This document shows positions 1-64,000 of a stretch of DNA of 64,000 nucleotides, piece after piece. The position numbers and the translations under genes are program-made. The notes under the pieces are model-generated. The model saw only the letters and a program-made list of their open reading frames with translations. It was not told the origin of the DNA and did no database searches. The DNA lies in contig CALRGJ010000001.1 in assembly GCA_943357285.1 (NCBI GenBank), forward strand, positions 124,001 through 188,000. The letters are read 5' to 3'. This stretch comes from Candidatus Peribacteria bacterium. GTDB lineage: Bacteria; Patescibacteriota; Gracilibacteria; UBA1369; LOWO2-01-FULL-3. Every line of letters starts with the position of its first letter. Position 1 is the stretch's first letter.

Positions 1-9
1 GTAACATTT

Positions 10-690
10 TTAAGCTTGTTTAATTTCTTCTAGATTCGCAGTCATTCTGTCTGTTAAGTCTTTTTTGAAGACATTACCTTTGTAGATCCAGCATTTGATA
101 CCGATTTTTCCATAAGCTGTAAAAGCGGGAACAGATGCATAATCTATATCAGCACGGAATGTATGTAAAGGGATCTTACCTTTGCTGAAGAATTCGCTAC
201 GTGAGATTTCAACTCCATTCAACCTTCCTCCTAGGTAAACTTTTGCTCCTAGAGCTCCGGCCTCAAGAATCTTGTCGATAGCCATCTTAGCTGCACGACG
301 ATATGAAATTCTCTTTTCAACCTGTCTTGCAATATTGTCCGCAACAATTTTAGCGTCCAACATTGGTTTCTTGATCTCTTTAATATTTATAACGAATGTC
401 TCTTTGAATTCTTTTGCTAAAGCCGCTTTCAATTTCTCAATAACTTCTCCACCGTGACCGATGATAACACCAGGCTTAGATGTATGAACGTTGATAATTA
501 CTTTACCCTGAGTTCTCATGATTTCAATTTTTCCTAAACCTTCCGCATCGAGATTCTTGAAAATCAATTTCTCAATAGATAAGTCTTGGTGAAATAGTTT
601 GCTGAATGTATGCTTTCCTGCATACCACTTAGTATTCCAATCATGGGTTATACCGAGTCTGATTACTTTTGGGTTTACTTTGTGACCCAT
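10..690 (-). CDS. rpsC: 30S ribosomal protein S3
   Basis: S3 binds the 3' domain of 16S rRNA and lines the mRNA entry channel of the 30S subunit. The 226-residue protein starts MGHKVNPK and carries the type II KH-domain signature VIIGHGGEVIEKLK near residues 75-88, then the S3 C-terminal domain (GRLNGVEISRSEFF). Length is normal for the family. It is the last complete gene of the rplC-to-rpsC run in this window; the expected next gene (rplP) lies beyond the left edge. It starts 13 bp after rplV, so it is surely co-transcribed. No Shine-Dalgarno precedes the ATG. Confidence 0.97.
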   Translation of the reverse strand: MGHKVNPKVIRLGITHDWNTKWYAGKHTFSKLFHQDLSIEKLIFKNLDAEGLGKIEIMRTQGKVIINVHTSKPGVIIGHGGEVIEKLKAALAKEFKETFVINIKEIKKPMLDAKIVADNIARQVEKRISYRRAAKMAIDKILEAGALGAKVYLGGRLNGVEISRSEFFSKGKIPLHTFRADIDYASVPAFTAYGKIGIKCWIYKGNVFKKDLTDRMTANLEEIKQA

Positions 691-703
691 AGGGGTGAAA
701 TTG

Positions 704-1132
704 TTATTTTTTAGATTTAGGTTTCTTAACTTTGATTTCAGTCGTATCTACAGATTCTGTCTCTTCAGTCTTTACTGTTTTAACCTTCGCAGCTTTTGTG
801 CTCTGTCCTCTGCTTTCGAGTGTTACTCCAATATGAGCACATCTCTTAAGGATAGGATGAGAACGACCACGAGAGATTTTTACACCTCTTTTCAATGTTG
901 ATCCTTCTGTTACTACTACCTCTTTAACGAATAAGTTGTCTTTATCTTGTTTGAAATTGTTCTCTGCGTTTGCTACAGCCGCTTCAATAACTTTCTTAAT
1001 AAGTGGAGCTGCTTTCTTTGTTGTAAATCTTAGAATATTGAGAGCATCCTCAACTTTTCTGTTGCGAACAAGGTCAGCTACTAAAGCTGCTTTCTTGCAG
1101 GAGATTCTAACTTGTCTTAGGATTGCTTTCAT
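704..1132 (-). CDS. rplV: 50S ribosomal protein L22
   Basis: L22 binds 23S rRNA and its beta-hairpin lines the peptide exit tunnel. The first ~110 residues match the family (start MKAILRQVRISCKKAALVAD, then the hairpin SRGRSHPILKRCAHIGV). The remaining ~30 residues form a Lys/Thr/Glu-rich tail absent from the usual ~110-residue protein, probably a lineage-specific disordered extension on the ribosome surface. It lies between rpsS and rpsC in the usual order. No Shine-Dalgarno is visible before the ATG. Confidence 0.96.
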   Translation of the reverse strand: MKAILRQVRISCKKAALVADLVRNRKVEDALNILRFTTKKAAPLIKKVIEAAVANAENNFKQDKDNLFVKEVVVTEGSTLKRGVKISRGRSHPILKRCAHIGVTLESRGQSTKAAKVKTVKTEETESVDTTEIKVKKPKSKK

Positions 1133-1186
1133 GATTACAGATTAAATTTGAGTAGTTATTTTTTTCATTCGACGACTTGCGGGGGA

Positions 1187-1483
1187 TTATCCGCCTGCAG
1201 GGGCTGGGGCGTCGCCTTTAGCGAGCTTACCACCGTGACCACGGAATGTCTTTGTTGGAGCGAATTCTCCAAGTTTGTGGCCAACCATATTTTCAGTTAC
1301 GAATACTGGGATAAATTGTTTTCCGTTGTGAACAGCAAATGTGTGTCCTACGAAATCCGGGCTAATATCTGAACTTCTCATCCATGTCTTAATCGGTTTT
1401 TTCTGACCAGCATTATTCATCGCTTCAACTTTTTTGATAAGTTTTGGGTCTAAATATGGTCCTTTTTTGCTACTTCTGCTCAT
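1187..1483 (-). CDS. rpsS: 30S ribosomal protein S19
   Basis: S19 sits in the head of the 30S subunit with S13, near the A-site tRNA. The 98-residue protein begins [15 protein letters not shown] and contains the family core [20 protein letters not shown] and [16 protein letters not shown]. It ends in a short Ala/Pro/Gly tail (GDAPAPAGG). It lies 18 bp downstream of rplB and 54 bp upstream of rplV, in the standard S10-cluster order. The translation start has no Shine-Dalgarno. Confidence 0.97.
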
Positions 1484-1501
1484 ATTTGTGAGTTAATGTT
1501 T

Positions 1502-2335
1502 TTATCTTCTTCTGTCCTTAACAATCATACGATCTGTATATTTCCTTGTGCGAGTTTTATAACCAAGTGCTGGCATACCCCAAGGAGTTTTTGGATGAAT
1601 AAGACCGATAGATGTATGTCCCTTACCACCTCCGTGTGGATGGTCTTTCGGAATCATCGCTGTACCTGCTACTGTTGGCTTCCATCCCATATGACGTCTT
1701 CTACCAGCTGTACCGTAAACGATATTATTGTGATCGATGTTTCCAACTTGTCCAACGCTAGCGTAGCAGTCCTTGCTTACAAGTCTTACTTCACCAGATT
1801 GCATTTGGATCTGTGCATATTCGCCTTCGAGAGAAACTAACTTAATGCTAGCTCCTGCGCTGCGTCCCATTTGGCCACCTTTACCAGGCTTTAATTCAAT
1901 ATTATACATACTGAAACCAACTGGAATATGCTTAAGCATCATACGATTACCAACTTTAACCTTTCCTCTTTCCTTAGCAATGATTTCATCTCCAACCTTT
2001 ATTTCTAAAGGAGCGATCTGATATCTTTTTTCACCATCCTTGTAGTTCAAAAGCATAATGTAACAAGTGCGGTATGGATCGTACTCAATAGATTGTACTT
2101 TAGCTACCATATCCAACTTGTCTGTACCACCTTTAAAGTCGATCATGCGGTAAAATTTCTTTTCACCACCACCACGATGCCTGCAAGTGATTTGACCGGT
2201 ATTGTTTCTACCAGAATGTCTCTTCAAAATCTTAATAAGGGATTTCTCAGGTTCATTCGTAGTAATTTCTTCAAATGACGCCATTGTCATTTGTCTACGT
2301 CCCGGAGTTACTGGTTTGAATTTCTTTAGCGCCAT
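1502..2335 (-). CDS. rplB: 50S ribosomal protein L2
   Basis: L2 is a primary 23S rRNA-binding protein close to the peptidyl transferase centre and supports subunit association. The 277 residues are the normal family length. The conserved loop KDHPHGGGKGHTS near residue 228 includes the His region implicated in peptidyl transferase function, and the protein ends in the typical basic tail VKDRRR. It follows rplW by 3 bp, so the two genes are tightly linked in the operon. Confidence 0.97.
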   Translation of the reverse strand: MALKKFKPVTPGRRQMTMASFEEITTNEPEKSLIKILKRHSGRNNTGQITCRHRGGGEKKFYRMIDFKGGTDKLDMVAKVQSIEYDPYRTCYIMLLNYKDGEKRYQIAPLEIKVGDEIIAKERGKVKVGNRMMLKHIPVGFSMYNIELKPGKGGQMGRSAGASIKLVSLEGEYAQIQMQSGEVRLVSKDCYASVGQVGNIDHNNIVYGTAGRRRHMGWKPTVAGTAMIPKDHPHGGGKGHTSIGLIHPKTPWGMPALGYKTRTRKYTDRMIVKDRRR

Positions 2336-2338
2336 ATA

Positions 2339-2644
2339 TTATTTTGCTTTAGGTTCTTTAAATTTACTTGGATCCATAGTTTTCTTACCCTTTAGAGTAA
2401 CAACTGCCTTTTTGAAAGCTGGTCTCTTAGCCCATACATACTTTCCTTTCAATAGACGTGTCTTCTTAGGGCTAATCATCATATTTACGCTTTCTACATC
2501 CATACCATAAAGCTTTTTAACAGCATTTTTGATATCGATCTTAGTAGCATCTTTTGTTACGACGAATGAATATTTGCCGTGACTTTGTGCCACTGAACTC
2601 TTTTCAGTAACTAAAGCTTCGATGATAGGTGAATTAGTTTTCAT
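2339..2644 (-). CDS. rplW: 50S ribosomal protein L23
   Basis: L23 lies at the exit of the nascent-chain tunnel, where trigger factor and SRP dock. The 101-residue protein contains the family start region (EALVTEKSSVAQSHGKYSFV) and the basic loop SPKKTRLLKGKYVWAKRPAFKK. Position between rplD and rplB is canonical. The intergenic gap to rplD is 9 bp, and the start has only AT-rich sequence before it. Confidence 0.95.
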   Translation of the reverse strand: MKTNSPIIEALVTEKSSVAQSHGKYSFVVTKDATKIDIKNAVKKLYGMDVESVNMMISPKKTRLLKGKYVWAKRPAFKKAVVTLKGKKTMDPSKFKEPKAK

Positions 2645-2653
2645 AGTTTAAAA

Positions 2654-3289
2654 TTAGTCGTTTTTGCGTAAAAATGTCTCCTTCAACTTTTCTACTGAAT
2701 CCTTGAAAAGAAGAACTTTCTGATATTTTTGTAAATCCTGAATATTAATGTAACCAGCGCAGATAGTCTTAGCGTTTGCTAGATTAGCTGTAGCTTTTTG
2801 AATATTTACATTTTTTCCTGGAAGAACGATAAGTACATCTTGTTCAATTGGGAGTTTCTTAAGTAGAGCAGCGAATTCCTTTGTCTTAGGCTTATCAGTC
2901 ACAAAACCTTCTAGAGCCATAACTTCGTTAGCCTTAGCCTTTGCTGATAAAGCAGAGAATAGAGCTTTGCGACGTTGATTCTTTGGCATCATCAATTCGA
3001 AATTTCTAACATTTCTTGGACCGAATGCTACACCACCACCCTTCATGTGTGGATTTCTTGTAGAACCCTGACGAGCATTACCAGTACTTTTTTGAGCAAG
3101 AGGCTTGCGTCCACCACCTCTAACCTCACCTTTACTCTTAGTGTGAGCGATAGCAACACGACCATTAGCAAGTTGTCTTACCAAAGCCTGGTGAATCAAA
3201 TCTTTATTAAATGGTACTTCAAAGATTTCTTTCGGAAGCTCTAAAGTTCCATTCTTCTCTCCTGTTTGTGTGTATAAGTCTATTTTCAT
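2654..3289 (-). CDS. rplD: 50S ribosomal protein L4
   Basis: L4 binds 23S rRNA, and its extended loop reaches the exit tunnel; in many bacteria it also represses the S10 operon. I start the gene at the ATG giving MKIDLYTQTGEKNG (211 residues), because the ATG eight codons upstream would lie inside the 3' end of rplC. The conserved loop region HTKSKGEVRGGGRKPLAQK and GSTRNPHMKGGGVAFGP is present. rplC ends 7 bp upstream of this start, indicating co-transcription. Confidence 0.95.
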   Translation of the reverse strand: MKIDLYTQTGEKNGTLELPKEIFEVPFNKDLIHQALVRQLANGRVAIAHTKSKGEVRGGGRKPLAQKSTGNARQGSTRNPHMKGGGVAFGPRNVRNFELMMPKNQRRKALFSALSAKAKANEVMALEGFVTDKPKTKEFAALLKKLPIEQDVLIVLPGKNVNIQKATANLANAKTICAGYINIQDLQKYQKVLLFKDSVEKLKETFLRKND

Positions 3290-3296
3290 AATTTGT

Positions 3297-3878
3297 TTAT
3301 TTGCAGATTTCAATTAGTCCACCATTTGCTCCTGGAAGCGCTCCCTTGATAAGAACAATGTTTTTATCTTTATCAATTGAAACGATTTTTTTCTTCTCAG
3401 TTTGACGATCTAAACCTTGGTGACCAGGATATTTCTTACCCTTTTGTACTCTACCTGGCTTAGCACGACAACCGGATGAACCTGGTTCTCTATGATGTAA
3501 TGAACCGTGACCTCCTGGACCTCCATGGAATCCCCAACGGCGGATTACACCTTGGAAACCTTTACCTTTGGATTGGCCAGTTACGGTTACTACTTCTAGT
3601 CCTTCGAGGATCTCAACCGTGATTACGTCTCCAATTTTATAGTTAGGAACGTCTGCAGCTGGGATTCTAAATTCTTTTACGAAGCTGAATTTCTGAGTCT
3701 TTGTAGGCTTTTTCAATTTGGAAAAACCTAGGACTAACGCCGGATATCCATCTTTTTCTACTGTCTTTACCTGTGTAACCTCATTTGGTTCACACTGTAC
3801 AACAGTTACTGGGATCACGCGGCCGTCATCTTGGAAGATGCGAGTCATGCCTAATTTTTTACCTAGAATACCTGACAT
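3297..3878 (-). CDS. rplC: 50S ribosomal protein L3
   Basis: L3 is an early assembly protein of the 50S subunit. The 193-residue protein starts MSGILGKKLGMTRIFQDDG and has the long rRNA-penetrating loop (GFHGGPGGHGSLHHREPGSS). It is the first gene of this transcription unit. rpsJ, normally adjacent upstream, is separated by an opposite-strand gene at 4103-5626. A strong promoter lies upstream at 3998-4026, leaving a leader of roughly 115 nt. Confidence 0.97.
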   Translation of the reverse strand: MSGILGKKLGMTRIFQDDGRVIPVTVVQCEPNEVTQVKTVEKDGYPALVLGFSKLKKPTKTQKFSFVKEFRIPAADVPNYKIGDVITVEILEGLEVVTVTGQSKGKGFQGVIRRWGFHGGPGGHGSLHHREPGSSGCRAKPGRVQKGKKYPGHQGLDRQTEKKKIVSIDKDKNIVLIKGALPGANGGLIEICK

Positions 3879-4026
3879 ATGTTTGTAGAGGTTAAACCCA
3901 CTAGGGTGTCCGGAAAAGATTTTCTTGGTAGAAACCCTTTCTGCGGGTGGGCGTTGTTTAGCCCGTTGTTAACTTGCATTAGTCAAAATGCTGTTGGAAT
4001 ATACAGAACGCTTTCCGACTAGTCAA
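3879..4026 (-). promoter_or_regulatory. Promoter and structured leader of the rplC operon
   Basis: On the minus strand a -35 TTGACT (4026-4021) and -10 TATATT (4003-3998) are separated by 17 bp, an almost consensus housekeeping promoter. The leader down to rplC contains three short hairpins, GGGC-TAAACAAC-GCCC, ACCC-GCAGAAA-GGGT and ACCC-TAGT-GGGT. In other bacteria the S10 operon leader is a feedback target of L4; a similar role here is inference. No terminator-like T-run follows these hairpins. Confidence 0.8.
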
Positions 4027-4102
4027 TAGATTTTTTACAGGTTGGAAATAGTAATTAGTTAAAATGTTTTGTAATGTGTGGGCTTGCGTTGATTGATTTC
4101 AT

Positions 4103-5626
4103 ATGCTAGCTTTTGCTCCATTAATTTATAAATCCATGGGTAATACTATTAAGTCTAGTGAGGTTGGGGTTAGAGAATCGTCTGATTCTAGTGTGTCAGC
4201 CGTGTCATCAAAATTGGATAATTATTCTTCTGGTGAGCGATCTGTTATGGCACGTTTTATTTCTGGTGGAATTTCTAATAGAGCCATGGTTGTTTTGATG
4301 TCTATTACTGGATTTTCAGCTCAGGGGTGTAGAGCAGATCTTTTGCCTCCTCCTCAATTGACTTTTGCCGAGGGTTTTGTTGATACAGATGCTTCAGATG
4401 GAGAAAAAGCAGATGGAACTTTTGTAATAGATTCTTTTGATACTGCTGATGTTGTAGACGGAGGAATAGATGACGCAATGGATGGAAGTACTGACGATAC
4501 TGTTTCAGAAATAGGGGAGGATGTAGTAGATGGAGATAGTGATGATGCCGTTGCAGAAGTGGAAGATACTACTGATGCGGTAGATGGAGGTATAGATGAT
4601 GCAATGGATGGAAGCACTGACGATACTATTTCGGAAATAGGGGAAGATGTATTAGATGGAAATAGTGATGATGCTGTTGTAGAGGTGGAAGATACTACTG
4701 ATGCGGTAGACGGAGGAATAGATGACGCAATGGATGGAAGTACTGATGATACTATTTTAGAAGTAGCAGATATTACTGATGCAGCAGACGGAGGAGTAGA
4801 TGACTCAATGGATGGAAGCACTGACGATACTATTTTAGAAGTAGGGGGAGATGTTATGGATGAAGATCTTAACGATATAATTTCTGAGGTGGTTGATTCC
4901 GTTGATGCGACTGAGCCTTTGAAAACTTGTGATGGTAAACCGGTTGGTACTGTTCAAATTATTCCTACTAAAGGCCCAAATGGTGAGGTAGGTATTTGTG
5001 TTAACGGGAAAGAGATTTGTTCTCCTGTTGGAGTTTGGGAGATTCAGAGTGCTCCGGTAGATCCTGCTATTGCTGGTGAAATTTGTTCTGATTCATTGGA
5101 CAATGACTGTAATGGTGTTACCGATGAAGTTCCGTGTAGTTGTGATGGGAATGTTGATGGGTTAGTAGATATGGATAAATTTGATCCATTGTTTAAAAGT
5201 TTTGTTTTGGGGTCTTTGGGTAAAAAACCAAATGATACCATTACTGTAAAGGAGGCTAGTCAAGTAATTGAATTCATGGTGAAGTCAAAGGGGTTAACAA
5301 GTATAGCTGGTGCAGAATGTTTTCCTAATACTGAAATTGCAAATTTTGGTTTAAATAATCTAGTTGATATTTCTCCTTTATCTTATTTATTGAAATTGAA
5401 GGAAATATATCTTGGTAAGAATCTTATTGTTGATTTGTCTCCACTGAAAAACTTAATTGCTTTAGAAATAGCTATTTTACTTGAGAATCCTGTACAAGAT
5501 ATTTCTCCATTGATATTGAATAATGGTATTGGGCAAGGAGATACGGTGGATTTATCAGGCAATACTAATATTCCTACTGTTCAGGTGAAAGCTTTAAAAG
5601 ATAAGGGTGTGACTGTTATTCAGTAG
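4103..5626 (+). CDS. Acidic-repeat, MopE-motif and leucine-rich-repeat surface lipoprotein-like protein
   Basis: No close family recognised for the 507-residue whole. Residues ~60-77 form a hydrophobic stretch ending in SAQGC, a lipobox-like site, so it may be exported and lipid-anchored despite the long N-terminus. Residues ~118-265 are Asp/Glu-rich tandem repeats built on GGIDDAMDGSTDDT, with DNA periods of 126, 126 and 78 bp. Next comes EICSDSLDNDCNGVTDE, the MopE-type putative metal-binding motif. The C-terminus (~405-507) looks like internalin-style leucine-rich repeats (LVDISPLSYLLKLKEIYLG). The gene runs opposite to the ribosomal operons and separates rpsJ from rplC. The start is uncertain; ATG 4136 is an alternative. 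Confidence 0.75.
   Translation: MLAFAPLIYKSMGNTIKSSEVGVRESSDSSVSAVSSKLDNYSSGERSVMARFISGGISNRAMVVLMSITGFSAQGCRADLLPPPQLTFAEGFVDTDASDGEKADGTFVIDSFDTADVVDGGIDDAMDGSTDDTVSEIGEDVVDGDSDDAVAEVEDTTDAVDGGIDDAMDGSTDDTISEIGEDVLDGNSDDAVVEVEDTTDAVDGGIDDAMDGSTDDTILEVADITDAADGGVDDSMDGSTDDTILEVGGDVMDEDLNDIISEVVDSVDATEPLKTCDGKPVGTVQIIPTKGPNGEVGICVNGKEICSPVGVWEIQSAPVDPAIAGEICSDSLDNDCNGVTDEVPCSCDGNVDGLVDMDKFDPLFKSFVLGSLGKKPNDTITVKEASQVIEFMVKSKGLTSIAGAECFPNTEIANFGLNNLVDISPLSYLLKLKEIYLGKNLIVDLSPLKNLIALEIAILLENPVQDISPLILNNGIGQGDTVDLSGNTNIPTVQVKALKDKGVTVIQ
4454..4845 (+). repeat. In-frame tandem repeats encoding an acidic segment
   Basis: Four copies of a near-identical unit begin at about 4454, 4580, 4706 and 4784. 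The first two units are 126 bp (42 codons); the third is cut to 78 bp by loss of the GEDVxDGxSDD block. Differences between copies are mostly silent (GAC/GAT, GGA/GGT), so the protein repeat is being kept while the DNA drifts. Confidence 0.85.
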
Positions 5627-5644
5627 TATACAAAACAATCTCAA

Positions 5645-5682
5645 AAAAATACCACATTGGATTTCTCCTCTGTGGTATTTTT
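5645..5682. terminator. Bidirectional terminator between the repeat-protein gene and rpsJ
   Basis: A 12-bp stem AAAAATACCACA/TGTGGTATTTTT with a 14-nt loop. The T-rich end on both strands allows it to end the plus-strand gene at 5626 and the minus-strand rpsJ transcript, whose stop is at 5704. Confidence 0.85.
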
Positions 5683-5703
5683 AGTTGTGTGGTGAAGTGT
5701 GCT

Positions 5704-6024
5704 TTAGCTCTGCAACATTTTAATTTCAATCTCAACACCCGCTGGAAGACTCAAGCTTGATAGAGTTTCGATAGTGTGTGGGGTGCTTTCAGTAATATCA
5801 ATAAGACGAGCGTGAGTTCTCATTTCGAACTGTTCACGAGCGTTTTTATGTACGAATGTAGATTTTAGAACTGTGAATCTGTCGATCTTTGTAGGAAGTG
5901 GAATAGGACCAGCAACGATAGCGCCTGTTCTTACTGCGTTATCAATAATAAGTTTTGCTGTCTCGTCGATAACTTTGTGATCGAAAGACTTGATCTTGAT
6001 ACGGATTTTTTGCTTTGAAGCCAT
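5704..6024 (-). CDS. rpsJ: 30S ribosomal protein S10
   Basis: S10 is a 30S head protein that also joins NusB in antitermination complexes. The 106-residue protein starts [20 protein letters not shown] and keeps the family core [17 protein letters not shown] and [13 protein letters not shown]-type loop (here [20 protein letters not shown]). Unlike most bacteria, it is not followed by rplC: a terminator lies 22 bp after its stop and an opposite-strand gene intervenes. It therefore appears monocistronic, with its own promoter and attenuator-like leader. Confidence 0.97.
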
Positions 6025-6049
6025 TTTTATAATGGGTTAAATAAGATTT

Positions 6050-6127
6050 AAAAAAACCGAGATTTTACAGCTCGGTATAAGTTTGATGTCACGCCAAGTA
6101 GGCGAGAGATACAATTCTTTGAGCTGT
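6050..6127 (-). promoter_or_regulatory. Attenuator-like switch in the rpsJ leader
   Basis: On the minus strand, ACCGAG (6076-6071) and CTCGGT (6061-6056) form a hairpin followed by seven T (6056-6050), an intrinsic terminator 26 nt before the rpsJ ATG. Its 5' arm and loop contain GAGCTGT (6073-6067), exactly complementary to ACAGCTC (6127-6121) upstream in the same leader. The two pairings are mutually exclusive, as in a terminator/antiterminator switch. The ligand is unknown; a ribosomal protein would fit by analogy with other S10 leaders. Confidence 0.65.
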
Positions 6128-6184
6128 CCCGAGTGGTTGTCCTCGAGTGATTCTCTAAAAGCAGAAAATCAATTTTGTAGTGTC

Positions 6185-6213
6185 TTTATATAGATTGATT
6201 AGTCAAATGTCAA
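6185..6213 (-). promoter_or_regulatory. rpsJ promoter
   Basis: Minus-strand -35 TTGACA (6213-6208) and -10 TATAAA (6190-6185) with 17 bp spacing. Transcription would start near 6178, giving a ~155-nt leader that includes the attenuator-like hairpins. Confidence 0.8.
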
Positions 6214-6258
6214 ATTTTTAGCTGATTACAGAATGGATTTAGTAGTACAAACTGAATC

Positions 6259-6305
6259 TTGACGACTTTGTTATCAGTGTTAGTATGCTGGTCGTATTTT
6301 ATAAT
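6259..6305 (+). promoter_or_regulatory. Promoter region of the 6314 gene
   Basis: A consensus -10 TATAAT at 6300-6305 ends 8 nt before the ATG at 6314, so the transcript would begin at or next to the start codon (leaderless). No good -35 is present for it. Alternatively TTGACG (6259-6264) and TAGTAT (6281-6286), 16 bp apart, would give a ~20-nt leader. Confidence 0.55.
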
Positions 6306-6313
6306 TCTTATGT

Positions 6314-6742
6314 ATGGCTATAGATGGCGTAGGTGAGGGTAGTGAATTTACAAGGGAAGATGTAGGGAACTTTTTGCAAAAAATGTTTGGAGACAGAAAT
6401 TCTGAAAACGGTCAAAAATGGGATGTGGGTCAGGTTCAAATTATTCGTGATGAGGAGAGTGGAATGGTTGTTATTTCCAATTTGAATCCTGATCAGTATG
6501 GTACGAAGTGGATAGCTGGAATGAAACGTAATTTTGCAATTTCTGAGCTGCTTTTTGCTGAGGGATTTAAGCCTTTTTATAGTTCACAACGTCTTGCAGC
6601 AATGGTACCAGAAGATAAATTTACTTCTGTTAATTCGGAAATAGCCGCTCAAACTGATGAGAATGCTGAATCTTTAGTTGATCCATCATTGGCATCTATT
6701 ATTAATGGGGTTTTGACTGAGAGAGGCTATCCAATTAGATAA
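6314..6742 (+). CDS. Unknown protein, first of a tandem paralogue pair
   Basis: No family recognised; 142 residues, soluble, no signal peptide. It is a diverged duplicate of the next gene. Both share an N-terminal helix-like block (REDVGNFLQKMFG here, ASDVHRFLNNSFG there), then W-x-V-x-x-V-x-I-x-x-DE-x-x-G and an L-x-P-x-Q motif. The C-terminal ~40 residues (from about TSVNSEIAAQTDENAESL) are absent from the partner. The pair lies between rpsJ and tuf on the opposite strand to the ribosomal genes. The ATG is placed just after a TATAAT box. Confidence 0.6.
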   Translation: MAIDGVGEGSEFTREDVGNFLQKMFGDRNSENGQKWDVGQVQIIRDEESGMVVISNLNPDQYGTKWIAGMKRNFAISELLFAEGFKPFYSSQRLAAMVPEDKFTSVNSEIAAQTDENAESLVDPSLASIINGVLTERGYPIR

Positions 6743-6772
6743 TGATTTATTATTTTTTAATTTTTTCGCATT

Positions 6773-7135
6773 ATGTCTATTGAAGGATCAGAAGGACTTA
6801 GAGAATATAATGCGAGTGATGTTCATAGATTTCTGAATAATTCTTTTGGAATACCTATTTCTAATGACGATAGTCCTACTCCTGTATCATGGGAGGTGAG
6901 TGGGGTCAGAGTAATAGTTGATGAATCATTGGGGGTAGTGGACGTTTACGGTTTGGATCCAGTTCAGCGTGTTTATCATCCTGGTGATGTTAAATCTGGA
7001 ATTAAGATCCCGAGAAATTTCTATTCGTTATTTTTATTGAAAGCGGAGATTGGTTGGTATTGTGCTCTAGCGGAGGGAGGTCAGTCGATGAATTGTCGTA
7101 TTCCGTTAGCGGATTTTGAAGCGCAATGTGAGTAG
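6773..7135 (+). CDS. Unknown protein, second of a tandem paralogue pair
   Basis: No family recognised; 120 residues. It aligns by eye over its full length with the preceding gene (WEVSGVRVIVDESLGVVDVYGLDP versus WDVGQVQIIRDEESGMVVISNLNP, read in pieces). It starts 30 bp after that gene with only AT-rich sequence between, so both probably share one mRNA ending at the terminator at 7157-7185. There is no membrane segment, and function cannot be assigned from the sequence. Confidence 0.6.
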   Translation: MSIEGSEGLREYNASDVHRFLNNSFGIPISNDDSPTPVSWEVSGVRVIVDESLGVVDVYGLDPVQRVYHPGDVKSGIKIPRNFYSLFLLKAEIGWYCALAEGGQSMNCRIPLADFEAQCE

Positions 7136-7156
7136 AGAACAAGAACTGATGTAAAA

Positions 7157-7185
7157 AAAATCCCTGTCATTGAGACAGGGATTTT
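7157..7185. terminator. Bidirectional terminator shared by the 6773 gene and tuf
   Basis: Perfect 12-bp stem AAAATCCCTGTC/GACAGGGATTTT with loop ATTGA. On the minus strand it is followed by eight T (7160-7153), a strong tuf terminator. The plus-strand side ends in TTTTC and can stop the convergent gene. Confidence 0.9.
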
Positions 7186-7210
7186 CAATTTGTGAGTTTT
7201 AATTTTGCAA

Positions 7211-8401
7211 TTAAGCAATGATCTTAGAAACAACTCCGGCACCTACTGTTCTACCACCCTCACGGATAGCGAAACGTGTAGCTAGGTCTAGAGCGATAGG
7301 AGCTCCAAGAGTAACAACGAACTTGATGTTATCACCTGGCATTACCATCTCTACGTCTGCTGGTAATTCTACTGAACCAGTTACGTCAGTTGTACGAACG
7401 TAGAACTGTGGTTTGTATCCTTTGAAGAATGGAGTATGACGGCCACCTTCGTCTTTAGTTAGGATATATACCTCAGCTTCGAACTTAGTATGTGGAGTAA
7501 TTGAACCTGGTTTAGCAATAACCTGACCTCTTTCAATATCTTCTCTTTCAATACCACGTAGCAATAGACCAACGTTGTCTCCAGCTTGACCTTGGTCAAG
7601 AAGCTTACGGAACATTTCAACACCAGTAACTACTACTTTTCTTGTTGGGCGAATACCGATAATTTCAACTTCTTCATTGATCTTAACGATACCTTGGTCA
7701 ACTCTTCCTGTAGCAACAGTACCACGTCCTTTGATTGAGAATACATCCTCAACTGACATCAAGAATGGTTTGTCGAGAAGACGAACTGGATCTGGAACGT
7801 ATGAATCAAGAGTTTCCAAAAGTTCAACGATACATTTTCTAGCTGTTTCATCATCTGGGTTTTCAAGAGCTTTAAGAGCTGAACCACGGATAACTGGAGT
7901 TTTGTCTCCTGGGTATCCATTCTTTGTAAGAAGTTCACGAACTTCCATTTCTGAAAGGTCAGCGATTTCTGGATCTGCAACGTCGATTTTGTTCAAGAAT
8001 ACAACAATGAACGGAACGTTAACCTGACGAGCAAGCAAGATATGTTCACGAGTCTGTGGCATAGGACCATCAGCAGCTGAACATACTAGGATAGCAGCAT
8101 CCATCTGAGCGGCACCAGTAATCATGTTCTTAACGTAATCCGCATGTCCTGGACAATCCACGTGTGCGTAGTGACGTTTAGCTGTTGAGTATTCCTGATG
8201 TGAAGTCGCGATAGTAATACCACGTGCTTTTTCTTCAGGTGCGTTGTCGATTTGGTCGAAAGCTACAGCTTTGTTACCAGCGAAAACTTTTGATGCTACA
8301 GTTGTAATTGCAGCTGTAAGAGTTGTCTTACCGTGATCTACGTGTCCGATAGTACCCACATTGACATGGACTTTACTACGGTCAAATTGTTCTGTTGCCA
8401 T
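7211..8401 (-). CDS. tuf: Elongation factor Tu
   Basis: GTPase that delivers aminoacyl-tRNA to the ribosomal A site. The 396-residue protein has the G1 loop GHVDHGKT at residues 19-26, the DCPGHADY G3 box, the NKID G4 box and a complete beta-barrel half ending VGAGVVSKI. Length is standard. It is transcribed after fusA but has its own promoter (8470-8498) and a strong terminator, so it can be expressed alone. Confidence 0.98.
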
Positions 8402-8469
8402 ACTTATTAGGTTAAGTGTTATTTTGAATTGATTTATTAGCTGACGGGCATAAGCCCATAAGCGCGGGC

Positions 8470-8498
8470 ATATTATATGAAATATTTTTTGAATGCAA
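8470..8498 (-). promoter_or_regulatory. tuf promoter
   Basis: Minus-strand -35 TTGCAT (8498-8493) and -10 TAATAT (8475-8470) with 17 bp spacing, overlapping an alternative TATAAT (8477-8472). The leader contains the small hairpin GGGC-TTAT-GCCC and no Shine-Dalgarno. Confidence 0.7.
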
Positions 8499-8508
8499 GA
8501 AATTTTTC

Positions 8509-10599
8509 TTACTTCGTAGTTCTCTTTGCGATGATTGCATCGGCTACACTCTTAGTTACTTTTTCGTAGTGTCCGAATTCCATAGAGTAGTTACCACGAC
8601 CTTGAGTCATTGAGCGTAATTCAGTTGCGTAACCAAACATAGTAGCAAGAGGTAAGTTACACTTAATAAATTTGATAACTCCACGATCTCCAGTTTCAAT
8701 AATCTGACCACGACGAGCGTTGATATCTCCCATTACATCACCGAAGTTATGTTCTGGACAAGTAACCTCAACTTTCATCACAGGCTCAAGAATTACTGGA
8801 TTTGCTTTTCTACAAGCATTTTGGAAAGCCATAGAACCAGCAATCTTAAACGCTAATTCTGAGGAATCCACATCATGGTAAGAACCATCGTAAACATCTA
8901 CTTTTACATCCACGATAGGGTAACCAGCGAGAATACCTCTTGTAAGAGCTTCGCGAATACCTTTATCGATAGCTGGAACGAATTCTCTAGGAATTTTTCC
9001 TCCGACGATATTGTTTTCGAATTCATATCCTTTACCAGCTTCTTGTGGAATAACATTCAAAACTACGTGTCCGTATTGACCACGACCACCTGATTGTTTT
9101 GCATATTTTTCTTCTCCCTTAGCTTCGATAGTAATTGTTTCACGGTAAGCAACTTGAGGTGCACCAATGTTTGCTTCTACTTTAAATTCACGACGCATAC
9201 GATCAACAAGGATATCGAGATGTAACTCACCCATACCCGCGATAATTGTTTGACCTGTTTCTTCATCTGTATTTACACGGAAAGTAGGATCTTCTTCAGA
9301 AAGTTTCTGAAGAGCGAAGCCCATTTTTTCCTGATCTGCTTTAGATTTTGGCTCTACGGCAATACGAATTACAGGTTCTGGGAAAGTGATAGATTCAAGA
9401 AGGATTGGCTTATCTGGGTCACAAAGTGTGTTACCAGTAGTAGTTTTCTTCAAACCTACGATAGCAGCAATGTCTCCGGCTTTTACAGATTTAATTTCTT
9501 CTCTCTTGTTAGCGTGCATTTGTAGAAGACGACCAACACGTTCTTTATTTCCTGTTGAAGTATTGATGATGTAGCTACCAGCGTCGAGTTGTCCTGAGTA
9601 AACACGGAAGAAACAAAGTGTTCCTACGAATGGATCAGAAGCGATTTTGAATGCAAGAGCGGAGAACGGTTCAGTAATATCGCAATGTCTTAGCATTTCT
9701 TCACCAGTTTTTACGTCATGACCTTTAATAGCTTCTACGTCTGTAGGAGCTGGAAGGTAAGCACAAACTGCATTCAATACCAACTGAACACCTTTATTTT
9801 GTAGAGCTGTTCCGCAAAGTACTGGATAAATTTTGCTAGTAATTGTAGCGCGGCGAATACCTGCTTTCAATTCTTCAATAGAAATTTCTTGACCACCAAC
9901 GAATTTTTCCATAATAGCGTCGTCGTTCTCACCAACTTTTTCAATAAGTTTTCCACGGTATTCTTCTACTTTGTCTTTCATGTCTTCAGGAACTGGAATT
10001 TCCACGATAATTTCTCCGTTCTTTCCGTCAAATGTATAAGCTTTACGTTCAACTAGATCGATCATTCCAGTAAATTCGTTTTCAGCACCGATAGGTAATT
10101 GAATAGCTACAGCATTTGGGTTAAGTCTTGTGTGAATTGATTTCATACACATGTAGAAATCTCCACCAACTTTATCCATCTTATTTACGAAGGCGATACG
10201 TGGAACATTATATTTATCAGCTTGTCTCCAAACTGTTTCTGATTGTGGCTCTACTCCCATCGCTCCGTCGAAAACGGCAACACCTCCATCCAATACACGA
10301 AGTGAACGTTCTACTTCTACCGTGAAGTCTACGTGGCCTGGAGTATCGATGATATTGATTCTGTGTGGATCATTAGTTCCGCTTGGTGTCCAAAAACATG
10401 TTGTACAAGCAGAAGTAATTGTAATACCTCTTTCTTGTTCTTGTTCCATCCAATCCATTTGAGCCGCACCTTCATGAACCTCACCAATTTTGTGAGTTTT
10501 TCCAGTATAAAAAAGTACACGTTCAGTTACAGTTGTCTTACCTGCATCGATATGCGCGATAATTCCAATGTTACGCAATTTACTTAGGTCGTCGGCCAT
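8509..10599 (-). CDS. fusA: Elongation factor G
   Basis: GTPase that drives translocation of tRNA and mRNA. The 696-residue protein carries the G1 motif AHIDAGKTT, the switch segment [16 protein letters not shown] and NKMDK, followed by domains II-V (for example [11 protein letters not shown] in domain IV). Length is typical of canonical EF-G. It lies between rpsG and tuf as in a str operon, but an rpsG terminator and a separate promoter isolate it from the genes upstream. Confidence 0.98.
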
Positions 10600-10658
10600 G
10601 GTGTGTGGGATTAAAAGAATTTAGTTTAAAAATTTGTGTCCAAAAAGGACGCTAGGAG

Positions 10659-10686
10659 ATTATAGGCACGGGGGGGCTTAAGTCAA
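10659..10686 (-). promoter_or_regulatory. fusA promoter
   Basis: Minus-strand -35 TTGACT (10686-10681) and consensus -10 TATAAT (10664-10659), 16 bp apart. It lies directly after the rpsG terminator, showing that the str genes are split into separate units. Confidence 0.85.
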
Positions 10687-10722
10687 GGATAAAATTGACT
10701 TATAGAGAAGAGTTTTTGGAAA

Positions 10723-10749
10723 TAAAAAAGTCCCGCCAGGGCGGGACTT
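10723..10749 (-). terminator. rpsG terminator
   Basis: Minus-strand hairpin of AAGTCCCGC and GCGGGACTT with a four-base loop, followed by TTTTTTATTT. A textbook intrinsic terminator 23 bp after the rpsG stop codon. Confidence 0.92.
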
Positions 10750-10772
10750 AATAATTTAATTGTGAGTTTCTC

Positions 10773-11228
10773 TTAGTACTTAGCTAAATGTGCGAATGCC
10801 TTATTAGCTTCTGCCATACGTACTGTATCGTCTTTCTTCTTGATAGCAGCACCAGTGTTGTTTGAAGCGTCGATCAACTCGTTAGCGAGCTTCTGTGCCA
10901 TTGGAGCACCTTTCTTTCCGCGAGCACCACCGATTAACCAGCGGCAAGCTAATGCCAACTGACGTTCTGGTTTTACTTCACGAGGAACTTGGTAAACTGC
11001 ACCACCGATTCTTTTAGGCTTAACTTCTAATGGTGGCTTAACATTCTCTAAAGCTGTTTTGAAAACTTTGTCTGCATCAGGATTGCTTGTCTTCTTTGTA
11101 ATAATTTTCAATGTTTCACTGAAAATTCCGCGTGCAATAGACTTCTTTCCTTGCATCATAATATAATTTATGAATTTTTCTTGCATAGGAGTTGATCCTT
11201 CCGGAATTTGTAGAACGCGTTTTTTCAT
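10773..11228 (-). CDS. rpsG: 30S ribosomal protein S7
   Basis: S7 initiates assembly of the 30S head and contacts tRNA in the E site. The 151-residue product contains the family segments KFINYIMMQGKKSIARGIF, GGAVYQVPREVKPERQLAL and ANKAFAHLAKY. It follows rpsL by 21 bp in the usual str-operon order and is closed off by an intrinsic terminator. No Shine-Dalgarno is present before the start. Confidence 0.97.
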   Translation of the reverse strand: MKKRVLQIPEGSTPMQEKFINYIMMQGKKSIARGIFSETLKIITKKTSNPDADKVFKTALENVKPPLEVKPKRIGGAVYQVPREVKPERQLALACRWLIGGARGKKGAPMAQKLANELIDASNNTGAAIKKKDDTVRMAEANKAFAHLAKY

Positions 11229-11249
11229 GTGTATAAATGAATATAATTA

Positions 11250-11657
11250 TTATTTCTTCTTAGCTCCGTATTTGCTTCTGCTCTTCTTGCGGCCTTGAAC
11301 ACCTTGTGTATCGAGAAGACCACGAACGATATGGTAACGAATACCTGGAAGATCCTTAACACGTCCTCCACGGATAATTACAACACTGTGCTCCTGAAGA
11401 TTATGACCTTCACCTGGGATGTAAGCATTAACTTCCATTCCGTTTGTGAGTTTAACTCTCGCATACTTACGTAAAGCGGAGTTAGGTTTCTTAGGAGTCA
11501 TTGTGGTTACCTTTGTGCAAACTCCACGTTTGATAGGGGAGTTTAGCTTGATGGTAGTGTTTTTCAAATGATTGAATCCATAGATTAACGCAGGAGTTTT
11601 GCTCTTGTGTCTTGGATTACGTCTTGGCTTTCTAATTAATTGATTGATTGTTGGCAT
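11250..11657 (-). CDS. rpsL: 30S ribosomal protein S12
   Basis: S12 is the decoding-centre protein of the 30S subunit. The 135-residue sequence has [17 protein letters not shown] and [16 protein letters not shown], the two conserved loops. The lysines whose mutation confers streptomycin resistance are in the wild-type state, so sensitivity of the ribosome is expected. A promoter sits immediately upstream and would give a leader of only a few nucleotides. rpsG follows by 21 bp. Confidence 0.97.
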
Positions 11658-11668
11658 AGCGGGCCTAA

Positions 11669-11695
11669 TTTATAGTATGTTTTTGATTAATGCAA
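11669..11695 (-). promoter_or_regulatory. rpsL promoter with very short leader
   Basis: Minus-strand -35 TTGCAT (11695-11690) and -10 TATAAA (11674-11669) with 15 bp spacing. The predicted start is about 5 nt from the rpsL ATG at 11657, so the mRNA would be almost leaderless. Confidence 0.5.
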
Positions 11696-11713
11696 GAGAA
11701 AGTGGAGGGAAAA

Positions 11714-14700
11714 TTACAGTACGGGCAACTTTTTATCGTTTTCAATTGTCTCTTCAGGTGTCTCTTCAGGAGAAATAATAACGTTTGAAGTAACCTTATT
11801 TAATCTTCTAAATGTTTCACCAGCAGGGATTAATTTACCGATAATAACGTTCTCTTTAAGACCTTCGAGCTTATCGACCTTATTTGTTGTAGCGGCTTCA
11901 ACAAGGACACGAATTGTTTCCTGGAAGGACGCAGCTGACAACCAGCTGTCTGTGTAAAGAGCGATTCTTGTAAGACCAAGGAGCAATCTTTCGCCCTTAG
12001 CTTTTTTACCTTTCTTAAGTGCTGCGTTGAGTTGGTTAAATCTAATTATGTCGAAAATTTCACCAGGCAATACATCCGTATCTCCGCTATCAATGATTCT
12101 AACTTTTGAAAGCATTTGACGAGCGATGATTTCGATATGTTTGTCGTTAATACTCTGACCTTGTGAAGCGTAAATGCTTTGTACCTCAGTCATGATGTAT
12201 TTCTGAACAGTGTATTCATCAGTTAAGAACATCAACTCTTTCAAATCCAAATGTCCTGTAGTAAGAGGTTGACCCTTGGCTACCATTGTATTGTCTTTGA
12301 TCTTGATTGTTCTTGATGGTGGAACAACATAGTTTTTCTTAATCTTACCATCTGTACGAATGATGATATGGCCTTCTTCAATAGCAACAACTTTACCTTC
12401 TTCGTTACATTTGACAGTGCCTTTCTGGTTCTCTTCTTTAGCAATAACCATTTTTGGCTTAACATGTTCACCAACTTTTACAGTGGCTTTCATTTCACCA
12501 AGTAGGGCGTAAGCAATTTCAACTGAATCAAGTGAAGTAACAGAAATTTCTGTAATTTTACCATTCTGCTGAATATGTGCTTTACCTTCAATTTCTGAAA
12601 GTACACCGGCATTTCTTGGGCAACGAGCCTCGAATAGTTCTTCTACACGTGTAAGACCCTGTGTGATATCTCCGCCTTCCGCCACACCTCCCATATGGAA
12701 GGTACGCATAGTAAGCTGAGTACCAGGCTCACCAATTGACTGAGCGGCGATAATACCAACTGCTGTTCCGATTTGTACTTCTTTATTTGTACCTAAATCT
12801 TTACCGTAACATTTGATACAAATTCCGTTCAAAGTCTGACAAGTCATTACTGAACGAACTTCGATATCATCAAGTTTTTCATCTCTAATAATCTTGAGAG
12901 TGCTCTTTTCAATAATTGTATTTTTCTTAGCGTAAACTTTGCCTTTCTTATCCTTCAAATCTGCAGCAAGTGTACGACCATAAAGACGTGTTTCAAATTT
13001 CTCACCAATTTGTTCAGATTCAAGACGAGTAAGTGTATGGAAGTGTGTAGAACCACAATCTTCTTCACGGATAACTACATCTTGATTTGAATCAACGAGA
13101 CGACGTGTTAAGTAACCAGCTTCAGCAGTCTTAAGAGCTGTATCTGATTTACCTTTACGTCCTCCGTGAGTAGCAATAAAGTATTCCAAGATCTTAAATC
13201 CTTCTTTAAGGTTTGATTTAATTGGCAATTCAATAGTTTTACCAGCCGGATTAGCTACGAGACCTTTCATTCCGCAGAGCTGAGTAATCTGTCCCCAGTT
13301 ACCACGAGCGCCTGAGTCGATCATGTAGAATACGTTGTTTTCTTCATCGAAGTTGCTAACCATTTTTGCGGTGATTTCACCCTTAGTTTTTGACCAAACT
13401 TTAATTGTGCTGTTGTATCTTTCGTCTTCAGTAATAAGACCTTTCCAGAAGTGGTTGTTGATTTGTTTTACAATTTCTGACGCAGCTTCTACCATTGCTT
13501 CTTTTTCTTTTGGAACGATCATATCAGCTTGGCTGAATGAAATTCCTGACTTAGTAGCAAATTTAAATCCGAGGTCTTTCAAATTATCAACAAGACGAGC
13601 TGTTGGTTCGATTCCTAGGAGTTCGAAACAGTCAGTAACCAATTCTCCAAGTTTCTTTTTACCAACATTTTCGTTGTAGTATGGAAGAGACTCAGGAACG
13701 AAACTATTGAAAATTAAACGACCGAGAGTTGTTTCAATAAGTTCGCCATCATTACGACATTTGATTTGAGCTTGTAAGTGTAATACTCCGTTCTGGTAAG
13801 CAAGAATTGCTTGTTCGATATTTGGGAAAACCATTCCTTCACCAAGTTTGCCTTTAGTCAATTTCGTGAGGTAGTAACAGCCGAGTACCATATCCTGAGT
13901 AGGAGTTACGATAGGTTCACCAGCTGATGGTTTAAGAAGATTTCTCTTTGAAAGCATAAGAGTCTTAGCTTCCATCTGGGCGTTCTTTGAAAGTGGAATA
14001 TGAATAGCCATTTGATCTCCATCGAAATCCGCATTGAAGGCGGCACACACTAGGGGATGAACCTGAATAGCTTTACCTTCGATAAGTACAGGCTGGAAAG
14101 CTTGGATACCAAGACGGTGAAGTGTAGGAGCACGATTCAAGAGTACGAAATGATCTTTTGTAACCATTTCTAGAATATCCCAAACTTCTCTCTTACCCAT
14201 TTGGATAAGTTTTTCAGCGTTCTTAATATTGTGAGCTAAATTGTCGCGAATTAAGTGACCAATAATAAATGGTTTGAAAAGTTCCAAAGCCATAATTTTT
14301 GGGATACCACACTGATGTAGTCTTAGTTTAGGTCCGATGATAATTACTGAACGACCTGAGTAATCCACACGTTTACCAAGCAAGTTCTGACGGAAACGAC
14401 CTTGTTTACCTTTCAACATATCTGAAAGTGAACGTAGTTTTCGTTTGTCGCCTGAGCTGAATACTGTTTTACCTTGGCGTGCGCTGTTATTCAAAAGTGT
14501 GTCCACAGCTTCCTGTAACATACGTTTTTCATTTCTGCAGATAACTTCAGGAGCACCGATAGACATAAGTCTCTTAAGACGGTTGTTTCTATTGATTACA
14601 CGGCGATACAAATCATTTAAGTCTGATGCAGCAAAACGTCCACCATCGAGCTGTACCATAGGGCGAAGATCCGGTGGAATGATAGGCAAGATAGTCATGA

Positions 14701-15637
14701 TAAACCATTCTGGCTTAATGCCTGATTTGATCAAGCTTCCTGCTAATTTGATTCTCTTAATGATTTTCTTTTGTTTCTGACCAACGCTGTTTTTTGAATC
14801 TTTTTTCAATTTTTCAATCAACGCTTCTAGGTCTAAGCTTCCGATAATATTACGTATTGTTTCTGCACCTGTACCAGCTTTGAAAATATGACCGAAACGC
14901 AATGACATATTGCGGTAATCGATTTCAGAATAAACTTTGCTAACAGCTAATTTTTCTAGAGAGTCTTTGCTTTCAGAATGTTGAAAATCAAATTCCTCAA
15001 TCTTGCGAGCGAACTCAGTTTCAAGATCAGTTTGAGCGTGTTTAGCAGTAGTTTTGTCTTCAATTTTTTCAACATCAAGAGATTTCATTTTGTATTCATC
15101 CTGAATCTTTTTCTTGTGGGCTTTGTATTCAGTTGCAAGGTCGAGAAGAGCTTGTTCTTTGGCTTTTTCATCCACTTCTGAAACAACGTAAGCAGCAAAA
15201 TAAACTACTTGTTCCAAAGTTTTAATCGGAAGATCTAAAAGAAGACCAATACGACTTGGAGTAGAGCGGAGGAACCAGATATGTGTTACAGGAACAGCTA
15301 ATTTGATATGAGCCATTCTTTCACGACGTACTGATGATCTTGTAACTTCAACTCCACATTTTTCACAAATTACGCCTTTATAACGAATTCTCTTATATTT
15401 TCCGCAGTAACATTCCCAGTTTTTAGTTGGGCCAAATATTTTCTCACAGAACAAACCATCTCTTTCAGGTTTCTGTGTGCGGTAATTGATAGTTTCAGGC
15501 TTTTTTACTTCTCCGTGTGACCAAGCGAGAATTTCTTCTGGCGAAGCAACAGAAAGACTGATGGCATTAAAGGCATCTTTCTTTGTGTTTTTTGGATCCT
15601 CAAATTGCTGCTGAGGTTGAGATTTTGGATGTGCCAT
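11714..15637 (-). CDS. rpoC: DNA-directed RNA polymerase subunit beta'
   Basis: Catalytic large subunit of RNA polymerase. The 1307-residue protein has the zinc site [20 protein letters not shown] near residues 77-96 and the metal-binding NADFDGD near residue 535, whose aspartates hold the catalytic magnesium. The trigger-loop region [18 protein letters not shown] and a second cysteine cluster ([13 protein letters not shown]) are also present. It is separated from rpoB by ssb, which is not the usual arrangement. A TATAAT (15673-15668) in the gap after ssb may provide an extra promoter, but its -35 is poor. Confidence 0.98.
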
Positions 15638-15689
15638 AATTTATTGGTTAAGTGGGCTGTATGTAAAATTATATTTTGCTAACTTTTTT

Positions 15690-15728
15690 TAATGCCTCGC
15701 TTTGCTCGCTTACGCGACTTCGTCGCAT
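15690..15728. repeat. Palindromic intergenic element between ssb and rpoC
   Basis: Contains the perfect hairpin GCGAC-TTC-GTCGC (15714-15726) and next to it a second short GC-rich repeat (CTCGCTTTGCTCGCTTACGC). It lies between the ssb stop and rpoC on their common transcript. There is no T-run in the sense direction, so it is more likely an RNA stability or processing element than a terminator. Confidence 0.5.
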
Positions 15729-15729
15729 G

Positions 15730-16266
15730 TTATAGGCCTAGATCTTTAGAGATAGGATCATCACCGAAAGAACTTGCTTCGGTAATAGCAGGAGTAGAGT
15801 CTACTACTGGAGCAGTGTGCTGAGCAGGTTCGTGATGAGCTACTCTGCGAGGTTCTTCGTGTCTTTCAGGAGAATGACCGAAACTATTTTCTGTTTCTTC
15901 TGGAATGTAGTCAGGTTCGTTTGCAGCGTCTTTAGGACGTTTTTCAAGACGAATCATATCCTTAACCACTATTTCAGTTTTAAATTTTTTAATGCCCTCT
16001 GGGCTATCCCAGCTTCTTGTTTTTAGATAACCTTCAACGTAAACAAGGTGACCTTTGTGTAAATATTTCTGGCAGATTTCTGCAAGGTGAGCCCAAGCTA
16101 CACACTCGTGGAATTCTGCTGAATTATTTTTATCTCCGTTTTTTGTTGTCCATTCGCGGTTTGTTGCCATTCCAAATGTGGTAACACTTTGCCCGTTTGG
16201 AGTTTGACGCATCTCAGGATCTCTAGTTAAGTTTCCGATCAAAATTACTTTGTTTATGCTTCGCAT
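15730..16266 (-). CDS. ssb: Single-stranded DNA-binding protein
   Basis: Binds single-stranded DNA during replication, repair and recombination. The 178-residue protein has an OB fold over residues ~1-110 (start MRSINKVILIGNLTRDPEMR, then EFHECVAWAHLAEICQKYL), then a disordered His/Pro/Glu-rich linker. The C-terminus is GDDPISKDLGL, which lacks the aromatic-ended DDDIPF tip used by most SSBs to recruit partners. Its position between rpoB and rpoC is unusual; ssb is more often found with rpsF and rpsR. It is probably co-transcribed with rpoB. Confidence 0.95.
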   Translation of the reverse strand: MRSINKVILIGNLTRDPEMRQTPNGQSVTTFGMATNREWTTKNGDKNNSAEFHECVAWAHLAEICQKYLHKGHLVYVEGYLKTRSWDSPEGIKKFKTEIVVKDMIRLEKRPKDAANEPDYIPEETENSFGHSPERHEEPRRVAHHEPAQHTAPVVDSTPAITEASSFGDDPISKDLGL

Positions 16267-16320
16267 ATTTCAATTTACAATTATGAATTAGTAACTCACA
16301 CTTTCTCTGGCAGGTGAGAA

Positions 16321-19300
16321 TTAAATCTCTTCCTCAGCCATTTCGTCTGTAATGTTCTCTTCGGTAATGCCTTCTAGCTTACCGATATCTTTTGATGTGC
16401 CTTCGCTTTCTTTTTCGATTTCTTTCTTGATGTTTCCAGGAACTTCTTCCATTTCTTCTGGATCTTCTTTCAAGTATTCAGCATCTTCAAAGTCTGCGCG
16501 ACGTCCTTCTTCAGTCTGTAAGAGTTTTACTGACAAACCGAGAGATTGTAATTCTTTTGTAAGAACGTTGAAGGATTCCGGTACACGTGGTTTGCGGATC
16601 ATTTCGCCTTTTACGATAGATTCGTAAGCTTTTGAACGTCCGTAAACATCATCTGATTTAATCGTAAGCATTTCTTGCAAGATATGCGCAGCGCCATATG
16701 CCTCAAGTGCCCACACCTCCATTTCTCCGAAACGCTGTCCACCATGTTGAGCTTTACCTCCAAGTGGTTGCTGAGTAACGAGAGAGTATGGTCCAACTGA
16801 ACGAGCATGGATTTTATCTTCAACCAAATGGTTCAATTTGAGCATGTAAGCGATACCAACTGTAACTTTACGATCAAATGGTTCACCAGTTTTTCCATCG
16901 TAGAGAGTGATTTTACCATCTTCTGGAAGACCAGCGTGTTTCAACTCTGCAGCGATTTGATCTGTAGTAATACCATTTAGGGTAGGAGTAGCAACTGTGA
17001 TTCCTTGTTCTTTCGCAGCCCAACCAATATGTGTCTCGAGGATCTGACCGATATTCATACGGCTTGAAACTCCGAGTGGGTTAAGTACGATATCAACCGG
17101 ACGACCATCTGGTAAGAATGGCATATCTTCTTGTGGAACGATAATTGAGCAGACACCTTTATTACCATGACGACCAGCGAATTTATCACCGATTTGTACC
17201 TTTCTAGTCTGAGCAACGTTTACTTTAATTTGTTTTAGAACACCTGTAGTCAATTCATCTCCAGCTTCTTTTGTGAAAATTTGAATAGCTACAACCTTTC
17301 CACCTTCACCACCTGGTAGGCGGAGAGAAGTGTCTTTTACGTCGCGGGCTTTATCACCGAAGATTGCGCGTAGCAATCTTTCTTCAGCTGTTAATTCTGT
17401 TTCACCTTTTGGTGTAATTTTTCCGCAGAGGATGTCGCCTTCTTGTACTGTAGCACCGATTCTAACGATACCATCTTCATCAAGATCTTTTAGTTTAGCT
17501 TCACCAACGTTTGGAATATCACGTGTAATAATTTCAGGTCCAAGTTTTGTTTCACGAACATCTACAACGTAACTTTCGATATGGATTGAATCGTAATAAC
17601 CTCTTCTAGCCACAACATCTGAAAGGATAACCGCATCCTCGAAGTTGAAACCTTCCCATGACATATAAGCTACGAGTAAGTTCTTTCCGAGAGCGAGCTC
17701 ACCATTTTCTGTAGCTGAACCGTCGGCAAGAATGTCTCCTTTTCTAATTTTTTGACCTTTAGTAACTCTTGCTCTCTGGTGGAGACAAGTACCTTGGTTT
17801 GATCTTTCGTAAGTTTGTAATGCGTAAGTAACTTTTCTTCCGTTAGCGTAAACGATAGTAATCATCGTAGCGTCAACGTAAGAAATTTCACCGTCCATTT
17901 CAGCGAAGACAACTTGTCCTGATGATTTAGCAGCTATTTCCTCAATACCTGTACCAACGATTGGAGCGTCTGGAGAGATAAGAGATACAGCCTGACGTTG
18001 CATGTTTGAACCCATGGAAGCACGAGTATTATCATCATGTTCCAAGAACGGAATAAGCGCTGTAGTAATTGAGATAATCTGTTTTGGAGAAACGTCGATA
18101 TGAGTTACATCATTTACGTGAGCAAGTGTAGGTTCTCCATTTTTACGAGTAGAAATACGAGTTCCAACGAATTGACCCATTTCATCTACTTCGGAGTTCG
18201 CTTGAGCAATGATTAATTCTTGTTCTTCATCGGCATCGTAGTAGCTGATGTTGTTTGTTGTATATGGACGAACATCAATTTCTTCTAATTTAGTCTTAGC
18301 AATCTTTTTAGCTGCAGCCTCATCAATAGTGTCTCCAGCTTTTACGATTACATGACCGTGGTCTTCAACTGTTTGACGAGCAACACGACCAACTAAATCT
18401 TTTTCAGTATTCTTAACAGTTCCTGAAACTGCTCTAAATGGAGTTTCAATAAAACCGTATTCATTAATTTTTGCGTAAGTAGCCAAATGCACAACTAGAC
18501 CGATATTTGGTCCTTCAGGTGTAGCAATAGGACAGATACGACCGTAGTGGGATTGATGTACGTCACGTACGTCGAAGGATGCTCTTTCTCTTGAAAGACC
18601 TCCAGGTCCCATAGCGGATAGACGACGTTTGTGTTCCAACTCAGCCAAAGGATTTGTCTGATCCATAAATTGTGAAAGCTGTGAGCTTGCAAAGAATTCA
18701 CGGAGAGCAGCAGTGATAGGACGTGAGTTTACTAATTGAGTAGGAGTAACAGTTTCTAGATCCATAACAGTCATACGATCTTTCGCAATACGATCTGTAC
18801 GTAGTAAACCTACACGGAATTTGTTTTGTACTAATTCACCAACAGCACGGATACGACGATTTGAGAGATGATCGATATCATCTGGACGTAGTTCGCCGTT
18901 GTTTAATCTCATTAAGTGTTTGAGAATGTAAAGAAGGTCTTCTACTTGGAAAGTATGGAATTTCTTTTTATTTGGTGTCTCAAGCTTAAATCTCTTATTT
19001 AATTTGTAACGAGCAACTGGACCCATGTCGTATTTTCTGTAATCAAAGAACATGGATTTGATAAGAGCCTTAGCGTTTTCTGGAGTAGCAAGGTCGCCAG
19101 GGCGGATTTTCTTATAGATATTTTGGTAAGCATCTTCCACTGTCTTAGCATTGTCTTTCTCAAGAGTGTTAAGAATGAAATCGTGTTCTGGATCAACAAC
19201 AACGTCCTTGAACGCTTCGAGGATTTTTGCGTCTGTTTCAAATCCGAATACACGAAGTAGGGAAGTGATTGGAATTTTACGTTTACGATCGATTTTTACT

Positions 19301-20019
19301 GTAACTATGCCTTTTTTGTCAGTTTCGATTTCTAACCAAGCACCACGTTTTGGAATGATTTTTGCAGAGTGCATATCGGCACCAGCGCTATTCTTTGAGA
19401 AGAATACACCTGGAGAACGAACGATCTGGCTCACTACTACTCTTTCAATACCGTTAATGATGAAAGTTCCACGATTAGTCATCAATGGTACATTTCCTAG
19501 GAATACATCCTGCTCTTTAATTTCACCTGTCTCTTTGTTGATTAATTGAACGTGTACTTTTAATGCAGCTTCGTATGTAAGGTTTTTATTCTTTGCTGTT
19601 TCTGCGTTGTATTTAGCTTCTGCTACTGAATGTTCAAGGAAGTGTAATTCAAGTTTTTTACCTGAAAAATCCTGAATTGGAGTAATTTCTTCAAGCAATT
19701 CACGGATACCTTCATTCAAAAACCACTCGTATGAGTTTAATTGGATTTCGATAAGATTTGGAATTTCTACTTTCTGATCAATCTGGTGGCTGAAATACTT
19801 GCGTTTGCTTCTTAGAATAATAGGTTCTCTGTGAAAAGGAATCTCTGAAGGATTGATAATGTCTTTGTCCTTTTTTTCTACCTTGATCTCTGAAGCTTTC
19901 TGTTCTTCTACAATGTCTTTAACTTTTTTTGCTTTTTCCGGAGCTGGTTTTGACACAGCTTTAACTTTAGCCGGAGCCTTTTTTGCTTGCTCCTTGGCTT
20001 TTTTTTCTTTCTTAGGCAT
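16321..20019 (-). CDS. rpoB: DNA-directed RNA polymerase subunit beta
   Basis: Large RNA polymerase subunit, 1232 residues. The rifampicin region near residues 443-487 reads [20 protein letters not shown] and [16 protein letters not shown]; the Asp, His and Ser positions linked to resistance are wild type. The C-terminal clamp segment [20 protein letters not shown] is intact. Residues 1-~55 form a Lys/Ala/Glu-rich extension not seen in typical RpoB, and the last ~50 residues are strongly acidic. It is the first gene of the unit, transcribed from a good promoter ~130 nt upstream. Confidence 0.98.
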   Translation of the reverse strand: [1232 protein letters not shown]

Positions 20020-20148
20020 ATTTGAAAATAGAGTTATGGGCTAAGGGATAAGGAGTTTCGCTGGTGCGGAACGCCTCATTCTATAGATCTGACACTAACT
20101 ATTAAACTATCATAGAATAACTCATTCGAAGATTTTGATAGCAGCCTG

Positions 20149-20176
20149 ATTCTATGTTAATTCATTCTTAAGTCAA
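20149..20176 (-). promoter_or_regulatory. rpoB-ssb-rpoC promoter
   Basis: Minus-strand -35 TTGACT (20176-20171) and -10 TAGAAT (20154-20149), 16 bp apart. The ~120-nt leader has potential pairing between TTCTAT and ATAGAA segments. No terminator is visible in it. Confidence 0.8.
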
Positions 20177-20227
20177 GTTGATTTTTTGTTTAGGGTGTAA
20201 TATCTTTGTGCGCCAATAAAAAAAATT

Positions 20228-21031
20228 ATGGCAGAAAGTGGTGCAGTAGAGAGTGGGCGAAGGTTAAAATTGATTCGTAGTCCAGAACCTGAAAAAGGAA
20301 AAATAGTTTCTTCTCAGGAATTTTTTGAAACTGTTGTTTTGCCTGTGTTTAGGAAGATGGCGGCTGTGGTTTCCGGAAAGGATGGTTCTGCAGATTATGA
20401 TGTTTTGGAAGTGTCTGATCGTATGGAGAAGGGGTTGAGAAGTATTTTGATTAACCGAGCAATAAAACCTCCTAAATTTAATGGTTTGGCGGAAAAGGCT
20501 GCTTGGATGGAGGGAAAAATTGCGGCGAGATTGGTTCAAGATTATGCTTGTCATGTACTAGTAATGAGAGATGCGGAAGATATGGATTTAGATGAATATG
20601 CGCCTGGTAAAAAATATTATTTTGAAGCTGCTCAGTTTGAAGATGATGAGGAGAGTGGTCATTCTTTTGAAGGAAAAACTTATTGGCAAGTCCAGGGAAT
20701 TGTTGAGAAGAAAGAAGGTAAAGGTTCTGAAGCTGCAAAGGATATAAAGAGAGTAGTAAAATTGATAAGAGATTTATTGTATAAGCCGGCCTTAAAGGAA
20801 AAGAAGAGAGAAGCTTTGGCTTCTGAATTGGTTGAATTAAGATTGAAAGTCGGTGAGGCTGCCAGATATGTGGTGGCTGATTTCATTGAGGATTATGATG
20901 CAAATGATGGGTGGGTGGAGGCGGTGGATATTGATGAAGATACGATAGGATTGGTTGAGGATAGTGATTCTTATATGAAGGCGATGGAAAGGTTGAAAGT
21001 GGGAAGCTTTGATTTGCGTAAATTGGTGTGA
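20228..21031 (+). CDS. Unknown cytosolic protein
   Basis: No family recognised. The 267-residue protein is highly charged, with no signal peptide or membrane segment. The middle (about residues 150-210) is predicted by eye to be helical and Lys/Glu-rich (KKEGKGSEAAKDIKRVVKL, ALKEKKREALASELVELRLK), and the C-terminal third is acidic (DFIEDYDANDGWVEAVDIDE). It is divergent from rpoB. The ATG follows an AT-rich run without Shine-Dalgarno. The next gene begins 17 bp downstream, so the two may be co-transcribed. Confidence 0.65.
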   Translation: MAESGAVESGRRLKLIRSPEPEKGKIVSSQEFFETVVLPVFRKMAAVVSGKDGSADYDVLEVSDRMEKGLRSILINRAIKPPKFNGLAEKAAWMEGKIAARLVQDYACHVLVMRDAEDMDLDEYAPGKKYYFEAAQFEDDEESGHSFEGKTYWQVQGIVEKKEGKGSEAAKDIKRVVKLIRDLLYKPALKEKKREALASELVELRLKVGEAARYVVADFIEDYDANDGWVEAVDIDEDTIGLVEDSDSYMKAMERLKVGSFDLRKLV

Positions 21032-21048
21032 TTTGCTTGTATGGGGGC

Positions 21049-21810
21049 ATGCAAAAGCGTTTTGAGGAATTGGATTTATTGAGGGGGTTGGCGATTGTGG
21101 GGATGGTGATTTACCACCTACTTTTTATTTTAAATTTCTTTGGAGTTTATGGTGTGAATTTAGAATTTTCTGCAATGCAAATTTTTGCCTGGATAGTCAG
21201 ATTTGATTTTTTGGCTTTGGTTGGGGTGGGGATGGTTATTTCTTATTATAGGATTTTGGGGCGAGGTAGAGGGCGCGGCTGGGCGATTTTGCAGCAGTGG
21301 AAAAGAGGGGCGATGGTGGGTGGGTGTGCGATGGTGGTGACTACGGCAACTTATTTGTATGTGCGTGAAGACTTTGTGAGATTTGGAATCCTGCATTTGA
21401 TTGCAGTGAGTATTCTTTTCTGGAGTTTTTTTGTGGAAAGGAAATGGTTGGTGCTGGTTTTGGCTTTGGTGAGCTTTTGGATGGGCGGGTGGTTTGAGTG
21501 GATGGGGTTGAGTGGTGTAGATTTTGGTGGAGCTTGGATGGGATATTTTTTGAAAGATATGAATTGGCATGCACAGTCGGTAGATTATTTTCCTTTGTTT
21601 CCTTGGGTGGGAATGGTGGGTATAGGAGTTTTTATAGGACATATTTTTTATCCGAAAGGTGTGCAGAGGGGTGAGTGGAAAATTTTGAATGGTGAAGGTT
21701 GGGCGAAAAAGAGTGTGTGCTTTTTAGGCAGACATTCTTTGGCAGTTTATATGATTCACGTGCCGGTGATTATGGTGGTGCTGTGGGCGTTGGGGTTGGT
21801 GAAGGGGTAG
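21049..21810 (+). CDS. DUF1624/heparan-alpha-glucosaminide acetyltransferase-like membrane protein
   Basis: The 253-residue integral membrane protein has about seven hydrophobic segments. The N-terminus RFEELDLLRGLAIVGMVIYH is the signature of the DUF1624/HGSNAT_cat and related YeiB-like families, which include enzymes that transfer acyl groups to sugars across membranes. Later motifs fit that family: FGILHLIAVSILFW, and FPLFPWVGMVGIGVFIG near residue 190. The first ATG in good context is 21049; an upstream GTG at 21028 overlaps the previous gene. A role in acylating a surface polymer is inference. Confidence 0.75.
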   Translation: MQKRFEELDLLRGLAIVGMVIYHLLFILNFFGVYGVNLEFSAMQIFAWIVRFDFLALVGVGMVISYYRILGRGRGRGWAILQQWKRGAMVGGCAMVVTTATYLYVREDFVRFGILHLIAVSILFWSFFVERKWLVLVLALVSFWMGGWFEWMGLSGVDFGGAWMGYFLKDMNWHAQSVDYFPLFPWVGMVGIGVFIGHIFYPKGVQRGEWKILNGEGWAKKSVCFLGRHSLAVYMIHVPVIMVVLWALGLVKG

Positions 21811-21894
21811 AAAACGAGAAGGTACTTTTTGTGGCGCTTCGAAAAGGTGGCTGTTTGAATTGTGCATGTTCTAGATTTTGATGTGCGTGCGTTG

Positions 21895-22863
21895 TCATGT
21901 TTGCCGTAGCCATTGTTTTCTTGAATTTTGATATTTGGAATTTATTGAGTGTTCTAGCTCGTGGTGTTCTTTGCAGAGTGGTACTAGAAATTTGGGATCG
22001 TTGCTTTTGCTGAGGGAGAAAGGAAGGGTGTGGTGAATGTTTTCTGCTCGTTTTTGGCAAGATTTTACTGAACATTTTGTGCCAAATTCTTCATGGATAA
22101 TTTTTCGCGCAACCTTGGGAATGTAGCGACTTTGAGATTTGATTGAGGCTAATGAAAATTCTTGAAGTATTTCCGCTTCTTTGTCTCGTACCTCTTCTTT
22201 TTGTAAAACTTTCTTGCTTATTTGTTCTTTCTTTTGCGCAATTTCTAATTCGCGTTTTTGTAAAAATTCTAAAAGGATCTGATTGATATCGAGACCTTTT
22301 TGTTGAAGTTCGAGAAGTTTTTGGTGAACTGAGGGGGAGAGGGTGAGAGTGTCGGATTTGTAAAGATTGGTGATTGGCTTTGATGTCTGCGCGCGCAGAC
22401 TTTCGTCCTCGTTTTCTGGCTCAAATAAGCCATTCCTGGTTATACTTGTTATGGATTTATTTCGCGTCCATTTTTCATCTCTGACCAAAGTTTCCACGGC
22501 TCCTTGGGATAAAATTTGTATTTGGTTTGCTAAAAATTCTTCGTTATCTGAATTTGCAATTGAGGTGATTCGTGTGAGTTTATTTATGCTTACTTCGCCA
22601 TTTATTAAAAGAGATTTTAGCTCTGGTAATTTCTCAAATCTTTTTTCTAAATTTAATGTGAGTCTGACCTGCTCTTCGCTTAATCCCGCCAATTTTTTTG
22701 CAAATATGAAAATTGATTCGAAGCCTTTTTTCTCGAATAATTTTCTTCGATTAACTTCCGGTAAAAGTCCGATGAATTTGCGACGCCATTCGAGTGCGCG
22801 TGAGCCGTAAGTTTTGCAAAGATGATAGAGATTTTGATCGCTTAATTTTTCTAAATTTTCCAT
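21895..22863 (-). CDS. HNH endonuclease with DUF222-like N-terminal region
   Basis: The 322-residue protein ends in an HNH nuclease domain (about 245-315). Its metal ligands are the pairs C-S-V-K-S-C and LCKEHHELEH, and the active-site region is ENIHHTLPFSLSKSNDPKFL. The N-terminal ~200 residues are helical and resemble the DUF222/13E12-type region common in repeated HNH proteins of actinobacteria and CPR genomes. Such genes are often mobile. It is transcribed away from the adjoining GC-rich island at about 22995-23860. A 16-bp palindrome (22385-22400) sits inside the reading frame. Confidence 0.8.
   Translation of the reverse strand: MENLEKLSDQNLYHLCKTYGSRALEWRRKFIGLLPEVNRRKLFEKKGFESIFIFAKKLAGLSEEQVRLTLNLEKRFEKLPELKSLLINGEVSINKLTRITSIANSDNEEFLANQIQILSQGAVETLVRDEKWTRNKSITSITRNGLFEPENEDESLRAQTSKPITNLYKSDTLTLSPSVHQKLLELQQKGLDINQILLEFLQKRELEIAQKKEQISKKVLQKEEVRDKEAEILQEFSLASIKSQSRYIPKVARKIIHEEFGTKCSVKSCQKRAENIHHTLPFSLSKSNDPKFLVPLCKEHHELEHSINSKYQNSRKQWLRQT
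22385..22400. repeat. 16-bp perfect palindrome inside the HNH gene
   Basis: GTCTGCGCGCGCAGAC is its own reverse complement. It differs only in the central four bases from the palindrome at 48787-48802 (GTCTGCCCGGGCAGAC), and both are followed by TT on the plus strand. Confidence 0.7.
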
Positions 22864-23220
22864 GAATAACAGGTTAGAAATTACGCTTAAATTATAGGTG
22901 AGTGTGTGCTCACCTTCAAGGTTTGATTGAGGGACTATGTGGCGAAATTAGAGAAAATGTATTTAAATATAGATTGGCGATTTTGGAATTCGAAAAGCCG
23001 GCGATTTTGGTCGCCGGCAGTTCTTGTGCTTTTTTGCCGTGTGCACTCTATGACGAGGCGACGCGGCTTGAGGTGGAAGGTAGGTGGAAAGGGAGGGCAC
23101 CGACCGCCCCAAGCATCCTAGTTTGTATGGATGCGAGGGGCAGTCGGTGTGGGGTAGCGCTGGGGGCGCGTGGGGAGACGAGAAGTCATACTGCGGCGGT
23201 GTGTCGTGCCGCGGGTGGGA
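22864..23220. other. Gene-free stretch entering the GC-rich island
   Basis: The first ~130 bp are AT-rich like the host; GC content rises sharply from about 22998. It holds three hairpins: GCCGGCGA-TTTTGG-TCGCCGGC (22998-23019) followed by a T-rich stretch; a large stem with arms about 23098-23118 and 23129-23149 (CACCGAC...GTCGGTG, GCATCC...GGATGC); and GCGGC/GCCGC about 23192-23211. Open frames crossing it have no coding character. The last two hairpins lie just downstream of the minus-strand island gene and may end its transcript. Confidence 0.6.
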
Positions 23221-23860
23221 CTACTCGACGACGAGCAGGTCAGTCGTTTCGTCCAGGTCGAAGACCTTGATCACCAGCGGTTCCATGTTGTCGTCGAACA
23301 CCAGCGTCTCGCCGTTGGTCTCGATGGACAGTGGGGCCAGCGTGGCGTCGGGGAGATACAGCTTCTGGCTGCTCGCGGCCTTGGAGCCGAAGCGCCAAGC
23401 CTTGAAGCCGACCTGGGGGGTGTTCTGAACCAGCCCGTTGGCGATGTCAGCGCGCACGAAGTCGGTGGAACCGAAGCTCGCACCGGCGTCGCTGGAGGTC
23501 ACGAAGGTGATGTCGATGCCCTTCGGGAGCTCGAGGCGTCCACGGAACGAGTCCGGGACGGCCAGGATGGTGTTGTCCTGCAGGGTGCGGATGAGGCAGG
23601 TCCCGTTCAGGAAGGAGAGGAGGTTGCCGGCATTGGTCTCGAGGAGGGCTGCGAAGTTCTTGTAGGTCTGCATGGTGTGCCTTGTATGCGTCCGCCACTT
23701 TGGGCCGGAACGCTATCTTGTGCCATGAGTTGCTTTGGCGAAGTGCCGTAGCTACTCTTATTAGATCGTTCGGCAACGCGCCGATCGACCCTGTTTCCTA
23801 CGATTCTTTCACGGACTCAGAAGAGCCGTGCGATGTCGTGGGTTCAGCAAGCTGCTAAAA
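22995..23860. other. GC-rich island of foreign composition
   Basis: About 860 bp have strikingly higher GC than both flanks. One gene inside (23221-23673) uses almost only G or C at third codon positions, unlike every neighbour. Edges are abrupt. The left edge is near a GC-rich hairpin beside an HNH endonuclease gene; the right edge is inside a nested inverted-repeat structure at 23802-23922. No integrase, transposase or clear terminal repeats are visible. It could be a recent horizontal insertion or an assembly chimera; the sequence alone cannot separate these. Confidence 0.75.
23221..23673 (-). CDS. Unknown protein of foreign codon usage
   Basis: No family recognised. The 150-residue protein is probably beta-rich, with no signal peptide or membrane segment (for example IRTLQDNTILAVPDSFRGRL, TNGETLVFDDNMEPLVIKVF). 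Coding status is supported by strong GC3 bias (runs of ACC, CTC, GAC, GGC, AAG codons) and by its being the only frame there with a natural amino-acid balance. A weak AAGG lies 6 nt before the ATG. It stands alone, with hairpins on both sides. A phage or plasmid origin is possible but not shown. Confidence 0.6.
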   Translation of the reverse strand: MQTYKNFAALLETNAGNLLSFLNGTCLIRTLQDNTILAVPDSFRGRLELPKGIDITFVTSSDAGASFGSTDFVRADIANGLVQNTPQVGFKAWRFGSKAASSQKLYLPDATLAPLSIETNGETLVFDDNMEPLVIKVFDLDETTDLLVVE

Positions 23861-24167
23861 ATGGGTTTTAAGTCCCAAAATTTTTTAACAAGTTGCTGAA
23901 TCCAAAACATGCCGAAAGAATCTATACCTAAATTCCAATTTTTAAAGAACAAGTTCCTGCACTCCACTTTAAAAAGGAGCGAGTTGCAAGAGGGTTAATC
24001 TATCAGGAAATGGCTACTTTGTCAACCGCATGATTGACGGAGTGGTTGGGGGTTTTGTAATTCATCGGCGCCGGTACTTTTTGATCTGTAAAATTCACAA
24101 AAGTAACTTTAAATAGTTTCGTGAAGGCAGGGTTTTTGTTGAAATTTCAGCTGTTGCGATTTCAGTT
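23674..24167. other. Gene-free, hairpin-rich right flank of the island
   Basis: No convincing gene. Its GC-rich first half has GATCGGC/GCCGATC-type and CACGG...CCGTG hairpins (23765-23830). A long imperfect stem joins 23841-23861 (GGTTCAGCAA...TAAAAA) with 23881-23903 (TTTTTTAAC...TTGCTGAATCC). A 9-bp outer stem GATTCTTTC (23802-23810) / GAAAGAATC (23914-23922) encloses both across the composition boundary. The remainder to 24167 is AT-rich and featureless apart from a weak inverted repeat near 23957-23988. Confidence 0.55.
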
Positions 24168-25451
24168 CTAAAGCCTATTCAATGCCACCATTGGGCTGAT
24201 ATTGGCAGCTTTTTGCGCTGGGATGAGGCCGGCGAGGATACTCAAGAGAGTGCCAAAGAATAGGGCGCCTAGAATCAGCATTGGAGTGATGTTGAAAACT
24301 GATTCAGGGTGAAAAGTGGTTAATGCAAGCTGGGTAAGGCTGACGTTGTCGATGATTTTACTGGCAATTATTCCAATAATTATGCCCATGCTGCTGCCTA
24401 TAAGTCCGGTAATTCCGGCTTCGATTAAAATGAGAGTTCTTATATGAGTTTTTGTGGCGCCGAGAGCGCGGAAAAGTCCGATTTCTTTGGTGCGTTCGGC
24501 AATAGTTGCTAGGAATGTACTGATAATAGCAATGGCTGCAGTAAGGAAAATGATTAGGCTGATGGCGGTGAGAGAAATTTTGAGGTAAGTGAATTTTGCA
24601 TCAACATCCTGAAGATTCTTTTGGAAATAGCTGGTGTTTAGTCCGAGAGCCTCAATCTTTTTGGCAATTTCTACTGTCTGAGTGGCATCTTCAGTTTCGA
24701 CGAAAAGTTCGAGATAATTCTTCGTGGATTCTGGTTTTTCTCCTGCAAATTCTTCGTTTAATTTTTGCATGATATGATCTGAAAGTGTGACTCCAATTAA
24801 ATTAATTTTGTCGGAAAATCCTACTACTTCAAGTCTGATAGTGTCAGTTTTATAATTAGTTGAAGGAAAGAAAGTCGAATAATTCGGATAGTAGGTTAGT
24901 TCTTTTCCAATAAGGGCATCTTCGCTGAGTTGTGGTAAATTTTGAGGTGTGGCAATAGCGAGATTATAGAGATCTAGAAGTTTGCGTGGGACTAATGCTG
25001 GATATGGTTCTTCAGTTTTATCCCAAACTTTAGGGTTATGAAGATCGTTTTTTATAAAATCTTTTGGTACGCCAAAGGCCATGGTTTCAGTAGAAAATGT
25101 CATCCCAAAAATTGGAATTTCCAGTGAAGAAAAATTGTGATACTGAGTTTCTGGATAAATGACTTTTACTTGGTCTATAGAGGAAATAAGCTTTATTGTT
25201 TCATCTGTTAGTTGTCCTTTTTTTGAAGTTTTTAGTAATGAAATTACGCCACTTTTTTCAATGTTTGGAGTAACGGTGATTTGAGTGAGAGGACTCTTTT
25301 TTTCCATCTCGCTAAAAGTTGCTTGCTGAATTCCATTGCTTAATCCCAAAAAAATAATCATTGAAGCCGTGCCGATAGTAATGCTAAAACTGGCTAGCAG
25401 AGTGCGGAATTTGCGTTCTTTGATATTTTTTAGGGCGAGAGAAAGGAGCAT
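24168..25451 (-). CDS. ABC transporter permease, MacB/FtsX type
   Basis: The 427-residue membrane protein has an N-terminal transmembrane helix (about residues 17-38), a large extracytoplasmic MacB_PCD-like domain (about 40-285) and three C-terminal helices with the FtsX core ERTKEIGLFRALGATKTHI. It is the partner of the ATPase encoded just upstream on the same strand. Systems of this kind export peptides or lipoproteins or transmit mechanical force; the substrate is not evident. The ATG gives MLLSLALKNIKERKFRTLL, a typical FtsX-like start. Confidence 0.9.
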   Translation of the reverse strand: MLLSLALKNIKERKFRTLLASFSITIGTASMIIFLGLSNGIQQATFSEMEKKSPLTQITVTPNIEKSGVISLLKTSKKGQLTDETIKLISSIDQVKVIYPETQYHNFSSLEIPIFGMTFSTETMAFGVPKDFIKNDLHNPKVWDKTEEPYPALVPRKLLDLYNLAIATPQNLPQLSEDALIGKELTYYPNYSTFFPSTNYKTDTIRLEVVGFSDKINLIGVTLSDHIMQKLNEEFAGEKPESTKNYLELFVETEDATQTVEIAKKIEALGLNTSYFQKNLQDVDAKFTYLKISLTAISLIIFLTAAIAIISTFLATIAERTKEIGLFRALGATKTHIRTLILIEAGITGLIGSSMGIIIGIIASKIIDNVSLTQLALTTFHPESVFNITPMLILGALFFGTLLSILAGLIPAQKAANISPMVALNRL

Positions 25452-25520
25452 TTGTGGGGGATAAGGTGTTTCCGGGTTTGCCGGAAACTTTTTGATTTAT
25501 TTAAATCACTTCGTGATTTT
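25452..25520 (-). repeat. Hairpins between the ABC ATPase and permease genes
   Basis: GTTTCCGG-N5-CCGGAAAC (25468-25488) and AAATCAC-TTC-GTGATTT (25503-25519) lie between the two co-directional ABC genes; the second overlaps the ATPase stop codon. Neither has a T-run in the sense direction, so they may stabilise mRNA ends rather than terminate. Confidence 0.5.
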
Positions 25521-26168
25521 TCCATCTCTAATTTCAATAATTTTTTCCGCTGCTTTGGCAACGAGGGGATCGTGAGTGGCGATGACGAGAGTGATGTTGT
25601 GAGCTTTTTGCAATTTTTTTAATAGATCAATAATTGTTTGTCCTGTTTTTAAATCTAGGTTTCCCGTAGGCTCGTCGGCAAGAATGATTTTTGGCTTATT
25701 GATAAGCGCTCTGGCAATTGCGGTGCGTTGTTTTTGTCCACCGGAAAGTTCGTTTATTTTATTATCAATTTTATTGGTGAGTTCTACTTCTTTGATTAAT
25801 TTTTCGGCATAAATTTTGTCGTGTTTGTCGGGATGATTAAAATAAGTAGGAAGAAGAACGTTGTCCAGCACAGTCATAAAAGGTTCCAAATGAAACTCTT
25901 GGAAAATAAAACCTATGGTGTTGTTTCTATATTTTGAAAGTTCTTTATCGCTATATTCACTAATATCTTTTTCTCCAACAAAAATAGACCCTTCGTTAGG
26001 CGTATCCAATCCTCCGATGAGATTTAAAAGAGTAGATTTGCCGGAGCCGGAGGGTCCTACCAAAGCGATAAATTGACCTTCTTTAATATCTAAATTGATA
26101 TCGAAAAGAGCATTGGTAGAGGATTTACCGGAGACAAACTTTTTGGAAATATTTTTGAGTTGAATCAC
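25506..26168 (-). CDS. ABC transporter ATP-binding protein, LolD/MacB type
   Basis: The 220-residue ATPase has Walker A GPSGSGKST near residues 38-46, Q-loop region FIFQEFHLEPFMT, signature LSGGQKQRTAIARAL, Walker B IILADEPTGNLD and the switch His in ATHDP. The SGGQ-K/R signature and short length place it with the MacB/LolD/FtsE group, which pairs with FtsX-like permeases such as the next gene. It starts 15 bp after a sugar isomerase-like gene, so transcription could continue from there. Confidence 0.93.
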   Translation of the reverse strand: MIQLKNISKKFVSGKSSTNALFDINLDIKEGQFIALVGPSGSGKSTLLNLIGGLDTPNEGSIFVGEKDISEYSDKELSKYRNNTIGFIFQEFHLEPFMTVLDNVLLPTYFNHPDKHDKIYAEKLIKEVELTNKIDNKINELSGGQKQRTAIARALINKPKIILADEPTGNLDLKTGQTIIDLLKKLQKAHNITLVIATHDPLVAKAAEKIIEIRDGKITK

Positions 26169-26183
26169 TCTGTGATTATAACT

Positions 26184-26981
26184 CTAGAACGCTTCGGATG
26201 CCATATTGAATTTATCATTTTTGGCTGTCCCTGCTTCTATTTTTCCGTAATATTTTTCGTAGTATTTCTTAGCTTTTACGAGTTCTTTTACTACTCTTGC
26301 ATCATCTCCACAGTGGAGATATTTTGGCAAAATCTTCATGGAAATTGCACCTGGGTAGCCATCTTCTTTGAGTTTAGTCATGAAACTTTCTAGAGGCATA
26401 ATTCCTTCCTGAGGAGGGGCATATTTTTTGCCGTGATAAAAATTTGAAAGGTGAATATGAACGAGGAATTTCTTGAGCGCAGTGTAAGCACGCATTAAAT
26501 CTTTGCGTTGTTCGCCGAGACGAGCGACGTCGAGACAAACGTGTTTGAAATCTTTTAAATCTGAAGCGCTGCCCATGGCATGTTCCGGAATAATTCCAAG
26601 AAATGTGCCGGAAGGGGCGTTTTCAAGAGCAATGGAAATGGCTTCTTTTTCACGTAATTTTGGGATTTCACTTTTCATCCAGCTAGTCATCTTGAAATCA
26701 AGAATCTTAGGAGGTTGAAGAACTACTACTTTTGCGCCAATTTCTTTGGCTAAAGTTACAATTTCTTCAATTCTTTTAGGGGCAATTTCATTTGGAGCTG
26801 TCACTGAATGAACAGGAAGTTTATATTCTAATATAAGCTTTTTCACGTATTCAGCATTAAAAGTATCAAATTCACCGTAGTTTACTACGAGATCGACACC
26901 GTCGTAACCAGCTTGTTTAGCTAGATCGAAAGCGCGATTTAGACCATAACCTCTCAAAGAATCTGTAGAAATAATAATCAT
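26184..26981 (-). CDS. Xylose isomerase-like TIM-barrel protein (sugar-phosphate isomerase/epimerase family)
   Basis: The 265-residue protein fits the AP_endonuc_2 TIM-barrel fold: repeated strand motifs MIIISTDSLRGYG, VDLVVNYGEFD, VHSVTAPNEI, KVVVLQPPKI, FKHVCLDVAR and LVHIHLSNFYHGK, and metal-ligand candidates Glu, Asp and His in these strands. Members act as sugar isomerases, epimerases or endonuclease IV-like enzymes; the substrate cannot be named. It has its own promoter and is followed at 15 bp by the ABC ATPase. Confidence 0.75.
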   Translation of the reverse strand: MIIISTDSLRGYGLNRAFDLAKQAGYDGVDLVVNYGEFDTFNAEYVKKLILEYKLPVHSVTAPNEIAPKRIEEIVTLAKEIGAKVVVLQPPKILDFKMTSWMKSEIPKLREKEAISIALENAPSGTFLGIIPEHAMGSASDLKDFKHVCLDVARLGEQRKDLMRAYTALKKFLVHIHLSNFYHGKKYAPPQEGIMPLESFMTKLKEDGYPGAISMKILPKYLHCGDDARVVKELVKAKKYYEKYYGKIEAGTAKNDKFNMASEAF

Positions 26982-27004
26982 GTTTTTGTTTTAAATCATC
27001 TTAT

Positions 27005-27034
27005 ATTTTAGCACGAAATAGGCCTTTTCGGCAA
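27005..27034 (-). promoter_or_regulatory. Promoter of the isomerase-like gene
   Basis: Minus-strand -35 TTGCCG (27034-27029) and -10 TAAAAT (27010-27005), 18 bp apart, about 20 nt before the ATG. Confidence 0.6.
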
Positions 27035-27081
27035 GGCAGGCGCATTGATTAAAACGTGTTCGATTGTTTGGCTTTGTTTGT

Positions 27082-27110
27082 TTGACTTCTTGATCTGTTT
27101 GTTGTATTTT
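27082..27110 (+). promoter_or_regulatory. Promoter of the amidotransferase-like gene
   Basis: -35 TTGACT (27082-27087) and -10 TATTTT (27105-27110), 17 bp apart. It supports ATG 27131 as the start rather than an upstream TTG at 27119. Confidence 0.65.
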
Positions 27111-27130
27111 GGTGCACATTGTTTTTGTAT

Positions 27131-28198
27131 ATGATTGATACAGAATTAGGTAAATTGAGGGGAAAAGATCCAGAAGCTGTGCCTATATTGCTTGATATGA
27201 TAAGTCAGGCTGTGGATGATAACGAAAGATCATTAGCTGAGGAAAGAGCAAGATTGGCTGAAACCGTTAAAGGTAAGGCTATTTTGGTGATTGATAGCTC
27301 TTTTGGAGTACCGACGGCTAATTTGCAGACCAGATTGAGATATTTGAGGGAGATTGATGCGCAGGAACCTGCTGCACATTTGGTTTTGAAAAAAGTTTTA
27401 AAGAAGGAAGTCCCTAGAAATACTACAGAGGTTTTTGGGCAATTTTTTGGTCCAGGGGTAAATTTGGTTCATCAAGATATTAGATATCAGAGAGGATATT
27501 ATAGAGGTGAAGTTGGGGCGGTTATTTTGACAGGATCACCGGCAAATGTGGATTTTGTTGGGACAAGAGATAAATTGAGTAAGCATACTTCGCTCGGTGA
27601 TAAAGAAGTGTGTGATAGATTGGAAAATGTTCATAATTTTTGTCTAAAAGAGGGTATTCCTGTTTTGGCTTTTTGTTTTGGATTCCAGATGATTAGTAAG
27701 CTTTTGGGCGGGGAAGTAAAGGAAATGGATGAAGATAGAGGAGGTTTTGAAACGGTGACCGTTACGAAAAATGGAGGGAGGGTTTTGAAAGGTTTATTTG
27801 GCAAAGAGCTTTCTGGTGGTGAGGCTTATGTCAGTCATGGTCAGCAAGCTTTTTTGAATCCAGAAGCGAGTTTGGAAATATTGGAATTGGTTGATAGTGA
27901 GAGTGGACAAAAAATTTCTCATGGAAGTATTAATGCAGATAAGAAAGATGCAAGTTTCAATGGGAATGTGGCAAGGAATGTTCAACAAGTTAGGCAGTTA
28001 ATGGAAGATGGTAGATATGTTTCTTTGGCTTTGCAATCACATCCGGAGTTGGCTTTTGTTAATGCGTTGTTGAGAAATTTAATTTCAAATGTGAGCTTGG
28101 CTGAATATGGAAAAATTCCTCAAAGAATGTCTTTTCCGAAAGAGCTTTTGGGTTTAATCACGGATTTTCTCGGGGCACACAAAAGGATAAGTAAATAG
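27131..28198 (+). CDS. Class I glutamine amidotransferase-like protein
   Basis: 355 residues. The second half has the triad pattern of class I glutamine amidotransferases: a nucleophile-elbow Cys in VLAFCFGFQMISKLLGG near residue 180, and the His/Glu pair in QSHPELAF near 303. The elbow is FCFGFQ instead of the usual GICLGHQ. The N-terminal ~75 residues are a helical addition (RSLAEERARLAETVKGKAIL). No synthase domain is fused, so the acceptor reaction is unknown; it could be a gamma-glutamyl hydrolase-like or GMP-synthase-like amidotransferase. It stands alone, with the HicAB-like pair downstream. Confidence 0.75.
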   Translation: MIDTELGKLRGKDPEAVPILLDMISQAVDDNERSLAEERARLAETVKGKAILVIDSSFGVPTANLQTRLRYLREIDAQEPAAHLVLKKVLKKEVPRNTTEVFGQFFGPGVNLVHQDIRYQRGYYRGEVGAVILTGSPANVDFVGTRDKLSKHTSLGDKEVCDRLENVHNFCLKEGIPVLAFCFGFQMISKLLGGEVKEMDEDRGGFETVTVTKNGGRVLKGLFGKELSGGEAYVSHGQQAFLNPEASLEILELVDSESGQKISHGSINADKKDASFNGNVARNVQQVRQLMEDGRYVSLALQSHPELAFVNALLRNLISNVSLAEYGKIPQRMSFPKELLGLITDFLGAHKRISK

Positions 28199-28210
28199 TG
28201 GTTTATTTAA

Positions 28211-28253
28211 TTTAGAAAAAATTTAAGAAAATTTTAACTTTGAAGGTTATGGT
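28211..28253 (+). promoter_or_regulatory. Direct-repeat operator (11-bp period) with -10 box upstream of the HicAB-like pair
   Basis: TTTAGA (28211-28216), TTTAAG (28222-28227) and TTTAAC (28233-28238) are spaced exactly 11 bp apart. A possible -10 TATGGT (28248-28253) follows 9 bp later. This is the geometry of PhoB/OmpR-family sites, where repeats replace the -35. A 23-nt stretch here (28220-28242) is identical to one on the minus strand at 48721-48743. The regulator is not in the window. Confidence 0.5.
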
Positions 28254-28276
28254 GGATTTGTCATGAGGTTTGAAAA

Positions 28277-28305
28277 TTGACTTTGTGGCTACGAAAATAT
28301 ACAAT
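28277..28305 (+). promoter_or_regulatory. Second promoter of the HicAB-like pair
   Basis: -35 TTGACT (28277-28282) and -10 TACAAT (28300-28305) with 17 bp spacing. It places transcription start near 28312 and favours ATG 28321 as the toxin start. Confidence 0.55.
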
Positions 28306-28320
28306 GTAACTACGAATCGA

Positions 28321-28560
28321 ATGACGAGTATAGAGAAGTTATTGCTGAAATTTTTGAATAATCCTTCTGGGATTAGATATTCTGAACTGGAAAGGTTGTT
28401 GCTGAGTTTATGGTTTGAAAAGGTAAATGCGAAGGGAAGTCATGTGAAGTTTAAGCATAAATTGTTGCAGAGAGATCTGATAATTCCCGTGCATGGTAAT
28501 GATTGTAAAGAATTCTATAAGGTCTATGCGGCAAAAATAATTAAGAAATTTATTCTATAA
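28321..28560 (+). CDS. HicA-like mRNA interferase toxin
   Basis: 79 residues with the HicA/YcfA pattern: an N-terminal helix (IRYSELERLLLSLWFEKVN), then KGSHVKFKH and a basic C-terminus (KVYAAKIIKKFIL). HicA toxins cleave mRNA with a His in this loop; the usual form is GSHH or GSNH. Here the second position is Val, so catalytic competence is uncertain. ATG 28321 is chosen because a promoter lies between it and the upstream TTG at 28270. It is followed at 2 bp by its likely antitoxin. Confidence 0.65.
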   Translation: MTSIEKLLLKFLNNPSGIRYSELERLLLSLWFEKVNAKGSHVKFKHKLLQRDLIIPVHGNDCKEFYKVYAAKIIKKFIL

Positions 28561-28562
28561 AT

Positions 28563-28886
28563 ATGGAAAAAATAGATTCAAAATATTTTGTGACGGTGAA
28601 TAATAAAAAGTATTTTTATACTTTGAGGAATTTAGATAAAAAAACAGTTTTTGTAGAATGTGAGGCGGCGAATATTGCTCAGGAATTTCTGAAAGAAGAT
28701 GTGGCAGATTTGTTGATAGATTTACCTAATTTAATTTTGGCGGAGAAGGAATATACGCCTGGCCAAAGCGAAATTATCAGGTTTAGGCTTGATGCAGATG
28801 ATAAGAAAGCAATTTTAATGAAGGCACAAAAAAGTGGCTACAAAACGGTTTCTGCATTCTTGAGAAATTTGGCTTTAGGCGCGTGA
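28563..28886 (+). CDS. HicB-like antitoxin with ribbon-helix-helix C-terminus
   Basis: 107 residues. The C-terminal ~45 (IIRFRLDADDKKAILMKAQK, then SGYKTVSAFLRNLALGA) read as a ribbon-helix-helix DNA-binding domain. The N-terminal ~60 residues probably bind the toxin but do not show a clear HicB RNase H-like sequence. The 2-bp spacing from the toxin-like gene and the gene order (toxin first) match hicAB modules. The protein probably represses the pair. The next gene, serS, is convergent. Confidence 0.6.
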   Translation: MEKIDSKYFVTVNNKKYFYTLRNLDKKTVFVECEAANIAQEFLKEDVADLLIDLPNLILAEKEYTPGQSEIIRFRLDADDKKAILMKAQKSGYKTVSAFLRNLALGA

Positions 28887-28904
28887 GTCGTTAGGTGACT
28901 TAAC

Positions 28905-30191
28905 TTATTTCACCTCAATCTTGTTTCTTCCGCCGAGATATGGCTGAAGTACTTCTGGGATTGTGACTGAGCCGTCGGCGTTTTGGTAGTTTTCCAAAAT
29001 TGCTACGAGGGTGCGAGTCATGGCGCAAGCGGTGCCGTTCAAAGTGTGAACGTATTCGTTCTTTCCTTCTTTTGTCTTATAACGGATTTTGCTGCGACGA
29101 GCTTGGAAGTTTGTGCAGTTTGAACAAGATGTAAGTTCACGGAATTTTCCTTGAGTAGGAATCCACACTTCGATGTCGTATTTCTTTGCTGCTGGCATAC
29201 CGAGGTCGCCGGCGCAAATATCTAGAACTTGGTAATGAAAACCTAATTCCTGCATGATTTCTTCTTCGATGCTGCGGATTAATTCGTGTTCAGCTTCAGA
29301 TTTATCCGGGTGGCAAAAACTAAACATTTCTATCTTGTCGAATTGGTGAACACGGATAATTCCGGCTGTATCTTTGCCGTATGAACCTGCTTCGCGACGG
29401 AAACAAGTGGAGAAACCTACATAACGGATTGGAAGTTTTTCTTCTGGGAGTATTTCTGTGTAGTGAAGCATTGTGAGTGGAACTTCAGATGTTCCTGCAA
29501 GATAGAGATCGTCGTTCTCAGGATTTTCTGCAGACTTTGGATTCACGTGATAGATTTCGTTTTTATCAGCTGGGAAGAATCCGGTAGCAAACATCGCTTC
29601 TTCTTTTACAAGAACCGGTGGAATAATTGGCTGAAATCCTTTAGCCATTAATTTGTGAAGAATGTGTTGTACAAGCGCAAATTCGAGAAGTACTGCTTCG
29701 TTTTTTAGATAGTAAAAGCGTGTACCAGAAGTGCGAGTACCGCGTTCAAGGTCGAGAAGATTTAGAGAAGTTCCGAGTTGAATATGATCTTTAGGTTCGA
29801 AGTCGAATTTTGGCTTTTCTCCATGAGTTTTGCATGGTTTATTGTCCTCTTCTGTTCCGTCCGGAGTAGATTCTCCTGGAGGATTTGGTACAAAAACTGC
29901 TAGATCATCTATTTCTTTTTCTAATCTTGCTAGATCTGGCTCTAGGGCTTTGATTTCTTCTTTAATCTTAGTCATTTCAGCGATAATTGTCGCTTTTTCT
30001 TCCTTTGAAGCGCTTTTTACTTTGTCGCTTTGTTCATTTTGTTTAGCGCGAAGAACCTCAAATTTCTGCATTTTTTCATTGCGTTCGTTGTAGAGTTTGA
30101 TGATCTGGTCGATGTCGGTTTTGAAACGTTTGCGAGCAGCACCTTGCTTTATAGCTCCTGGATTTTCAACGATAAATTTGATGTCTAACAT
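28905..30191 (-). CDS. serS: Seryl-tRNA synthetase
   Basis: Charges tRNA-Ser. The 428-residue protein has the N-terminal coiled-coil tRNA-binding arm (about 25-110, Lys/Glu-rich) and the class II core: motif 2 TCFRREAGSYGKDTAGIIRVHQ (read as FRREAGSYG...RVHQF), LTSCSNCTNFQARRSKIRYK, and motif 3 NGTACAMTRTLVAILEN. Length is standard. It has its own promoter (30223-30251) downstream of efp, in a translation-related run epmA, efp, serS on the same strand. Confidence 0.97.
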   Translation of the reverse strand: MLDIKFIVENPGAIKQGAARKRFKTDIDQIIKLYNERNEKMQKFEVLRAKQNEQSDKVKSASKEEKATIIAEMTKIKEEIKALEPDLARLEKEIDDLAVFVPNPPGESTPDGTEEDNKPCKTHGEKPKFDFEPKDHIQLGTSLNLLDLERGTRTSGTRFYYLKNEAVLLEFALVQHILHKLMAKGFQPIIPPVLVKEEAMFATGFFPADKNEIYHVNPKSAENPENDDLYLAGTSEVPLTMLHYTEILPEEKLPIRYVGFSTCFRREAGSYGKDTAGIIRVHQFDKIEMFSFCHPDKSEAEHELIRSIEEEIMQELGFHYQVLDICAGDLGMPAAKKYDIEVWIPTQGKFRELTSCSNCTNFQARRSKIRYKTKEGKNEYVHTLNGTACAMTRTLVAILENYQNADGSVTIPEVLQPYLGGRNKIEVK

Positions 30192-30222
30192 AAAAAAATG
30201 TTTTTAGTATTCTTGCAGGGCG

Positions 30223-30251
30223 ATTCTAGAAGGGAAATTGTTTTTAGTCAA
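30223..30251 (-). promoter_or_regulatory. serS promoter
   Basis: Minus-strand -35 TTGACT (30251-30246) and -10 TAGAAT (30228-30223), 17 bp apart; leader about 25 nt. No T-box is present. Confidence 0.75.
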
Positions 30252-30378
30252 AGAGAGGATTGAGTTGGTTTACGAAGCTATATTGACTTTTTACTCAAAT
30301 GGCGTAGCTTGTTTCCTTTGCAGTTCACAAAAAACAACCATTATGTCTCACAGTCGTAAAATTGATCAAGGAAGTACT

Positions 30379-30936
30379 TTACCCCTTGCTGACGTAGTTG
30401 CCTTCAGCTGTGTTCACCATGATGAGGTCGCCTTCTTCGATGAAGAGGGGAACTTTGATGGTGGCACCTGTTTCGATTGTGGCGTCTTTTGAACCACCGG
30501 TTGCTGTATCACCTTTATATCCTGGAGGTGCTGAAATTACTTTGAAAGTCATTTTTGGTGGAACTTGAATACTTACAGGAATTCCATCAATGTACATTGC
30601 GTAGCATTCTGTGTTTTCAACTAAGTATTTTGTAGAGTCTCCGATAGATTCTTTGTCTAAAGCAAATTGTTCGTATGTCTCGTTGTCCATGAAGTTATAA
30701 TTTTCACCATCGTTGTAGAGGTATTGGCATTTTGTGCGTACTACGTCTACAAGTTCTACAGCTTCACCAGATTTGAAAGTGTGTTCAACAACCTGACCAG
30801 TTTTTAATTGGCGAAGTTTAGCTCTTGTGAAAGCAGTTCCCTTACCAGGATTCACGAATTGAGCTACTGCGATAAGCCATGGATTTCCTTTGTGAAGGAT
30901 TGTTAGACCTTGTTTTAAATCTGTTGTGCTGGACAT
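30379..30936 (-). CDS. efp: Elongation factor P
   Basis: EF-P relieves ribosomes stalled at polyproline stretches. The 185-residue protein has the three-domain layout. The modification loop reads FVNPGKGTAFTRAK, placing a lysine (residue 32) where E. coli EF-P carries the beta-lysylated Lys34. The EpmA homologue encoded directly upstream supports modification of this lysine. It has a good promoter (30982-31010). Confidence 0.96.
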   Translation of the reverse strand: MSSTTDLKQGLTILHKGNPWLIAVAQFVNPGKGTAFTRAKLRQLKTGQVVEHTFKSGEAVELVDVVRTKCQYLYNDGENYNFMDNETYEQFALDKESIGDSTKYLVENTECYAMYIDGIPVSIQVPPKMTFKVISAPPGYKGDTATGGSKDATIETGATIKVPLFIEEGDLIMVNTAEGNYVSKG

Positions 30937-30981
30937 AATGTGAGAATTATTGATTGTGTGCGCAAATTTTCGAACAGTTGG

Positions 30982-31010
30982 AATTTACCTTCTGAATGGG
31001 AGATTTGCAA
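30982..31010 (-). promoter_or_regulatory. efp promoter
   Basis: Minus-strand -35 TTGCAA (31010-31005) and -10 TAAATT (30987-30982) with 17 bp spacing, ~45 nt before the ATG. Confidence 0.65.
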
Positions 31011-31097
31011 GGGAAGTGAACTGAATTAGGATGAGAGGAATCTTGGTTAGTAATATTTTGATTTGGATTTCTTGTCTAAATTGATGGCAAAAAGACG

Positions 31098-32126
31098 TCA
31101 AATTTTACAAAGAGTGGGGGTGAGTTTGTTCATTGGGAAGAGCAGAACTTCCTCAATAGATTTTTTGTCGAGAAGGAGCATGATGAGGCGGTCTAGGCCG
31201 AGGGCGATGCCGGCAGTAGGTGTCGTGATCTTTTCTAGTGCGTTGAGAAATTCTTCGTCGATTGGGAGAATTGTTTTGCCCATAGTTTTGCGGAGATTTT
31301 GTTCTTCGATGAGACGGGCGCGTTGTTCTTTTGAATCTGTTAATTCGGAAAAAGCGTTAGCCAGTTCTATGCCTTTAATGTAGAGCTCGAAGCGTTCGGC
31401 GAAAAATTTATTTGATGCTGAGCGTTTGGCGAGTGCAGCTTGGCTAGCCGGATAGTCGTAGATAAAAATTGGCTGATTTAATTTTGTGAGTTCCGGTTCA
31501 ATATTATTTAAGAAAATTTTGAAATAGAGGTCGTCCCAATTTTCGCAGCCATTAGTGTCTAGATTTTTGGCTTCGGCATTTTTTTTGAAAGTTTCGAAGT
31601 CTTGGTTTTCGAGGAGGTCTAGTCCACAATATTTTATGAAAAGTTCATTCGTGGTGAAGCGTGGCCAAGGAGTGGAGAGATTAATATTTTCAGATTGGTA
31701 GGTGAGGGATTTAGTTAGAGTAAGAACGAGATCCTCGCAATCTTTCATCAAATCTTTGTAGTCGGCATTTTTTCTGTACCATTCGATCATAGTGAATTCC
31801 GGATTGTGCAGCGGTCCGTCCATTTCACCATTGCGGAAAACTTTGGTGATATTGAAAATTTTATCAAAACCTTCTGATGAGCCGAGAAGTTTTTTCATTT
31901 GCAACTCGGGAGAAGTGTTTAGATACACCGGAAGATCGGCTGTTTTTGAATTGGAAACAGAAGGAAAATTTAATCTAGATTCGAAAGGTGTGAGGTGTGG
32001 TTCCATTCCTGGAATTGGAGTCATAATAGGAGTTTCTACTTCTAAAAAATCTGAGTGCACGAAAAAATCGCGTATTTTTTGAATGATAGTGCTTCGGTTC
32101 TTTGCTGTGTATTTGTCGCATTGCAT
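31098..32126 (-). CDS. epmA: EpmA/PoxA-type lysyl-tRNA synthetase paralogue (EF-P--lysine ligase)
   Basis: The 342-residue protein is a class II lysyl-tRNA synthetase catalytic core without the N-terminal anticodon-binding domain, the hallmark of EpmA. Motifs: ETPIMTPIPGMEPHLTPFES, motif 2 KVFRNGEMDGPLHNPEFTMIEW (in two parts) and C-terminal GIALGLDRLIMLLLDK. EpmA attaches beta-lysine to EF-P; efp is the next gene. The aminomutase EpmB that makes beta-lysine is not in this window. ATG 32126 is chosen because a promoter (32133-32160) overlaps the longer reading frame. The -10 ends 6 nt before this ATG. Confidence 0.88.
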   Translation of the reverse strand: MQCDKYTAKNRSTIIQKIRDFFVHSDFLEVETPIMTPIPGMEPHLTPFESRLNFPSVSNSKTADLPVYLNTSPELQMKKLLGSSEGFDKIFNITKVFRNGEMDGPLHNPEFTMIEWYRKNADYKDLMKDCEDLVLTLTKSLTYQSENINLSTPWPRFTTNELFIKYCGLDLLENQDFETFKKNAEAKNLDTNGCENWDDLYFKIFLNNIEPELTKLNQPIFIYDYPASQAALAKRSASNKFFAERFELYIKGIELANAFSELTDSKEQRARLIEEQNLRKTMGKTILPIDEEFLNALEKITTPTAGIALGLDRLIMLLLDKKSIEEVLLFPMNKLTPTLCKI

Positions 32127-32132
32127 AGCCTT

Positions 32133-32169
32133 TTTATAGCAGATCTTGTGTGGATTACAAACTTGTAAT
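32133..32169. promoter_or_regulatory. epmA promoter with palindromic operator
   Basis: Minus-strand -35 TTGTAA (32160-32155) and -10 TATAAA (32138-32133), 16 bp apart, with the epmA ATG only 6 nt further. The perfect inverted repeat ATTACAA-AC-TTGTAAT (32154-32169) overlaps the -35. It sits between epmA and the divergent phosphorylase gene, so one regulator could act on both. Confidence 0.55.
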
Positions 32170-32200
32170 ATCATTCGCTCCATTTTTAATTTTAAAGTTT

Positions 32201-33226
32201 ATGGAAAATTCTACTGAAAGATTTGGATATGATGATGCTGCTAGAGCCAGAGATTTGCTTGTCTCTGATTTGCAAGGACATGGAATGGAACCGGCTCAGG
32301 TGAAAGATATGGTTATTTTGGGATCTGGTTTAGACACTTTTGGTTATGATCATATGGACGAGGGAAATGCTGGTAACGAGAGTGGTCCAATCAAAATTCC
32401 TTTTAATAGATTTTATAATGATCTTGGAATTGATAGCCTGAAGGGATCGGTGCAGGGGCATTCAAGGTCTTTAGTAGTTGGTTCTTTGAACGGAGACTTG
32501 AGTGGAAAACTTGTTTTAGCTCAATCAGGGAGAGAGCATCCATATGAAGGTGTTGCAACAAAAAGAGCAACTTTTTGGCTTAGAGTGGCTCAGCTTATGG
32601 GGGTAGAAACTTTGATTGGTTCAAATGCGAGTGGAAGTTTGACTCCGGGAAGTTTAGGAATTGGAGATTTAATGCTAGTTCATAGTGAGAAAGATTATGG
32701 AATGGATAATCCTTTGATTGGAGAAAATGATGAGAGGTTTGGTCCAAGATTTCCACATAGGGGTGATTCTTATCCGGAAGAAACAAGGAAAATGATTAAA
32801 ATTGTGGCAGCTAGAATGGGAATTGATTTAGTTGAAGGGACTTATGTTCGTATGGCTGGTCCTAACTATGAATCGACAGAACAAGTTTATGATTTGAGAG
32901 CTATGCTGGATGAAATGTGGCATCAAGGTAGAGTTCAGAATGATGTGAGATTTAAAAAACCATTTACGGTGGGGACGGCAGGGATGTCTTCTACTTTTGA
33001 AAATATGGTGGCTCAGCATGCGTCTCAGTCTAAGGAAAATCCAGCTTTCAAAAATAGAGCTTATATTAGTGCTGTTACTAATTATGCGGCAATGCTTGGT
33101 CCAATAGGACTGATGAATGGAGAATTGAAACATGATCATGTCAAAGATGCTGCCGGGGAGATGAGAGGCAAGTTCGGCAATTTGGTCAAAAATGTACTTC
33201 TTGAATTAAGAGGAGGTCAGGCTTAA
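32201..33226 (+). CDS. Purine nucleoside phosphorylase (trimeric PNP family)
   Basis: Phosphorolysis of purine nucleosides to base and ribose 1-phosphate, for salvage. The 341-residue protein has the family motifs MVILGSGLDTFG (phosphate loop), GREHPYEGV, LIGSNASGSLTPGSLGIGDL and GTYVRMAGPNYESTEQVYDL. It is longer than the usual ~275 residues because of an N-terminal helix and an insertion near 260-300. ATG 32201 follows an AT-rich segment. The 3' end overlaps the convergent gene at 33206 by 21 bp. The ribose phosphate it releases could feed the pentose phosphate enzymes encoded downstream. Confidence 0.85.
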   Translation: MENSTERFGYDDAARARDLLVSDLQGHGMEPAQVKDMVILGSGLDTFGYDHMDEGNAGNESGPIKIPFNRFYNDLGIDSLKGSVQGHSRSLVVGSLNGDLSGKLVLAQSGREHPYEGVATKRATFWLRVAQLMGVETLIGSNASGSLTPGSLGIGDLMLVHSEKDYGMDNPLIGENDERFGPRFPHRGDSYPEETRKMIKIVAARMGIDLVEGTYVRMAGPNYESTEQVYDLRAMLDEMWHQGRVQNDVRFKKPFTVGTAGMSSTFENMVAQHASQSKENPAFKNRAYISAVTNYAAMLGPIGLMNGELKHDHVKDAAGEMRGKFGNLVKNVLLELRGGQA

Positions 33227-33847
33227 GATGCTGAGCTTTTTTTGCTCTGCTATTTCTGCTTGAAATCTTTTTAATAAAGCTCTGGATAGTTTTGTTTGAT
33301 TTGGTCTGCTGACGCGAAGAAGATTTTTTACTTTTAAGCTATCTGGATTAGTAATTCTTGTTACTACTATCTCTTGAGCTAAAGCACGAAATTCTTTTGT
33401 TATTTCTCCTATTTCAGGGAAAATTTCAGTTAAAATTTCTTTTTCCGGAATGTCTGAATCTAAAGCATTTTCTATTGCAGCTGAAATAGCAATTATTCCT
33501 TCTTCTGCATCTTGTTCTTCGAGACTTCTTAACCAATCAAAAATTTGATCTCTTGTTTCATGCTGAATAGCTGCAGTAGCAAAAATTCTTTTTAATGAGT
33601 TTTCTGGAATACCTTCTCCAAGATAAGTATTAGCAATTTTTTTATAAAGGGTTTGAAGGCTAGTTGAGGAAAGAAATTTTTGTAGATTTTCCAAAGCGAT
33701 GAAAAGACTGTTTTCATCAGTAATGGTGTCTAGAATTTCCGTTGCTCGTATTAAACTTTCCTCATCACTAATTCCATCTAGTATAATTGTTTCCAGATCT
33801 GTTTTTATAGGTCCTAGTTCTAGTTTTGGGGTTTGTATTTCAGCCAT
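33206..33847 (-). CDS. Unknown helical protein
   Basis: No family recognised. The 213 residues are almost entirely predicted helix by eye, with many Ile/Leu/Glu repeats (SLIRATEILDTITDENSLFI, IIAISAAIENALDSDIPEKE) that could form alpha-solenoid repeats. The C-terminus is basic (RPNQTKLSRALLKRFQAE). No signal peptide or membrane segment. It is divergent from the 33962 operon, with facing promoters, and its 3' end overlaps the convergent phosphorylase gene by 21 bp. Confidence 0.55.
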   Translation of the reverse strand: MAEIQTPKLELGPIKTDLETIILDGISDEESLIRATEILDTITDENSLFIALENLQKFLSSTSLQTLYKKIANTYLGEGIPENSLKRIFATAAIQHETRDQIFDWLRSLEEQDAEEGIIAISAAIENALDSDIPEKEILTEIFPEIGEITKEFRALAQEIVVTRITNPDSLKVKNLLRVSRPNQTKLSRALLKRFQAEIAEQKKLSILSLTSS

Positions 33848-33866
33848 AATTTTTTAAAAGGTTGTT

Positions 33867-33932
33867 ATTTTGATTTAAAATTGCTCGATTGTCAAGATTA
33901 TGGTTTGACTTAATAGAGAGAATCTCTATAAT
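33867..33932. promoter_or_regulatory. Divergent promoters with a perfect inverted repeat
   Basis: Plus strand: -35 TTGACT (33905-33910) and consensus -10 TATAAT (33927-33932), 16 bp apart, for the 33962 operon. The spacer holds the perfect inverted repeat ATAGAGA-GAA-TCTCTAT (33913-33929), which runs into the -10 and is well placed for repression. Minus strand: TTGACA (33895-33890) and CAAAAT (33872-33867), 17 bp apart, for the 33206 gene. Confidence 0.7.
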
Positions 33933-33961
33933 TGTGTACTAAAAAAATAATTGTTAGTTTT

Positions 33962-34726
33962 ATGGCTAATGAAACAGAAAATAAAGTGTTGGGTCTTGCG
34001 GATTTGTCTAGTGGGCTGGAAATGAAGATGGTTGGAATGGTCAAAGGTGTTGATGATGTAAAAGATGCTTTAGATGGTAATCCATTCGATAAGTTGATGG
34101 TAATGCCGGTAGAGGAGCTAGTTGCTTTGCGAGAAATTTTGACTGGGGTGAGGGATGACGCTGATATTGTTATTAAATTACTAGCTTTTATTGAAGGAGT
34201 AAGGGCAAAAGTTGATGCTACAAAGACAGTTGTGTCAGAAAAACCAATGCTTCCTTCCAAAGATATGGTTTCAGATAGTGGTCGTGAGCGTAATGAATTT
34301 ACTGGAGAAGCTCATCTTGAGGAGATTGATCTTAATGTCGTTTTGACATTGGATTTTAAGACAGGGCTAATTCAAAGAATAGAAGTTTTGGATTGGGGAG
34401 TTAAGTCAAAGACTTTGGCTCAAAATCAAATACAAACCACAATTGATGGTGGGGAATATGCAAAGGAAATTTTTTCTAGCACTATTATTAATTGGAATAC
34501 TGAGAATGGTATTCGCGCCTTAGATAAGGAAATTGAAGATGTATTAAAGCAGAGAGGAAAGATCAATAAAGATGGTCAAAGAATGGATATCTCCATATTA
34601 AGCTCTGGTCAAATTCCTTCTTCGAGGGCTTGGGCTAATCCAAATAAAAAATTATTCCCAAAATGGAATGATGGTAGACGGGCAAGTTTGGCGAATGAAA
34701 GAAAAGCTCAATTATCTCAAAGATAA
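33962..34726 (+). CDS. Unknown protein, first gene of an operator-controlled operon
   Basis: No family recognised; 254 residues, soluble. The N-terminal half is helical (MVGMVKGVDDVKDALDGN, MPVEELVALREILTGVRDD). Residues ~120-200 look alpha/beta (EIDLNVVLTLDFKTGLIQRI) and the C-terminus is basic (PNKKLFPKWNDGRRASLANE). A strong promoter with a palindromic operator lies 30 bp upstream, and the next gene follows after 12 bp, so the two proteins probably work together. ATG 33962 is the first start after the promoter. Confidence 0.6.
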   Translation: MANETENKVLGLADLSSGLEMKMVGMVKGVDDVKDALDGNPFDKLMVMPVEELVALREILTGVRDDADIVIKLLAFIEGVRAKVDATKTVVSEKPMLPSKDMVSDSGRERNEFTGEAHLEEIDLNVVLTLDFKTGLIQRIEVLDWGVKSKTLAQNQIQTTIDGGEYAKEIFSSTIINWNTENGIRALDKEIEDVLKQRGKINKDGQRMDISILSSGQIPSSRAWANPNKKLFPKWNDGRRASLANERKAQLSQR

Positions 34727-34738
34727 TTTAATAATTAG

Positions 34739-36745
34739 ATGACTTTAGAACTTCAAAAACAAGAAACAGCCTCGGCGCTTCTTGGACTGGATGCTCCTAC
34801 TGAAAATTTGCGAACAATTTTTGAGAAAATTAATGTTGCCGAGAGTCCACGTGATTTTTTGTATTGCTTAGTGGAATTGCAGAATAGTGGTGTGAGTTTT
34901 GATGCAGCTTTAGAAAGAGTAGCAAATGATCTTTTGCCCAAAAATAGCTTTGATGTTGTGGCAAATATTCTTTCGCTTATTTTTGATAAATTGAATACTG
35001 AAGTTTTGAGTGAGTTGATGGAGGTGGTTGATGAGCCGGCAAGCGTAAGGGCTTTGATAAATTTACTGGCTGTTTTGCAGAGGCATGAAACTGTTTTTTT
35101 TAATTTGGATTTAAATGTAGCTGGGGATGATGGGGTTGGTGAAAGTGAAGATGTAGTGTCACGGTCGGAGGTGGCAAGCTCAGATAGTGAGAAGAGAGTG
35201 AAGCCTACACGAAGATCTCGTTCTAAATTGCCTCCCAAACCTAAGGAAGGTATGCAATTAACAAGTGATGGAGAATATAAAAATTCACCTTCTAAGGACG
35301 TAGTTAGAAGAATGTGGGGAGCTAGGTTGGCTCAAATGATTGCTGCAGATGAGAAAATGGTGGGAGCTAGTTTTCTTAAACGTCCAGCTCAGATTAAAGT
35401 ATTAAGTTTAATGGGAGAGGAGGCTTTGGAATTGCCGATTTACGAGGGATTGGGAATCGATCCAAAACAGATTTGGTCACCTGAATTTAATGGAATTATT
35501 GCAGATAGAATGAAAGCTAGAGTACCATTTAATGTTATAAAGGGAAATTTGTATGATGCTTATGTTGAAACTCATAAAGAGGATCCGTTGAAACGTTTTG
35601 ATGTAATGAATTTGGATTTATGTGCTACTTTTGGCTCTTTTTTTACAACTGAAGATAAGTGGATTTTGTATAAGTTGGCTGATAACTCAGAATTAAGTAT
35701 AAATACTAGAGCGAGACAAGATAAGGTTGATTTGGATGTGGCTGATGGGATATTGGATTCAATGAAAACTTTTTTACCAGAATATCAAAAATATTTTGAT
35801 GCTTTATTGGAGCAAAAGGTGAAGATTTTTCCTGATCCAGAGGTTGCTGCTAACATGGTGCGTCGTCAGATGGGCACTCTTTTTTCATTGATAAGTAGTT
35901 TTCCGTCGCATGCTTTTGATTGTTGTAAAAAGGCAGATGAGCAATACCAGGGAGTTTTTCATGCAGTAAAATTTGTAACGGGTCTAGTGGACTCTGGTCA
36001 ATTTCCATTTAAGGAAGGTGCTGATGCTTACGATAAGGCATTGCATGTGAGTAATTGTGTGTTTTCGCCAGAAATAGCAGAAATATCGAAACAGATGAGT
36101 TTGTCCGCAGATTTAAAAAATATGAAAGAGGCGAGAAGACGTTTACGTGAAAATAAAAAAGTAGAAGGTGGGCGTCAAGAAAACGTTTCTGGTGGTGAGA
36201 TAGACGAGGTTATTCATAGATGTGTTGCTGAACAATTTAAACAATATGGTTTAGATGGTGAGCCGGATCGTAACGATCCAAGGTATTTGCGTGTAGTTGC
36301 TGATTTAAAGTTGATCTGGGTTATGATGGCAACCAGCATGGCTAGCAGATATTCCAATGTTGGGCTGAAAAATGTTTCTTGTGTAACTTATACTCATGAT
36401 CAACATCATACTTTTCAAAATTGGATGATTAGCATACGCAGAAACAGTAAGCCAGTTTCAGTATTAGATACATTGAGAAATGCGCTGGATTCTTTAATTA
36501 ATAATCCGGAAGTTTTTGTTGATGGAAATGCCAATGTCAGGGAGTGGAAGACTAGTGAGCCTAGAAAAATTGATATTCATTCAAGTAGGATTTTAGATTT
36601 GCATAGAGACCATGAGGCTTTTAGAGTAAATAGGAGTATGTCCTATGAAAATAGACCAGAGAGGGCTTCGATTTCTCCAATAGAAAGACTGAAAAGACAA
36701 ACGCGTAGAAAAATTGAAAAGTCTTCTAGAAAGAAGAATAGGTAG
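34739..36745 (+). CDS. Unknown 668-residue protein with a possible Rossmann/methyltransferase-like core
   Basis: No family named with confidence. Residues ~1-125 are helical; ~135-170 are a charged linker ending RRSRSKLPPKPK. Residues ~215-310 read like a nucleotide- or SAM-binding fold: KVLSLMGEEALELPIYEGLG, then FNVIKGNLYDAYVE and FDVMNLDLCATFGSF. That layout (glycine-rich turn, acidic strand end, N-L-D) resembles class I methyltransferases in mobile elements, but this is pattern reading only. The C-terminal ~60 residues are very basic (RQTRRKIEKSSRKKNR), suggesting nucleic-acid binding. It is the second gene of the 33962 operon. Confidence 0.5.
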   Translation: MTLELQKQETASALLGLDAPTENLRTIFEKINVAESPRDFLYCLVELQNSGVSFDAALERVANDLLPKNSFDVVANILSLIFDKLNTEVLSELMEVVDEPASVRALINLLAVLQRHETVFFNLDLNVAGDDGVGESEDVVSRSEVASSDSEKRVKPTRRSRSKLPPKPKEGMQLTSDGEYKNSPSKDVVRRMWGARLAQMIAADEKMVGASFLKRPAQIKVLSLMGEEALELPIYEGLGIDPKQIWSPEFNGIIADRMKARVPFNVIKGNLYDAYVETHKEDPLKRFDVMNLDLCATFGSFFTTEDKWILYKLADNSELSINTRARQDKVDLDVADGILDSMKTFLPEYQKYFDALLEQKVKIFPDPEVAANMVRRQMGTLFSLISSFPSHAFDCCKKADEQYQGVFHAVKFVTGLVDSGQFPFKEGADAYDKALHVSNCVFSPEIAEISKQMSLSADLKNMKEARRRLRENKKVEGGRQENVSGGEIDEVIHRCVAEQFKQYGLDGEPDRNDPRYLRVVADLKLIWVMMATSMASRYSNVGLKNVSCVTYTHDQHHTFQNWMISIRRNSKPVSVLDTLRNALDSLINNPEVFVDGNANVREWKTSEPRKIDIHSSRILDLHRDHEAFRVNRSMSYENRPERASISPIERLKRQTRRKIEKSSRKKNR

Positions 36746-36763
36746 CATATGGAGAAGGAGGAT

Positions 36764-37447
36764 TTATTTGCCTAAAAAGTTAATGCTGAGTTTTTTGTGA
36801 GTGAGGAGTTTATGAGCTGGGAATTCTTTTGCTGATTTTGTAGGTTTTTCGAGTTCGGCAATAATTTCCGGTTTGTTCTTTAAAAGGACGAAGAGATTTT
36901 TTGCTTTAAGGATTATTGGGAAAGTGAGAGTGAGTCTATCTTTTACGGCAAATTCTTTTGTGGTGGTGTGGGCGACTTTTGCCTTACTGGTCAGCTCTTT
37001 TGAATTTGGAAAAAGCGAAGCGGTGTGTCCGTCTGGGCCAATTCCGAGAATGGCGAGGTCGAAAGTTTTTGGTAATTCTTTGGTATATTCTTTAATAGAT
37101 TTTTCTATTGGTAGAGTAGTGTCAAAAAAATGAAAATGGATATTTTTTGTAGAAGGATTCTGTGATGATTCTAAAATGGAAAAGGCTTCCGTAATCATTT
37201 TTTGATTGGAATCTTCGTTACTGGCTGGAACGTAGCGTTCATCAACTTGGTAAAAATGAATAGGATTTGAAAAGGGCATGAAGCTTAGTTTTTTGGCTAA
37301 GGATGCATATATTTCCTTCGGAGTGTTGCCGCCACTGAGGGCGATATTGACGCGTGTTTTTTTCCCGTTGCCTCGACAAATTTTTAAAATAAAATCTGCA
37401 GAAACATTAGTGAAGTCGTGGGGTCTAGTAATTGTTTGGAGTTTCAT
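36764..37447 (-). CDS. pgl: 6-phosphogluconolactonase
   Basis: Hydrolyses 6-phosphogluconolactone, the second step of the oxidative pentose phosphate pathway. The 227-residue DevB-type protein has the family motifs ALSGGNTPKEIYASL, QVDERYVPASNEDSNQKM and LAILGIGPDGHTASLFP. It lies 5 bp downstream of zwf, whose product makes its substrate, so the two form one operon. Confidence 0.95.
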   Translation of the reverse strand: MKLQTITRPHDFTNVSADFILKICRGNGKKTRVNIALSGGNTPKEIYASLAKKLSFMPFSNPIHFYQVDERYVPASNEDSNQKMITEAFSILESSQNPSTKNIHFHFFDTTLPIEKSIKEYTKELPKTFDLAILGIGPDGHTASLFPNSKELTSKAKVAHTTTKEFAVKDRLTLTFPIILKAKNLFVLLKNKPEIIAELEKPTKSAKEFPAHKLLTHKKLSINFLGK

Positions 37448-37452
37448 GAGTG

Positions 37453-38883
37453 TCAGTGTATATCAAACCATTTGAAATCGTCTATAGAGGTGAGCTGATC
37501 TTGTGATTCTGGACCTGGTGAAAAATCTACATATTTTTCCGGTTTCAATTTGGATTTTTCAATGAAAGCCAGAATTGTGTCTGTAATTTCCCAAGTTGCA
37601 ATTATTTCCTCAAAGCTCAAGAAGTGTAGACGACGTTTTCTTATCACGTCGAGGAGAAGCATGGCATGTTCAGGTAGACAGTCGTCGCCAGTGCAGCTAA
37701 GAGTGTCGGAAGTGGTAATTTCTTGATAATGAGAAGTTTGCCCCTGTTTATTTACGAGACGAATATTTATTCTTTCTTCAGGTTGTAATTCAAAAATTAA
37801 ACGATTTGGTTCTTCTTCTTTTGGTTGGAAAGCGAACTTTTTTAATTCGACTACAACGTAGGTATGTTTCTCGTGAAGTTTTTTTCCAGTACGAATATAA
37901 ATTGGAGTTTTGTACCAACTTTCACGGTCGATAAAAAGCCTCATGGCTGAGAAAGTTTCGGTTTTTGAGTTTTTTGGAATATCTTTTTCTTCGATGTAAC
38001 TTTCGTATTGGCCGAGGACAATATTTTTCTTTGATTCAATGAATTTTAAGGCTGATAAAATGCTGTATTTTTCGCGATGTAAACTCGCAGCATTTTCGGT
38101 GATTGGAATGGACATTGTGATGAGCGCGAGAATTTGGAGAAGGTGAGATTGCACCATGTCTTTAATGGTTCCAACTTGGTCAAAATATCCGGCACGAGTA
38201 GTCACACCAATTTTTTCAAAAGCGGTGATTTGGATGTTTGAAACTTCTGGACCTTTCATCATCATGTTTATAAGACGATTGGAATGACGAAGGTGAAGAA
38301 GGCTTTGTACTGCGCCTTTTCCGAGATAGTGGTCTAGTAGGTATACATTTTCTTCTTTGAAATAACGAGCCACAAAGTGGAAAAGTTCACGCGCTGATTC
38401 TGTATCTTCGCCAAAAGGTTTTTCTAAAATTAAACGAAGATCTTCATTTTCGTGACGTTTTGTTTCACCGAGATTTTCGATGATGTCTTGAAAAACTTGA
38501 GGAGGAACTGAAAAATACGCCAGAGTGGTAATCTCTTTATTGCTAGTAATTTTGCTTAAATATTTGCGGAGATTTTTGAAGTCTTCGAGTTTATTGTATT
38601 GTCCGGAAACGTAGCTGACACGAGATGTCAGATCTTTGAGAATTTTTTCGTTGAGATCTTTTGGATGTTTTTTAAAGTGATTTTTAATGCTGTCGGAAAA
38701 TTCTTTTTGGAAAACTTCTTTTTCTATTTTTGTCCTGGCGTAGCCAACAATATAGTATTCTTTTGGAAGACGTTTTTGTTCAACCATGCTGTAGAGAGCC
38801 GGAAAAAGTTTTAATTTTGCCAAATCTCCGGAAGCACCAAAGATTACGAGAGCGAAAGGTTTTTCAATGCGATATGAATTCAT
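37453..38883 (-). CDS. zwf: Glucose-6-phosphate 1-dehydrogenase
   Basis: First oxidative step of the pentose phosphate pathway, producing NADPH. The 476-residue protein has the dinucleotide motif FGASGDLAKLKLFPALYSM near residues 14-32 and the active-site segment LLDHYLGKGAVQSLLHLRHS. The usual DHYLGKE is DHYLGKG here, with the catalytic Lys kept. The gene is followed by pgl. A minus-strand TATAAT (38912-38907) lies ~24 bp before the ATG, but its -35 is weak. Confidence 0.95.
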   Translation of the reverse strand: MNSYRIEKPFALVIFGASGDLAKLKLFPALYSMVEQKRLPKEYYIVGYARTKIEKEVFQKEFSDSIKNHFKKHPKDLNEKILKDLTSRVSYVSGQYNKLEDFKNLRKYLSKITSNKEITTLAYFSVPPQVFQDIIENLGETKRHENEDLRLILEKPFGEDTESARELFHFVARYFKEENVYLLDHYLGKGAVQSLLHLRHSNRLINMMMKGPEVSNIQITAFEKIGVTTRAGYFDQVGTIKDMVQSHLLQILALITMSIPITENAASLHREKYSILSALKFIESKKNIVLGQYESYIEEKDIPKNSKTETFSAMRLFIDRESWYKTPIYIRTGKKLHEKHTYVVVELKKFAFQPKEEEPNRLIFELQPEERINIRLVNKQGQTSHYQEITTSDTLSCTGDDCLPEHAMLLLDVIRKRRLHFLSFEEIIATWEITDTILAFIEKSKLKPEKYVDFSPGPESQDQLTSIDDFKWFDIH

Positions 38884-38943
38884 AAATGAGGTGAAGAAAC
38901 ATTTTTATTATAGACTTTTTGATAAATTGATAAAGTAATTTTA

Positions 38944-38972
38944 TTGACGTTTATTGGAAATCGGAATATCAA
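38944..38972 (+). promoter_or_regulatory. Promoter of the argF leader
   Basis: -35 TTGACG (38944-38949) and -10 TATCAA (38967-38972), 17 bp apart. Transcription would start a few nucleotides before the leader-peptide ATG at 38983. An overlapping pair TTTATT/TAATAT (38950-38955, 38973-38978) is an alternative. Confidence 0.6.
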
Positions 38973-38982
38973 TAATATCGCA

Positions 38983-39054
38983 ATGAATACACAAATCTCT
39001 CAAATCATAGTTAATCGCCGCCGCAGCACCGATACATCTCGGAAGCTGCGCTAA
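38983..39054 (+). CDS. Arginine-rich leader peptide of argF
   Basis: A 23-codon open frame from ATG to TAA, beginning MNTQISQIIV and ending NRRRSTDTSRKLR. Five of 23 residues are Arg, including three successive CGC codons at 39016-39024. It lies between a promoter and an intrinsic terminator and ends 83 bp before argF, the gene for an arginine-pathway enzyme. The placement is that of an attenuation leader peptide: slow translation of the Arg codons would report arginyl-tRNA shortage. Coding status is inferred from this arrangement; it is too short for composition tests. Confidence 0.75.
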   Translation: MNTQISQIIVNRRRSTDTSRKLR

Positions 39055-39109
39055 ACGCGTGTAACAAAATTTTCAACCAATAGCTTCCGGGGTGATCCCC
39101 GGTTTTTTT
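39022..39109 (+). promoter_or_regulatory. Attenuator RNA structures upstream of argF
   Basis: Four segments fit classical attenuation. Segment 1, CGCAGC (39022-39027, beginning with the last of the three consecutive CGC Arg codons), pairs with GCTGCG (39045-39050). Segment 2, CTCGGAAGCT (39038-39047), pairs over 10 bp (one G-U) with segment 3, AGCTTCCGGG (39082-39091). Segment 3 overlaps the terminator arm CCGGGG (39087-39092), which pairs with CCCCGG (39097-39102) before seven T. Stalling at the Arg codons would free segment 2 and favour antitermination; reaching the stop codon would mask segment 2 and favour termination. Confidence 0.8.
39087..39109 (+). terminator. argF leader terminator
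   Basis: CCGGGG-TGAT-CCCCGG followed by TTTTTTT, 28 bp before the argF ATG. It reads only toward argF. Confidence 0.9.
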
Positions 39110-39137
39110 ATATATTTTATTTTTTAATTTCTAGTTT

Positions 39138-40103
39138 ATGAAAAAAGATCTCACAAAAATTACTGACTTGAGTCAGCAGGAAATTATGGAAATTGTTGGC
39201 ATGGCTTTTCGTTATAAGAATGGGGAATTAGGCACTGGTGAAAGTGGGCAGGCTTTGAAGGGAAAAGTGGTGGCGATGGTTTTTGAAAAGCCTTCCCTTA
39301 GGACAAAAGTGGCTTTCGAAGTGGCGACTGCCAAGCTCGGTGGCATTCCGGTTTACCTCACCAGTGGCCAGATTATGGCTAGTGGCAATAATGAAAAAGG
39401 TCGTGAATCTATTCCGGATATTGCCAAAAATTTGGAGAGATTTGCCGATCTAATTTTGGCGAGAGTTTATAGTCACAGCACTATTCAAGAAATTGGTGAT
39501 GCAGTGAAAATTCCGCTGATAAATGCGCTCTGCGATAAGCATCATCCTACTCAGGCTTTGGCTGACTTGATGGCGATTATTTGGCACAAATGTGGTGGCA
39601 AATTTGATGCTGAAAAATTGAGGAAAATGAAAGTTGCTTTTGTCGGTGATGGAAATAATGTGGCTACTTCTCTCATGCAAATTTGCGCGATGGTGGGAAT
39701 AAATTTTTCTGTCGCATCGCCAAAAGGTTATGAAATTTCTCAAGAAGCTTATGAGGAAATTTATGAACAGAAACTTGCGAATGAGGTGTCTGTGGAGTTT
39801 TGTGAAAATCCTGCGGAAGCGGTGGAAAATGCTGATGTCACTTATACCGACACTTTTATTTCCATGGGTGAAGAGCATTTAAAAGTTGAGAAAATGAAGG
39901 CTTTTCACGGTTATCAGGTAAATAAGTCTTTGCTGGATTTCGCTAAGACAGATGCCATTTTTATGCATTGTTTGCCGGCGCATAGGGGAGAGGAAGTGAC
40001 TGATGAAGTCATGGATTCAAAGCAGTCGGTAATTTTTGATCAGGCGGAATGCAGGATGCATATCGCTAAAGCTTTATTAACATTTTACTTACAAAAAATA
40101 TGA
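39138..40103 (+). CDS. argF: Ornithine carbamoyltransferase
   Basis: Makes citrulline from ornithine and carbamoyl phosphate. The 321-residue protein has the carbamoyl-phosphate motif FEKPSLRTKVAFEVA near residues 49-63 (S-x-R-T), HHPTQALADLMAI near 135, the ornithine-loop TFISMGEE and the catalytic MHCLPAHRGEEVTDEVMD. The SMG and HCLP motifs favour ornithine over aspartate as substrate. It is preceded by the arginine leader attenuator. Its TGA overlaps the ATG of the next gene (ATGA), giving translational coupling. No other arginine biosynthesis gene is in the window. Confidence 0.93.
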   Translation: MKKDLTKITDLSQQEIMEIVGMAFRYKNGELGTGESGQALKGKVVAMVFEKPSLRTKVAFEVATAKLGGIPVYLTSGQIMASGNNEKGRESIPDIAKNLERFADLILARVYSHSTIQEIGDAVKIPLINALCDKHHPTQALADLMAIIWHKCGGKFDAEKLRKMKVAFVGDGNNVATSLMQICAMVGINFSVASPKGYEISQEAYEEIYEQKLANEVSVEFCENPAEAVENADVTYTDTFISMGEEHLKVEKMKAFHGYQVNKSLLDFAKTDAIFMHCLPAHRGEEVTDEVMDSKQSVIFDQAECRMHIAKALLTFYLQKI

Positions 40104-41047
40104 CAAATTTAAAAATATTAAATGAGGTTGAGGAAGTGCAGGAAGGAGTGCCGCAGTACGTGTGGCAATTTCATGGTGAAGAGCCGGGGCCGACGGTGAC
40201 GGTGATGGGAGGGCTTCATGGAAATGAGACGGTGGGGATTGATGTGGTGGAAAAATTGCTCGCGGTGGTGAGAGAAAAAATTAAGATTGGTATGGTGAAT
40301 ATTATTATTGGAAATCCGGCGGCTGCTGAGGCTGGAAAAAGGTTTATTGATAAAGATGCAAATAGGTTATGGGGAGGAAAGTTGGTGAATATTCCTGAGC
40401 AGGATAGGGTGGAGGAATTGAAGCCGTTTTTAGCGCAGTCAGATTTGATGCTGGATTTGCATTCGACGATAAAGCCTGTGAGTGAGCCATTTTTGGTCGT
40501 TCCTTCTTTTGATCATGAATTGGTTGATACTATCCAGACTCTTGGAATTAGAAAAATTATAACCGGAGAAGGATTGAAATTGCCTGACAATGATCCGATA
40601 GAGTCAGATCTTTTCACAGTAGCGAATGGGGGACTTGGTGTGACGATTGAGGCTGGGTGGCAGGAGGATAATAATTTGGTGGATAAGACGATGGATTCGG
40701 TGCTGAGGGCTTTGGAAGAGGTGGGTATTTTCGAAAAAGATTCTTTGGCCAAACATAATCAGGCTGAGGTCGTGGAGACTTTTGAAATTTGGAATGCTTA
40801 TAGTGCTATTTTTCCTAGGGTTAATTTTCAATTTCCAGATGGTAAGGAATGGCAAAACTATGACGTTGTAAAAAAAGGAGAAATTATCGGCTATGAAAAT
40901 GGTGAGCCAGTGGTTGCTGAAAAAGATTCCAGACTTTTGTTTCCAAAATCTAATAACCAAATTGTAACAGGTGAGAGGGCCTGCATTTTGCTTGATATGA
41001 AGCCACAATATCTTGATAAAGATTCTCTACCACTCAGTGTGAAATGA
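40100..41047 (+). CDS. Succinylglutamate desuccinylase/aspartoacylase-family zinc hydrolase
   Basis: The 315-residue protein fits the AstE/AspA (M14-like) family: zinc ligands in GGLHGNETVG (His40, Glu43) and LMLDLHSTIKP (His121), substrate-binding KDANRLW near 85-91, and a candidate catalytic Glu in TIEAGW. Members remove acyl groups from N-acyl amino acids. The 4-bp overlap with argF and shared attenuator suggest it acts on an N-acylated arginine-pathway intermediate, for example releasing ornithine or citrulline; that is inference. The 3' end overlaps convergent gnd by 21 bp. Confidence 0.8.
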   Translation: MTNLKILNEVEEVQEGVPQYVWQFHGEEPGPTVTVMGGLHGNETVGIDVVEKLLAVVREKIKIGMVNIIIGNPAAAEAGKRFIDKDANRLWGGKLVNIPEQDRVEELKPFLAQSDLMLDLHSTIKPVSEPFLVVPSFDHELVDTIQTLGIRKIITGEGLKLPDNDPIESDLFTVANGGLGVTIEAGWQEDNNLVDKTMDSVLRALEEVGIFEKDSLAKHNQAEVVETFEIWNAYSAIFPRVNFQFPDGKEWQNYDVVKKGEIIGYENGEPVVAEKDSRLLFPKSNNQIVTGERACILLDMKPQYLDKDSLPLSVK

Positions 41048-42448
41048 GCCTTCTTTATCCGTTCTTTCGTAGCCGTGTGCGCCGAAGAAGTCGCGTTGTG
41101 CCTGAATTAAATTCTGAGGCAGACGCGCTTTGGCGTATGAATCGTAATAATTCAGAGTGGCGTAAAAAGCAGGAACGGGAATGCCATTCTCTAGAGAAAG
41201 TGACATGAGTTTGCGCCAAAATTTTTGTTTATCTCCACCGAGATTTTTCATGATTTTTGTGAAGATTTTTCCTGACGCTTTTTGATCCTTACCGAGAGCG
41301 ATGGCGAGGTCTTTCAAGTATGTTGAACGAATGATGCAGCCACCCTGCCAGATGCGAATGATTTCTGCGTAGTTTAGATTCCATTTGTATTCTCTGTCTG
41401 CTTTTACAATGAGGCCGAGACCTTGTTCGTAGCAGAGAATGGTGGAGAGCTCGAGAGCGTCTTCAACTTGCTTGATGAGTTTTTTCTTTGCTGCTGGGCT
41501 GAGTTTTGTCTTTGAAGTTTTTAATGTGAAAAATTGTTGGCACATTGTGCGACCACTTGTGTCGCCGGAAACGATACGAGCGTCGACTGCAACATTGATG
41601 GTAGGGCTGTAAATGCCTAAGTCATGCGCAATTTCAGTGGTCCATTTGCCGGTGCCTTTTTGGCCGGCGGCGTCTTTGATGTAGTCGATGATGAATTTTC
41701 CGTCCTCTTTTTTATTAAAAATTTTCGTAGTTATTTCTATGAGAAAAGATTTGAGATTGGAATTTTTATTGTAGCCTGCAAATATTTTTGAAAGTTCCGG
41801 ATTTGTGAATTTTCCTATGGTTTTCAAGATGTCGTAGCTCTCTGCGAGAATTTGCATAATGGCGTATTCTATTCCGTTGTGGACCATTTTTACAAAGTGT
41901 CCGCTGCCGAGGTCGCCGATGTGAATGACGCAAGGTTTTCCAGCAAAATCTTTTGCGGCAACTTTTTCAAAAATTGGACGAATCTTTTCCCACGCTGCTT
42001 TGCTTCCGCCTGGCATAAGAGATGGACCGTGAAGAGCACCTTCTTCACCACCGGAAATTCCGCAGCCAATGAAATTTAGGCCTTGGGAGGCGAGGGCATT
42101 TTGTCTTCTTTCGGTATCTTTGAAATGAGAATTTCCACAATCAATGATGATGTCGTTTTTGTCTAAGAGTGTAGCTAATTCAGTTATCATGTCATCGACT
42201 GGTTGGCCGGCTTTTACGAGTAAAATGATTTTGCGAGGAGTTTCTAGGCTGGCGACAAATTCTTTGAGAGTTTTACTGCCGTGTAATTTGTCTTTCGATT
42301 CTTTGCCAAAATCCTGAATGAACTTTTCGGTTTTTTCAGTGGTGCGATTAAATACGCTGATATGGAATCCTTTATTCGCAATATTGCGGGCGAGATTTGC
42401 ACCCATTGTTGCGAGACCTACTAAACCAATGGTTGATTTTGCTGACAT
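41027..42448 (-). CDS. gnd: 6-phosphogluconate dehydrogenase
   Basis: Oxidative decarboxylation of 6-phosphogluconate to ribulose 5-phosphate with NADPH formation. The 473-residue protein has the nucleotide-binding GLATMGANLARNIANKG, the substrate signature CGISGGEEGALHGPSLMPGG and the catalytic Lys region GSGHFVKMVHNGIEYAIMQ. Length matches the long (dimeric) form. It lies 9 bp downstream of the LOG-family gene on the same strand, about 3.5 kb from zwf and pgl. Confidence 0.96.
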   Translation of the reverse strand: MSAKSTIGLVGLATMGANLARNIANKGFHISVFNRTTEKTEKFIQDFGKESKDKLHGSKTLKEFVASLETPRKIILLVKAGQPVDDMITELATLLDKNDIIIDCGNSHFKDTERRQNALASQGLNFIGCGISGGEEGALHGPSLMPGGSKAAWEKIRPIFEKVAAKDFAGKPCVIHIGDLGSGHFVKMVHNGIEYAIMQILAESYDILKTIGKFTNPELSKIFAGYNKNSNLKSFLIEITTKIFNKKEDGKFIIDYIKDAAGQKGTGKWTTEIAHDLGIYSPTINVAVDARIVSGDTSGRTMCQQFFTLKTSKTKLSPAAKKKLIKQVEDALELSTILCYEQGLGLIVKADREYKWNLNYAEIIRIWQGGCIIRSTYLKDLAIALGKDQKASGKIFTKIMKNLGGDKQKFWRKLMSLSLENGIPVPAFYATLNYYDSYAKARLPQNLIQAQRDFFGAHGYERTDKEGSFHTEW

Positions 42449-42457
42449 ATATTATTG

Positions 42458-43138
42458 TTATCTCTTGAGGTAATTATTGTTATATTTGCCTTTGCCTTTT
42501 GCGAACTCTTCGTGTGTTTTCATAATTATTTTCATGGCTGCGCGATTGTCTTTTACTACGTGTACACATTCCATTTCTTCTGGACTGATTAATTCTTGTT
42601 TGAGAGGATATTTTTTTACCCATTTCATCAATTGTTTCCACATTTTTCCTACTAGAATAATCGGGATTGGATGAATGTGTTTAACTTGAATTAGTTGCCA
42701 TGTGTAGAAAAATTCCAAGCAGCTGCCGACACCACCAGGCATCACTACTACTACGCTGGATAGAGCCATGAAGTTGTCTAAGCGATCGGAAAATTTGGCG
42801 AAATGTTTAGCAAGGTCCAGATGGGCGTTGTCATCTTGTTCGTGTGGAAGTTTTATTGCTAAACCGATTGAATCGGAGGAATTTTCTTTGTCTCCCGCTT
42901 CGTGTCCAGCGTTTGCGGCTTCCATTAAACCTGGACCACCACCAGTAATTACATCAAAGTGGTGTTTCCCTAAATCTTTAGCTAAATCAAAAACTTGTTT
43001 ATAAGTTTTATCACTTGATTGGATACGCGCTGAACCAAAAATGGTCACGCGGAAATCGCGACGTTTTAGCTCATTGCGAAAAGTATGAGCACGATTAGCC
43101 TTAGCTTTTGCTGCTTTTTTTGTGATTTTTTTTGCCAT
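42458..43138 (-). CDS. LOG-family protein (nucleotide 5'-monophosphate phosphoribohydrolase-like)
   Basis: The 226-residue protein contains the LOG/TIGR00730 motifs: GGGPGLMEAANAGHEAG near residues 65-81 and MPGGVGSCLEFFYTWQL near 135-151, the Rossmann phosphate-binding and catalytic PGG-x-G-[ST]-x-x-E pattern. Characterised members release ribose 5-phosphate from nucleotide monophosphates; some have other roles. A basic N-terminal extension (KKITKKAAKAKANRAHTF) precedes the domain. Coupling with gnd at 9 bp suggests a link to ribose phosphate metabolism. Confidence 0.85.
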   Translation of the reverse strand: MAKKITKKAAKAKANRAHTFRNELKRRDFRVTIFGSARIQSSDKTYKQVFDLAKDLGKHHFDVITGGGPGLMEAANAGHEAGDKENSSDSIGLAIKLPHEQDDNAHLDLAKHFAKFSDRLDNFMALSSVVVVMPGGVGSCLEFFYTWQLIQVKHIHPIPIILVGKMWKQLMKWVKKYPLKQELISPEEMECVHVVKDNRAAMKIIMKTHEEFAKGKGKYNNNYLKR

Positions 43139-43315
43139 GAGGAAGGAGGAGGTTATTTTCTATTAGCTATTCTAACAAATTGCTTGAAAAAATATAAGAT
43201 TAATTAGCCATGATTTTTTCACTTTCGTAAACATGTTTTACCGTTTTGTCGTTGTGCTGAGTGGTTTATTTCTGTTAGTTTTCCCTCCTTAGTTATATTT
43301 AAGACAATTTTGGTC

Positions 43316-46300
43316 ATGTTTAAAGAACAAATTTCCAATGATGATGATCATGTAGCGGAGGATCACGGTGCGTGTGGTTTGTCTGCAGTGGTGAATTTGG
43401 ACGGAAAAGCTGACAATCAGACTATTCAGATGGTGATGGAAGCGGGAAGAAGAATGGAATTTCGCAGTGGTATAACTGAGGATGATGGAGGAAAAATAGT
43501 CGGTGCCGATGGTGCCGGTGTACTTTTTGATACCAAGGATAAGGGACAATGGATGGACATGATGAGTGATAGACAGAAACGTAGAGTGCATGATCCCAAA
43601 GATGTGCAAATGAGCGTTGTGCATTTTGACAGATCTTTAACAGAATTGGATATTGCGGTGCGCATAGAGGCTATCAATGAATCTTTGCATAGAAGAGGAT
43701 TGGAGGTCTTGGATTGGGAAAAACTAGTGACTAATGAAGATGGTATAGATGAAAGACGTTTGCCAAGAATTCCCAGATATTACAAATTAACTTATCAAGT
43801 TCCGGGTGTTGACCATACTCAAGTTGATGCGGTGAAAGCTTACAGAGTTGCGAGAAGAATTAACAGTAAGGTGGACCGAGTGAAACTGGCTTCGATGGCT
43901 ATGGATAGGGTAGCTTTTAAGGGTGTTTTGACCGGAACGGAATTGATGAAATTTTTCCCAATTTTAAATCAAATCGGAGCACGAGCGGCAATTTCTCATG
44001 TGAGATATTCTACAAATGTTGTGACGGATCAAGAGCAGCCTTTTGGTTCTTTGGCCCATAACGGAGAGATTAATTCGGTGGCGGCGACTCGTAAGGCTTT
44101 GATGAATATGGCGAAGGCTTGGGGTTTTGTGGAGAGCGTTCTTGTGAAAGGAGGAAGTGATTCAGCTCATTTGAATGACGCTTTGGAGTTGATGCTTGTG
44201 AATGGAGTCTCTTTGCCGGAGGCTTTGATTCGTTTGATTCCGCCAGCTTTGATGAAGGTGGATAATCCTGAAATGAGAAAATTTATTCAGGCGAGTCATC
44301 GTGCGATGGAAACATTTGGAATGTGGGAAGGTCCTGCAGCAATTCTGGGGTTGGATAATACTTATTTTTCGGCTCATTTGGATAGACTGGGACTTCGTCC
44401 GGCAAGATGGATGGAGATTGAAAAAGATGGTCCGGATGGAGGAACTAGATTTGTATTATCAAGTGAAGTAGGGGCGGTTCCATTTGAATATGAAAAAATT
44501 GTGCGTACCGGAAATTTGAAAGGAGGAGAGACTATTGCTGTAAGGCTAAGTGATGGAGAGGTGTTGGAGGGTAATGCTTTATATGAACGTGTGATGAGAG
44601 ATACCGGACTGAATTGGAAGGATCTTGTTGATAAAAAGATTTTTGTGCCAAGTAGTTTTGCTGAAAAAAAGAAAGCGGCGAGTGAAGTGAAAATTAGTTT
44701 GAAAGATATTAAAGAAAATGGACCTTTGTATTCTAAATTGGCTGGATTTGGGTGGACGGAATCACTTTTGAAGAGCGTTATTGAAAGAATAAATCAGGGA
44801 AAGGGCATTATTTCTTCTATGGGTGTGCATGGTCCTTTAGGAATTCTGGATCCGAATTTGGCGAATATTAACGATTTATTTTTGGCGCGAGCGGCAATTA
44901 TTACCAATCCTCCTTTTGATCCTCAGGGTGAAGGGGATGCCGTGGAGACTGATGTCTATTTAGGAAAATCTCCGAACGTAACGGTAAGTGATAAAGCTTA
45001 TGAACCTATTTATCCTCAGTGGCATGTGAATTCTCCTATAGTTTCGTCTAAAGATTTGACCGAAATGAAAGAAAAATCTACCGATGCGGCTGAAGATGGA
45101 GTGGATGCACCAAAAACTAAACGTATTCATATAAATTTTCATGGTGGTTATAAAGATTTCTTGGCAAAGATTGAAGAAGTGAAGAAACAGGTTTTGCAAT
45201 ATGCGCGAGCTAATAATGGAGATGGTCCATCAGTTATTGTTTTGTCTGATAGAAGGGCTTTTGAGGGGGAAATGGCGAGTATGGGTATTCCGCCAATTTT
45301 GCTTATACAGGCTATAAATACTGAATTGATTAATAATGGTTTGGAAAGAAATGTTTCTTTGGTGGTGGATTCAGGAACTATTCGTAGTGGTCATGATATT
45401 GGTTTGTTGATTGCAAATGGTGCTTCTGCCGTGACTCCGTGGATGCTTGAAGAAGTGGCTCAGATGGCTGATAATCCTGATCAAGCAGTGACTAATTTGT
45501 ATAAAGAATTGAATGCTGAATTGGTGAAGATGATGTCTAAGCCGGGAATTACTACGGTGCTTGGAGCAAGGACGGGATATTGGTTTGGAGCGGTGGGATT
45601 GGCTCCGGAAGTTACTAGCCTTGGAGGTGGAAAAACTGTTTCTCAAGTGGGAGGAATGGGAATGAAATTAATTTTTGAAGCCTTGGTGGAAGCACAATTA
45701 AGAAGATTGAATGATGCGGAAAAATGGATGAAAGATACTAGTGAAAAAGCTGATAAGGCTGAAGGTGCTTATGATTTATTAACTAGAGAATTTTTTAATT
45801 TGTCGGCAATTCCAGATGCAGGAAGATTGAAAAAACTTATTGAGCGTGTGGAGAGAGAAGGTGGAGATGTTGGAACTGAAGATTATTCTGCTTTTTTGGG
45901 TGGAGAGGCTTTGGATGAAGAGGCTGTTTCTGATATTGCTTTCCAAATTGCAACGAAGAGACGTTTGGATAAAAAATTAACTTTGAGAGATTGCTTGGCG
46001 GTTGATTATAAATTTGAAGAAGTGACTCCGGAGTTATTGGCTACGGCTCCGAGTATGGAGCAAATTATGTCGACTTTGAGAATGTCACATATGTCCTTGG
46101 GTGCTCATGGTGCAGTGGCACATGCTTCGATGGTGCGTGGATGTAATAGGGCTGGAGTGAAATCAGCGAGTGGTGAGGGTGGAGAAGAAAAATCACGTAG
46201 TAGAACTGGTAGTAGACCGGAAGATCTTTCTTATGCTCGTCAGGTGGGTACGGCTGGTTGGGGTGTGGATAGACAATTTTTGTGTGAGGCTGAGGAAATT

Positions 46301-47995
46301 TGTATTAAGGTCGCTCAGGGTGCGAAGCCTGGTGAGGGTGGAGATTTACCTGGTGCTAAGGTGACTGCATTTATTTCCAGTATTCGCCATGTTAGTGAAG
46401 GTACGAGACTTATTTCTCCGCCACCAAATCATGATATTTACAGTATTGAAGATTTGAAAGGACGTATTATGGGTCTTCGTGCGCTAAACCCTCGTGCGAA
46501 AATTTCTATCAAAGTGGCTTCAATGCCAGGTCTTGGAACTATTGCGGTAGGTGCGGCTAAAGCTGGGGCTGATGTATTTGAAGTTAGTGGATTTGATGGA
46601 GGAACTGGTGCCGCTGGAGAACAATCAATTAATCATTGTGGTTATCCAGTTGAAATTGGTTTGGCTGAATCTCATCAGTATTTGGTGAAGGCTGGACTTA
46701 GAAAGAGAATTAAACTTGCTGCTGATGGGAAAATGATGACAGCTGAAGATGTAATTAAAATGCGTCTTACCGGAGCTGATGAAATAGGATTGGGAACTTT
46801 GTTAATGGTTTACGTACAATGTATTGCTTGTTCGAGTTGTCATACAAATAAATGTCCAACAGGTATTACAACTCAAGACGTAGATTTGCAGAGAAAAAGA
46901 TTTGTTGGTAAGGAGGGTGTTAGTGCGCAGGCTTTGAGTTTTCAAGATGAATTCCAAATTGAAGCAGGTGCGAAGGGTGTGAAGAATGGATTGGAAGCTT
47001 TGGCGCGTGATGTGCAGAGAGGTCTTGCTAAGATGGGAATTACAGCTGAGCAATTTGAAAAAATGGTGGGTGATGTGGAGAGGCTTACTCAAGTGGAGAC
47101 TGGAAATCCTGTGATGGACAGTTTGGATTTGGGTTCAGTGCTTTTGGCTTCTTGTAATGAGCCGGGATGGATGAATGCGCGGGCTATGGCTGGAGAGACA
47201 CATGAATCTTTGGCAAATGTTTATAGAAATAAAGCTGGAGCTAAAATTTTGGCTGAAGCGGAAAGATTTTTGAATGGTGAGGTAGATGAATTGGAAATTT
47301 CTTTGAAAATTAAGAGTACGGATAGGGAAATTGGTACTGGTCTTTCGGGTCAGATTTATGAGAGGTTGGTGAGATTTGGAAAGTTGAAGTCTGGGCAGGT
47401 GATTACTTTGAATACTTCCGGAGAAGGTGGACATAATTATGGAGCTTATTCTGGCGATGGTATGGTTTTGCGACACGAAGGATTCCTAAATGATTCAGTG
47501 GGTCAGGCTATGTCTGGAAATGCGAAAATTATTGTGAGGGCTCATCCGGATTTGAAAGAAAAATCAGGACATGTATTGGTTGGAAATCAGGCTTGTATGT
47601 GGGCGACAGGAGGAACTTTGTATTGTCCGGGTAGAGCAGGTGCACGTCTTGGTGTGAGAAATAGTGGAGCGACAATTGTGGCTGAAGGTGCGAATGATTA
47701 TCCTTTTGAATATATGACGGCAGGTGAAGGTTTTATGCTTGGTGATTGGGTTGGTGAGCTTGGTTCAAGAATGACTGGAGGAAAATTGTTTGTATATGAT
47801 ACTGAAGGAACGAGAAGAGAGAAAATTTCTAAGGGTTATATTGAACCAGGGGTTATAACTGAAGCAGATTTTGATTCTATGAAAGCTAGAATGATGGATT
47901 ATTATGGCGAGACTGGAAGTGAGGTGGCTGAAAAGATTTTGAAAAACTGGGAAACAGAGAAATTGAACTTTGTAAAAATGATGCCAAAAAAATAA
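43316..47995 (+). CDS. gltB: Glutamate synthase, large subunit type
   Basis: A 1559-residue flavoprotein. The N-terminal Ntn amidotransferase domain begins after a ~19-residue propeptide at Cys20 in EDHGACGLSAVV, the glutaminase nucleophile. The FMN/glutamate-forming barrel (about 900-1270) has QGAKPGEGGDLPGAKV, ISPPPNHDIYSIEDL and SGFDGGTGAAGEQSI. The iron-sulfur segment is CIACSSCHTNKCPTG, with more Cys than the usual three. The C-terminal GXGXG beta-helix follows (GGTLYCPGRAGARLGV). No gltD lies nearby, so the electron donor (ferredoxin, or a GltD elsewhere) is open. ATG 43316 follows a TATATT box (43294-43299). Confidence 0.93.
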   Translation: MFKEQISNDDDHVAEDHGACGLSAVVNLDGKADNQTIQMVMEAGRRMEFRSGITEDDGGKIVGADGAGVLFDTKDKGQWMDMMSDRQKRRVHDPKDVQMSVVHFDRSLTELDIAVRIEAINESLHRRGLEVLDWEKLVTNEDGIDERRLPRIPRYYKLTYQVPGVDHTQVDAVKAYRVARRINSKVDRVKLASMAMDRVAFKGVLTGTELMKFFPILNQIGARAAISHVRYSTNVVTDQEQPFGSLAHNGEINSVAATRKALMNMAKAWGFVESVLVKGGSDSAHLNDALELMLVNGVSLPEALIRLIPPALMKVDNPEMRKFIQASHRAMETFGMWEGPAAILGLDNTYFSAHLDRLGLRPARWMEIEKDGPDGGTRFVLSSEVGAVPFEYEKIVRTGNLKGGETIAVRLSDGEVLEGNALYERVMRDTGLNWKDLVDKKIFVPSSFAEKKKAASEVKISLKDIKENGPLYSKLAGFGWTESLLKSVIERINQGKGIISSMGVHGPLGILDPNLANINDLFLARAAIITNPPFDPQGEGDAVETDVYLGKSPNVTVSDKAYEPIYPQWHVNSPIVSSKDLTEMKEKSTDAAEDGVDAPKTKRIHINFHGGYKDFLAKIEEVKKQVLQYARANNGDGPSVIVLSDRRAFEGEMASMGIPPILLIQAINTELINNGLERNVSLVVDSGTIRSGHDIGLLIANGASAVTPWMLEEVAQMADNPDQAVTNLYKELNAELVKMMSKPGITTVLGARTGYWFGAVGLAPEVTSLGGGKTVSQVGGMGMKLIFEALVEAQLRRLNDAEKWMKDTSEKADKAEGAYDLLTREFFNLSAIPDAGRLKKLIERVEREGGDVGTEDYSAFLGGEALDEEAVSDIAFQIATKRRLDKKLTLRDCLAVDYKFEEVTPELLATAPSMEQIMSTLRMSHMSLGAHGAVAHASMVRGCNRAGVKSASGEGGEEKSRSRTGSRPEDLSYARQVGTAGWGVDRQFLCEAEEICIKVAQGAKPGEGGDLPGAKVTAFISSIRHVSEGTRLISPPPNHDIYSIEDLKGRIMGLRALNPRAKISIKVASMPGLGTIAVGAAKAGADVFEVSGFDGGTGAAGEQSINHCGYPVEIGLAESHQYLVKAGLRKRIKLAADGKMMTAEDVIKMRLTGADEIGLGTLLMVYVQCIACSSCHTNKCPTGITTQDVDLQRKRFVGKEGVSAQALSFQDEFQIEAGAKGVKNGLEALARDVQRGLAKMGITAEQFEKMVGDVERLTQVETGNPVMDSLDLGSVLLASCNEPGWMNARAMAGETHESLANVYRNKAGAKILAEAERFLNGEVDELEISLKIKSTDREIGTGLSGQIYERLVRFGKLKSGQVITLNTSGEGGHNYGAYSGDGMVLRHEGFLNDSVGQAMSGNAKIIVRAHPDLKEKSGHVLVGNQACMWATGGTLYCPGRAGARLGVRNSGATIVAEGANDYPFEYMTAGEGFMLGDWVGELGSRMTGGKLFVYDTEGTRREKISKGYIEPGVITEADFDSMKARMMDYYGETGSEVAEKILKNWETEKLNFVKMMPKK

Positions 47996-47999
47996 TTTT

Positions 48000-48029
48000 G
48001 GCGAGGCAACTTCCTCTTGCCTTTTCGCC
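48000..48029 (+). terminator. Possible gltB terminator
   Basis: Nested stems GGCG/CGCC and AGGCAA/TTGCCT with TTTT following the inner stem, 5 bp after the gltB stop. Weak, but the only candidate. Confidence 0.45.
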
Positions 48030-48144
48030 TAGATCTGTTATAGTTCCGTTGCATTGACTCGTATCTATCACTCACATCTTAATTATCTTAAGTAATGACG
48101 TAAGGATAAGAAGCGTGCATTATTATTTCATTACTTTAAAAAGT

Positions 48145-48432
48145 ATGACAAATCCAAAGATCTTTGTTGGTAACGTTGCTTACGTTACTACAAAAGAAAC
48201 TCTTATGGCTGAGTTTGGCGCTTACGGCACTGTCGTAGATTGCTACAAACCAGAACAAAAAGGTTTCGCATTCATTACTATGTCTAGCATCGAAGAAGCT
48301 GAAAAAGCTCTAGAAGCTCTACAAGGTAAAGAAGTTGATGGTCGTCCTCTCAAATTAGACGAGGCTCGTCCACCAAAACCAAGAACAGGAGGTTTCTCAG
48401 GTTCTAGAAGAAGTTTCGGAGACGAAGAATAA
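48145..48432 (+). CDS. RRM-domain RNA-binding protein
   Basis: A single RNA-recognition motif. RNP2 is KIFVGNVAYVT (residues 5-15) and RNP1 is KGFAFITM (around 42-49), followed by a short Arg/Gly/Ser tail (RTGGFSGSRRSFGDEE). It resembles the small cold-inducible RNA-binding proteins of cyanobacteria and other bacteria, which may act as RNA chaperones. Codon use is more C-rich than in neighbours, suggesting strong expression. ATG 48145 is chosen over an upstream GTG (48115) because RNP2 begins five residues later. A long leader (about 80-100 nt) and a strong terminator flank it. Confidence 0.9.
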   Translation: MTNPKIFVGNVAYVTTKETLMAEFGAYGTVVDCYKPEQKGFAFITMSSIEEAEKALEALQGKEVDGRPLKLDEARPPKPRTGGFSGSRRSFGDEE

Positions 48433-48472
48433 GGTTGAGCGTCCTAGGACGCAATTAACTTATGCTTACCCG

Positions 48473-48518
48473 AAAAGGTCTCACTCCCGTCAAGGCGGGG
48501 CTGGGGCCTTTTCTTTTG
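48473..48518 (+). terminator. Terminator of the RRM gene
   Basis: GGTCTCACTCCCG and CGGGGCTGGGGCC form a 13-position stem with one mismatch and several G-U pairs that are stable only in plus-strand RNA, followed by TTTTCTTTTG. The wobble pairs fix its direction. Confidence 0.88.
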
Positions 48519-48532
48519 TATGGGGATTTTGC

Positions 48533-48602
48533 TATAATATTGGCATCAGGCTTGGGACTCACTGTCACAAATAAAGAACCCCTTTGATTTGGGGTTCTTT
48601 AT
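48533..48602 (+). ncRNA. Candidate small RNA complementary to the tmRNA-like element
   Basis: A consensus -10 TATAAT (48533-48538) would start a transcript near 48545 whose first 14 nt are ATCAGGCTTGGGAC. The terminator hairpin at 48571-48602 would end it after ~58 nt. The same 14-mer occurs on the plus strand at 48658-48671, inside the opposite-strand tRNA-like element, so the RNA would be perfectly complementary to that element's P2 stem and loop. No convincing -35 is present. Existence of the RNA is inference. Confidence 0.4.
48571..48602. terminator. Bidirectional terminator between the candidate small RNA and the tmRNA-like element
   Basis: A 12-bp stem ATAAAGAACCCC/GGGGTTCTTTAT with loop TTTGATTT. 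Both convergent transcripts would end here. Confidence 0.75.
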
Positions 48603-48618
48603 GTTTGTACTTAACACC

Positions 48619-48687
48619 GGTGGAGGTGAGGGGGCTTGAACCCCTGTCCCATAGTTTATCAGGCTTGGGACGCAACCTGCCACCCCC
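48619..48687 (-). ncRNA. tmRNA-like tRNA domain lacking an mRNA-like region
   Basis: On the minus strand, GGGGGTG (48687-48681) pairs with CACCTCC (48628-48622) as a 7-bp acceptor stem with the alanine-identity G3-U70 wobble. It is followed by ACC. The T arm is AGGGG-TTCAAGC-CCCCT. A D-loop-like GCAGGTTGC without D stem matches tmRNA architecture, as does the 3' segment GGGACAGGGGTTC. Where a normal tmRNA has P2 leading to ~270 nt of tag frame and pseudoknots, only a 6-bp stem GTCCCA/TGGGAC with a 14-nt loop remains. There is no room for an anticodon arm. It could be a reduced RNA, a pseudogene or one piece of a split tmRNA. Confidence 0.6.
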
Positions 48688-48709
48688 ATGGAATGTTAAA
48701 TACACTTCA

Positions 48710-48763
48710 GTTATAGCAACCAAAGTTAAAATTTTCTTAAATTAAAGTTAAATTAATTCTAAA
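48710..48763 (-). promoter_or_regulatory. Direct-repeat operator and -10 box upstream of the tmRNA-like element
   Basis: Read on the minus strand: TTTAGA (48763-48758), TTTAAC (48752-48747), TTTAAG (48741-48736) and TTTAAC (48730-48725), each 11 bp after the last. After 9 bp comes -10 TATAAC (48715-48710); no normal -35 exists. Spacing and sequence match the array at 28211-28253. The predicted start is ~16 nt upstream of the tRNA-like domain. Confidence 0.55.
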
Positions 48764-48786
48764 ATAGTTAAAATTTCTAAATTGTG

Positions 48787-48802
48787 GTCTGCCCGGGCAG
48801 AC
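48787..48802. repeat. 16-bp perfect palindrome downstream of the 48804 gene
   Basis: GTCTGCCCGGGCAGAC, self-complementary, followed on the plus strand by TTCAATTTTTT. It lies 2 bp after the minus-strand stop codon at 48804 and is a close relative of the palindrome at 22385-22400. It may act as a transcript-end hairpin. Confidence 0.65.
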
Positions 48803-48803
48803 T

Positions 48804-49160
48804 TCAATTTTTTAACCCATTGCTTTGTAAACACCTTTTATAAAAAAAATTGTACTGATCCTCAAATTTGCTATCTAGTACTGGGGTAATACTGTTTTTT
48901 CTTTTCTCTAAATTGTCCTTATATGCATCAGCTACTGTTTGCATTTCTATCTTGGTTGCTCCCTTGGACTGCATAATCCCTAATGTTTTGTCTAGTTCCT
49001 CAGGTGATTTAGGAAGTGATGATAAGTTGTTTTTAATTATTTCTACTGTTTCTATGGTGCAATTTTTTCTAATAGAAGTCGGTCTTAACTCGTGCCAATA
49101 GAATAAAGCTGTTAGTAGTGATAATGTTACGATGCCGATGGCTAAAGTTTTTTTATTCAT
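48804..49160 (-). CDS. Small membrane-anchored protein of unknown function
   Basis: 118 residues. Residues ~5-22 (TLAIGIVTLSLLTALFYW) form a signal anchor, leaving a ~95-residue outside domain. That domain is helical and charged, with two Cys (NCTIETVEI near 33 and KRCLQ near 111) that could form a disulphide. No family recognised. It lies between the HEPN-like gene and the tmRNA-like element on the same strand, 66 bp after the former. Confidence 0.6.
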   Translation of the reverse strand: MNKKTLAIGIVTLSLLTALFYWHELRPTSIRKNCTIETVEIIKNNLSSLPKSPEELDKTLGIMQSKGATKIEMQTVADAYKDNLEKRKNSITPVLDSKFEDQYNFFYKRCLQSNGLKN

Positions 49161-49226
49161 AATATGGAAGATTTAAAGAAAATAATTTTATTTAGCGAAC
49201 AAACTGGCTAGCTCGTGTTGTACGAT

Positions 49227-49637
49227 TTAATCTTTTTCTAATTCTTCCACCAGTGCATAACTTATCTCTGTTGCCAATTTTCTTGCTTTTATTAAAAAGT
49301 TATTTTCTTCGAAAAGGTCCTTACACTCGATACTTGCCCCAGTTAGGTTACCATCCTCACCATGAATGATTTTTAAATCCTTGTGAGCAATATCGTTTCT
49401 ATAACCTCTTAGTTTTTCAATTTCGGTTATTAGTTTTCTATTTTGAATGAAAGGATTTGCCAAATAAATCTTTTGTCCTAGTGTAGCCCTTTCAAATATT
49501 TTATCTTTCAATTGAGAATCAGCACATTCTAAACGCCCTTTTTTTCGGACAATTAGTTCTAAAACACGCTCAAGCTTATTAAAGGCTATAAATGCTAATC
49601 CGTATTCTTGTATAAAAGTTTCCGTTTTTTTATCCAT
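49227..49637 (-). CDS. HEPN-domain-like protein
   Basis: 136 residues, all-helical. The motif KLRGYRNDIAHKDL near residues 86-99 contains RNDIAH, the R-x4-H catalytic signature of HEPN ribonucleases. The surrounding pattern (a preceding helix with LGQKIYLANPF, a following charged loop) fits small stand-alone HEPN proteins. HEPN proteins are frequent in toxin-antitoxin and antiphage systems, where many cut tRNA or mRNA. No nucleotidyltransferase antitoxin (MNT) is adjacent. It starts 33 bp after tkt on the same strand. Confidence 0.65.
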   Translation of the reverse strand: MDKKTETFIQEYGLAFIAFNKLERVLELIVRKKGRLECADSQLKDKIFERATLGQKIYLANPFIQNRKLITEIEKLRGYRNDIAHKDLKIIHGEDGNLTGASIECKDLFEENNFLIKARKLATEISYALVEELEKD

Positions 49638-49670
49638 GAAGAGAAAAAGTTATTTCGGTCAACGTCCTGT

Positions 49671-51593
49671 TTACGCTAACTCTCCCAAAATCGTCTTCGC
49701 AATTCCTTCACCGTCCAAACCATTGAGATGGTAGAGCGCGTCGGAGGTGCCGGAAAGTTGGTAGGCAGTGACGCCGAGGCTCTTGAATGAGTTTGGTTTA
49801 ATGCCGAGCTGCAAGAGGTGTGCGGCGAGTTGATTGCCGAGACCGCAGTTTACATTATGGTCTTCGATGGTGATAATTTTTCCAGTTTTTTTAATTGAGT
49901 TCATCAATGTGTCATCAAATTTTTTGATTGAGCTTACGGCGACGATTTCTATAGAAAGTTCTGGTTTAGATGTTTTTAAAATTTCATAAGCTTTCATTGC
50001 TTCATTCACCATTGCTCCAGTAGCGGCGATAGTAATTTGTGAACCTTCGCGGATGATATCGCTGCGGCCGTATTCATATTTGTAATTAGAATCGTAGAAA
50101 GGAGTCCCGTCAGTTTTTGTGAGAACCGGGAATTTATGACGACCCATACGTACATAAAAATTTCCGTAGTGGGAAGCCACATATCTGATGATGTGATCAG
50201 TTTGATTTGGGTCGGATGGTTCTACAACCATAGTATTAAACATACCAAGGAAAGACATCATGTCATCGATTGCCTGGTGAGTAGGGCCGTCTTCACCCAC
50301 GGAAAGTCCGCAGTGAGTAGCAACCATTTTTACGTTGGCATAATTGATGTCATTTACGCGAGCTTGGTCTTTGGCGCGGCTAGAAATGAAAGCGCCGAAA
50401 GTAGAACAGAATGGAGTAAAATTATCTAAGCTGAGTCCGCCGGAAGCTGAAATCATGTGTTGTTCAGCAATACCGCATTCAATATGACGATCCGGATATT
50501 CAGCAGCGACAAACTTTGTCATCACTGAATCTTTGAGATCGGCAGTGAGAGCTACGATTTCCGGATTATTTTTTGCAAGGTCGAGAAGTGCTTTACCATA
50601 AGCCGTGCGGCAATCGGTGAGTTCTTCTTTTTTGTAGGTAATTGGTGTGCCTGGTTTTACTTTTGTTTCACTTAATAGTGCTGGATAAACTGTTGGGGTT
50701 GGATGCCACTTGATAGAGTTTTTGCGGAAATCTGCTAGTAAATTTTCTTCTTCCGGAGTGAGAGTTAATGTTTTTACCGGTTCAGCAATTTGTTCTGGTT
50801 TTGGTGCTTTGCCGTGCCAATCAGCTTTGTTAGCCTGGCCAGTTACTTCCATGAAATCTACACCTTGTCCCATAATTGTGTGACCGATGAGGACTGTAGG
50901 CTTGCCAGTGTTTGCGTAAGCTTTGCCTAATGCTTCCCACATTTTTTGATAATCATGTCCGTCTACTTCAATCACATTCCAGTCCGAAGCGGTAAATATT
51001 TTCACGAGATCGAGGTTCATTGTTTCTTTAATACTAGCCGTTAATTGCACTTTGTTGTAATCAATAAAAAGAATTAAGTTGTCGAGCTTGTGTTGGCGAG
51101 CGAAGTGCATTGTTTCATAAATTTCTCCTTCCTGACATTCACCATCGCCGGCAATGGCGAAAACTTTTTGATTAGTTCCATTATGTTTTTCTGCCCAAGC
51201 AAAACTTGAAGCTACGGAAACACCAATTCCAAGAGGACCAGTTCCATACCAAATTCCAGGAACGTGGCGAGTGATATGACCTTCATATACTGAGCCTATT
51301 TTGCGGAAATTCTTCACTACATCTTCTTTTGGAATGTAACCCATTTCAGCCAAAGTGCTGTAAACGGCAGGGGAGATATGGCCGTTACTGATCACGATTT
51401 TTTCACCTCCTTGAGAAATGATGTAGGAATAAACGACAGTCAAAAAGTCTATACATGAGAGAGAACCACCCGGATGACCACTTTGCGCGTTTGTTACCAT
51501 TTCCAAAATTGAACGACGACAGGATTTACTGAAAGTCTGGAGAAAACTAATCTGATCTGGAGAAAGGGGAGTCGAGAGTTGTGGAATTGTCAT
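49671..51593 (-). CDS. tkt: Transketolase
   Basis: Transfers two-carbon ketol units between sugar phosphates in the non-oxidative pentose phosphate pathway. The 640-residue single-chain enzyme has the thiamine-diphosphate motif GDGECQEGEIYETMHFAR starting near residue 149, YNKVQLTASI, the pyrimidine-domain segment ECGIAEQHMISASGGLSLDN and the C-terminal domain GKIITIEDHNVNCGLGNQL. It provides the link between zwf/gnd products and transaldolase or phosphoketolase, all encoded in this region. No Shine-Dalgarno before the ATG. Confidence 0.95.
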   Translation of the reverse strand: MTIPQLSTPLSPDQISFLQTFSKSCRRSILEMVTNAQSGHPGGSLSCIDFLTVVYSYIISQGGEKIVISNGHISPAVYSTLAEMGYIPKEDVVKNFRKIGSVYEGHITRHVPGIWYGTGPLGIGVSVASSFAWAEKHNGTNQKVFAIAGDGECQEGEIYETMHFARQHKLDNLILFIDYNKVQLTASIKETMNLDLVKIFTASDWNVIEVDGHDYQKMWEALGKAYANTGKPTVLIGHTIMGQGVDFMEVTGQANKADWHGKAPKPEQIAEPVKTLTLTPEEENLLADFRKNSIKWHPTPTVYPALLSETKVKPGTPITYKKEELTDCRTAYGKALLDLAKNNPEIVALTADLKDSVMTKFVAAEYPDRHIECGIAEQHMISASGGLSLDNFTPFCSTFGAFISSRAKDQARVNDINYANVKMVATHCGLSVGEDGPTHQAIDDMMSFLGMFNTMVVEPSDPNQTDHIIRYVASHYGNFYVRMGRHKFPVLTKTDGTPFYDSNYKYEYGRSDIIREGSQITIAATGAMVNEAMKAYEILKTSKPELSIEIVAVSSIKKFDDTLMNSIKKTGKIITIEDHNVNCGLGNQLAAHLLQLGIKPNSFKSLGVTAYQLSGTSDALYHLNGLDGEGIAKTILGELA

Positions 51594-51715
51594 GGTGAAT
51601 CTGGCTTAATGGCTTGTTCTTGCAGCAGTTTAGCGGAAATTCCTTCGAGAGTCTACTTTTGGTTTTGGGGTGGTTGACGGACAGTAGTTTTTATGCGAGA
51701 ATGCCTCTCCTGTTT

Positions 51716-51721
51716 TATAAT
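51716..51721 (+). promoter_or_regulatory. -10 box giving a leaderless start for the 51729 gene
   Basis: Consensus TATAAT ends 7 nt before the ATG at 51729, so the transcript would begin at the start codon. A TTGACG lies at 51674-51679 but is too far away to be its -35. Confidence 0.5.
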
Positions 51722-51728
51722 TCAAATT

Positions 51729-52247
51729 ATGTCTATAAAAGGTTTAGATGATAGTGACGTATCGAGTCCTCTGGAGTTGGATGAGACTCCTACAATTAAA
51801 GATGTACGTTGGTCCCTTGATTTTAGGGGAGCTTCTATCCCAGCTGCTTCAAAGGATCCGGAAGCAATAAAGGCGGCTCTTGGTGCTCGTTTGAGAAGAA
51901 TTGATAAGGAGAGAGATAGAGATCCTTGGCTTGATACAGTGGGTGAGGTTCGCTCTATTTCCGAGAGTGTTAGAGCATTGACTGTGAATGTTGAGGTTCC
52001 AGCAGATGCAACTCATAAACTTGTTGGTGGCCTTTTTGAAGGTTCATATGTGAAAGATCCTCAAATATCTGAAGATCGTCAGGGATTTTGGGTAACTTTT
52101 GTTGAAGGTGTGCGTAAGGATAGGAGAGTGCTTACGAGTTTTGCAGATCTTGTGAAGGTTGATGGTTTTCCTGATTTGGATTTAGGAAAAATGTTAGCAC
52201 CTGGTAAGACCGGTTCATACATAGGACCAAGACCTCGCAGAAAGTAA
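51729..52247 (+). CDS. Unknown protein with KOW-like C-terminal domain, first of a tandem pair
   Basis: 172 residues, soluble. The C-terminal half (about 90-155) contains EVPADATHKLVGGLFEGSYV, then VTFVEGVRKDRRVLTSFADL. The layout (Gly-x-Phe-x-Gly, short loop, beta strand, closing hydrophobic 'L' segment) resembles a diverged KOW domain of the NusG/ribosomal type. The N-terminal half is charged (GARLRRIDKERDRDPW). The next gene has the same C-terminal block. ATG 51729 is fixed by the TATAAT directly upstream. Confidence 0.55.
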   Translation: MSIKGLDDSDVSSPLELDETPTIKDVRWSLDFRGASIPAASKDPEAIKAALGARLRRIDKERDRDPWLDTVGEVRSISESVRALTVNVEVPADATHKLVGGLFEGSYVKDPQISEDRQGFWVTFVEGVRKDRRVLTSFADLVKVDGFPDLDLGKMLAPGKTGSYIGPRPRRK

Positions 52248-52266
52248 AAATAATAATTTATATATT

Positions 52267-52746
52267 ATGAATAATGATGTTTTGACAGCAATGGATCACA
52301 ATTATGATGGTTCTGAGGGAGAAGATAATGTTCCGGAGCCTGTAACTCCTCCAGCTTCTAAGTACAAAAAAGGTGATTTTGCTGCGTTTAGGTTGAGGAT
52401 TCCCGGTGAAGATAGAGACCATAGAAATAAACCTAAAGGATCAAAAGGTAGAATTTTAAATCTTGAAGATCCACGTGATATATCTATTCGTAGGGCTTTA
52501 GATGCAGCTGAGATAAATAGGGAGCACGAAATTAGGAATCGTACACATTTTAGTATACGTAATACGATGCTAGAGATTGAGATTCCGGTAGGTGCTACTC
52601 ATGAAATTACTAATGGTGCGCTAAAAGGAGAATTTGCAGTGGTTACGGGTAGTGGGGAAAAAGGATCTATTAAGGTTTCTCTTCTTGGGGGAAGAAGAAA
52701 TGGGGCTACGGCTTTTATTATGCCTGCGGATTTGAAAAAACTATAA
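52267..52746 (+). CDS. Unknown protein with KOW-like C-terminal domain, second of a tandem pair
   Basis: 159 residues. Residues ~105-158 (IPVGATHEITNGALKGEFAV, then SIKVSLLGGRRNGATAFIM) align by eye with the preceding protein and with KOW domains (N-G-A-L-K-G-E-F). The N-terminal region is acidic, then Lys/Arg-rich (SKYKKGDFAAFRLRI). An RNA- or protein-binding role is suggested by KOW homology only. It follows the first paralogue by 19 bp and overlaps the convergent pgi by 6 bp. Confidence 0.55.
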   Translation: MNNDVLTAMDHNYDGSEGEDNVPEPVTPPASKYKKGDFAAFRLRIPGEDRDHRNKPKGSKGRILNLEDPRDISIRRALDAAEINREHEIRNRTHFSIRNTMLEIEIPVGATHEITNGALKGEFAVVTGSGEKGSIKVSLLGGRRNGATAFIMPADLKKL

Positions 52747-53988
52747 TTTCAGCAACGCTTCTTTTGTGAGCTTTTTGCTGAGCTCGACGCCTGGTTGATC
52801 GAAGGTGTTGATGTTGAACATTTCGCCGAGGAAAGCGGTGGCGCCTTCGAAGAGCATGAATAGTGCACCGATATTTTCTTCGTTTATTTCATCGATTTTT
52901 ATGGTGAAATTTGGACGGTTGTTTTTTGTCAGAGCAGAGGCTGTGGCGTCTTTTTCTATTTGAAGAAGTTGATTGAAAGTAATGTTTTTATCGAGATAAT
53001 CGAGGTCTTTATTTCCTTTATGTGCCTTCGGAATTTTGAGAATAGGTTTCAATTTTTCCACTTCGATGAAGATGAAAAGTTTGTCATTTGGACCTTCATT
53101 GTAGAGTTGTAATTGAGAATGTTGATCGGTGACGCCGAGGGCATTTACAGGAGTAATTCCGACATTGACGATTTCTTGTTCGAGATTAAATTTTTTGCCG
53201 ATGCTTTCAGCGAGGAGTTGGCGATACCAATCAGCCATGCGTGAAAGTTTCTGTGCGTAAGGGATCATTACGTTGATGGATTTTCCTTTTTTAGCGAGGT
53301 CGTATTGGATTTTTGCCAATTGAAAAGGAAGGTTTGTTTTAGTGTTTTTTGAAAGAAATTGATCGCGCATTTTTTTAGCGCCGGAGAGTATTTTTTCGAT
53401 TTTTATATCGAGTAATGCGGCTGGCAAAAGTCCTACCGGAGTGAGTACTGAAAATCTTCCTCCAACGTTTTCTGGAATTTCAAAAGATGGAATTTTTTCT
53501 TCGTTAGCAATTTTTCGGAGTAGTCCTTTTTCTGGATCAGTAATGAAAACAAAATGTTTTTTTGGATCGAGTTTTTTCTTATTAATTTTGTTGCGGAAAT
53601 AAAAATATTGAGACATTGTTTCCGGTGTAGTTCCGGACTTTGTTACTACGAGAAAAAGTGTGGTTTTGTAATCGATAACTTCTTCAGTCTCAGCCAAAAC
53701 TACAGGGTCGATATTATCTAATACTATGAGTTTTTTTTCTTTGAAAAGATGCTTGAAACTTTGTTCTAAACAAATAGGACCGAGAGATGATCCGCCAATT
53801 CCGAGTAATACAAAATGTTTATATTTTTTGCGTGCAGTCTTTGCGAATTTCAAAACTGCTTTGGCAGTTTTTTTATCATCAACAATTTTGTAAAATCCTT
53901 GTTTTCTGGTTTTTACAGCTTCAATGTAGGCGCCAATATTGCCTTCTAAATTTTGTGATCCTAAATTTTTTAGGTCAAATTTAATCAT
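52741..53988 (-). CDS. pgi: Glucose-6-phosphate isomerase
   Basis: Interconverts glucose 6-phosphate and fructose 6-phosphate. The 415-residue protein has [16 protein letters not shown], the sugar-phosphate serine/threonine loop [13 protein letters not shown], signature [20 protein letters not shown] and the C-terminal [13 protein letters not shown] 53988 is chosen because its first bases overlap the tal stop codon (ATGA), a coupled arrangement; an ATG eight codons upstream lies inside tal. It belongs to the shorter bacterial form. Confidence 0.94.
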
Positions 53989-54635
53989 TGTTTGTTTTTT
54001 ACTTTCTCCCAATCGTCCATGAATTTTTTGATTCCGGAGTCGGTGAGTGGGTGATGAACTAATTGTTCGAAAACGGCTGGAGGCATTGTGCCGATGTCTG
54101 CGCCAAGTTTTGCAGCTTCGATTACATGACGTGGATGACGAATGCTGGCAACTAGTACTTTAGTTGGAAATTTATAGTTCTGAAAAATTTTCACAATGTC
54201 AGCGATGAGAGCCATGCCATCTTCAGAAATATCATCGAGACGTCCGATGAAAGGACTAATAAGTGTGGCTCCGGCTTTAGCGGCTAAAATGGCTTGTCCT
54301 GCAGAAAAAATTAAAGTTACATTTGTCTTAATTCCTTCTTTGCTTAGAACTGAAACTGCTTGAAGACCGGCAGCTGTCATTGGTACTTTTACGTAAATGT
54401 TTTTAGCCCATTTAGCGTAAGCGCGACCTTCTTTGAGCATGCCGTCTAAATCAGTACTGATTACTTCTGAGCTGATAGGACCTTTGACTACTTCAGCAAT
54501 TTCTTTTATACGTTTTTCTAGAGAGACTCCTTCTTTAGCTATTAGTGATGGATTTGTAGTAACTCCATCAATAATTCCCCAAGTGGAATATTTTTTAATG
54601 TCTTCGATGTTTGCGGTGTCGAGGAAGAATTGCAT
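53985..54635 (-). CDS. tal: Transaldolase (short TalC type)
   Basis: Transfers dihydroxyacetone units in the non-oxidative pentose phosphate pathway. The 216-residue protein has the TalC-type signature [30 protein letters not shown], the Schiff-base lysine in [13 protein letters not shown] and [20 protein letters not shown]. Short members include transaldolases and fructose-6-phosphate aldolases; the pathway context favours transaldolase. Coupled to pgi downstream. Its promoter shares an inverted repeat with the divergent SLH gene. Confidence 0.92.
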
Positions 54636-54663
54636 AAAAGTTGGTTTAAGGCCTGTTGAATTT

Positions 54664-54729
54664 AATATAGGTTAATTGAAATGTAGCGGCAAGTGTTCCT
54701 TGCCGTATGCCTAAGGTGTCAGGTATATT
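54664..54729. promoter_or_regulatory. Divergent promoters of tal-pgi and the SLH gene sharing a palindromic operator
   Basis: Minus strand: -35 TTGCCG (54692-54687) and -10 TATATT (54669-54664), 17 bp apart, for tal. Plus strand: -35 TTGCCG (54700-54705) and -10 TATATT (54724-54729), 18 bp apart, for the 54762 gene. The two -35 boxes are the ends of the perfect inverted repeat CGGCAAG-TGTTC-CTTGCCG (54687-54705). A dimeric regulator bound there could control both directions. Confidence 0.7.
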
Positions 54730-54761
54730 TCATTTATGTTTTCTATTAAAAACAAATCCTC

Positions 54762-56405
54762 ATGAAAAAATTTATTAGATTGTTACTTGTAGGAGTAATG
54801 ATGCTTCAAATTAACACCACTTCTTTTGCCATAGCTGGATTGAGTGATATATCCGGTCATAAATATCAGACGGCTATTCAATATCTATATTCAAACGGTA
54901 TTATCAATGGTTATTCAGACTTAACTTTTAAGCCTGATAATGAAATCAATCGTGCGGAGCTTTTGAAAATTTTAGTTGGTGGTGCTGGATATAATCCAAG
55001 TGAATTGGTTTATAAAAATTGTTTTCCTGATGTGAAAACCGAGTGGTATGCAAAATATGTTTGTTTTGCGAAAGATAAAAATTGGGTTAAGGGTTATGAT
55101 GATGGTCTTTTTAGACCTGAAAAGCCTGCTATGAAAGTAGAATCAATGAAAATGCTTCTAAATTCTCAAGGTTTCCCGATTCAAGAAAGCGTTGTAGGTA
55201 AATCTATTTATAGCGATGTAGATTTTTCTAAGTGGTTTGGTCCATATATGTTTGTGGCTGAAGCTATGGATATTGTGGATATTGCCGGAAACAAATATTT
55301 GCCTATGGATTTTGTAACTAGAGGAGAAGTTAGTGATAATATTTATCGTGCGATGTTAATTCTTAAGCAACAGGTTGGTAGTTTTGATCAAGTGGTTGTC
55401 GACAAAGTGGTAAATGATCCTGTCGTGAATCCGCCAGTTGTAGATCAACAATTTGATGCTCCGGTGTTGACGGTAAGTTCAACTAATCCTAATTCCGTTT
55501 TGCTTAAATGGAATGTTCCTGTGAAAACGGGGAATAGTGCTTTGAAGTCTTATGTAGTGGAATATAAGGTGGGGAATGATGTTGATTACACCAGCTCTAC
55601 TATTTCAGTGGAATATTATAACGCTGAGCTTAAGACAAATGGTGGAATAATTTTCACAAGTCTTCCTGCTACTATGTATCACTTTAGGGTGAAAGCGTTG
55701 AATACTGGTGGCGAAAGTGGTTCTTATTCCAATGTTGAAACTCTTACTACTGCACAGCCTTTAGAACCTGCAGCTCCAACTGTAGAAAAAGTTTCTCAGA
55801 CATTTTCCAGTGTCACTTTGAAAGTTATTTTTCCAAAATACACTGGTGATAGTGCTTTAGATACAGTTTCAGAGAGCTTCATTAATCCTAATGATGGATC
55901 AGGCCAGTCCGGTTCTTCAGGTATTGCGGCTAATAATCTTGGGGATAGTTATACTGTTACGTATCAACTTTTTCCAGATAAAACCAAGTTGGAACAGCCT
56001 ACTTATGAATTTAATTTTTGGGTAACTAATAAGAATGGACGTGTGGGAAGTAAGGTTATAGCAAAGATTGATGGACTTTCTGTGAATCCAGATAGGCCTA
56101 CTGTTACTACTTCTAAAATTGCTAAAAATAGTGTTGATTTCAATGTGAAGAAGCCGGACTACTATGGTAGTAGCCCTATTACTGAATATTTTTTCAATCT
56201 TGATTCTTCTTCTAAGCCGGGAGAAAATATTTCTTCAGGTGGAAGCTATAGCAAAGCGTTTTTCGAGAATGATATGCAAGGAATTCTCTCTGTTGGGAAT
56301 ATGCTTTCTCCAAATACAACTTATACTATTAGTTTTTGGGTTAAAAATTCAGATGGCAGGGTGAGCGATAAGGTGACAAAAACCGTGACTACAAGCGCAA
56401 ATTAA
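54762..56405 (+). CDS. SLH-domain surface protein with fibronectin type III domains
   Basis: 547 residues. A signal peptide (MKKFIRLLLVGVMMLQINTT, cleaved near 22-26) is followed by three S-layer-homology repeats (about 27-200; AIQYLYSNGIINGYSDLTFK, FAKDKNWVKGYDDGLFRPEK). These anchor proteins to the cell wall or its secondary polymers. Residues ~230-335 form a fibronectin III domain (PNSVLLKWNVPVKTGNSALK), with two more FN3-like units to the C-terminus. It is a likely cell-surface structural or adhesive protein. A methyltransferase gene follows after 10 bp. Confidence 0.88.
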   Translation: MKKFIRLLLVGVMMLQINTTSFAIAGLSDISGHKYQTAIQYLYSNGIINGYSDLTFKPDNEINRAELLKILVGGAGYNPSELVYKNCFPDVKTEWYAKYVCFAKDKNWVKGYDDGLFRPEKPAMKVESMKMLLNSQGFPIQESVVGKSIYSDVDFSKWFGPYMFVAEAMDIVDIAGNKYLPMDFVTRGEVSDNIYRAMLILKQQVGSFDQVVVDKVVNDPVVNPPVVDQQFDAPVLTVSSTNPNSVLLKWNVPVKTGNSALKSYVVEYKVGNDVDYTSSTISVEYYNAELKTNGGIIFTSLPATMYHFRVKALNTGGESGSYSNVETLTTAQPLEPAAPTVEKVSQTFSSVTLKVIFPKYTGDSALDTVSESFINPNDGSGQSGSSGIAANNLGDSYTVTYQLFPDKTKLEQPTYEFNFWVTNKNGRVGSKVIAKIDGLSVNPDRPTVTTSKIAKNSVDFNVKKPDYYGSSPITEYFFNLDSSSKPGENISSGGSYSKAFFENDMQGILSVGNMLSPNTTYTISFWVKNSDGRVSDKVTKTVTTSAN

Positions 56406-56415
56406 TACACCATGA

Positions 56416-57114
56416 ATGCCGTATAATAAGAAGGTTATCTATAATAAGAAGCAGATTGAAATTACTATGAATTCCGATGCGGATGCATCAGTTTTTAGTG
56501 AGATATTTCATGAAAGAGAATATAAGATGCTTGAGCCTGTAATTATGAAGGCGAAGAGTCCAATTATAGATATTGGTGCACATGCCGGAATGTTTTCAAT
56601 ATATTGTTCAGCACTAAATCCAAAAATGCAGATTTTTGCTTATGAGCCGGATGAGGATAATTTTTCTGCCATGAAGTATAATTTGCAACTAAATAATGTG
56701 AAAAATGTGACAGCCAAAAATGTGGCTGTCGGTGCAAAAATTGAGGAAAGGACTTTGTATATTAGTAATGACTCTCATAATCATTCTTTGCTGAGTGCTG
56801 AGGCGGCAGGTGACTTTTCCGGTGAAGAAAAGTTGGTGAACGTAGTGACTTTTGAAAGAATTTTAGAGCAGAATAGATTGGCTAGCGTGAGCTTGGTAAA
56901 GATGGATTGCGAAGGAGCTGAGTTTGAAATTTTAGAAAATTTGTCGGCTGAGGCTTTTGCCGTGGTGGAAAATTTTTATGTGGAGTGTCATCGTTATACT
57001 TATGAAATGAATCCTGATAAGTTGCGGGATATTTTTCAAAAGCATGGATTTAAGGTGGAGATGTGGTCAAACCACTATGATAAAAGAATGGGATTTATTT
57101 TTGCGAAGAGATAG
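56416..57114 (+). CDS. FkbM-family methyltransferase
   Basis: The 232-residue SAM-dependent methyltransferase has the glycine-rich motif I IIDIGAHAGMFSIYC near residue 50, the acidic strand end FAYEPDEDNFSAMK and the FkbM-type VSLVKMDCEGAEFEILENL. FkbM enzymes methylate hydroxyl groups of natural products or sugars. Position directly after an SLH protein gene suggests modification of a surface glycan or glycoprotein, which is inference. No signal peptide. The gene has no obvious promoter of its own beyond the preceding unit. Confidence 0.85.
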   Translation: MPYNKKVIYNKKQIEITMNSDADASVFSEIFHEREYKMLEPVIMKAKSPIIDIGAHAGMFSIYCSALNPKMQIFAYEPDEDNFSAMKYNLQLNNVKNVTAKNVAVGAKIEERTLYISNDSHNHSLLSAEAAGDFSGEEKLVNVVTFERILEQNRLASVSLVKMDCEGAEFEILENLSAEAFAVVENFYVECHRYTYEMNPDKLRDIFQKHGFKVEMWSNHYDKRMGFIFAKR

Positions 57115-57149
57115 GGTGTTTTATTGAGTAAAATAAGGTGAACAGCGCT

Positions 57150-57178
57150 TTGACTAAAGTGTATATTTATGTTATAAT
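57150..57178 (+). promoter_or_regulatory. Promoter of the 57212 SLH gene
   Basis: -35 TTGACT (57150-57155) and consensus -10 TATAAT (57173-57178), 17 bp apart, with a ~27-nt AT-rich leader. One of the strongest promoters in the window. Confidence 0.85.
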
Positions 57179-57211
57179 ATATTTAAATTTATATCTAATA
57201 ACAAAAACAAA

Positions 57212-58156
57212 ATGAAGCAAAAAGGCAAAATTTTTATTGGAGTGGCGGTGGTTGCTGCTGTTCTGGCAGGGTCATATTTTCTTAATGTCGGTGGATTACA
57301 AGGTTGTATTGGTAGGGGATGCGCACAAAGATCTTCTGCTTTGAAGACTGTGCCGTTAGATTTTGCTATTACTGGTGAATCTATGGATCCAAGCAGTTCA
57401 GGCAAAGCCTATCACTACATGACGGTGTTTTTTAAGAATACTGCTCCTGTTTCTACCACGGCAGATTTGTCTTTTACTATTGATGGTAAGGAAGTGGCTC
57501 CTATGTATGCAATGGATAAGGTGAAGAATACAACTGCTTATATTTCTAATGACATACTTCTATCAAGTTTTTGTAAGGGTCATAGAATTTATGCTCCACA
57601 GTTAATGTTTATAATTGATAAAGATAACAAGATTGCTGAAAGTGACGAAACTAACAATTCAATGGCTGTTGATGCAACTACGGATTGTGTTACTACTGAT
57701 GCGACAACTCGTGGAGAATTTATGCAAGGATTGGCTATTAGAATGACACAGCTGAACGGAGAGGATCTTTCTAAGTACAATAAGGTTGTTTTCTCTGATG
57801 TTCCAGCTAATTCAGTGTATTTGAGTGGTGTAGATTATTTGTATGAACATGGAGTGGTGAAGGGATATATGGATGGTAAAGTAGGTATAGACAATACTAT
57901 GTCTAGGGCAGAAGCTGTTAAAATTATGGTAGCTGTTGCTGGTCTTCCTCTTGGAGATTTGAATCCTCCACATCCTTATGCTGATGTGTCTAATATAAAC
58001 ACTTGGTATTATCAATATATTAAGGGTGCAGTAACGAAGGATCCTACAAATATAGGAGTTACCGATGTTAAGCCTTATGCTGGTCTAAATTTTAGACCTA
58101 ATGAGTCAATAACAAATATTGAAGCAAAGGTGATGATGAATGCGATTGGTAAATAG
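57212..58156 (+). CDS. Membrane-anchored protein with CARDB-like and SLH domains
   Basis: 314 residues. A signal anchor (about 5-24, IFIGVAVVAAVLAGSYFLNV) is followed by a beta-sandwich of CARDB type (about 48-150). That domain has the hallmark DKDNKIAESDETNNSMAV and four nearby Cys that could form disulphides. Two SLH-like repeats follow (about 165-314; YLYEHGVVKGYMDGKVGIDN). It is likely a surface protein of the same envelope layer as the 54762 product. A strong promoter precedes it and an intrinsic terminator follows. Confidence 0.8.
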   Translation: MKQKGKIFIGVAVVAAVLAGSYFLNVGGLQGCIGRGCAQRSSALKTVPLDFAITGESMDPSSSGKAYHYMTVFFKNTAPVSTTADLSFTIDGKEVAPMYAMDKVKNTTAYISNDILLSSFCKGHRIYAPQLMFIIDKDNKIAESDETNNSMAVDATTDCVTTDATTRGEFMQGLAIRMTQLNGEDLSKYNKVVFSDVPANSVYLSGVDYLYEHGVVKGYMDGKVGIDNTMSRAEAVKIMVAVAGLPLGDLNPPHPYADVSNINTWYYQYIKGAVTKDPTNIGVTDVKPYAGLNFRPNESITNIEAKVMMNAIGK

Positions 58157-58171
58157 GAAAACTTTTTAAAG

Positions 58172-58206
58172 GAGCCCTGCTTTAAAGAGCGGGGCTCTTT
58201 TATTTG
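58172..58206 (+). terminator. Terminator of the 57212 gene
   Basis: GAGCCCTGC/GCGGGGCTC stem (one G-U) with an 8-nt loop, followed by TTTTATTTG. It separates the SLH gene from the phosphoketolase unit. Confidence 0.9.
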
Positions 58207-58218
58207 TAGGCGATAGTT

Positions 58219-58247
58219 TTTACAATCTGGCTTGTAGGTGTTATTCT
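58219..58247 (+). promoter_or_regulatory. Phosphoketolase promoter
   Basis: -35 TTTACA (58219-58224) and -10 TATTCT (58242-58247), 17 bp apart, ~26 nt before the ATG at 58280. It argues against an upstream GTG start at 58238. Confidence 0.65.
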
Positions 58248-58279
58248 CTCACGTAGAGTTATTTCCTCAAATTTCTCCT

Positions 58280-60646
58280 ATGAATAAGAATGATCAAAAG
58301 TTTCTGCAGTGGCAGAAAAAATATCGCCGGTTTGTTGATTATATTGCTGCAGCTTCTTTGTATTTGAAAGATAATTATTTGTTGCGCGAGCCTTTAAAGC
58401 CGGAAGATTTTAAGCCGCGTATTTTGGGTCACTGGGGTACTGTTCCAGGACTTAATTTTATTTATTCCAATTTGAATTATTTAATTTGGAAACATAAATG
58501 TGAAATGATGTTTATTGTGGGGCCTGGGCATGGCGCGCCGGCGGTACTTGCGAATCTTTTTATGGAAGGAACGATGGGTGAATTTTATAAGGAGTTTAAA
58601 GTTGATGAAAAAGGTTTGGGAAGAATGATACACGATTTTAGCTGGCCACATACGCACTTTCCTAGTCACGTGACTCCTGGTGTTCCTGGATCTATTCTTG
58701 AGGGAGGAGAACTTGGTTATAGTCTTGCAACGGCTTATGGTGCGGTAATGGATAATCCAAATTTGATTGCTACGGTGGTTGTCGGTGATGGCGAAGCGGA
58801 GACCGGTCCTACTGCTACCGCTTGGCATAGTAATAAGTTTTTGAATCCAAAAACTTCCGGAGCTGTGTTGCCGATTGTGCATATAAACGGTTACAAAATT
58901 TCTAATCCGACACTTTACGGAACAATGAGCGACGCGGAATTAAAGGCTTTATTTACAGGTTATGGATATGAGCCAATGATTGTGAATGATGCAAAAAATC
59001 CGGATATAAAAATGATGGAGGTTTTGGAAAAAGCTTATCAACAAATTCGTGAAGTGCAGATGTTGGCGCGTAAAAAAGGAATTATTAATAAGCCAAAATG
59101 GCCGGTGATTTTATTGCGTTCACCAAAAGGATGGAATGGAATTCATGAATATCATAACCATTTGGTGGAGGGGTCTTTTCATTCTCATGGTATTCCGGTG
59201 GAACATCCAAGCGTGGATAAAGGTGCGCTTGTGGCAATTGATTCATGGCTTAAATCTTATAATGTTGAAGAGCTTGTTGATAAGAAAGGTAAGCCGAAAA
59301 AAGAACTTTTTGAATTTGTTCCGAAGTCTAAATATCGCATGGGAATGAATCGTCACACAATAGGTGGAAGTTTGTTCAAAGCTTTGAAAATTCCAAAATT
59401 GGAAAAATATGAATTGAAAATTGAAAGAAGAGGGCAGCTGATGGCAAGTAGTATTGCTCAGTCTTCAAAATTGCTACGCGATGTGTTCAAAGCTAATAAG
59501 GATAATTTTAGAATGATGTGTCCTGATGAATTTGAATCTAATAAATTAGGCGTGGTTTTCGAAGAAACAAAAAGAGCTTACATGTGGCCGATTAAAAAAA
59601 CTGATGAGAATATTGCGGTGGATGGTCGTGTGATGGAGATGCTTAGTGAACACACACTTCAGGGCTGGATGCAGGGATATATTCTTACCGGACGTCATGG
59701 GATTTTTGCGACTTATGAAGCTTTTGGAATTATTATTTCCAGCATGATTGATCAATATGCAAAATTCTTGAAACAGAGTTTTAAGGTGAGCTGGAGAAAG
59801 CCTGTGGCGAGTGCAATTTATTTACTGACAAGTTTGGGTTGGAGACAGGATCACAATGGTTATTCACATCAGAATCCTAGTTTTATCTCTAACGTTTTGC
59901 AGAAACATGGAAAATTTAGTCAGCTATATTTTCCTTCGGATGCGAATAGTTTATTGGTAGCTTATGAGGAGACTTTGAAGCGCAAAAATGCAATCTGTGT
60001 AATCGTCGCAGGAAAGACTGATTTGCCGCAGTGGCTTACGTTGAAGGAAGCGCGAGAGCAGGCTAAAGCTGGTATAGGAATTTGGGATTGGGTAGGCGGA
60101 AAAGAAGCCACTGAAAGTCCTGATGTTGTGCTAGCTTCTTGTGGGGATTATGTTACCAGAGAGGCTTTGTTTGGAGTGAAGCTTTGTAAAGAATTGGTGC
60201 CGGAATTGAAGATCCGTTATGTGAATGTTTCTGAATTAACTTCGATAGGTCTTGGTGATTATTGTTCTCATGGGCAAAATTGCCTTACGAAAGAAGGACT
60301 TAATCATTACCTGACTAGAGATAGAAAAGTGATTTTTAATTATCATGGATATGTTAATGATGTGGAGCAAATTTTGTGGCCATATACCAGTTCAGAGAGG
60401 TTTATAATTCATGGTTATAAAGAAGAAGGTTCTACTACTACACCTTTTGATATGGCGGTGGCTAATGGTGTGAGTTGTTATCATGTAGCGATGGATTTGA
60501 TTCGTGAAGGTGCGAAAAATAATCATGCTGTTGCTGCAAAGCGCGATGCAGTTATTGATATTTTGAGACAAAAAATTGCTGTTCATCAAGAATATATTTG
60601 TAGATTTGGAAATGATCCTGATGATATAAATAAGATGAGATGGTAA
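58280..60646 (+). CDS. xfp: Xylulose-5-phosphate/fructose-6-phosphate phosphoketolase
   Basis: Phosphorolytically cleaves xylulose 5-phosphate (and often fructose 6-phosphate) to acetyl phosphate and an aldose phosphate. The 788-residue protein is the usual size. Motifs: family signature [19 protein letters not shown]-binding [35 protein letters not shown], and C-terminal [17 protein letters not shown]. With zwf, gnd, tkt and tal it gives a route from glucose 6-phosphate to acetyl phosphate and ATP. msrB overlaps its last 7 bp, so they are co-transcribed. Confidence 0.95.
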
Positions 60647-61005
60647 AATTTAATGATCTTACTCCGGAAGAGGAGAGAGTGATTGTCTATAAAGGCACGG
60701 AGAGGCCATTTACTGGCGAATATGAAGATTTTTATATTGAAGGCACTTATATGTGTCGACGTTGTGATACTCCTCTTTATACGTCAGATAGTAAGTTCCA
60801 TTCTGGTTGTGGATGGCCGAGTTTTGATCAGGAGATTCCTGGCGCTGTGAAGAAAACTTTGGATTCTGATGGAATGCGGACGGAAATTACTTGTATGAAT
60901 TGTGGTGGGCATTTGGGGCATATGTTTGAAGGAGAAAAATATACCGCGAAAAATACACGACACTGTGTGAATTCGCTTTCTTTGAAATTTGTTCCTAAGA
61001 AATAA
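60640..61005 (+). CDS. msrB: Peptide methionine (R)-S-oxide reductase
   Basis: Repairs methionine-R-sulfoxide in proteins. The 121-residue protein has the zinc-binding pairs [20 protein letters not shown] (first pair) and [12 protein letters not shown], the conserved GWPSFDQEI and the catalytic-Cys region [12 protein letters not shown]. The ATG lies inside the end of the phosphoketolase gene (7-bp overlap), and msrA follows after 3 bp. The MsrB-MsrA pair is thus in the central-metabolism transcript. Confidence 0.95.
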
Positions 61006-61008
61006 TTT

Positions 61009-61542
61009 ATGAAAACGGAAATTGCAGTTTTTGGAGGAGGATGTTTCTGGTGTACGGAAGCTATTTTTTCAGCATTGAATGGTGTAGTTAGTGTGAAGCC
61101 TGGGTATGCCGGTGGAGATGGTTTGGATTCTGATTACGAAAGTGTTTCGACCGGCGAGACTGGGCATGCTGAAGTGATAAAAATTGAATTTGATCCGAGT
61201 GTTATTCCATATAGAGATTTATTGGATGTGTTTTTCCATACTCATAATCCTACGACGATGAATCAGCAGGGTGCGGATATTGGCACTCAATATAGGTCTA
61301 TTATTTTGTATACTTCAGAAGAACAGAAGGAGGCTGCGGAAAAAGTTATTAGTGATCTAGAAAATTCCGGTGAATTTAAGGATTTTATTGTGACTGAGAT
61401 TAAGCCTTTGCATGAATTTTATGAAGCAGAAGATTACCATCATAATTATTTTGCGAAGAATATAGACGCTGCTTATTGTCAGGTTGTAATTTCACCGAAG
61501 CTGACGAAGTTGAGGGAGAAGTATAAGGCTAAATTGAAGTAA
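61009..61542 (+). CDS. msrA: Peptide methionine (S)-S-oxide reductase
   Basis: Reduces methionine-S-sulfoxide, complementing MsrB. The 177-residue protein carries the catalytic FGGGCFWCTEAIFSALNGV motif near residues 9-27, GYAGG, YESVSTGETGHAEVI and YHHNYFAKN. It starts 3 bp after msrB; the stop codon abuts the convergent mscL stop with no gap. Length is normal. Confidence 0.95.
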   Translation: MKTEIAVFGGGCFWCTEAIFSALNGVVSVKPGYAGGDGLDSDYESVSTGETGHAEVIKIEFDPSVIPYRDLLDVFFHTHNPTTMNQQGADIGTQYRSIILYTSEEQKEAAEKVISDLENSGEFKDFIVTEIKPLHEFYEAEDYHHNYFAKNIDAAYCQVVISPKLTKLREKYKAKLK

Positions 61543-61992
61543 TTAATTCTTCTTCAGGTGATCGCGGATTTCGCGGAGAAGTTTTGTTTGTTCTATAAGC
61601 TCTTTATGTTTGTCTGAAATTTCTTTTTCTAGAAGTTCTTCCTTGGATTTTCCTTCGGAATTTTTGTGAAGATGTTTATCCAATCTTTCTCTAATTTTGT
61701 TCATTTGTTTGATGAAGAAAAATATAGAGAAGGTAACAATTAGAAAGCTTAAAATTGAATTTATAAAATTTCCATAATTTACACTAACTGCGTCGGTGGT
61801 TCCTACGGCTTCCTTGAGGGTGATTTTTAGGTTTGAGAAATCTACTCCTCCAGTTAGCCAGCCAATTGGAGGCATAATTACATCTGTTACTAGGGAAGTC
61901 ACGATCTTGCCAAAGGCGGTACCGATAATGATACCTATGGCCATGTCCATGACATTTCCCTTGATGGCAAAATCTTTAAATTCTTTTAACAT
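61543..61992 (-). CDS. mscL: Large-conductance mechanosensitive channel
   Basis: Releases solutes on hypo-osmotic shock. The 149-residue protein has the amphipathic N-terminus ([20 protein letters not shown]), TM1 with the gate ([19 protein letters not shown]), MPPIGWL, a periplasmic loop and TM2 ([20 protein letters not shown]), then a long charged cytoplasmic helix. Its ATG overlaps the end of the upstream 61986 gene by 7 bp, so the three minus-strand genes here form one unit. Confidence 0.95.
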
Positions 61993-62327
61993 GTTAGTTG
62001 TTCAAATTGGTAGACTAATTCCGTGAGCTCCTCTAGAAGTTTATTTTTAACTTCTTCTGTGGGCTCTTGGTAATTCAATCCCGTGGCTATGCCAAATTGT
62101 TTCTGGGCTAGGACGTTGACTTGAGTTTTGAGTTCTTTTGCTTTGTCTTTTGTTTGTTCGTCTCTTAATGATTGTTGTAATCTCAATCCTAAAACTGTAA
62201 GTCTTGTGGCAAAACATGCTAGCCAAGTATTGCCGCTGCTTCTTTCGATTTCATCTGTTATTCTAGCGGTAATTTCTTCCTTAATAGCTGCTTTCCTTTC
62301 TTCTGAACTTGGGATTGATTCACCCAT
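61986..62327 (-). CDS. Unknown small helical protein
   Basis: 113 residues, no recognised family, no signal peptide. It is helical and charged, with a moderately hydrophobic middle ([20 protein letters not shown]) and a C-terminus ending in Cys ([14 protein letters not shown]). It overlaps mscL by 7 bp and follows the 35-codon basic protein by 10 bp, which indicates a common mRNA. A link to osmotic adaptation is only positional. Confidence 0.6.
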
Positions 62328-62337
62328 CTTTTAAATA

Positions 62338-62445
62338 TTAGCGATTTTCTTTTTTCTCTCTCTTTTCTTTTCTTTTTTCTGCTAATGTTTTTTGTGGTTT
62401 TTTTCTTTCTTCTGTTTGATTGAATTGTTCGCGACCGTGAGCCAT
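62338..62445 (-). CDS. Small basic protein of 35 residues
   Basis: The open frame ATG to TAA encodes MAHGREQFNQTEERKKPQKT followed by a Lys/Arg/Glu tail. It lies 10 bp upstream of the 61986 gene on the same strand, with a TATAAT box (62478-62473) about 27 bp before the ATG. The composition (40% Lys/Arg) resembles tiny nucleic-acid- or ribosome-associated proteins found in many bacteria. Coding status rests on position and promoter only. Confidence 0.5.
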   Translation of the reverse strand: MAHGREQFNQTEERKKPQKTLAEKRKEKREKKENR

Positions 62446-62504
62446 AGAATTGGGGTTATGGTTTGTGCTTGGATTATAGCATTAAATATCAGGAAGTTTA
62501 ATCT

Positions 62505-63383
62505 TTATTCATTAGGTTCGATATGTATGAGAATGTGTCCTAATTCCGGAATTTCTTCCTGAAGTTTGTCTTTGAGTTTGTGGGCCAAGGCATGACCTTC
62601 TTTTACTGTGATGTTGGCATCTACTACTGCGTGGAGGTCTACGTGGTATTTCATTCCTGTTTTGCGAATTAGGCATTTTTCTGTGTCGACAATGCCTTCA
62701 ACCTTTTTGGAAACTTTTCTGATGTCAGCTTCAACGTCGTCATATAAATTTTCGTCCATTATTTCTCCAAGGGCAGGTCTAAAAATTAAATAGCTGTTGT
62801 AGAGGATGAATCCTGAGGCAAAAAGTGCGGCCCAATCGTCTGCAACTTCATATCCTTTTCCTCCCATCAACGCTATTGAAATTCCTATAAATGCGGCAAC
62901 TGATGTTAGTGCGTCACTTCTGTGATGCCAAGCGTCTGCTTTGAGTGAAGAGCTTTTTGTTTCTTTGCTTTTTTTGAGAACAAGTCTGTAGGAAATTTCT
63001 TTCCAAATAATAATTGCGGCAAGAAATATTAGCGTCCAAGCTTTTGGTAATTCGTGAGGAGTTTGGATATTTTTAATACTTTCGTAGGCGATGATAGTGG
63101 CGGAAGTGATGAGAAACCCGACGACTATAAACGTAATTAATGGCTCAGCACGGCCATGTCCGTAAGGATGATTTTTGTCGGGTGGTTTACAGGAGTATTT
63201 AATGCCAAACCAAACTAGGCATGATGAGAAAACGTCAGTGGTGGATTCAATGGCGTCAGCGATAAGAGCATAGGAGTTACCAAAGAAACCAGCTAGCCAT
63301 TTTACTAGAGCTAGGCCTATGCTTCCGGCAATGCTGAAATAAATAGTACTAATGGCTTTTTGTTCGTTGGTGATTTTTGTCAT
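62505..63383 (-). CDS. Cation diffusion facilitator (CDF) metal transporter
   Basis: Proton-coupled efflux of Zn2+, Fe2+ or a related divalent cation. The 292-residue protein has six transmembrane segments. Metal-site residues are in TM2 (LIADAIESTTDVFSS) and TM5 (LKADAWHHRSDALTSVAAF, H-x3-D), with the inter-helix HPYGHGRAEPL loop. The C-terminal cytoplasmic domain (about 205-292) ends HILIHIEP, typical of CDF. Metal specificity cannot be read reliably. It lies 16 bp after the GNAT gene on the same strand. Confidence 0.93.
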   Translation of the reverse strand: MTKITNEQKAISTIYFSIAGSIGLALVKWLAGFFGNSYALIADAIESTTDVFSSCLVWFGIKYSCKPPDKNHPYGHGRAEPLITFIVVGFLITSATIIAYESIKNIQTPHELPKAWTLIFLAAIIIWKEISYRLVLKKSKETKSSSLKADAWHHRSDALTSVAAFIGISIALMGGKGYEVADDWAALFASGFILYNSYLIFRPALGEIMDENLYDDVEADIRKVSKKVEGIVDTEKCLIRKTGMKYHVDLHAVVDANITVKEGHALAHKLKDKLQEEIPELGHILIHIEPNE

Positions 63384-63399
63384 CCCTGAGAGTTTAGCA

Positions 63400-63849
63400 C
63401 TAAGGTGAGGAATGGGCGAGTGTCATGAATAATCTTGGTTCACCGTCTCCGAAGCGATTTTCTAGGCGTGATTTTATAATGAAGCCAGCATCGGTGTAAA
63501 TTTTGAGAGCGGCTTTGTTTTCTGGATGAACAAAGAGCGAATAATGTTTAGCATTAGTTGTTTCCAGGGCTTTATTAAAGGCAGCTTTGGCTATTCCTTG
63601 GCCTTGAAATTCTGGAAGAATGACGAGTCCGTTGAATTCAATATTTCCGTCAGGTTCGATGAGGTATGAAACAAATCCAGCTTTTTTTGTTTCAATTACA
63701 ATGAAAAAAACAGAGTTTTTAGTGATGTCGTGGAGAATTTCTGCTTTATCAACTCTTGGGGCGTATAGTTTTCTGTCCGAAGTTTTTTCTATTTTCTCAA
63801 TTGTTTCCCAATCGGCGATTGTGGCTTTTTGGAGGGTGAAGTTGAGCAT
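63400..63849 (-). CDS. GNAT-family N-acetyltransferase
   Basis: 149 residues. The acetyl-CoA-binding motif A is ILPEFQGQGIAKAAFNKAL near residues 78-96 (Q-x-x-G-x-A pattern), followed by the motif B segment HPENKAALKIYTDAGFIIK, typical of RimI-like enzymes. The acceptor (protein N-terminus, amino acid or antibiotic) is not evident. It is followed by the CDF gene and preceded by a partial membrane-protein gene on the same strand. Confidence 0.85.
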   Translation of the reverse strand: MLNFTLQKATIADWETIEKIEKTSDRKLYAPRVDKAEILHDITKNSVFFIVIETKKAGFVSYLIEPDGNIEFNGLVILPEFQGQGIAKAAFNKALETTNAKHYSLFVHPENKAALKIYTDAGFIIKSRLENRFGDGEPRLFMTLAHSSP

Positions 63850-63853
63850 GGAT

Positions 63854-64000
63854 TTATTTTAATCTCTTCCAAAGTTTTATTCCAAAGTAAATTGAAACAA
63901 AAAGAAAAATGATAAAAATTGCAGGGTGAATTATATAGGCAATATTTTCCCACTTTTGGTTCGCTGTTTCTAGGGTAAAAATTGGATCAAAAATGAAAGC
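63854..64000 (-). CDS. Partial membrane protein (C-terminal 48 residues)
   Basis: The frame entering from the right edge ends at a TAA at 63856-63854. The visible part includes one hydrophobic helix (IAYIIHPAIFIIFLFVSIYF) and a basic end GIKLWKRLK, so it is the C-terminus of a membrane protein with its tail probably in the cytoplasm. The stop lies 4 bp before the GNAT start, indicating one operon. The rest of the gene is outside the window. Confidence 0.6.
   Translation of the reverse strand, partial: AFIFDPIFTLETANQKWENIAYIIHPAIFIIFLFVSIYFGIKLWKRLK

Follow-up and report, generated by a model that had tools for sequence, protein, structure and literature searches.

The window analysed here, a stretch of 64,000 nucleotides, belongs to a 1.2-Mb genome (G000; 25 contigs, 99% complete) whose closest named relatives among public contigs are mostly Candidatus Peregrinibacteria and Peribacteria assemblies. 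It carries rpsJ, the sole PF00338 gene found in that genome, on the minus strand between the rpsL-rpsG-fusA-tuf genes on one side and rplC, rplD and the genes that follow them on the other, with two plus-strand ORFs between tuf and rpsJ and a further plus-strand ORF between rpsJ and rplC (Table 1). The stop codon of rpsJ is followed by a hairpin (TACCACA...TGTGGTA) with a T-run, and rplC has a promoter of its own (TTGACT-17-TATATT). Ribosomal protein leaders normally stand at the head of multi-gene S10 operons. The rpsJ of the window appears to be a single-gene unit, since it has its own promoter, a terminator-like hairpin at its end and an opposite-strand gene ahead of rplC, and the monocistronic arrangement claimed in the original prediction is upheld on these grounds.

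The 507-amino-acid ORF between rpsJ and rplC contains acidic repeats and gives weak MopE and LRR matches below the Pfam cut-offs. As the gap between rpsJ and rplC is only 189 nt in G002, a genome of the same genus with an identical S10, this ORF looks like an insertion in the window or a loss in G002. The two plus-strand ORFs on the tuf side (142 and 120 amino acids) have no Pfam match; their first thirds both match one same stretch of the G002 locus and the two ORFs may be related to each other. No relative of the window's rpsJ was found in the viral contigs searched.

Table 1. Genes and leader elements at the rpsJ locus (positions within the window)
Feature	Position	Strand	Basis or remark
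rpsL, rpsG, fusA		minus	precede tuf
tuf	7211-8401	minus	followed by two plus-strand ORFs, then rpsJ
ORF, 120 aa	6773-7135	plus	no Pfam match
ORF, 142 aa	6314-6742	plus	no Pfam match
-35 box TTGACA of rpsJ promoter	6208..6213	minus	sequence
-10 box TATAAA	6185..6190	minus	sequence; spacer 17 nt
Hairpin P1, hexaloop GCUUUU	6148..6171	minus	9-bp covarying stem; family consensus of loop GNUNUU
Hairpin P2, CUCGAG...CUCGGG	6128..6147	minus	loop length variable among relatives
ACA directly after P2	6125..6127	minus	conserved in relatives
Antiterminator 5' strand ACAGCUC	6121..6127	minus	perfect reverse complement of the 3' strand
Variable spacer	6077..6120	minus	includes CGCC-TACTT-GGCG (6092-6104), a non-conserved hairpin
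Antiterminator 3' strand GAGCUGU	6067..6073	minus	overlaps terminator 5' arm and loop
Intrinsic terminator hairpin ACCGAG-CUGUAAAAU-CUCGGU	6056..6076	minus	arms 6076-6071 and 6061-6056
U7 run	6050..6056	minus	first base doubles as last base of terminator stem
rpsJ (ribosomal protein S10, 106 aa)	5704-6024	minus	PF00338, E 1.8e-33
ORF, 507 aa	4103-5626	plus	acidic repeats
rplC leader	3879-4026	minus	see text
rplC	3297-3878	minus	followed by rplD etc.

The span singled out in the original prediction (6050-6213) is bounded exactly by the U-run and the -35 box. Judging from the spacing of the promoter, the rpsJ transcript would start a few nucleotides ahead of P1. The hairpin with seven T residues that had been placed before the ATG is present, at a distance of 25 nt from the ATG at 6024 rather than the 26 nt first given, and it sits with its U-run between promoter and start codon, as a terminator does in an attenuator; our automatic terminator scan, with a loop limit of 8, did not list it, its loop being 9. 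The perfect complementarity described between ACAGCTC and GAGCTGT was likewise found, with 47 nt between the arms. Two smaller features fared differently: CGCC-TACTT-GGCG exists but is not conserved, relatives having other spacers, and the tandem CACTCG repeat is there as sequence but corresponds to the two arms of P2. The hairpins P1 and P2, the most conserved part of the leader, and the separate leader of rplC described below had not been noticed earlier. The whole leader folds better than its shuffles (z = -3.4; 1 of 200 as low), and P1 and P2 alone reach -17.3 kcal/mol against a shuffle mean of -7.9 (z = -3.9; 0 of 200 as low).

Conservation of these elements was examined in 89 genomes of the order, a group of tiny bacteria that are uncultured, of which 9 gave no rpsJ match and one (G039) gave fragments only and was not included, leaving 79 rpsJ loci. 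The upstream regions of the relatives' rpsJ share a common series of promoter, P1, P2, ACA, antiterminator strand, variable spacer and terminator, the last often lying 20-31 nt from the ATG and farther away in several. In an alignment of 24 core sequences, 13 of the 14 P1/P2 pairs showed compensatory changes and 94.4% of the cells were paired; none of 500 shuffles did as well, and slid controls gave 33-49%. A covariance model, R1, was built from that alignment. When 36 of 37 supplied sequences were aligned to the model, an alignment that for this reason leans towards the structure, 13 of the 14 pairs again covaried with changes on both sides (0 of 500 shuffles), slid controls over both alignments ranging from 33 to 53%. 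The P1 loop reads GNUN(U/C)U in 35 of these 36 relatives although the stems vary, its second position being variable, and the triplet after P2 is ACA in 33 and AAA in 3.

Searching the 79 loci with R1 yielded 46 matches, from which we used the 38 that scored at least 18.5 bits and lay just upstream of rpsJ, leaving out the lower-scoring ones and an opposite-strand match in L199 (18.9 bits). In another eight loci a diverged element was recognised by eye (G021, G031, G035, G047, G049, G050, G057 and G062); that of G049 was also matched by a second model, R2, and in that of G062 the sequences of P1, P2, the antiterminator and the terminator are all new. The genome-wide R1 scan of the 89 genomes placed 30 of its 31 matches upstream of rpsJ, a conserved RNA structure being thus consistently located in the 5' UTR of a ribosomal protein gene, as is characteristic of r-leaders. 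In the window's family the model matched 24 of the 27 genomes that have rpsJ. The element was not recognisable in 33 of the 79 loci, from which its control would be dispensable in the order. In one upstream region, that of G020 (L190), the promoter and the opening bases of P1 survive but the rest of the element is missing, a truncated relic of element loss.

Covariation in related leaders, which the original prediction had proposed as its check, extends from P1/P2 to the antiterminator and terminator helices. From 31 of the 38 loci we excised three segments by hand (the antiterminator strand, the terminator 5' arm plus its neighbours, and the terminator 3' arm) and permuted the partners among genomes, leaving out the near-copies G002 and G005, G014 (like G024), G038, and G009, G010 and G011, which have no terminator. 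The mean score of the antiterminator helix was 16.26 against 11.90 (sd 0.54) with permuted partners and that of the terminator helix 15.9 against 14.31, with 0 of 2000 permutations as good in each case; an automated test of the antiterminator, in which the strand was taken from the model match and the whole downstream region was scanned, gave 16.05 against 12.98 (sd 0.43; 0 of 1000) in 34 of the 38 loci, the other four having too short a region, and because the permutations keep column make-up but not relatedness none of these fractions is a strict probability. The terminator 5' arm hence co-varies with two partners. Since the two helices each covary, both exclusive folds are real, and together with the upstream P1 and P2 they make up the terminator/antiterminator switch that had been predicted. 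The ACA is kept in loci whose terminator loop lacks a UGU as its pairing partner, which suggests that the ACA has a contact of its own. Translation may instead be the target in G009, G010 and G011, whose elements end at 20-26 nt from rpsJ.

A promoter-like site (TTGACN, 15-19 nt, TATAAA-like) was found 11-19 nt before P1 in 32 of the 38 loci, the background for this pattern being 40 of 3160 random windows. Gene order differs between the two kinds of locus: in 32 of the 33 element-less loci rpsJ follows tuf by 3-174 nt, whereas in the 46 element-bearing ones tuf is at least 160 nt away in 25 and not within 1 kb in 21. This tie is partly trivial because the element needs room; the excess of loci with tuf beyond 1 kb (21/46 with the element, 1/33 without) is not. 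The separation of rpsJ from rplC is tied to the element weakly and not significantly (27 of 41 element loci and 13 of 30 element-less ones, p = 0.09; 8 loci were unreadable). In three genomes (G016, G018 and G025) a small gene lies between the leader terminator and rpsJ, the intervening genes being at L172 1220-1447, L173 3063-3398 and L174 2972-3448, and such a gene would share the rpsJ switch.

The leader of rplC consists of a promoter, GGCA...GUUAA, GGGUUU...AAUCUU, a covarying hairpin and UAACCUCUA, which ends the leader just before the rplC start and was found in 47 loci of the order; relatives' rplC leaders were seen among L186-L264. The hairpin before UAACCUCUA co-varies over the 47 loci (0 of 1000 permutations), and RNAalifold on a plain alignment of the rplC leaders gave no pairs. 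A promoter-like site precedes rplC in 26 of the 34 element-bearing loci with a readable rplC start. The rplC leader is conserved but different from that of rpsJ. The L3/L4 unit thus seems to be controlled separately, and this makes S10 the likely reader of the leader before rpsJ.

Searches outside the order returned nothing that we would regard as a convincing rpsJ element. In the large genome scans, whose stricter filters lose weak matches, R1 gave only 3 weak matches in 338 genomes of the class and R2 only 2 in 353 genomes, all taken as chance, and in a phylum sample of 379 genomes all 9 matches were order members. Among 73 other rpsJ loci, many of them from Oscillospiraceae and other Patescibacteria, no R1 match exceeded 12.5 bits. 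Two weak R1 matches were also set aside as chance, one at G000:C5:21344 that lacks P2 and one at G059:C14:19216 that is antisense to a long ORF. Rfam 15 gave no match at gathering score in the window, and the two matches obtained at E up to 5, far below gathering score, did not fall in the rpsJ leader. A literature search, mostly without full texts, found no such rpsJ leader described in this lineage, and the accessible part of PMC2864571 has nothing on rpsJ.

Placed side by side, the loci of the order have a promoter just before P1, and P1, P2, the antiterminator and the terminator are conserved by covariation, the last two being mutually exclusive. We take this to be a genuine attenuator of stand-alone rpsJ with strong covariation, which occurs in several families of a single order. 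We consider it reasonably probable that the leader of the single-gene rpsJ transcript is an autogenous transcription attenuator with S10 as its most likely ligand. P1 and P2 would be the first to fold as RNA polymerase copies the leader. At low ligand levels the terminator 5' arm would be captured by ACANCUC, the strand that follows P2, and transcription would continue into rpsJ; with free S10 in excess, the protein would bind P1, P2 and the ACA and hide the ACANCUC strand, so that the terminator would form and rpsJ would be turned off. The order of synthesis gives the direction: the terminator 3' arm is transcribed last, after the antiterminator strand and the 5' arm, so that antitermination would be the default and a protein sitting on P1, P2 and the ACA would block it. 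The identity of the ligand, the direction of the response (excess ligand leading to termination) and the contact at loop and ACA are what we infer. S10 is the probable ligand as the sole protein of the window's unit, and a near-invariant P1 loop and ACA amid varying stems are as expected of ligand contact.

Several observations weigh against the S10 attenuator. Small genes intervene between element and rpsJ in the three genomes mentioned, the association of the element with rpsJ-rplC separation falls short of significance, the U-runs of several terminators are weak (for example, GGUAAUUUAA), 33 of the 79 loci are without a recognisable element, and the P1 loop does not track the loop of 16S helix 39 (h39) genome by genome. 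S10 would also be a less usual kind of r-leader ligand, being a tertiary, protein-dependent binder of the 30S subunit (PMC10931766, accessible part).

We regard it as rather unlikely that the same attenuator answers to another ligand at P1/P2, such as L4, another ribosomal protein, a small molecule or a cellular state. The Escherichia coli S10 leader is controlled by L4 and not by S10 (PMC10931766, in part) and the ligand is frequently something other than the product of the next gene downstream (PMC7247131, in part), yet the window's unit encodes S10 only, rplC-rplD have their own promoter and a different leader, and the Rfam search of the window produced no riboswitch above threshold. A reading of the P1 loop as a variant boxA to which NusB-S10 binds, with Nus-factor action leading to readthrough or repression, looked promising from UGCUUUUAG and its likeness to boxA; NusB was found in each of the 14 genomes tested, and a putative boxA is reported upstream of rpsJ in three gammaproteobacterial genera (PMC5725501, Baniulyte et al., in part). 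We rejected it, as very improbable, on comparison with the rrn leaders of the same genomes: the core CUUUAAC occurs in 16 of 30 rrn leaders but in 0 of 38 rpsJ leaders, UGCYCUUUA, exact or with one mismatch, is likewise found in 0 of 38, the second position of the P1 loop varies, and this loop lies within a conserved hairpin whereas boxA is bound single-stranded (PMC10931766, in part). The boxA-like core, mostly followed by AU, is shared by G000:C3:49473 (L133) and 15 further rrn leaders of the order, and where its position was given it precedes 16S by about 120-160 nt. A fixed, ligand-free brake on rpsJ, made of a constitutive partial terminator and stabilising hairpins, would fit the similar predicted stability of the two folds and minimum-energy folds that show the antiterminator in some species, including the window's, and the terminator in others, but it is very unlikely because it would need neither a near-invariant loop and ACA nor a covarying antiterminator.

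If S10 reads the leader, the leader might imitate its rRNA site, as r-leaders frequently, though not always, do. Binding of uS10 reportedly stabilises helix 39 of the small-subunit head in yeast (PMC10695388, in part), a discussion of the Thermus 30S subunit mentions uS10 along with h39 (PMC6177447, in part), and head helices that depend on late proteins including uS10 are listed in PMC13246957 (accessible part). In the order h39 is short, with the loop GUUGN(A)UUUUUC (GUUGUUUUUUC in the window's genome), and it recalls the P1 loop GNUUUU, a likeness spotted by eye afterwards between two U-rich loops. The variable base does not match genome by genome, and h39 loops of the same type occur in families with and without the element. 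Local alignment of the leader with 16S and 23S found no similarity (300 of 300 and 287 of 300 shuffles, respectively, scored as well or better), a search for hairpins with the hexaloop found none in 16S and two short hits on the 23S locus, and TGNTTTT occurs once in the 1465-nt 16S, where about 0.2 would be expected by an estimate from base composition. Mimicry is hence kept only as a lead. A fuller scenario can be put forward only tentatively, namely that free S10 reads the leader, possibly through an h39-like P1 loop, and attenuates stand-alone rpsJ, and that this system originated within a single order of Patescibacteria, where rpsJ moved out of the str/S10 superoperon, rplC-rplD acquiring or keeping a separate leader.

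To our knowledge, little is known of gene regulation in Patescibacteria, and here a compact, strongly covarying attenuator comes with an evident ligand candidate. Should S10 turn out to be the sensor, this late 30S protein, more familiar as NusE, would recognise its own mRNA by means of a structured receptor and not through boxA, and an S10 operon split into two separately led units would show how ribosomal protein feedback is rebuilt after an operon breaks up. Among known systems, the rplJL leader of Bacillus subtilis, reportedly attenuated by L10(L12)4, shares transcription attenuation controlled by a ribosomal protein, with another protein and another gene. The S10-operon leader of E. coli likewise exerts ribosomal protein feedback by premature termination before rpsJ (PMC10931766, in part), but it stands before a long multi-gene operon and answers to L4, whereas the window has rpsJ alone and rplD in another unit, so that, by sequence, the two are not cotranscribed. 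In Nus-factor control through boxA (suhB, and rpsJ in some gammaproteobacteria) S10, as NusE, would also sense itself; there boxA is single-stranded and the accessible part of PMC5725501 describes no terminator/antiterminator pair, and the rpsJ leaders studied here are without the boxA core. Closest in position are the rpsJ motif (RLC-47-1) of Peptostreptococcaceae (PMC11109978, in part) and the predicted S10 r-leader of Firmicutes (PMC7247131, in part), likewise candidate protein-binding leaders upstream of rpsJ; these belong to another phylum and are set apart by the R1 scan. On this comparison, the rpsJ leader described here would be a new RNA family among ribosomal protein leaders.

What the first reader, a model, noticed from the sequence alone, without database searches (positions are those of the whole stretch)
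38944..39137. Arginine leader-peptide attenuator controlling argF
Seen directly: promoter, a 23-codon frame with Arg-Arg-Arg (CGC CGC CGC) plus two more Arg, a 6-bp 1:2 hairpin, a 10-bp 2:3 antiterminator and a GC-rich 3:4 terminator with seven T, all upstream of ornithine carbamoyltransferase. The 2:3 and 3:4 pairings share bases 39087-39091 and exclude each other. Leader-peptide attenuation is well known for trp, his, leu, ilv, thr and phe operons. Arginine genes are usually controlled by ArgR or T-boxes, so an Arg version in a likely CPR bacterium would be new to my knowledge. The transcript start lies within a few nucleotides of the peptide ATG, so the leader peptide may itself be leaderless.
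Basis: partly seen in the sequence, partly recalled or inferred. Interest (0 to 1): 0.86.

Follow-up and report, generated by a model that had tools for sequence, protein, structure and literature searches.

The report
Arginine-sensing leader-peptide attenuator for argF
In an uncultured small-genome bacterium, and across its class, arginine-making genes are preceded by a tiny arginine-rich reading frame and switching RNA hairpins that should let transcription through only when charged arginine tRNA runs short; this textbook mechanism was not found described for arginine-synthesis genes in the papers searched.

Summary
The window has a promoter, a 23-codon ORF (MNTQISQIIVNRRRSTDTSRKLR*, 38983-39054), a 14-bp antiterminator and an intrinsic terminator with T7, all upstream of argF (equivalog ornithine carbamoyltransferase). 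Folding with a ribosome masked at the Arg codons gives the antiterminator; masked at the stop codon it gives the terminator. The same genome has a second, unlinked copy before argGH (MIKLTSTTSVVRRSRLRQKLR*). In the class, 42 of 87 argF/argG upstream regions carry an Arg-Arg leader plus terminator (dinucleotide shuffles: mean 0.6; other genes: 8/229, two of them genuine arg genes). Across 45 leaders the hairpin sequences differ, but antiterminators fit their own terminators. UGA-recoded relatives use AGA/AGG instead of CGN. ArgR is absent in the 17 genomes tested. Some loci without the leader have an Arg(CGC) T-box or sit inside an operon. The mechanism is classical (trp/his type). The arginine-biosynthesis specificity, the lineage, the frequent leaderless start and the interchange with T-boxes are new as far as I could find. 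All evidence is computational. Side discovery: argF of two relatives carries a conserved +1 frame break at an Arg AGG codon.

The parts
38944..38972 (+). promoter: -35 TTGACG 38944-38949, -10 TATCAA 38967-38972, 17-nt spacer
   Evidence: sequence and scoring; transcription start inferred at about 38979-38981
38983..39054 (+). leader peptide ORF MNTQISQIIVNRRRSTDTSRKLR*, ATG 2-4 nt from the inferred start, no Shine-Dalgarno
   Evidence: Arg-Arg leader conserved at argF/argG in class relatives
39016..39024 (+). sensor codons CGC CGC CGC (Arg12-14); further Arg codons CGG 39040-39042 and CGC 39049-39051
   Evidence: CGC 6.4 and CGG 0.37 per 1000 codons in window ORFs
39022..39032 (+). segment 1, pairs with 39039-39042 and 39045-39050 (1:2 hairpin)
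   Evidence: MFE fold
39035..39048 (+). segment 2, 5' strand of the 14-bp antiterminator
   Evidence: duplex -23.3 kcal/mol, 0/5000 shuffles as good
39081..39094 (+). segment 3, 3' strand of the antiterminator; contains the 5' arm of the terminator (39087-39092)
39087..39109 (+). segments 3:4, intrinsic terminator CCGGGG-tgat-CCCCGG plus TTTTTTT
39138..40103 (+). argF, ornithine carbamoyltransferase (regulated gene)
   Evidence: TIGR00658 343.7 bits, cut-off 280.85; Pfam OTCace and OTCace_N
40100..41047 (+). AstE/AspA-type deacylase gene overlapping the argF stop (ATGA), probably co-transcribed
   Evidence: Pfam PF24827; NCBIfam matches below cut-off

Best explanation
A ribosome-mediated transcription attenuator that senses charged tRNA-Arg. 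Transcription starts a few nucleotides before the leader ATG and the leader is translated as it emerges, probably as a leaderless message. If charged Arg-tRNA is scarce, the ribosome stalls at CGC CGC CGC (39016-39024) and covers segment 1. Segment 2 (39035-39048) then pairs with segment 3 (39081-39094) and the terminator cannot form, so argF is transcribed. If arginine is plentiful, the ribosome reaches TAA (39052) and covers segment 2; segments 3 and 4 form the terminator and transcription stops before argF. With no ribosome, the 1:2 hairpin plus terminator is the most stable fold, so the default is off. A second copy controls the unlinked argGH operon of the same genome. Shown computationally: the anatomy, its conservation, the ribosome-position-dependent folding and the absence of ArgR. 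Inferred: transcription start, translation, stalling and the response to arginine.
For: Window anatomy. Second copy before argGH in G000. 42/87 class argF/argG regions against 0.6 in shuffles and 8/229 control genes, with no other doubled amino acid above 9/87. Stall simulation on 45 leaders: terminator arm sequestered 0.74 with the ribosome at Arg, 0.18 at the stop, 0.45 in shuffles, Wilcoxon p about 1e-8. Own antiterminator -15.4 against -8.0 kcal/mol for cross-pairings over 41 leaders, 0/10000 permutations, and the same for 13 leaders sharing no 6-mer. Arg codons kept although codon choice changes: CGC/CGT in most lineages, AGA/AGG in UGA-recoded ones. ArgR 0/17 against 8/14 control genomes. 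Arg(CGC) T-boxes before argF/argG in other members. argF, argG and argH over equivalog cut-offs.
Against: No transcript, reporter or ribosome-profiling data exist. Transcription start and leaderless translation are inferred. About half of the regions tested have no leader (some inside operons, some with T-boxes, others unexplained). The automatic scan misassigned the terminator in 4 of the 45 leaders. The 45 leaders were hand-picked for Arg runs and terminators, so only the antiterminator and permutation tests are independent of that choice. Many leaders are related by descent, so 45 is not 45 independent events; 13 share no 6-mer in strand 3.
Confidence: 0.92

Rival explanations
1. The leader is a nascent-peptide ligand sensor (arginine or ornithine bound in the exit tunnel, like SpeFL or the fungal arginine attenuator peptide), not a tRNA-charging sensor.
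For: Arg-rich peptides ending in K-L-R or K-F-R-R recur in one subfamily; regulation of speF by arginine through an Arg-Arg leader is known (PMC6386406).
Against: Outside the Arg run the peptides are not conserved across families (RRRP*, RRTPLI*, RRSN*, RRRLVRNSH*); the K-L-R end coincides with the antiterminator strand. No Pfam match.
Confidence: 0.04
2. A plain terminator and a chance short ORF: constitutive partial termination, no arginine sensing.
For: Terminators are common in intergenic regions.
Against: Shuffle and control-gene statistics, alternative pairing matched locus by locus, and a second copy in the same genome.
Confidence: 0.02
3. The RNA is a T-box or a metabolite riboswitch.
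For: Arg T-boxes precede argF or argG in several relatives.
Against: No Rfam family comes near its threshold at the window leader; G000 has no T-box match; the reading frame and its Arg codons are kept.
Confidence: 0.02

Closest known systems
trp/his/leu/thr/phe leader-peptide attenuators (general knowledge; Actinobacterial cases in PMC1262725)
   Same: short ORF with runs of the regulated amino acid, 1:2 hairpin, 2:3 antiterminator, 3:4 intrinsic terminator before a biosynthetic operon
   Different: arginine specificity for arginine biosynthesis; start often leaderless; tandem copies; replaced by or stacked with Arg T-boxes; in a Patescibacteria-like class
Salmonella/E. coli speF leader ORF34 (SpeFL), PMC6386406
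   Same: two consecutive Arg codons sense arginine supply
   Different: controls ornithine decarboxylase through Rho, RNase G and RBS occlusion; not an intrinsic-terminator attenuator of arginine synthesis; no peptide family match here
S. aureus rbfL, PMC13009471
   Same: short leader with Arg codons senses arginine limitation
   Different: translational control of a biofilm regulator by RBS occlusion
Arg-specific T-box leaders (RF00230)
   Same: sense uncharged tRNA-Arg and end in a terminator/antiterminator; found at the same genes in relatives with specifier CGC
   Different: tRNA binds the RNA directly, no reading frame; not found in this genome
Sinorhizobium meliloti trpL, PMC7298713
   Same: leader mRNA begins at the ATG of the leader peptide (leaderless attenuator)
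   Different: tryptophan; alphaproteobacterium

Membership tests
ribosome-mediated (leader-peptide) transcription attenuator | short translatable ORF with consecutive codons for the regulated amino acid | tested here: met
   RRR at codons 12-14 in the window; RR in 42/87 class regions, shuffles 0.6; translation itself untested
ribosome-mediated (leader-peptide) transcription attenuator | mutually exclusive antiterminator and terminator | tested here: met
   14-bp 2:3 helix uses the terminator 5' arm; own pairing beats permuted pairing, 0/10000
ribosome-mediated (leader-peptide) transcription attenuator | ribosome at regulatory codons favours antiterminator; ribosome at stop favours terminator | tested here: met
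   folding with masked ribosome: 0.74 against 0.18 over 45 leaders; -20.6 to -25.7 antiterminator against -11.7 terminator in the window
ribosome-mediated (leader-peptide) transcription attenuator | downstream gene makes the sensed amino acid | tested here: met
   argF and argGH over equivalog cut-offs
ribosome-mediated (leader-peptide) transcription attenuator | read-through responds to amino acid or charged tRNA level | not testable with these tools
   needs reporter or in vitro assay
T-box (RF00230) | stem I with specifier and GGUACC antiterminator bulge | tested here: not met
   no match in window leader or in genome G000
SpeFL/ORF34 leader | DUF2618 (PF10940) peptide | tested here: not met
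   no Pfam match for four leader peptides, E up to 1
ArgR regulon | ArgR encoded in the genome | tested here: not met
   PF02863 in 0/17 genomes, controls 8/14

The most novel reading that the evidence does not exclude
A whole class of uncultured bacteria, without detectable ArgR in the genomes tested, runs its arginine regulon by translation-coupled sensing of tRNA-Arg. Leaderless Arg-codon attenuators, often in tandem, are interchangeable with, and in one genome stacked on, Arg T-boxes. In one genus argF itself adds a programmed +1 frameshift at an Arg AGG codon as a second arginine sensor.
Probability: 0.5. Interest if true: 0.85.

Novelty: new variant of a known kind. Interest (0 to 1): 0.76.

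Why it matters
It adds arginine synthesis to the amino acids under classical attenuation and gives a concrete, testable regulatory circuit in a bacterial radiation where very little is known about gene regulation. It shows two unrelated RNA devices that sense the same tRNA being swapped at the same genes, which makes the evolution of attenuators directly testable. Leaderless leader peptides raise the question of how ribosome and polymerase are coupled from the first nucleotide.

Tried and rejected
Rfam at the window leader: only chance matches. The genome-contig scan for argF gave no Patescibacteria-like records, so organism names stay unknown. The first scan was diluted by pyrB paralogues; true argF was taken at E<=1e-50. 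A covariance model of the KLR-type leaders found the new LysE, ADI-like, racemase and argH-linked leaders; most matches weaker than about E=1e-5 look like chance (G005, G027 and G020 hits inspected and rejected). The argC-like hit in G000 is only 38 bits, cut-off 233.6, so a complete pathway to ornithine was not supported for this genome. Literature: no paper found on Arg leader attenuation of arg genes or on attenuation in CPR.

Full report
Observation. The window has TTGACG-17-TATCAA (38944-38972), a 23-codon ORF at 38983-39054 reading MNTQISQIIVNRRRSTDTSRKLR*, and a terminator CCGGGG-tgat-CCCCGG-T7 at 39087-39109, followed by argF at 39138-40103. argF is an equivalog ornithine carbamoyltransferase (TIGR00658 343.7 bits, cut-off 280.85).

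Mechanism test in the window. With nucleotides masked by a ribosome on the Arg codons, the minimum-energy fold is the antiterminator even after the whole terminator has been made (-25.7 and -20.6 kcal/mol). With the ribosome on the stop codon it is the terminator (-11.7). With no ribosome it is 1:2 plus terminator (-32.5). This is the classical attenuator logic. The step from folding to regulation is inference.

Second copy in the genome. argG and argH lie unlinked at G000:C1:86259-83656, outside the window, and are preceded by TTGACA-17-TACATT, the leader MIKLTSTTSVVRRSRLRQKLR*, an antiterminator and a terminator with a T-run. G000 has no real argC and no ArgR, so arginine would be made from ornithine and the usual repressor is missing.

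Relatives. True argF occurs in 29 and argG in 69 of 353 genomes of the class. Of 87 upstream regions, 42 have an ATG-ORF of 10-60 codons with Arg-Arg in its last 20 codons and a terminator 12-70 nt after the stop. Shuffled regions give 0.6 on average (maximum 3 in 20 rounds), and 229 regions of other genes give 8. The next best doubled amino acid (Ile) gives 9 of 87. Two of the 8 control hits are themselves arginine genes: argC of G312 (MHSYANFLNRRRTTALLRRLRRRS*) and an acetylglutamate-kinase-like gene of G204 (MINLLLNRRIRTLRLRTVRKR*); a third lies before the LysE gene of G188. One leader lies in another class of the phylum (G599, L201).

Covariation. For 45 curated leaders the mean probability that the terminator's 5' arm is held by upstream sequence is 0.74 with the ribosome at Arg, 0.18 at the stop and 0.45 after shuffling. 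Pairing each leader's strand 2 with its own strand 3 gives -15.4 kcal/mol on average, against -8.0 with those of other leaders; no permutation of 10000 reaches it. Thirteen leaders whose strand 3 share no 6-mer give the same result. So the hairpins were rebuilt several times with pairing kept. In UGA-recoded genomes the first Arg run is AGA/AGG only (14 of 14 codons), elsewhere 104 of 107 codons are CGN: the amino acid is kept, not the nucleotides.

Leaderless start. In 17 of 31 leaders with a good promoter the ATG lies 5-10 nt after the -10 box, which puts the inferred transcription start within a few nucleotides of the ATG. A leaderless attenuator peptide is known for S. meliloti trpL (PMC7298713), so this feature is not unique.

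Swap with T-boxes. argF of G313 and argG of G295, G053, G010, G296 and (outside the class) G624 have T-boxes instead. G037 has a T-box and then the Arg leader in tandem. Read by position after GAA in the Rfam alignments shown, all seven specifiers are CGC, an Arg codon. At least five loci have two leader-peptide attenuators in tandem (L031, L132, L133, L168, L175), and G055 probably too.

Wider regulon. A covariance model of one subfamily found leaders before a LysE-type exporter and an arginine deiminase-like gene (both G188), an Asp/Glu racemase (G004), and a gene followed by argH (G035).

What is known. Arg-codon leaders are described for speF (Rho, RNase G; PMC6386406) and rbf (translational; PMC13009471), not for arginine synthesis. 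A survey of Actinobacteria lists trp, cys, ilv and leu attenuators (PMC1262725). Searches for attenuation in CPR or for Arg leaders at arg genes found nothing. The library is incomplete, so novelty is judged with that limit.

Side finding. argF of G023 and G027 has the same break to the +1 frame at TTR GGG AGG CAA CGC, with third-position-biased substitutions in frame 0 before and in the +1 frame after it. The zero-frame codon at the slip is AGG (3.4-3.8 per 1000 codons there), and AGG is also the first Arg codon of their leaders. This fits a programmed +1 frameshift at a hungry Arg codon, but no more genomes of that genus with argF are held, so it is a lead only.

Limits. No expression data exist. 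Organism names are not available; the presence of UGA-recoded families suggests the Gracilibacteria/Absconditabacteria part of Patescibacteria, from general knowledge only.

Noticed in passing
L004 (G023:C2:128496-129411, minus) and L005 (G027:C15:53421-54336): argF of two species, 80% identical over 997 nt with no gaps, both change to the +1 frame at TTR GGG AGG CAA CGC; the zero frame ends 8-9 codons later. Substitutions fall at third positions in frame 0 before (8/3/21) and in the +1 frame after (32/14/106) the break, so both parts look selected: a candidate programmed +1 frameshift whose hungry codon is Arg AGG.
   Followed up: partly
L112 1399-1693 and about 1810-1990 (G037:C201): Arg(CGC) T-box directly followed by an Arg leader-peptide attenuator before argF: two different tRNA-Arg sensors in series.
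   Followed up: partly
L248 (G188:C34:7000-13991): Four Arg leaders on one contig: one before a LysE exporter, one before an ADI-like gene and two in tandem before argF.
   Followed up: partly
L246 (G035:C1:1-3500): Arg leader (MISKNIISSQISRCGTSRKTQKLR*) before a 251-codon ORF of unknown family, followed by argH; no Pfam match for its first 200 residues.
   Followed up: no
window 40100-41047: AstE/AspA-like deacylase overlapping the argF stop codon; might free ornithine or citrulline from an acylated form (inference).
   Followed up: no
L247 (G004:C1:76600-76687): Arg leader MESLIIKFNSRRRRSEILQKLR* before an Asp/Glu racemase and a likely asparaginyl-tRNA synthetase (name from sequence resemblance only), in a genome without argF or argG at E<=1e-50.
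   Followed up: no
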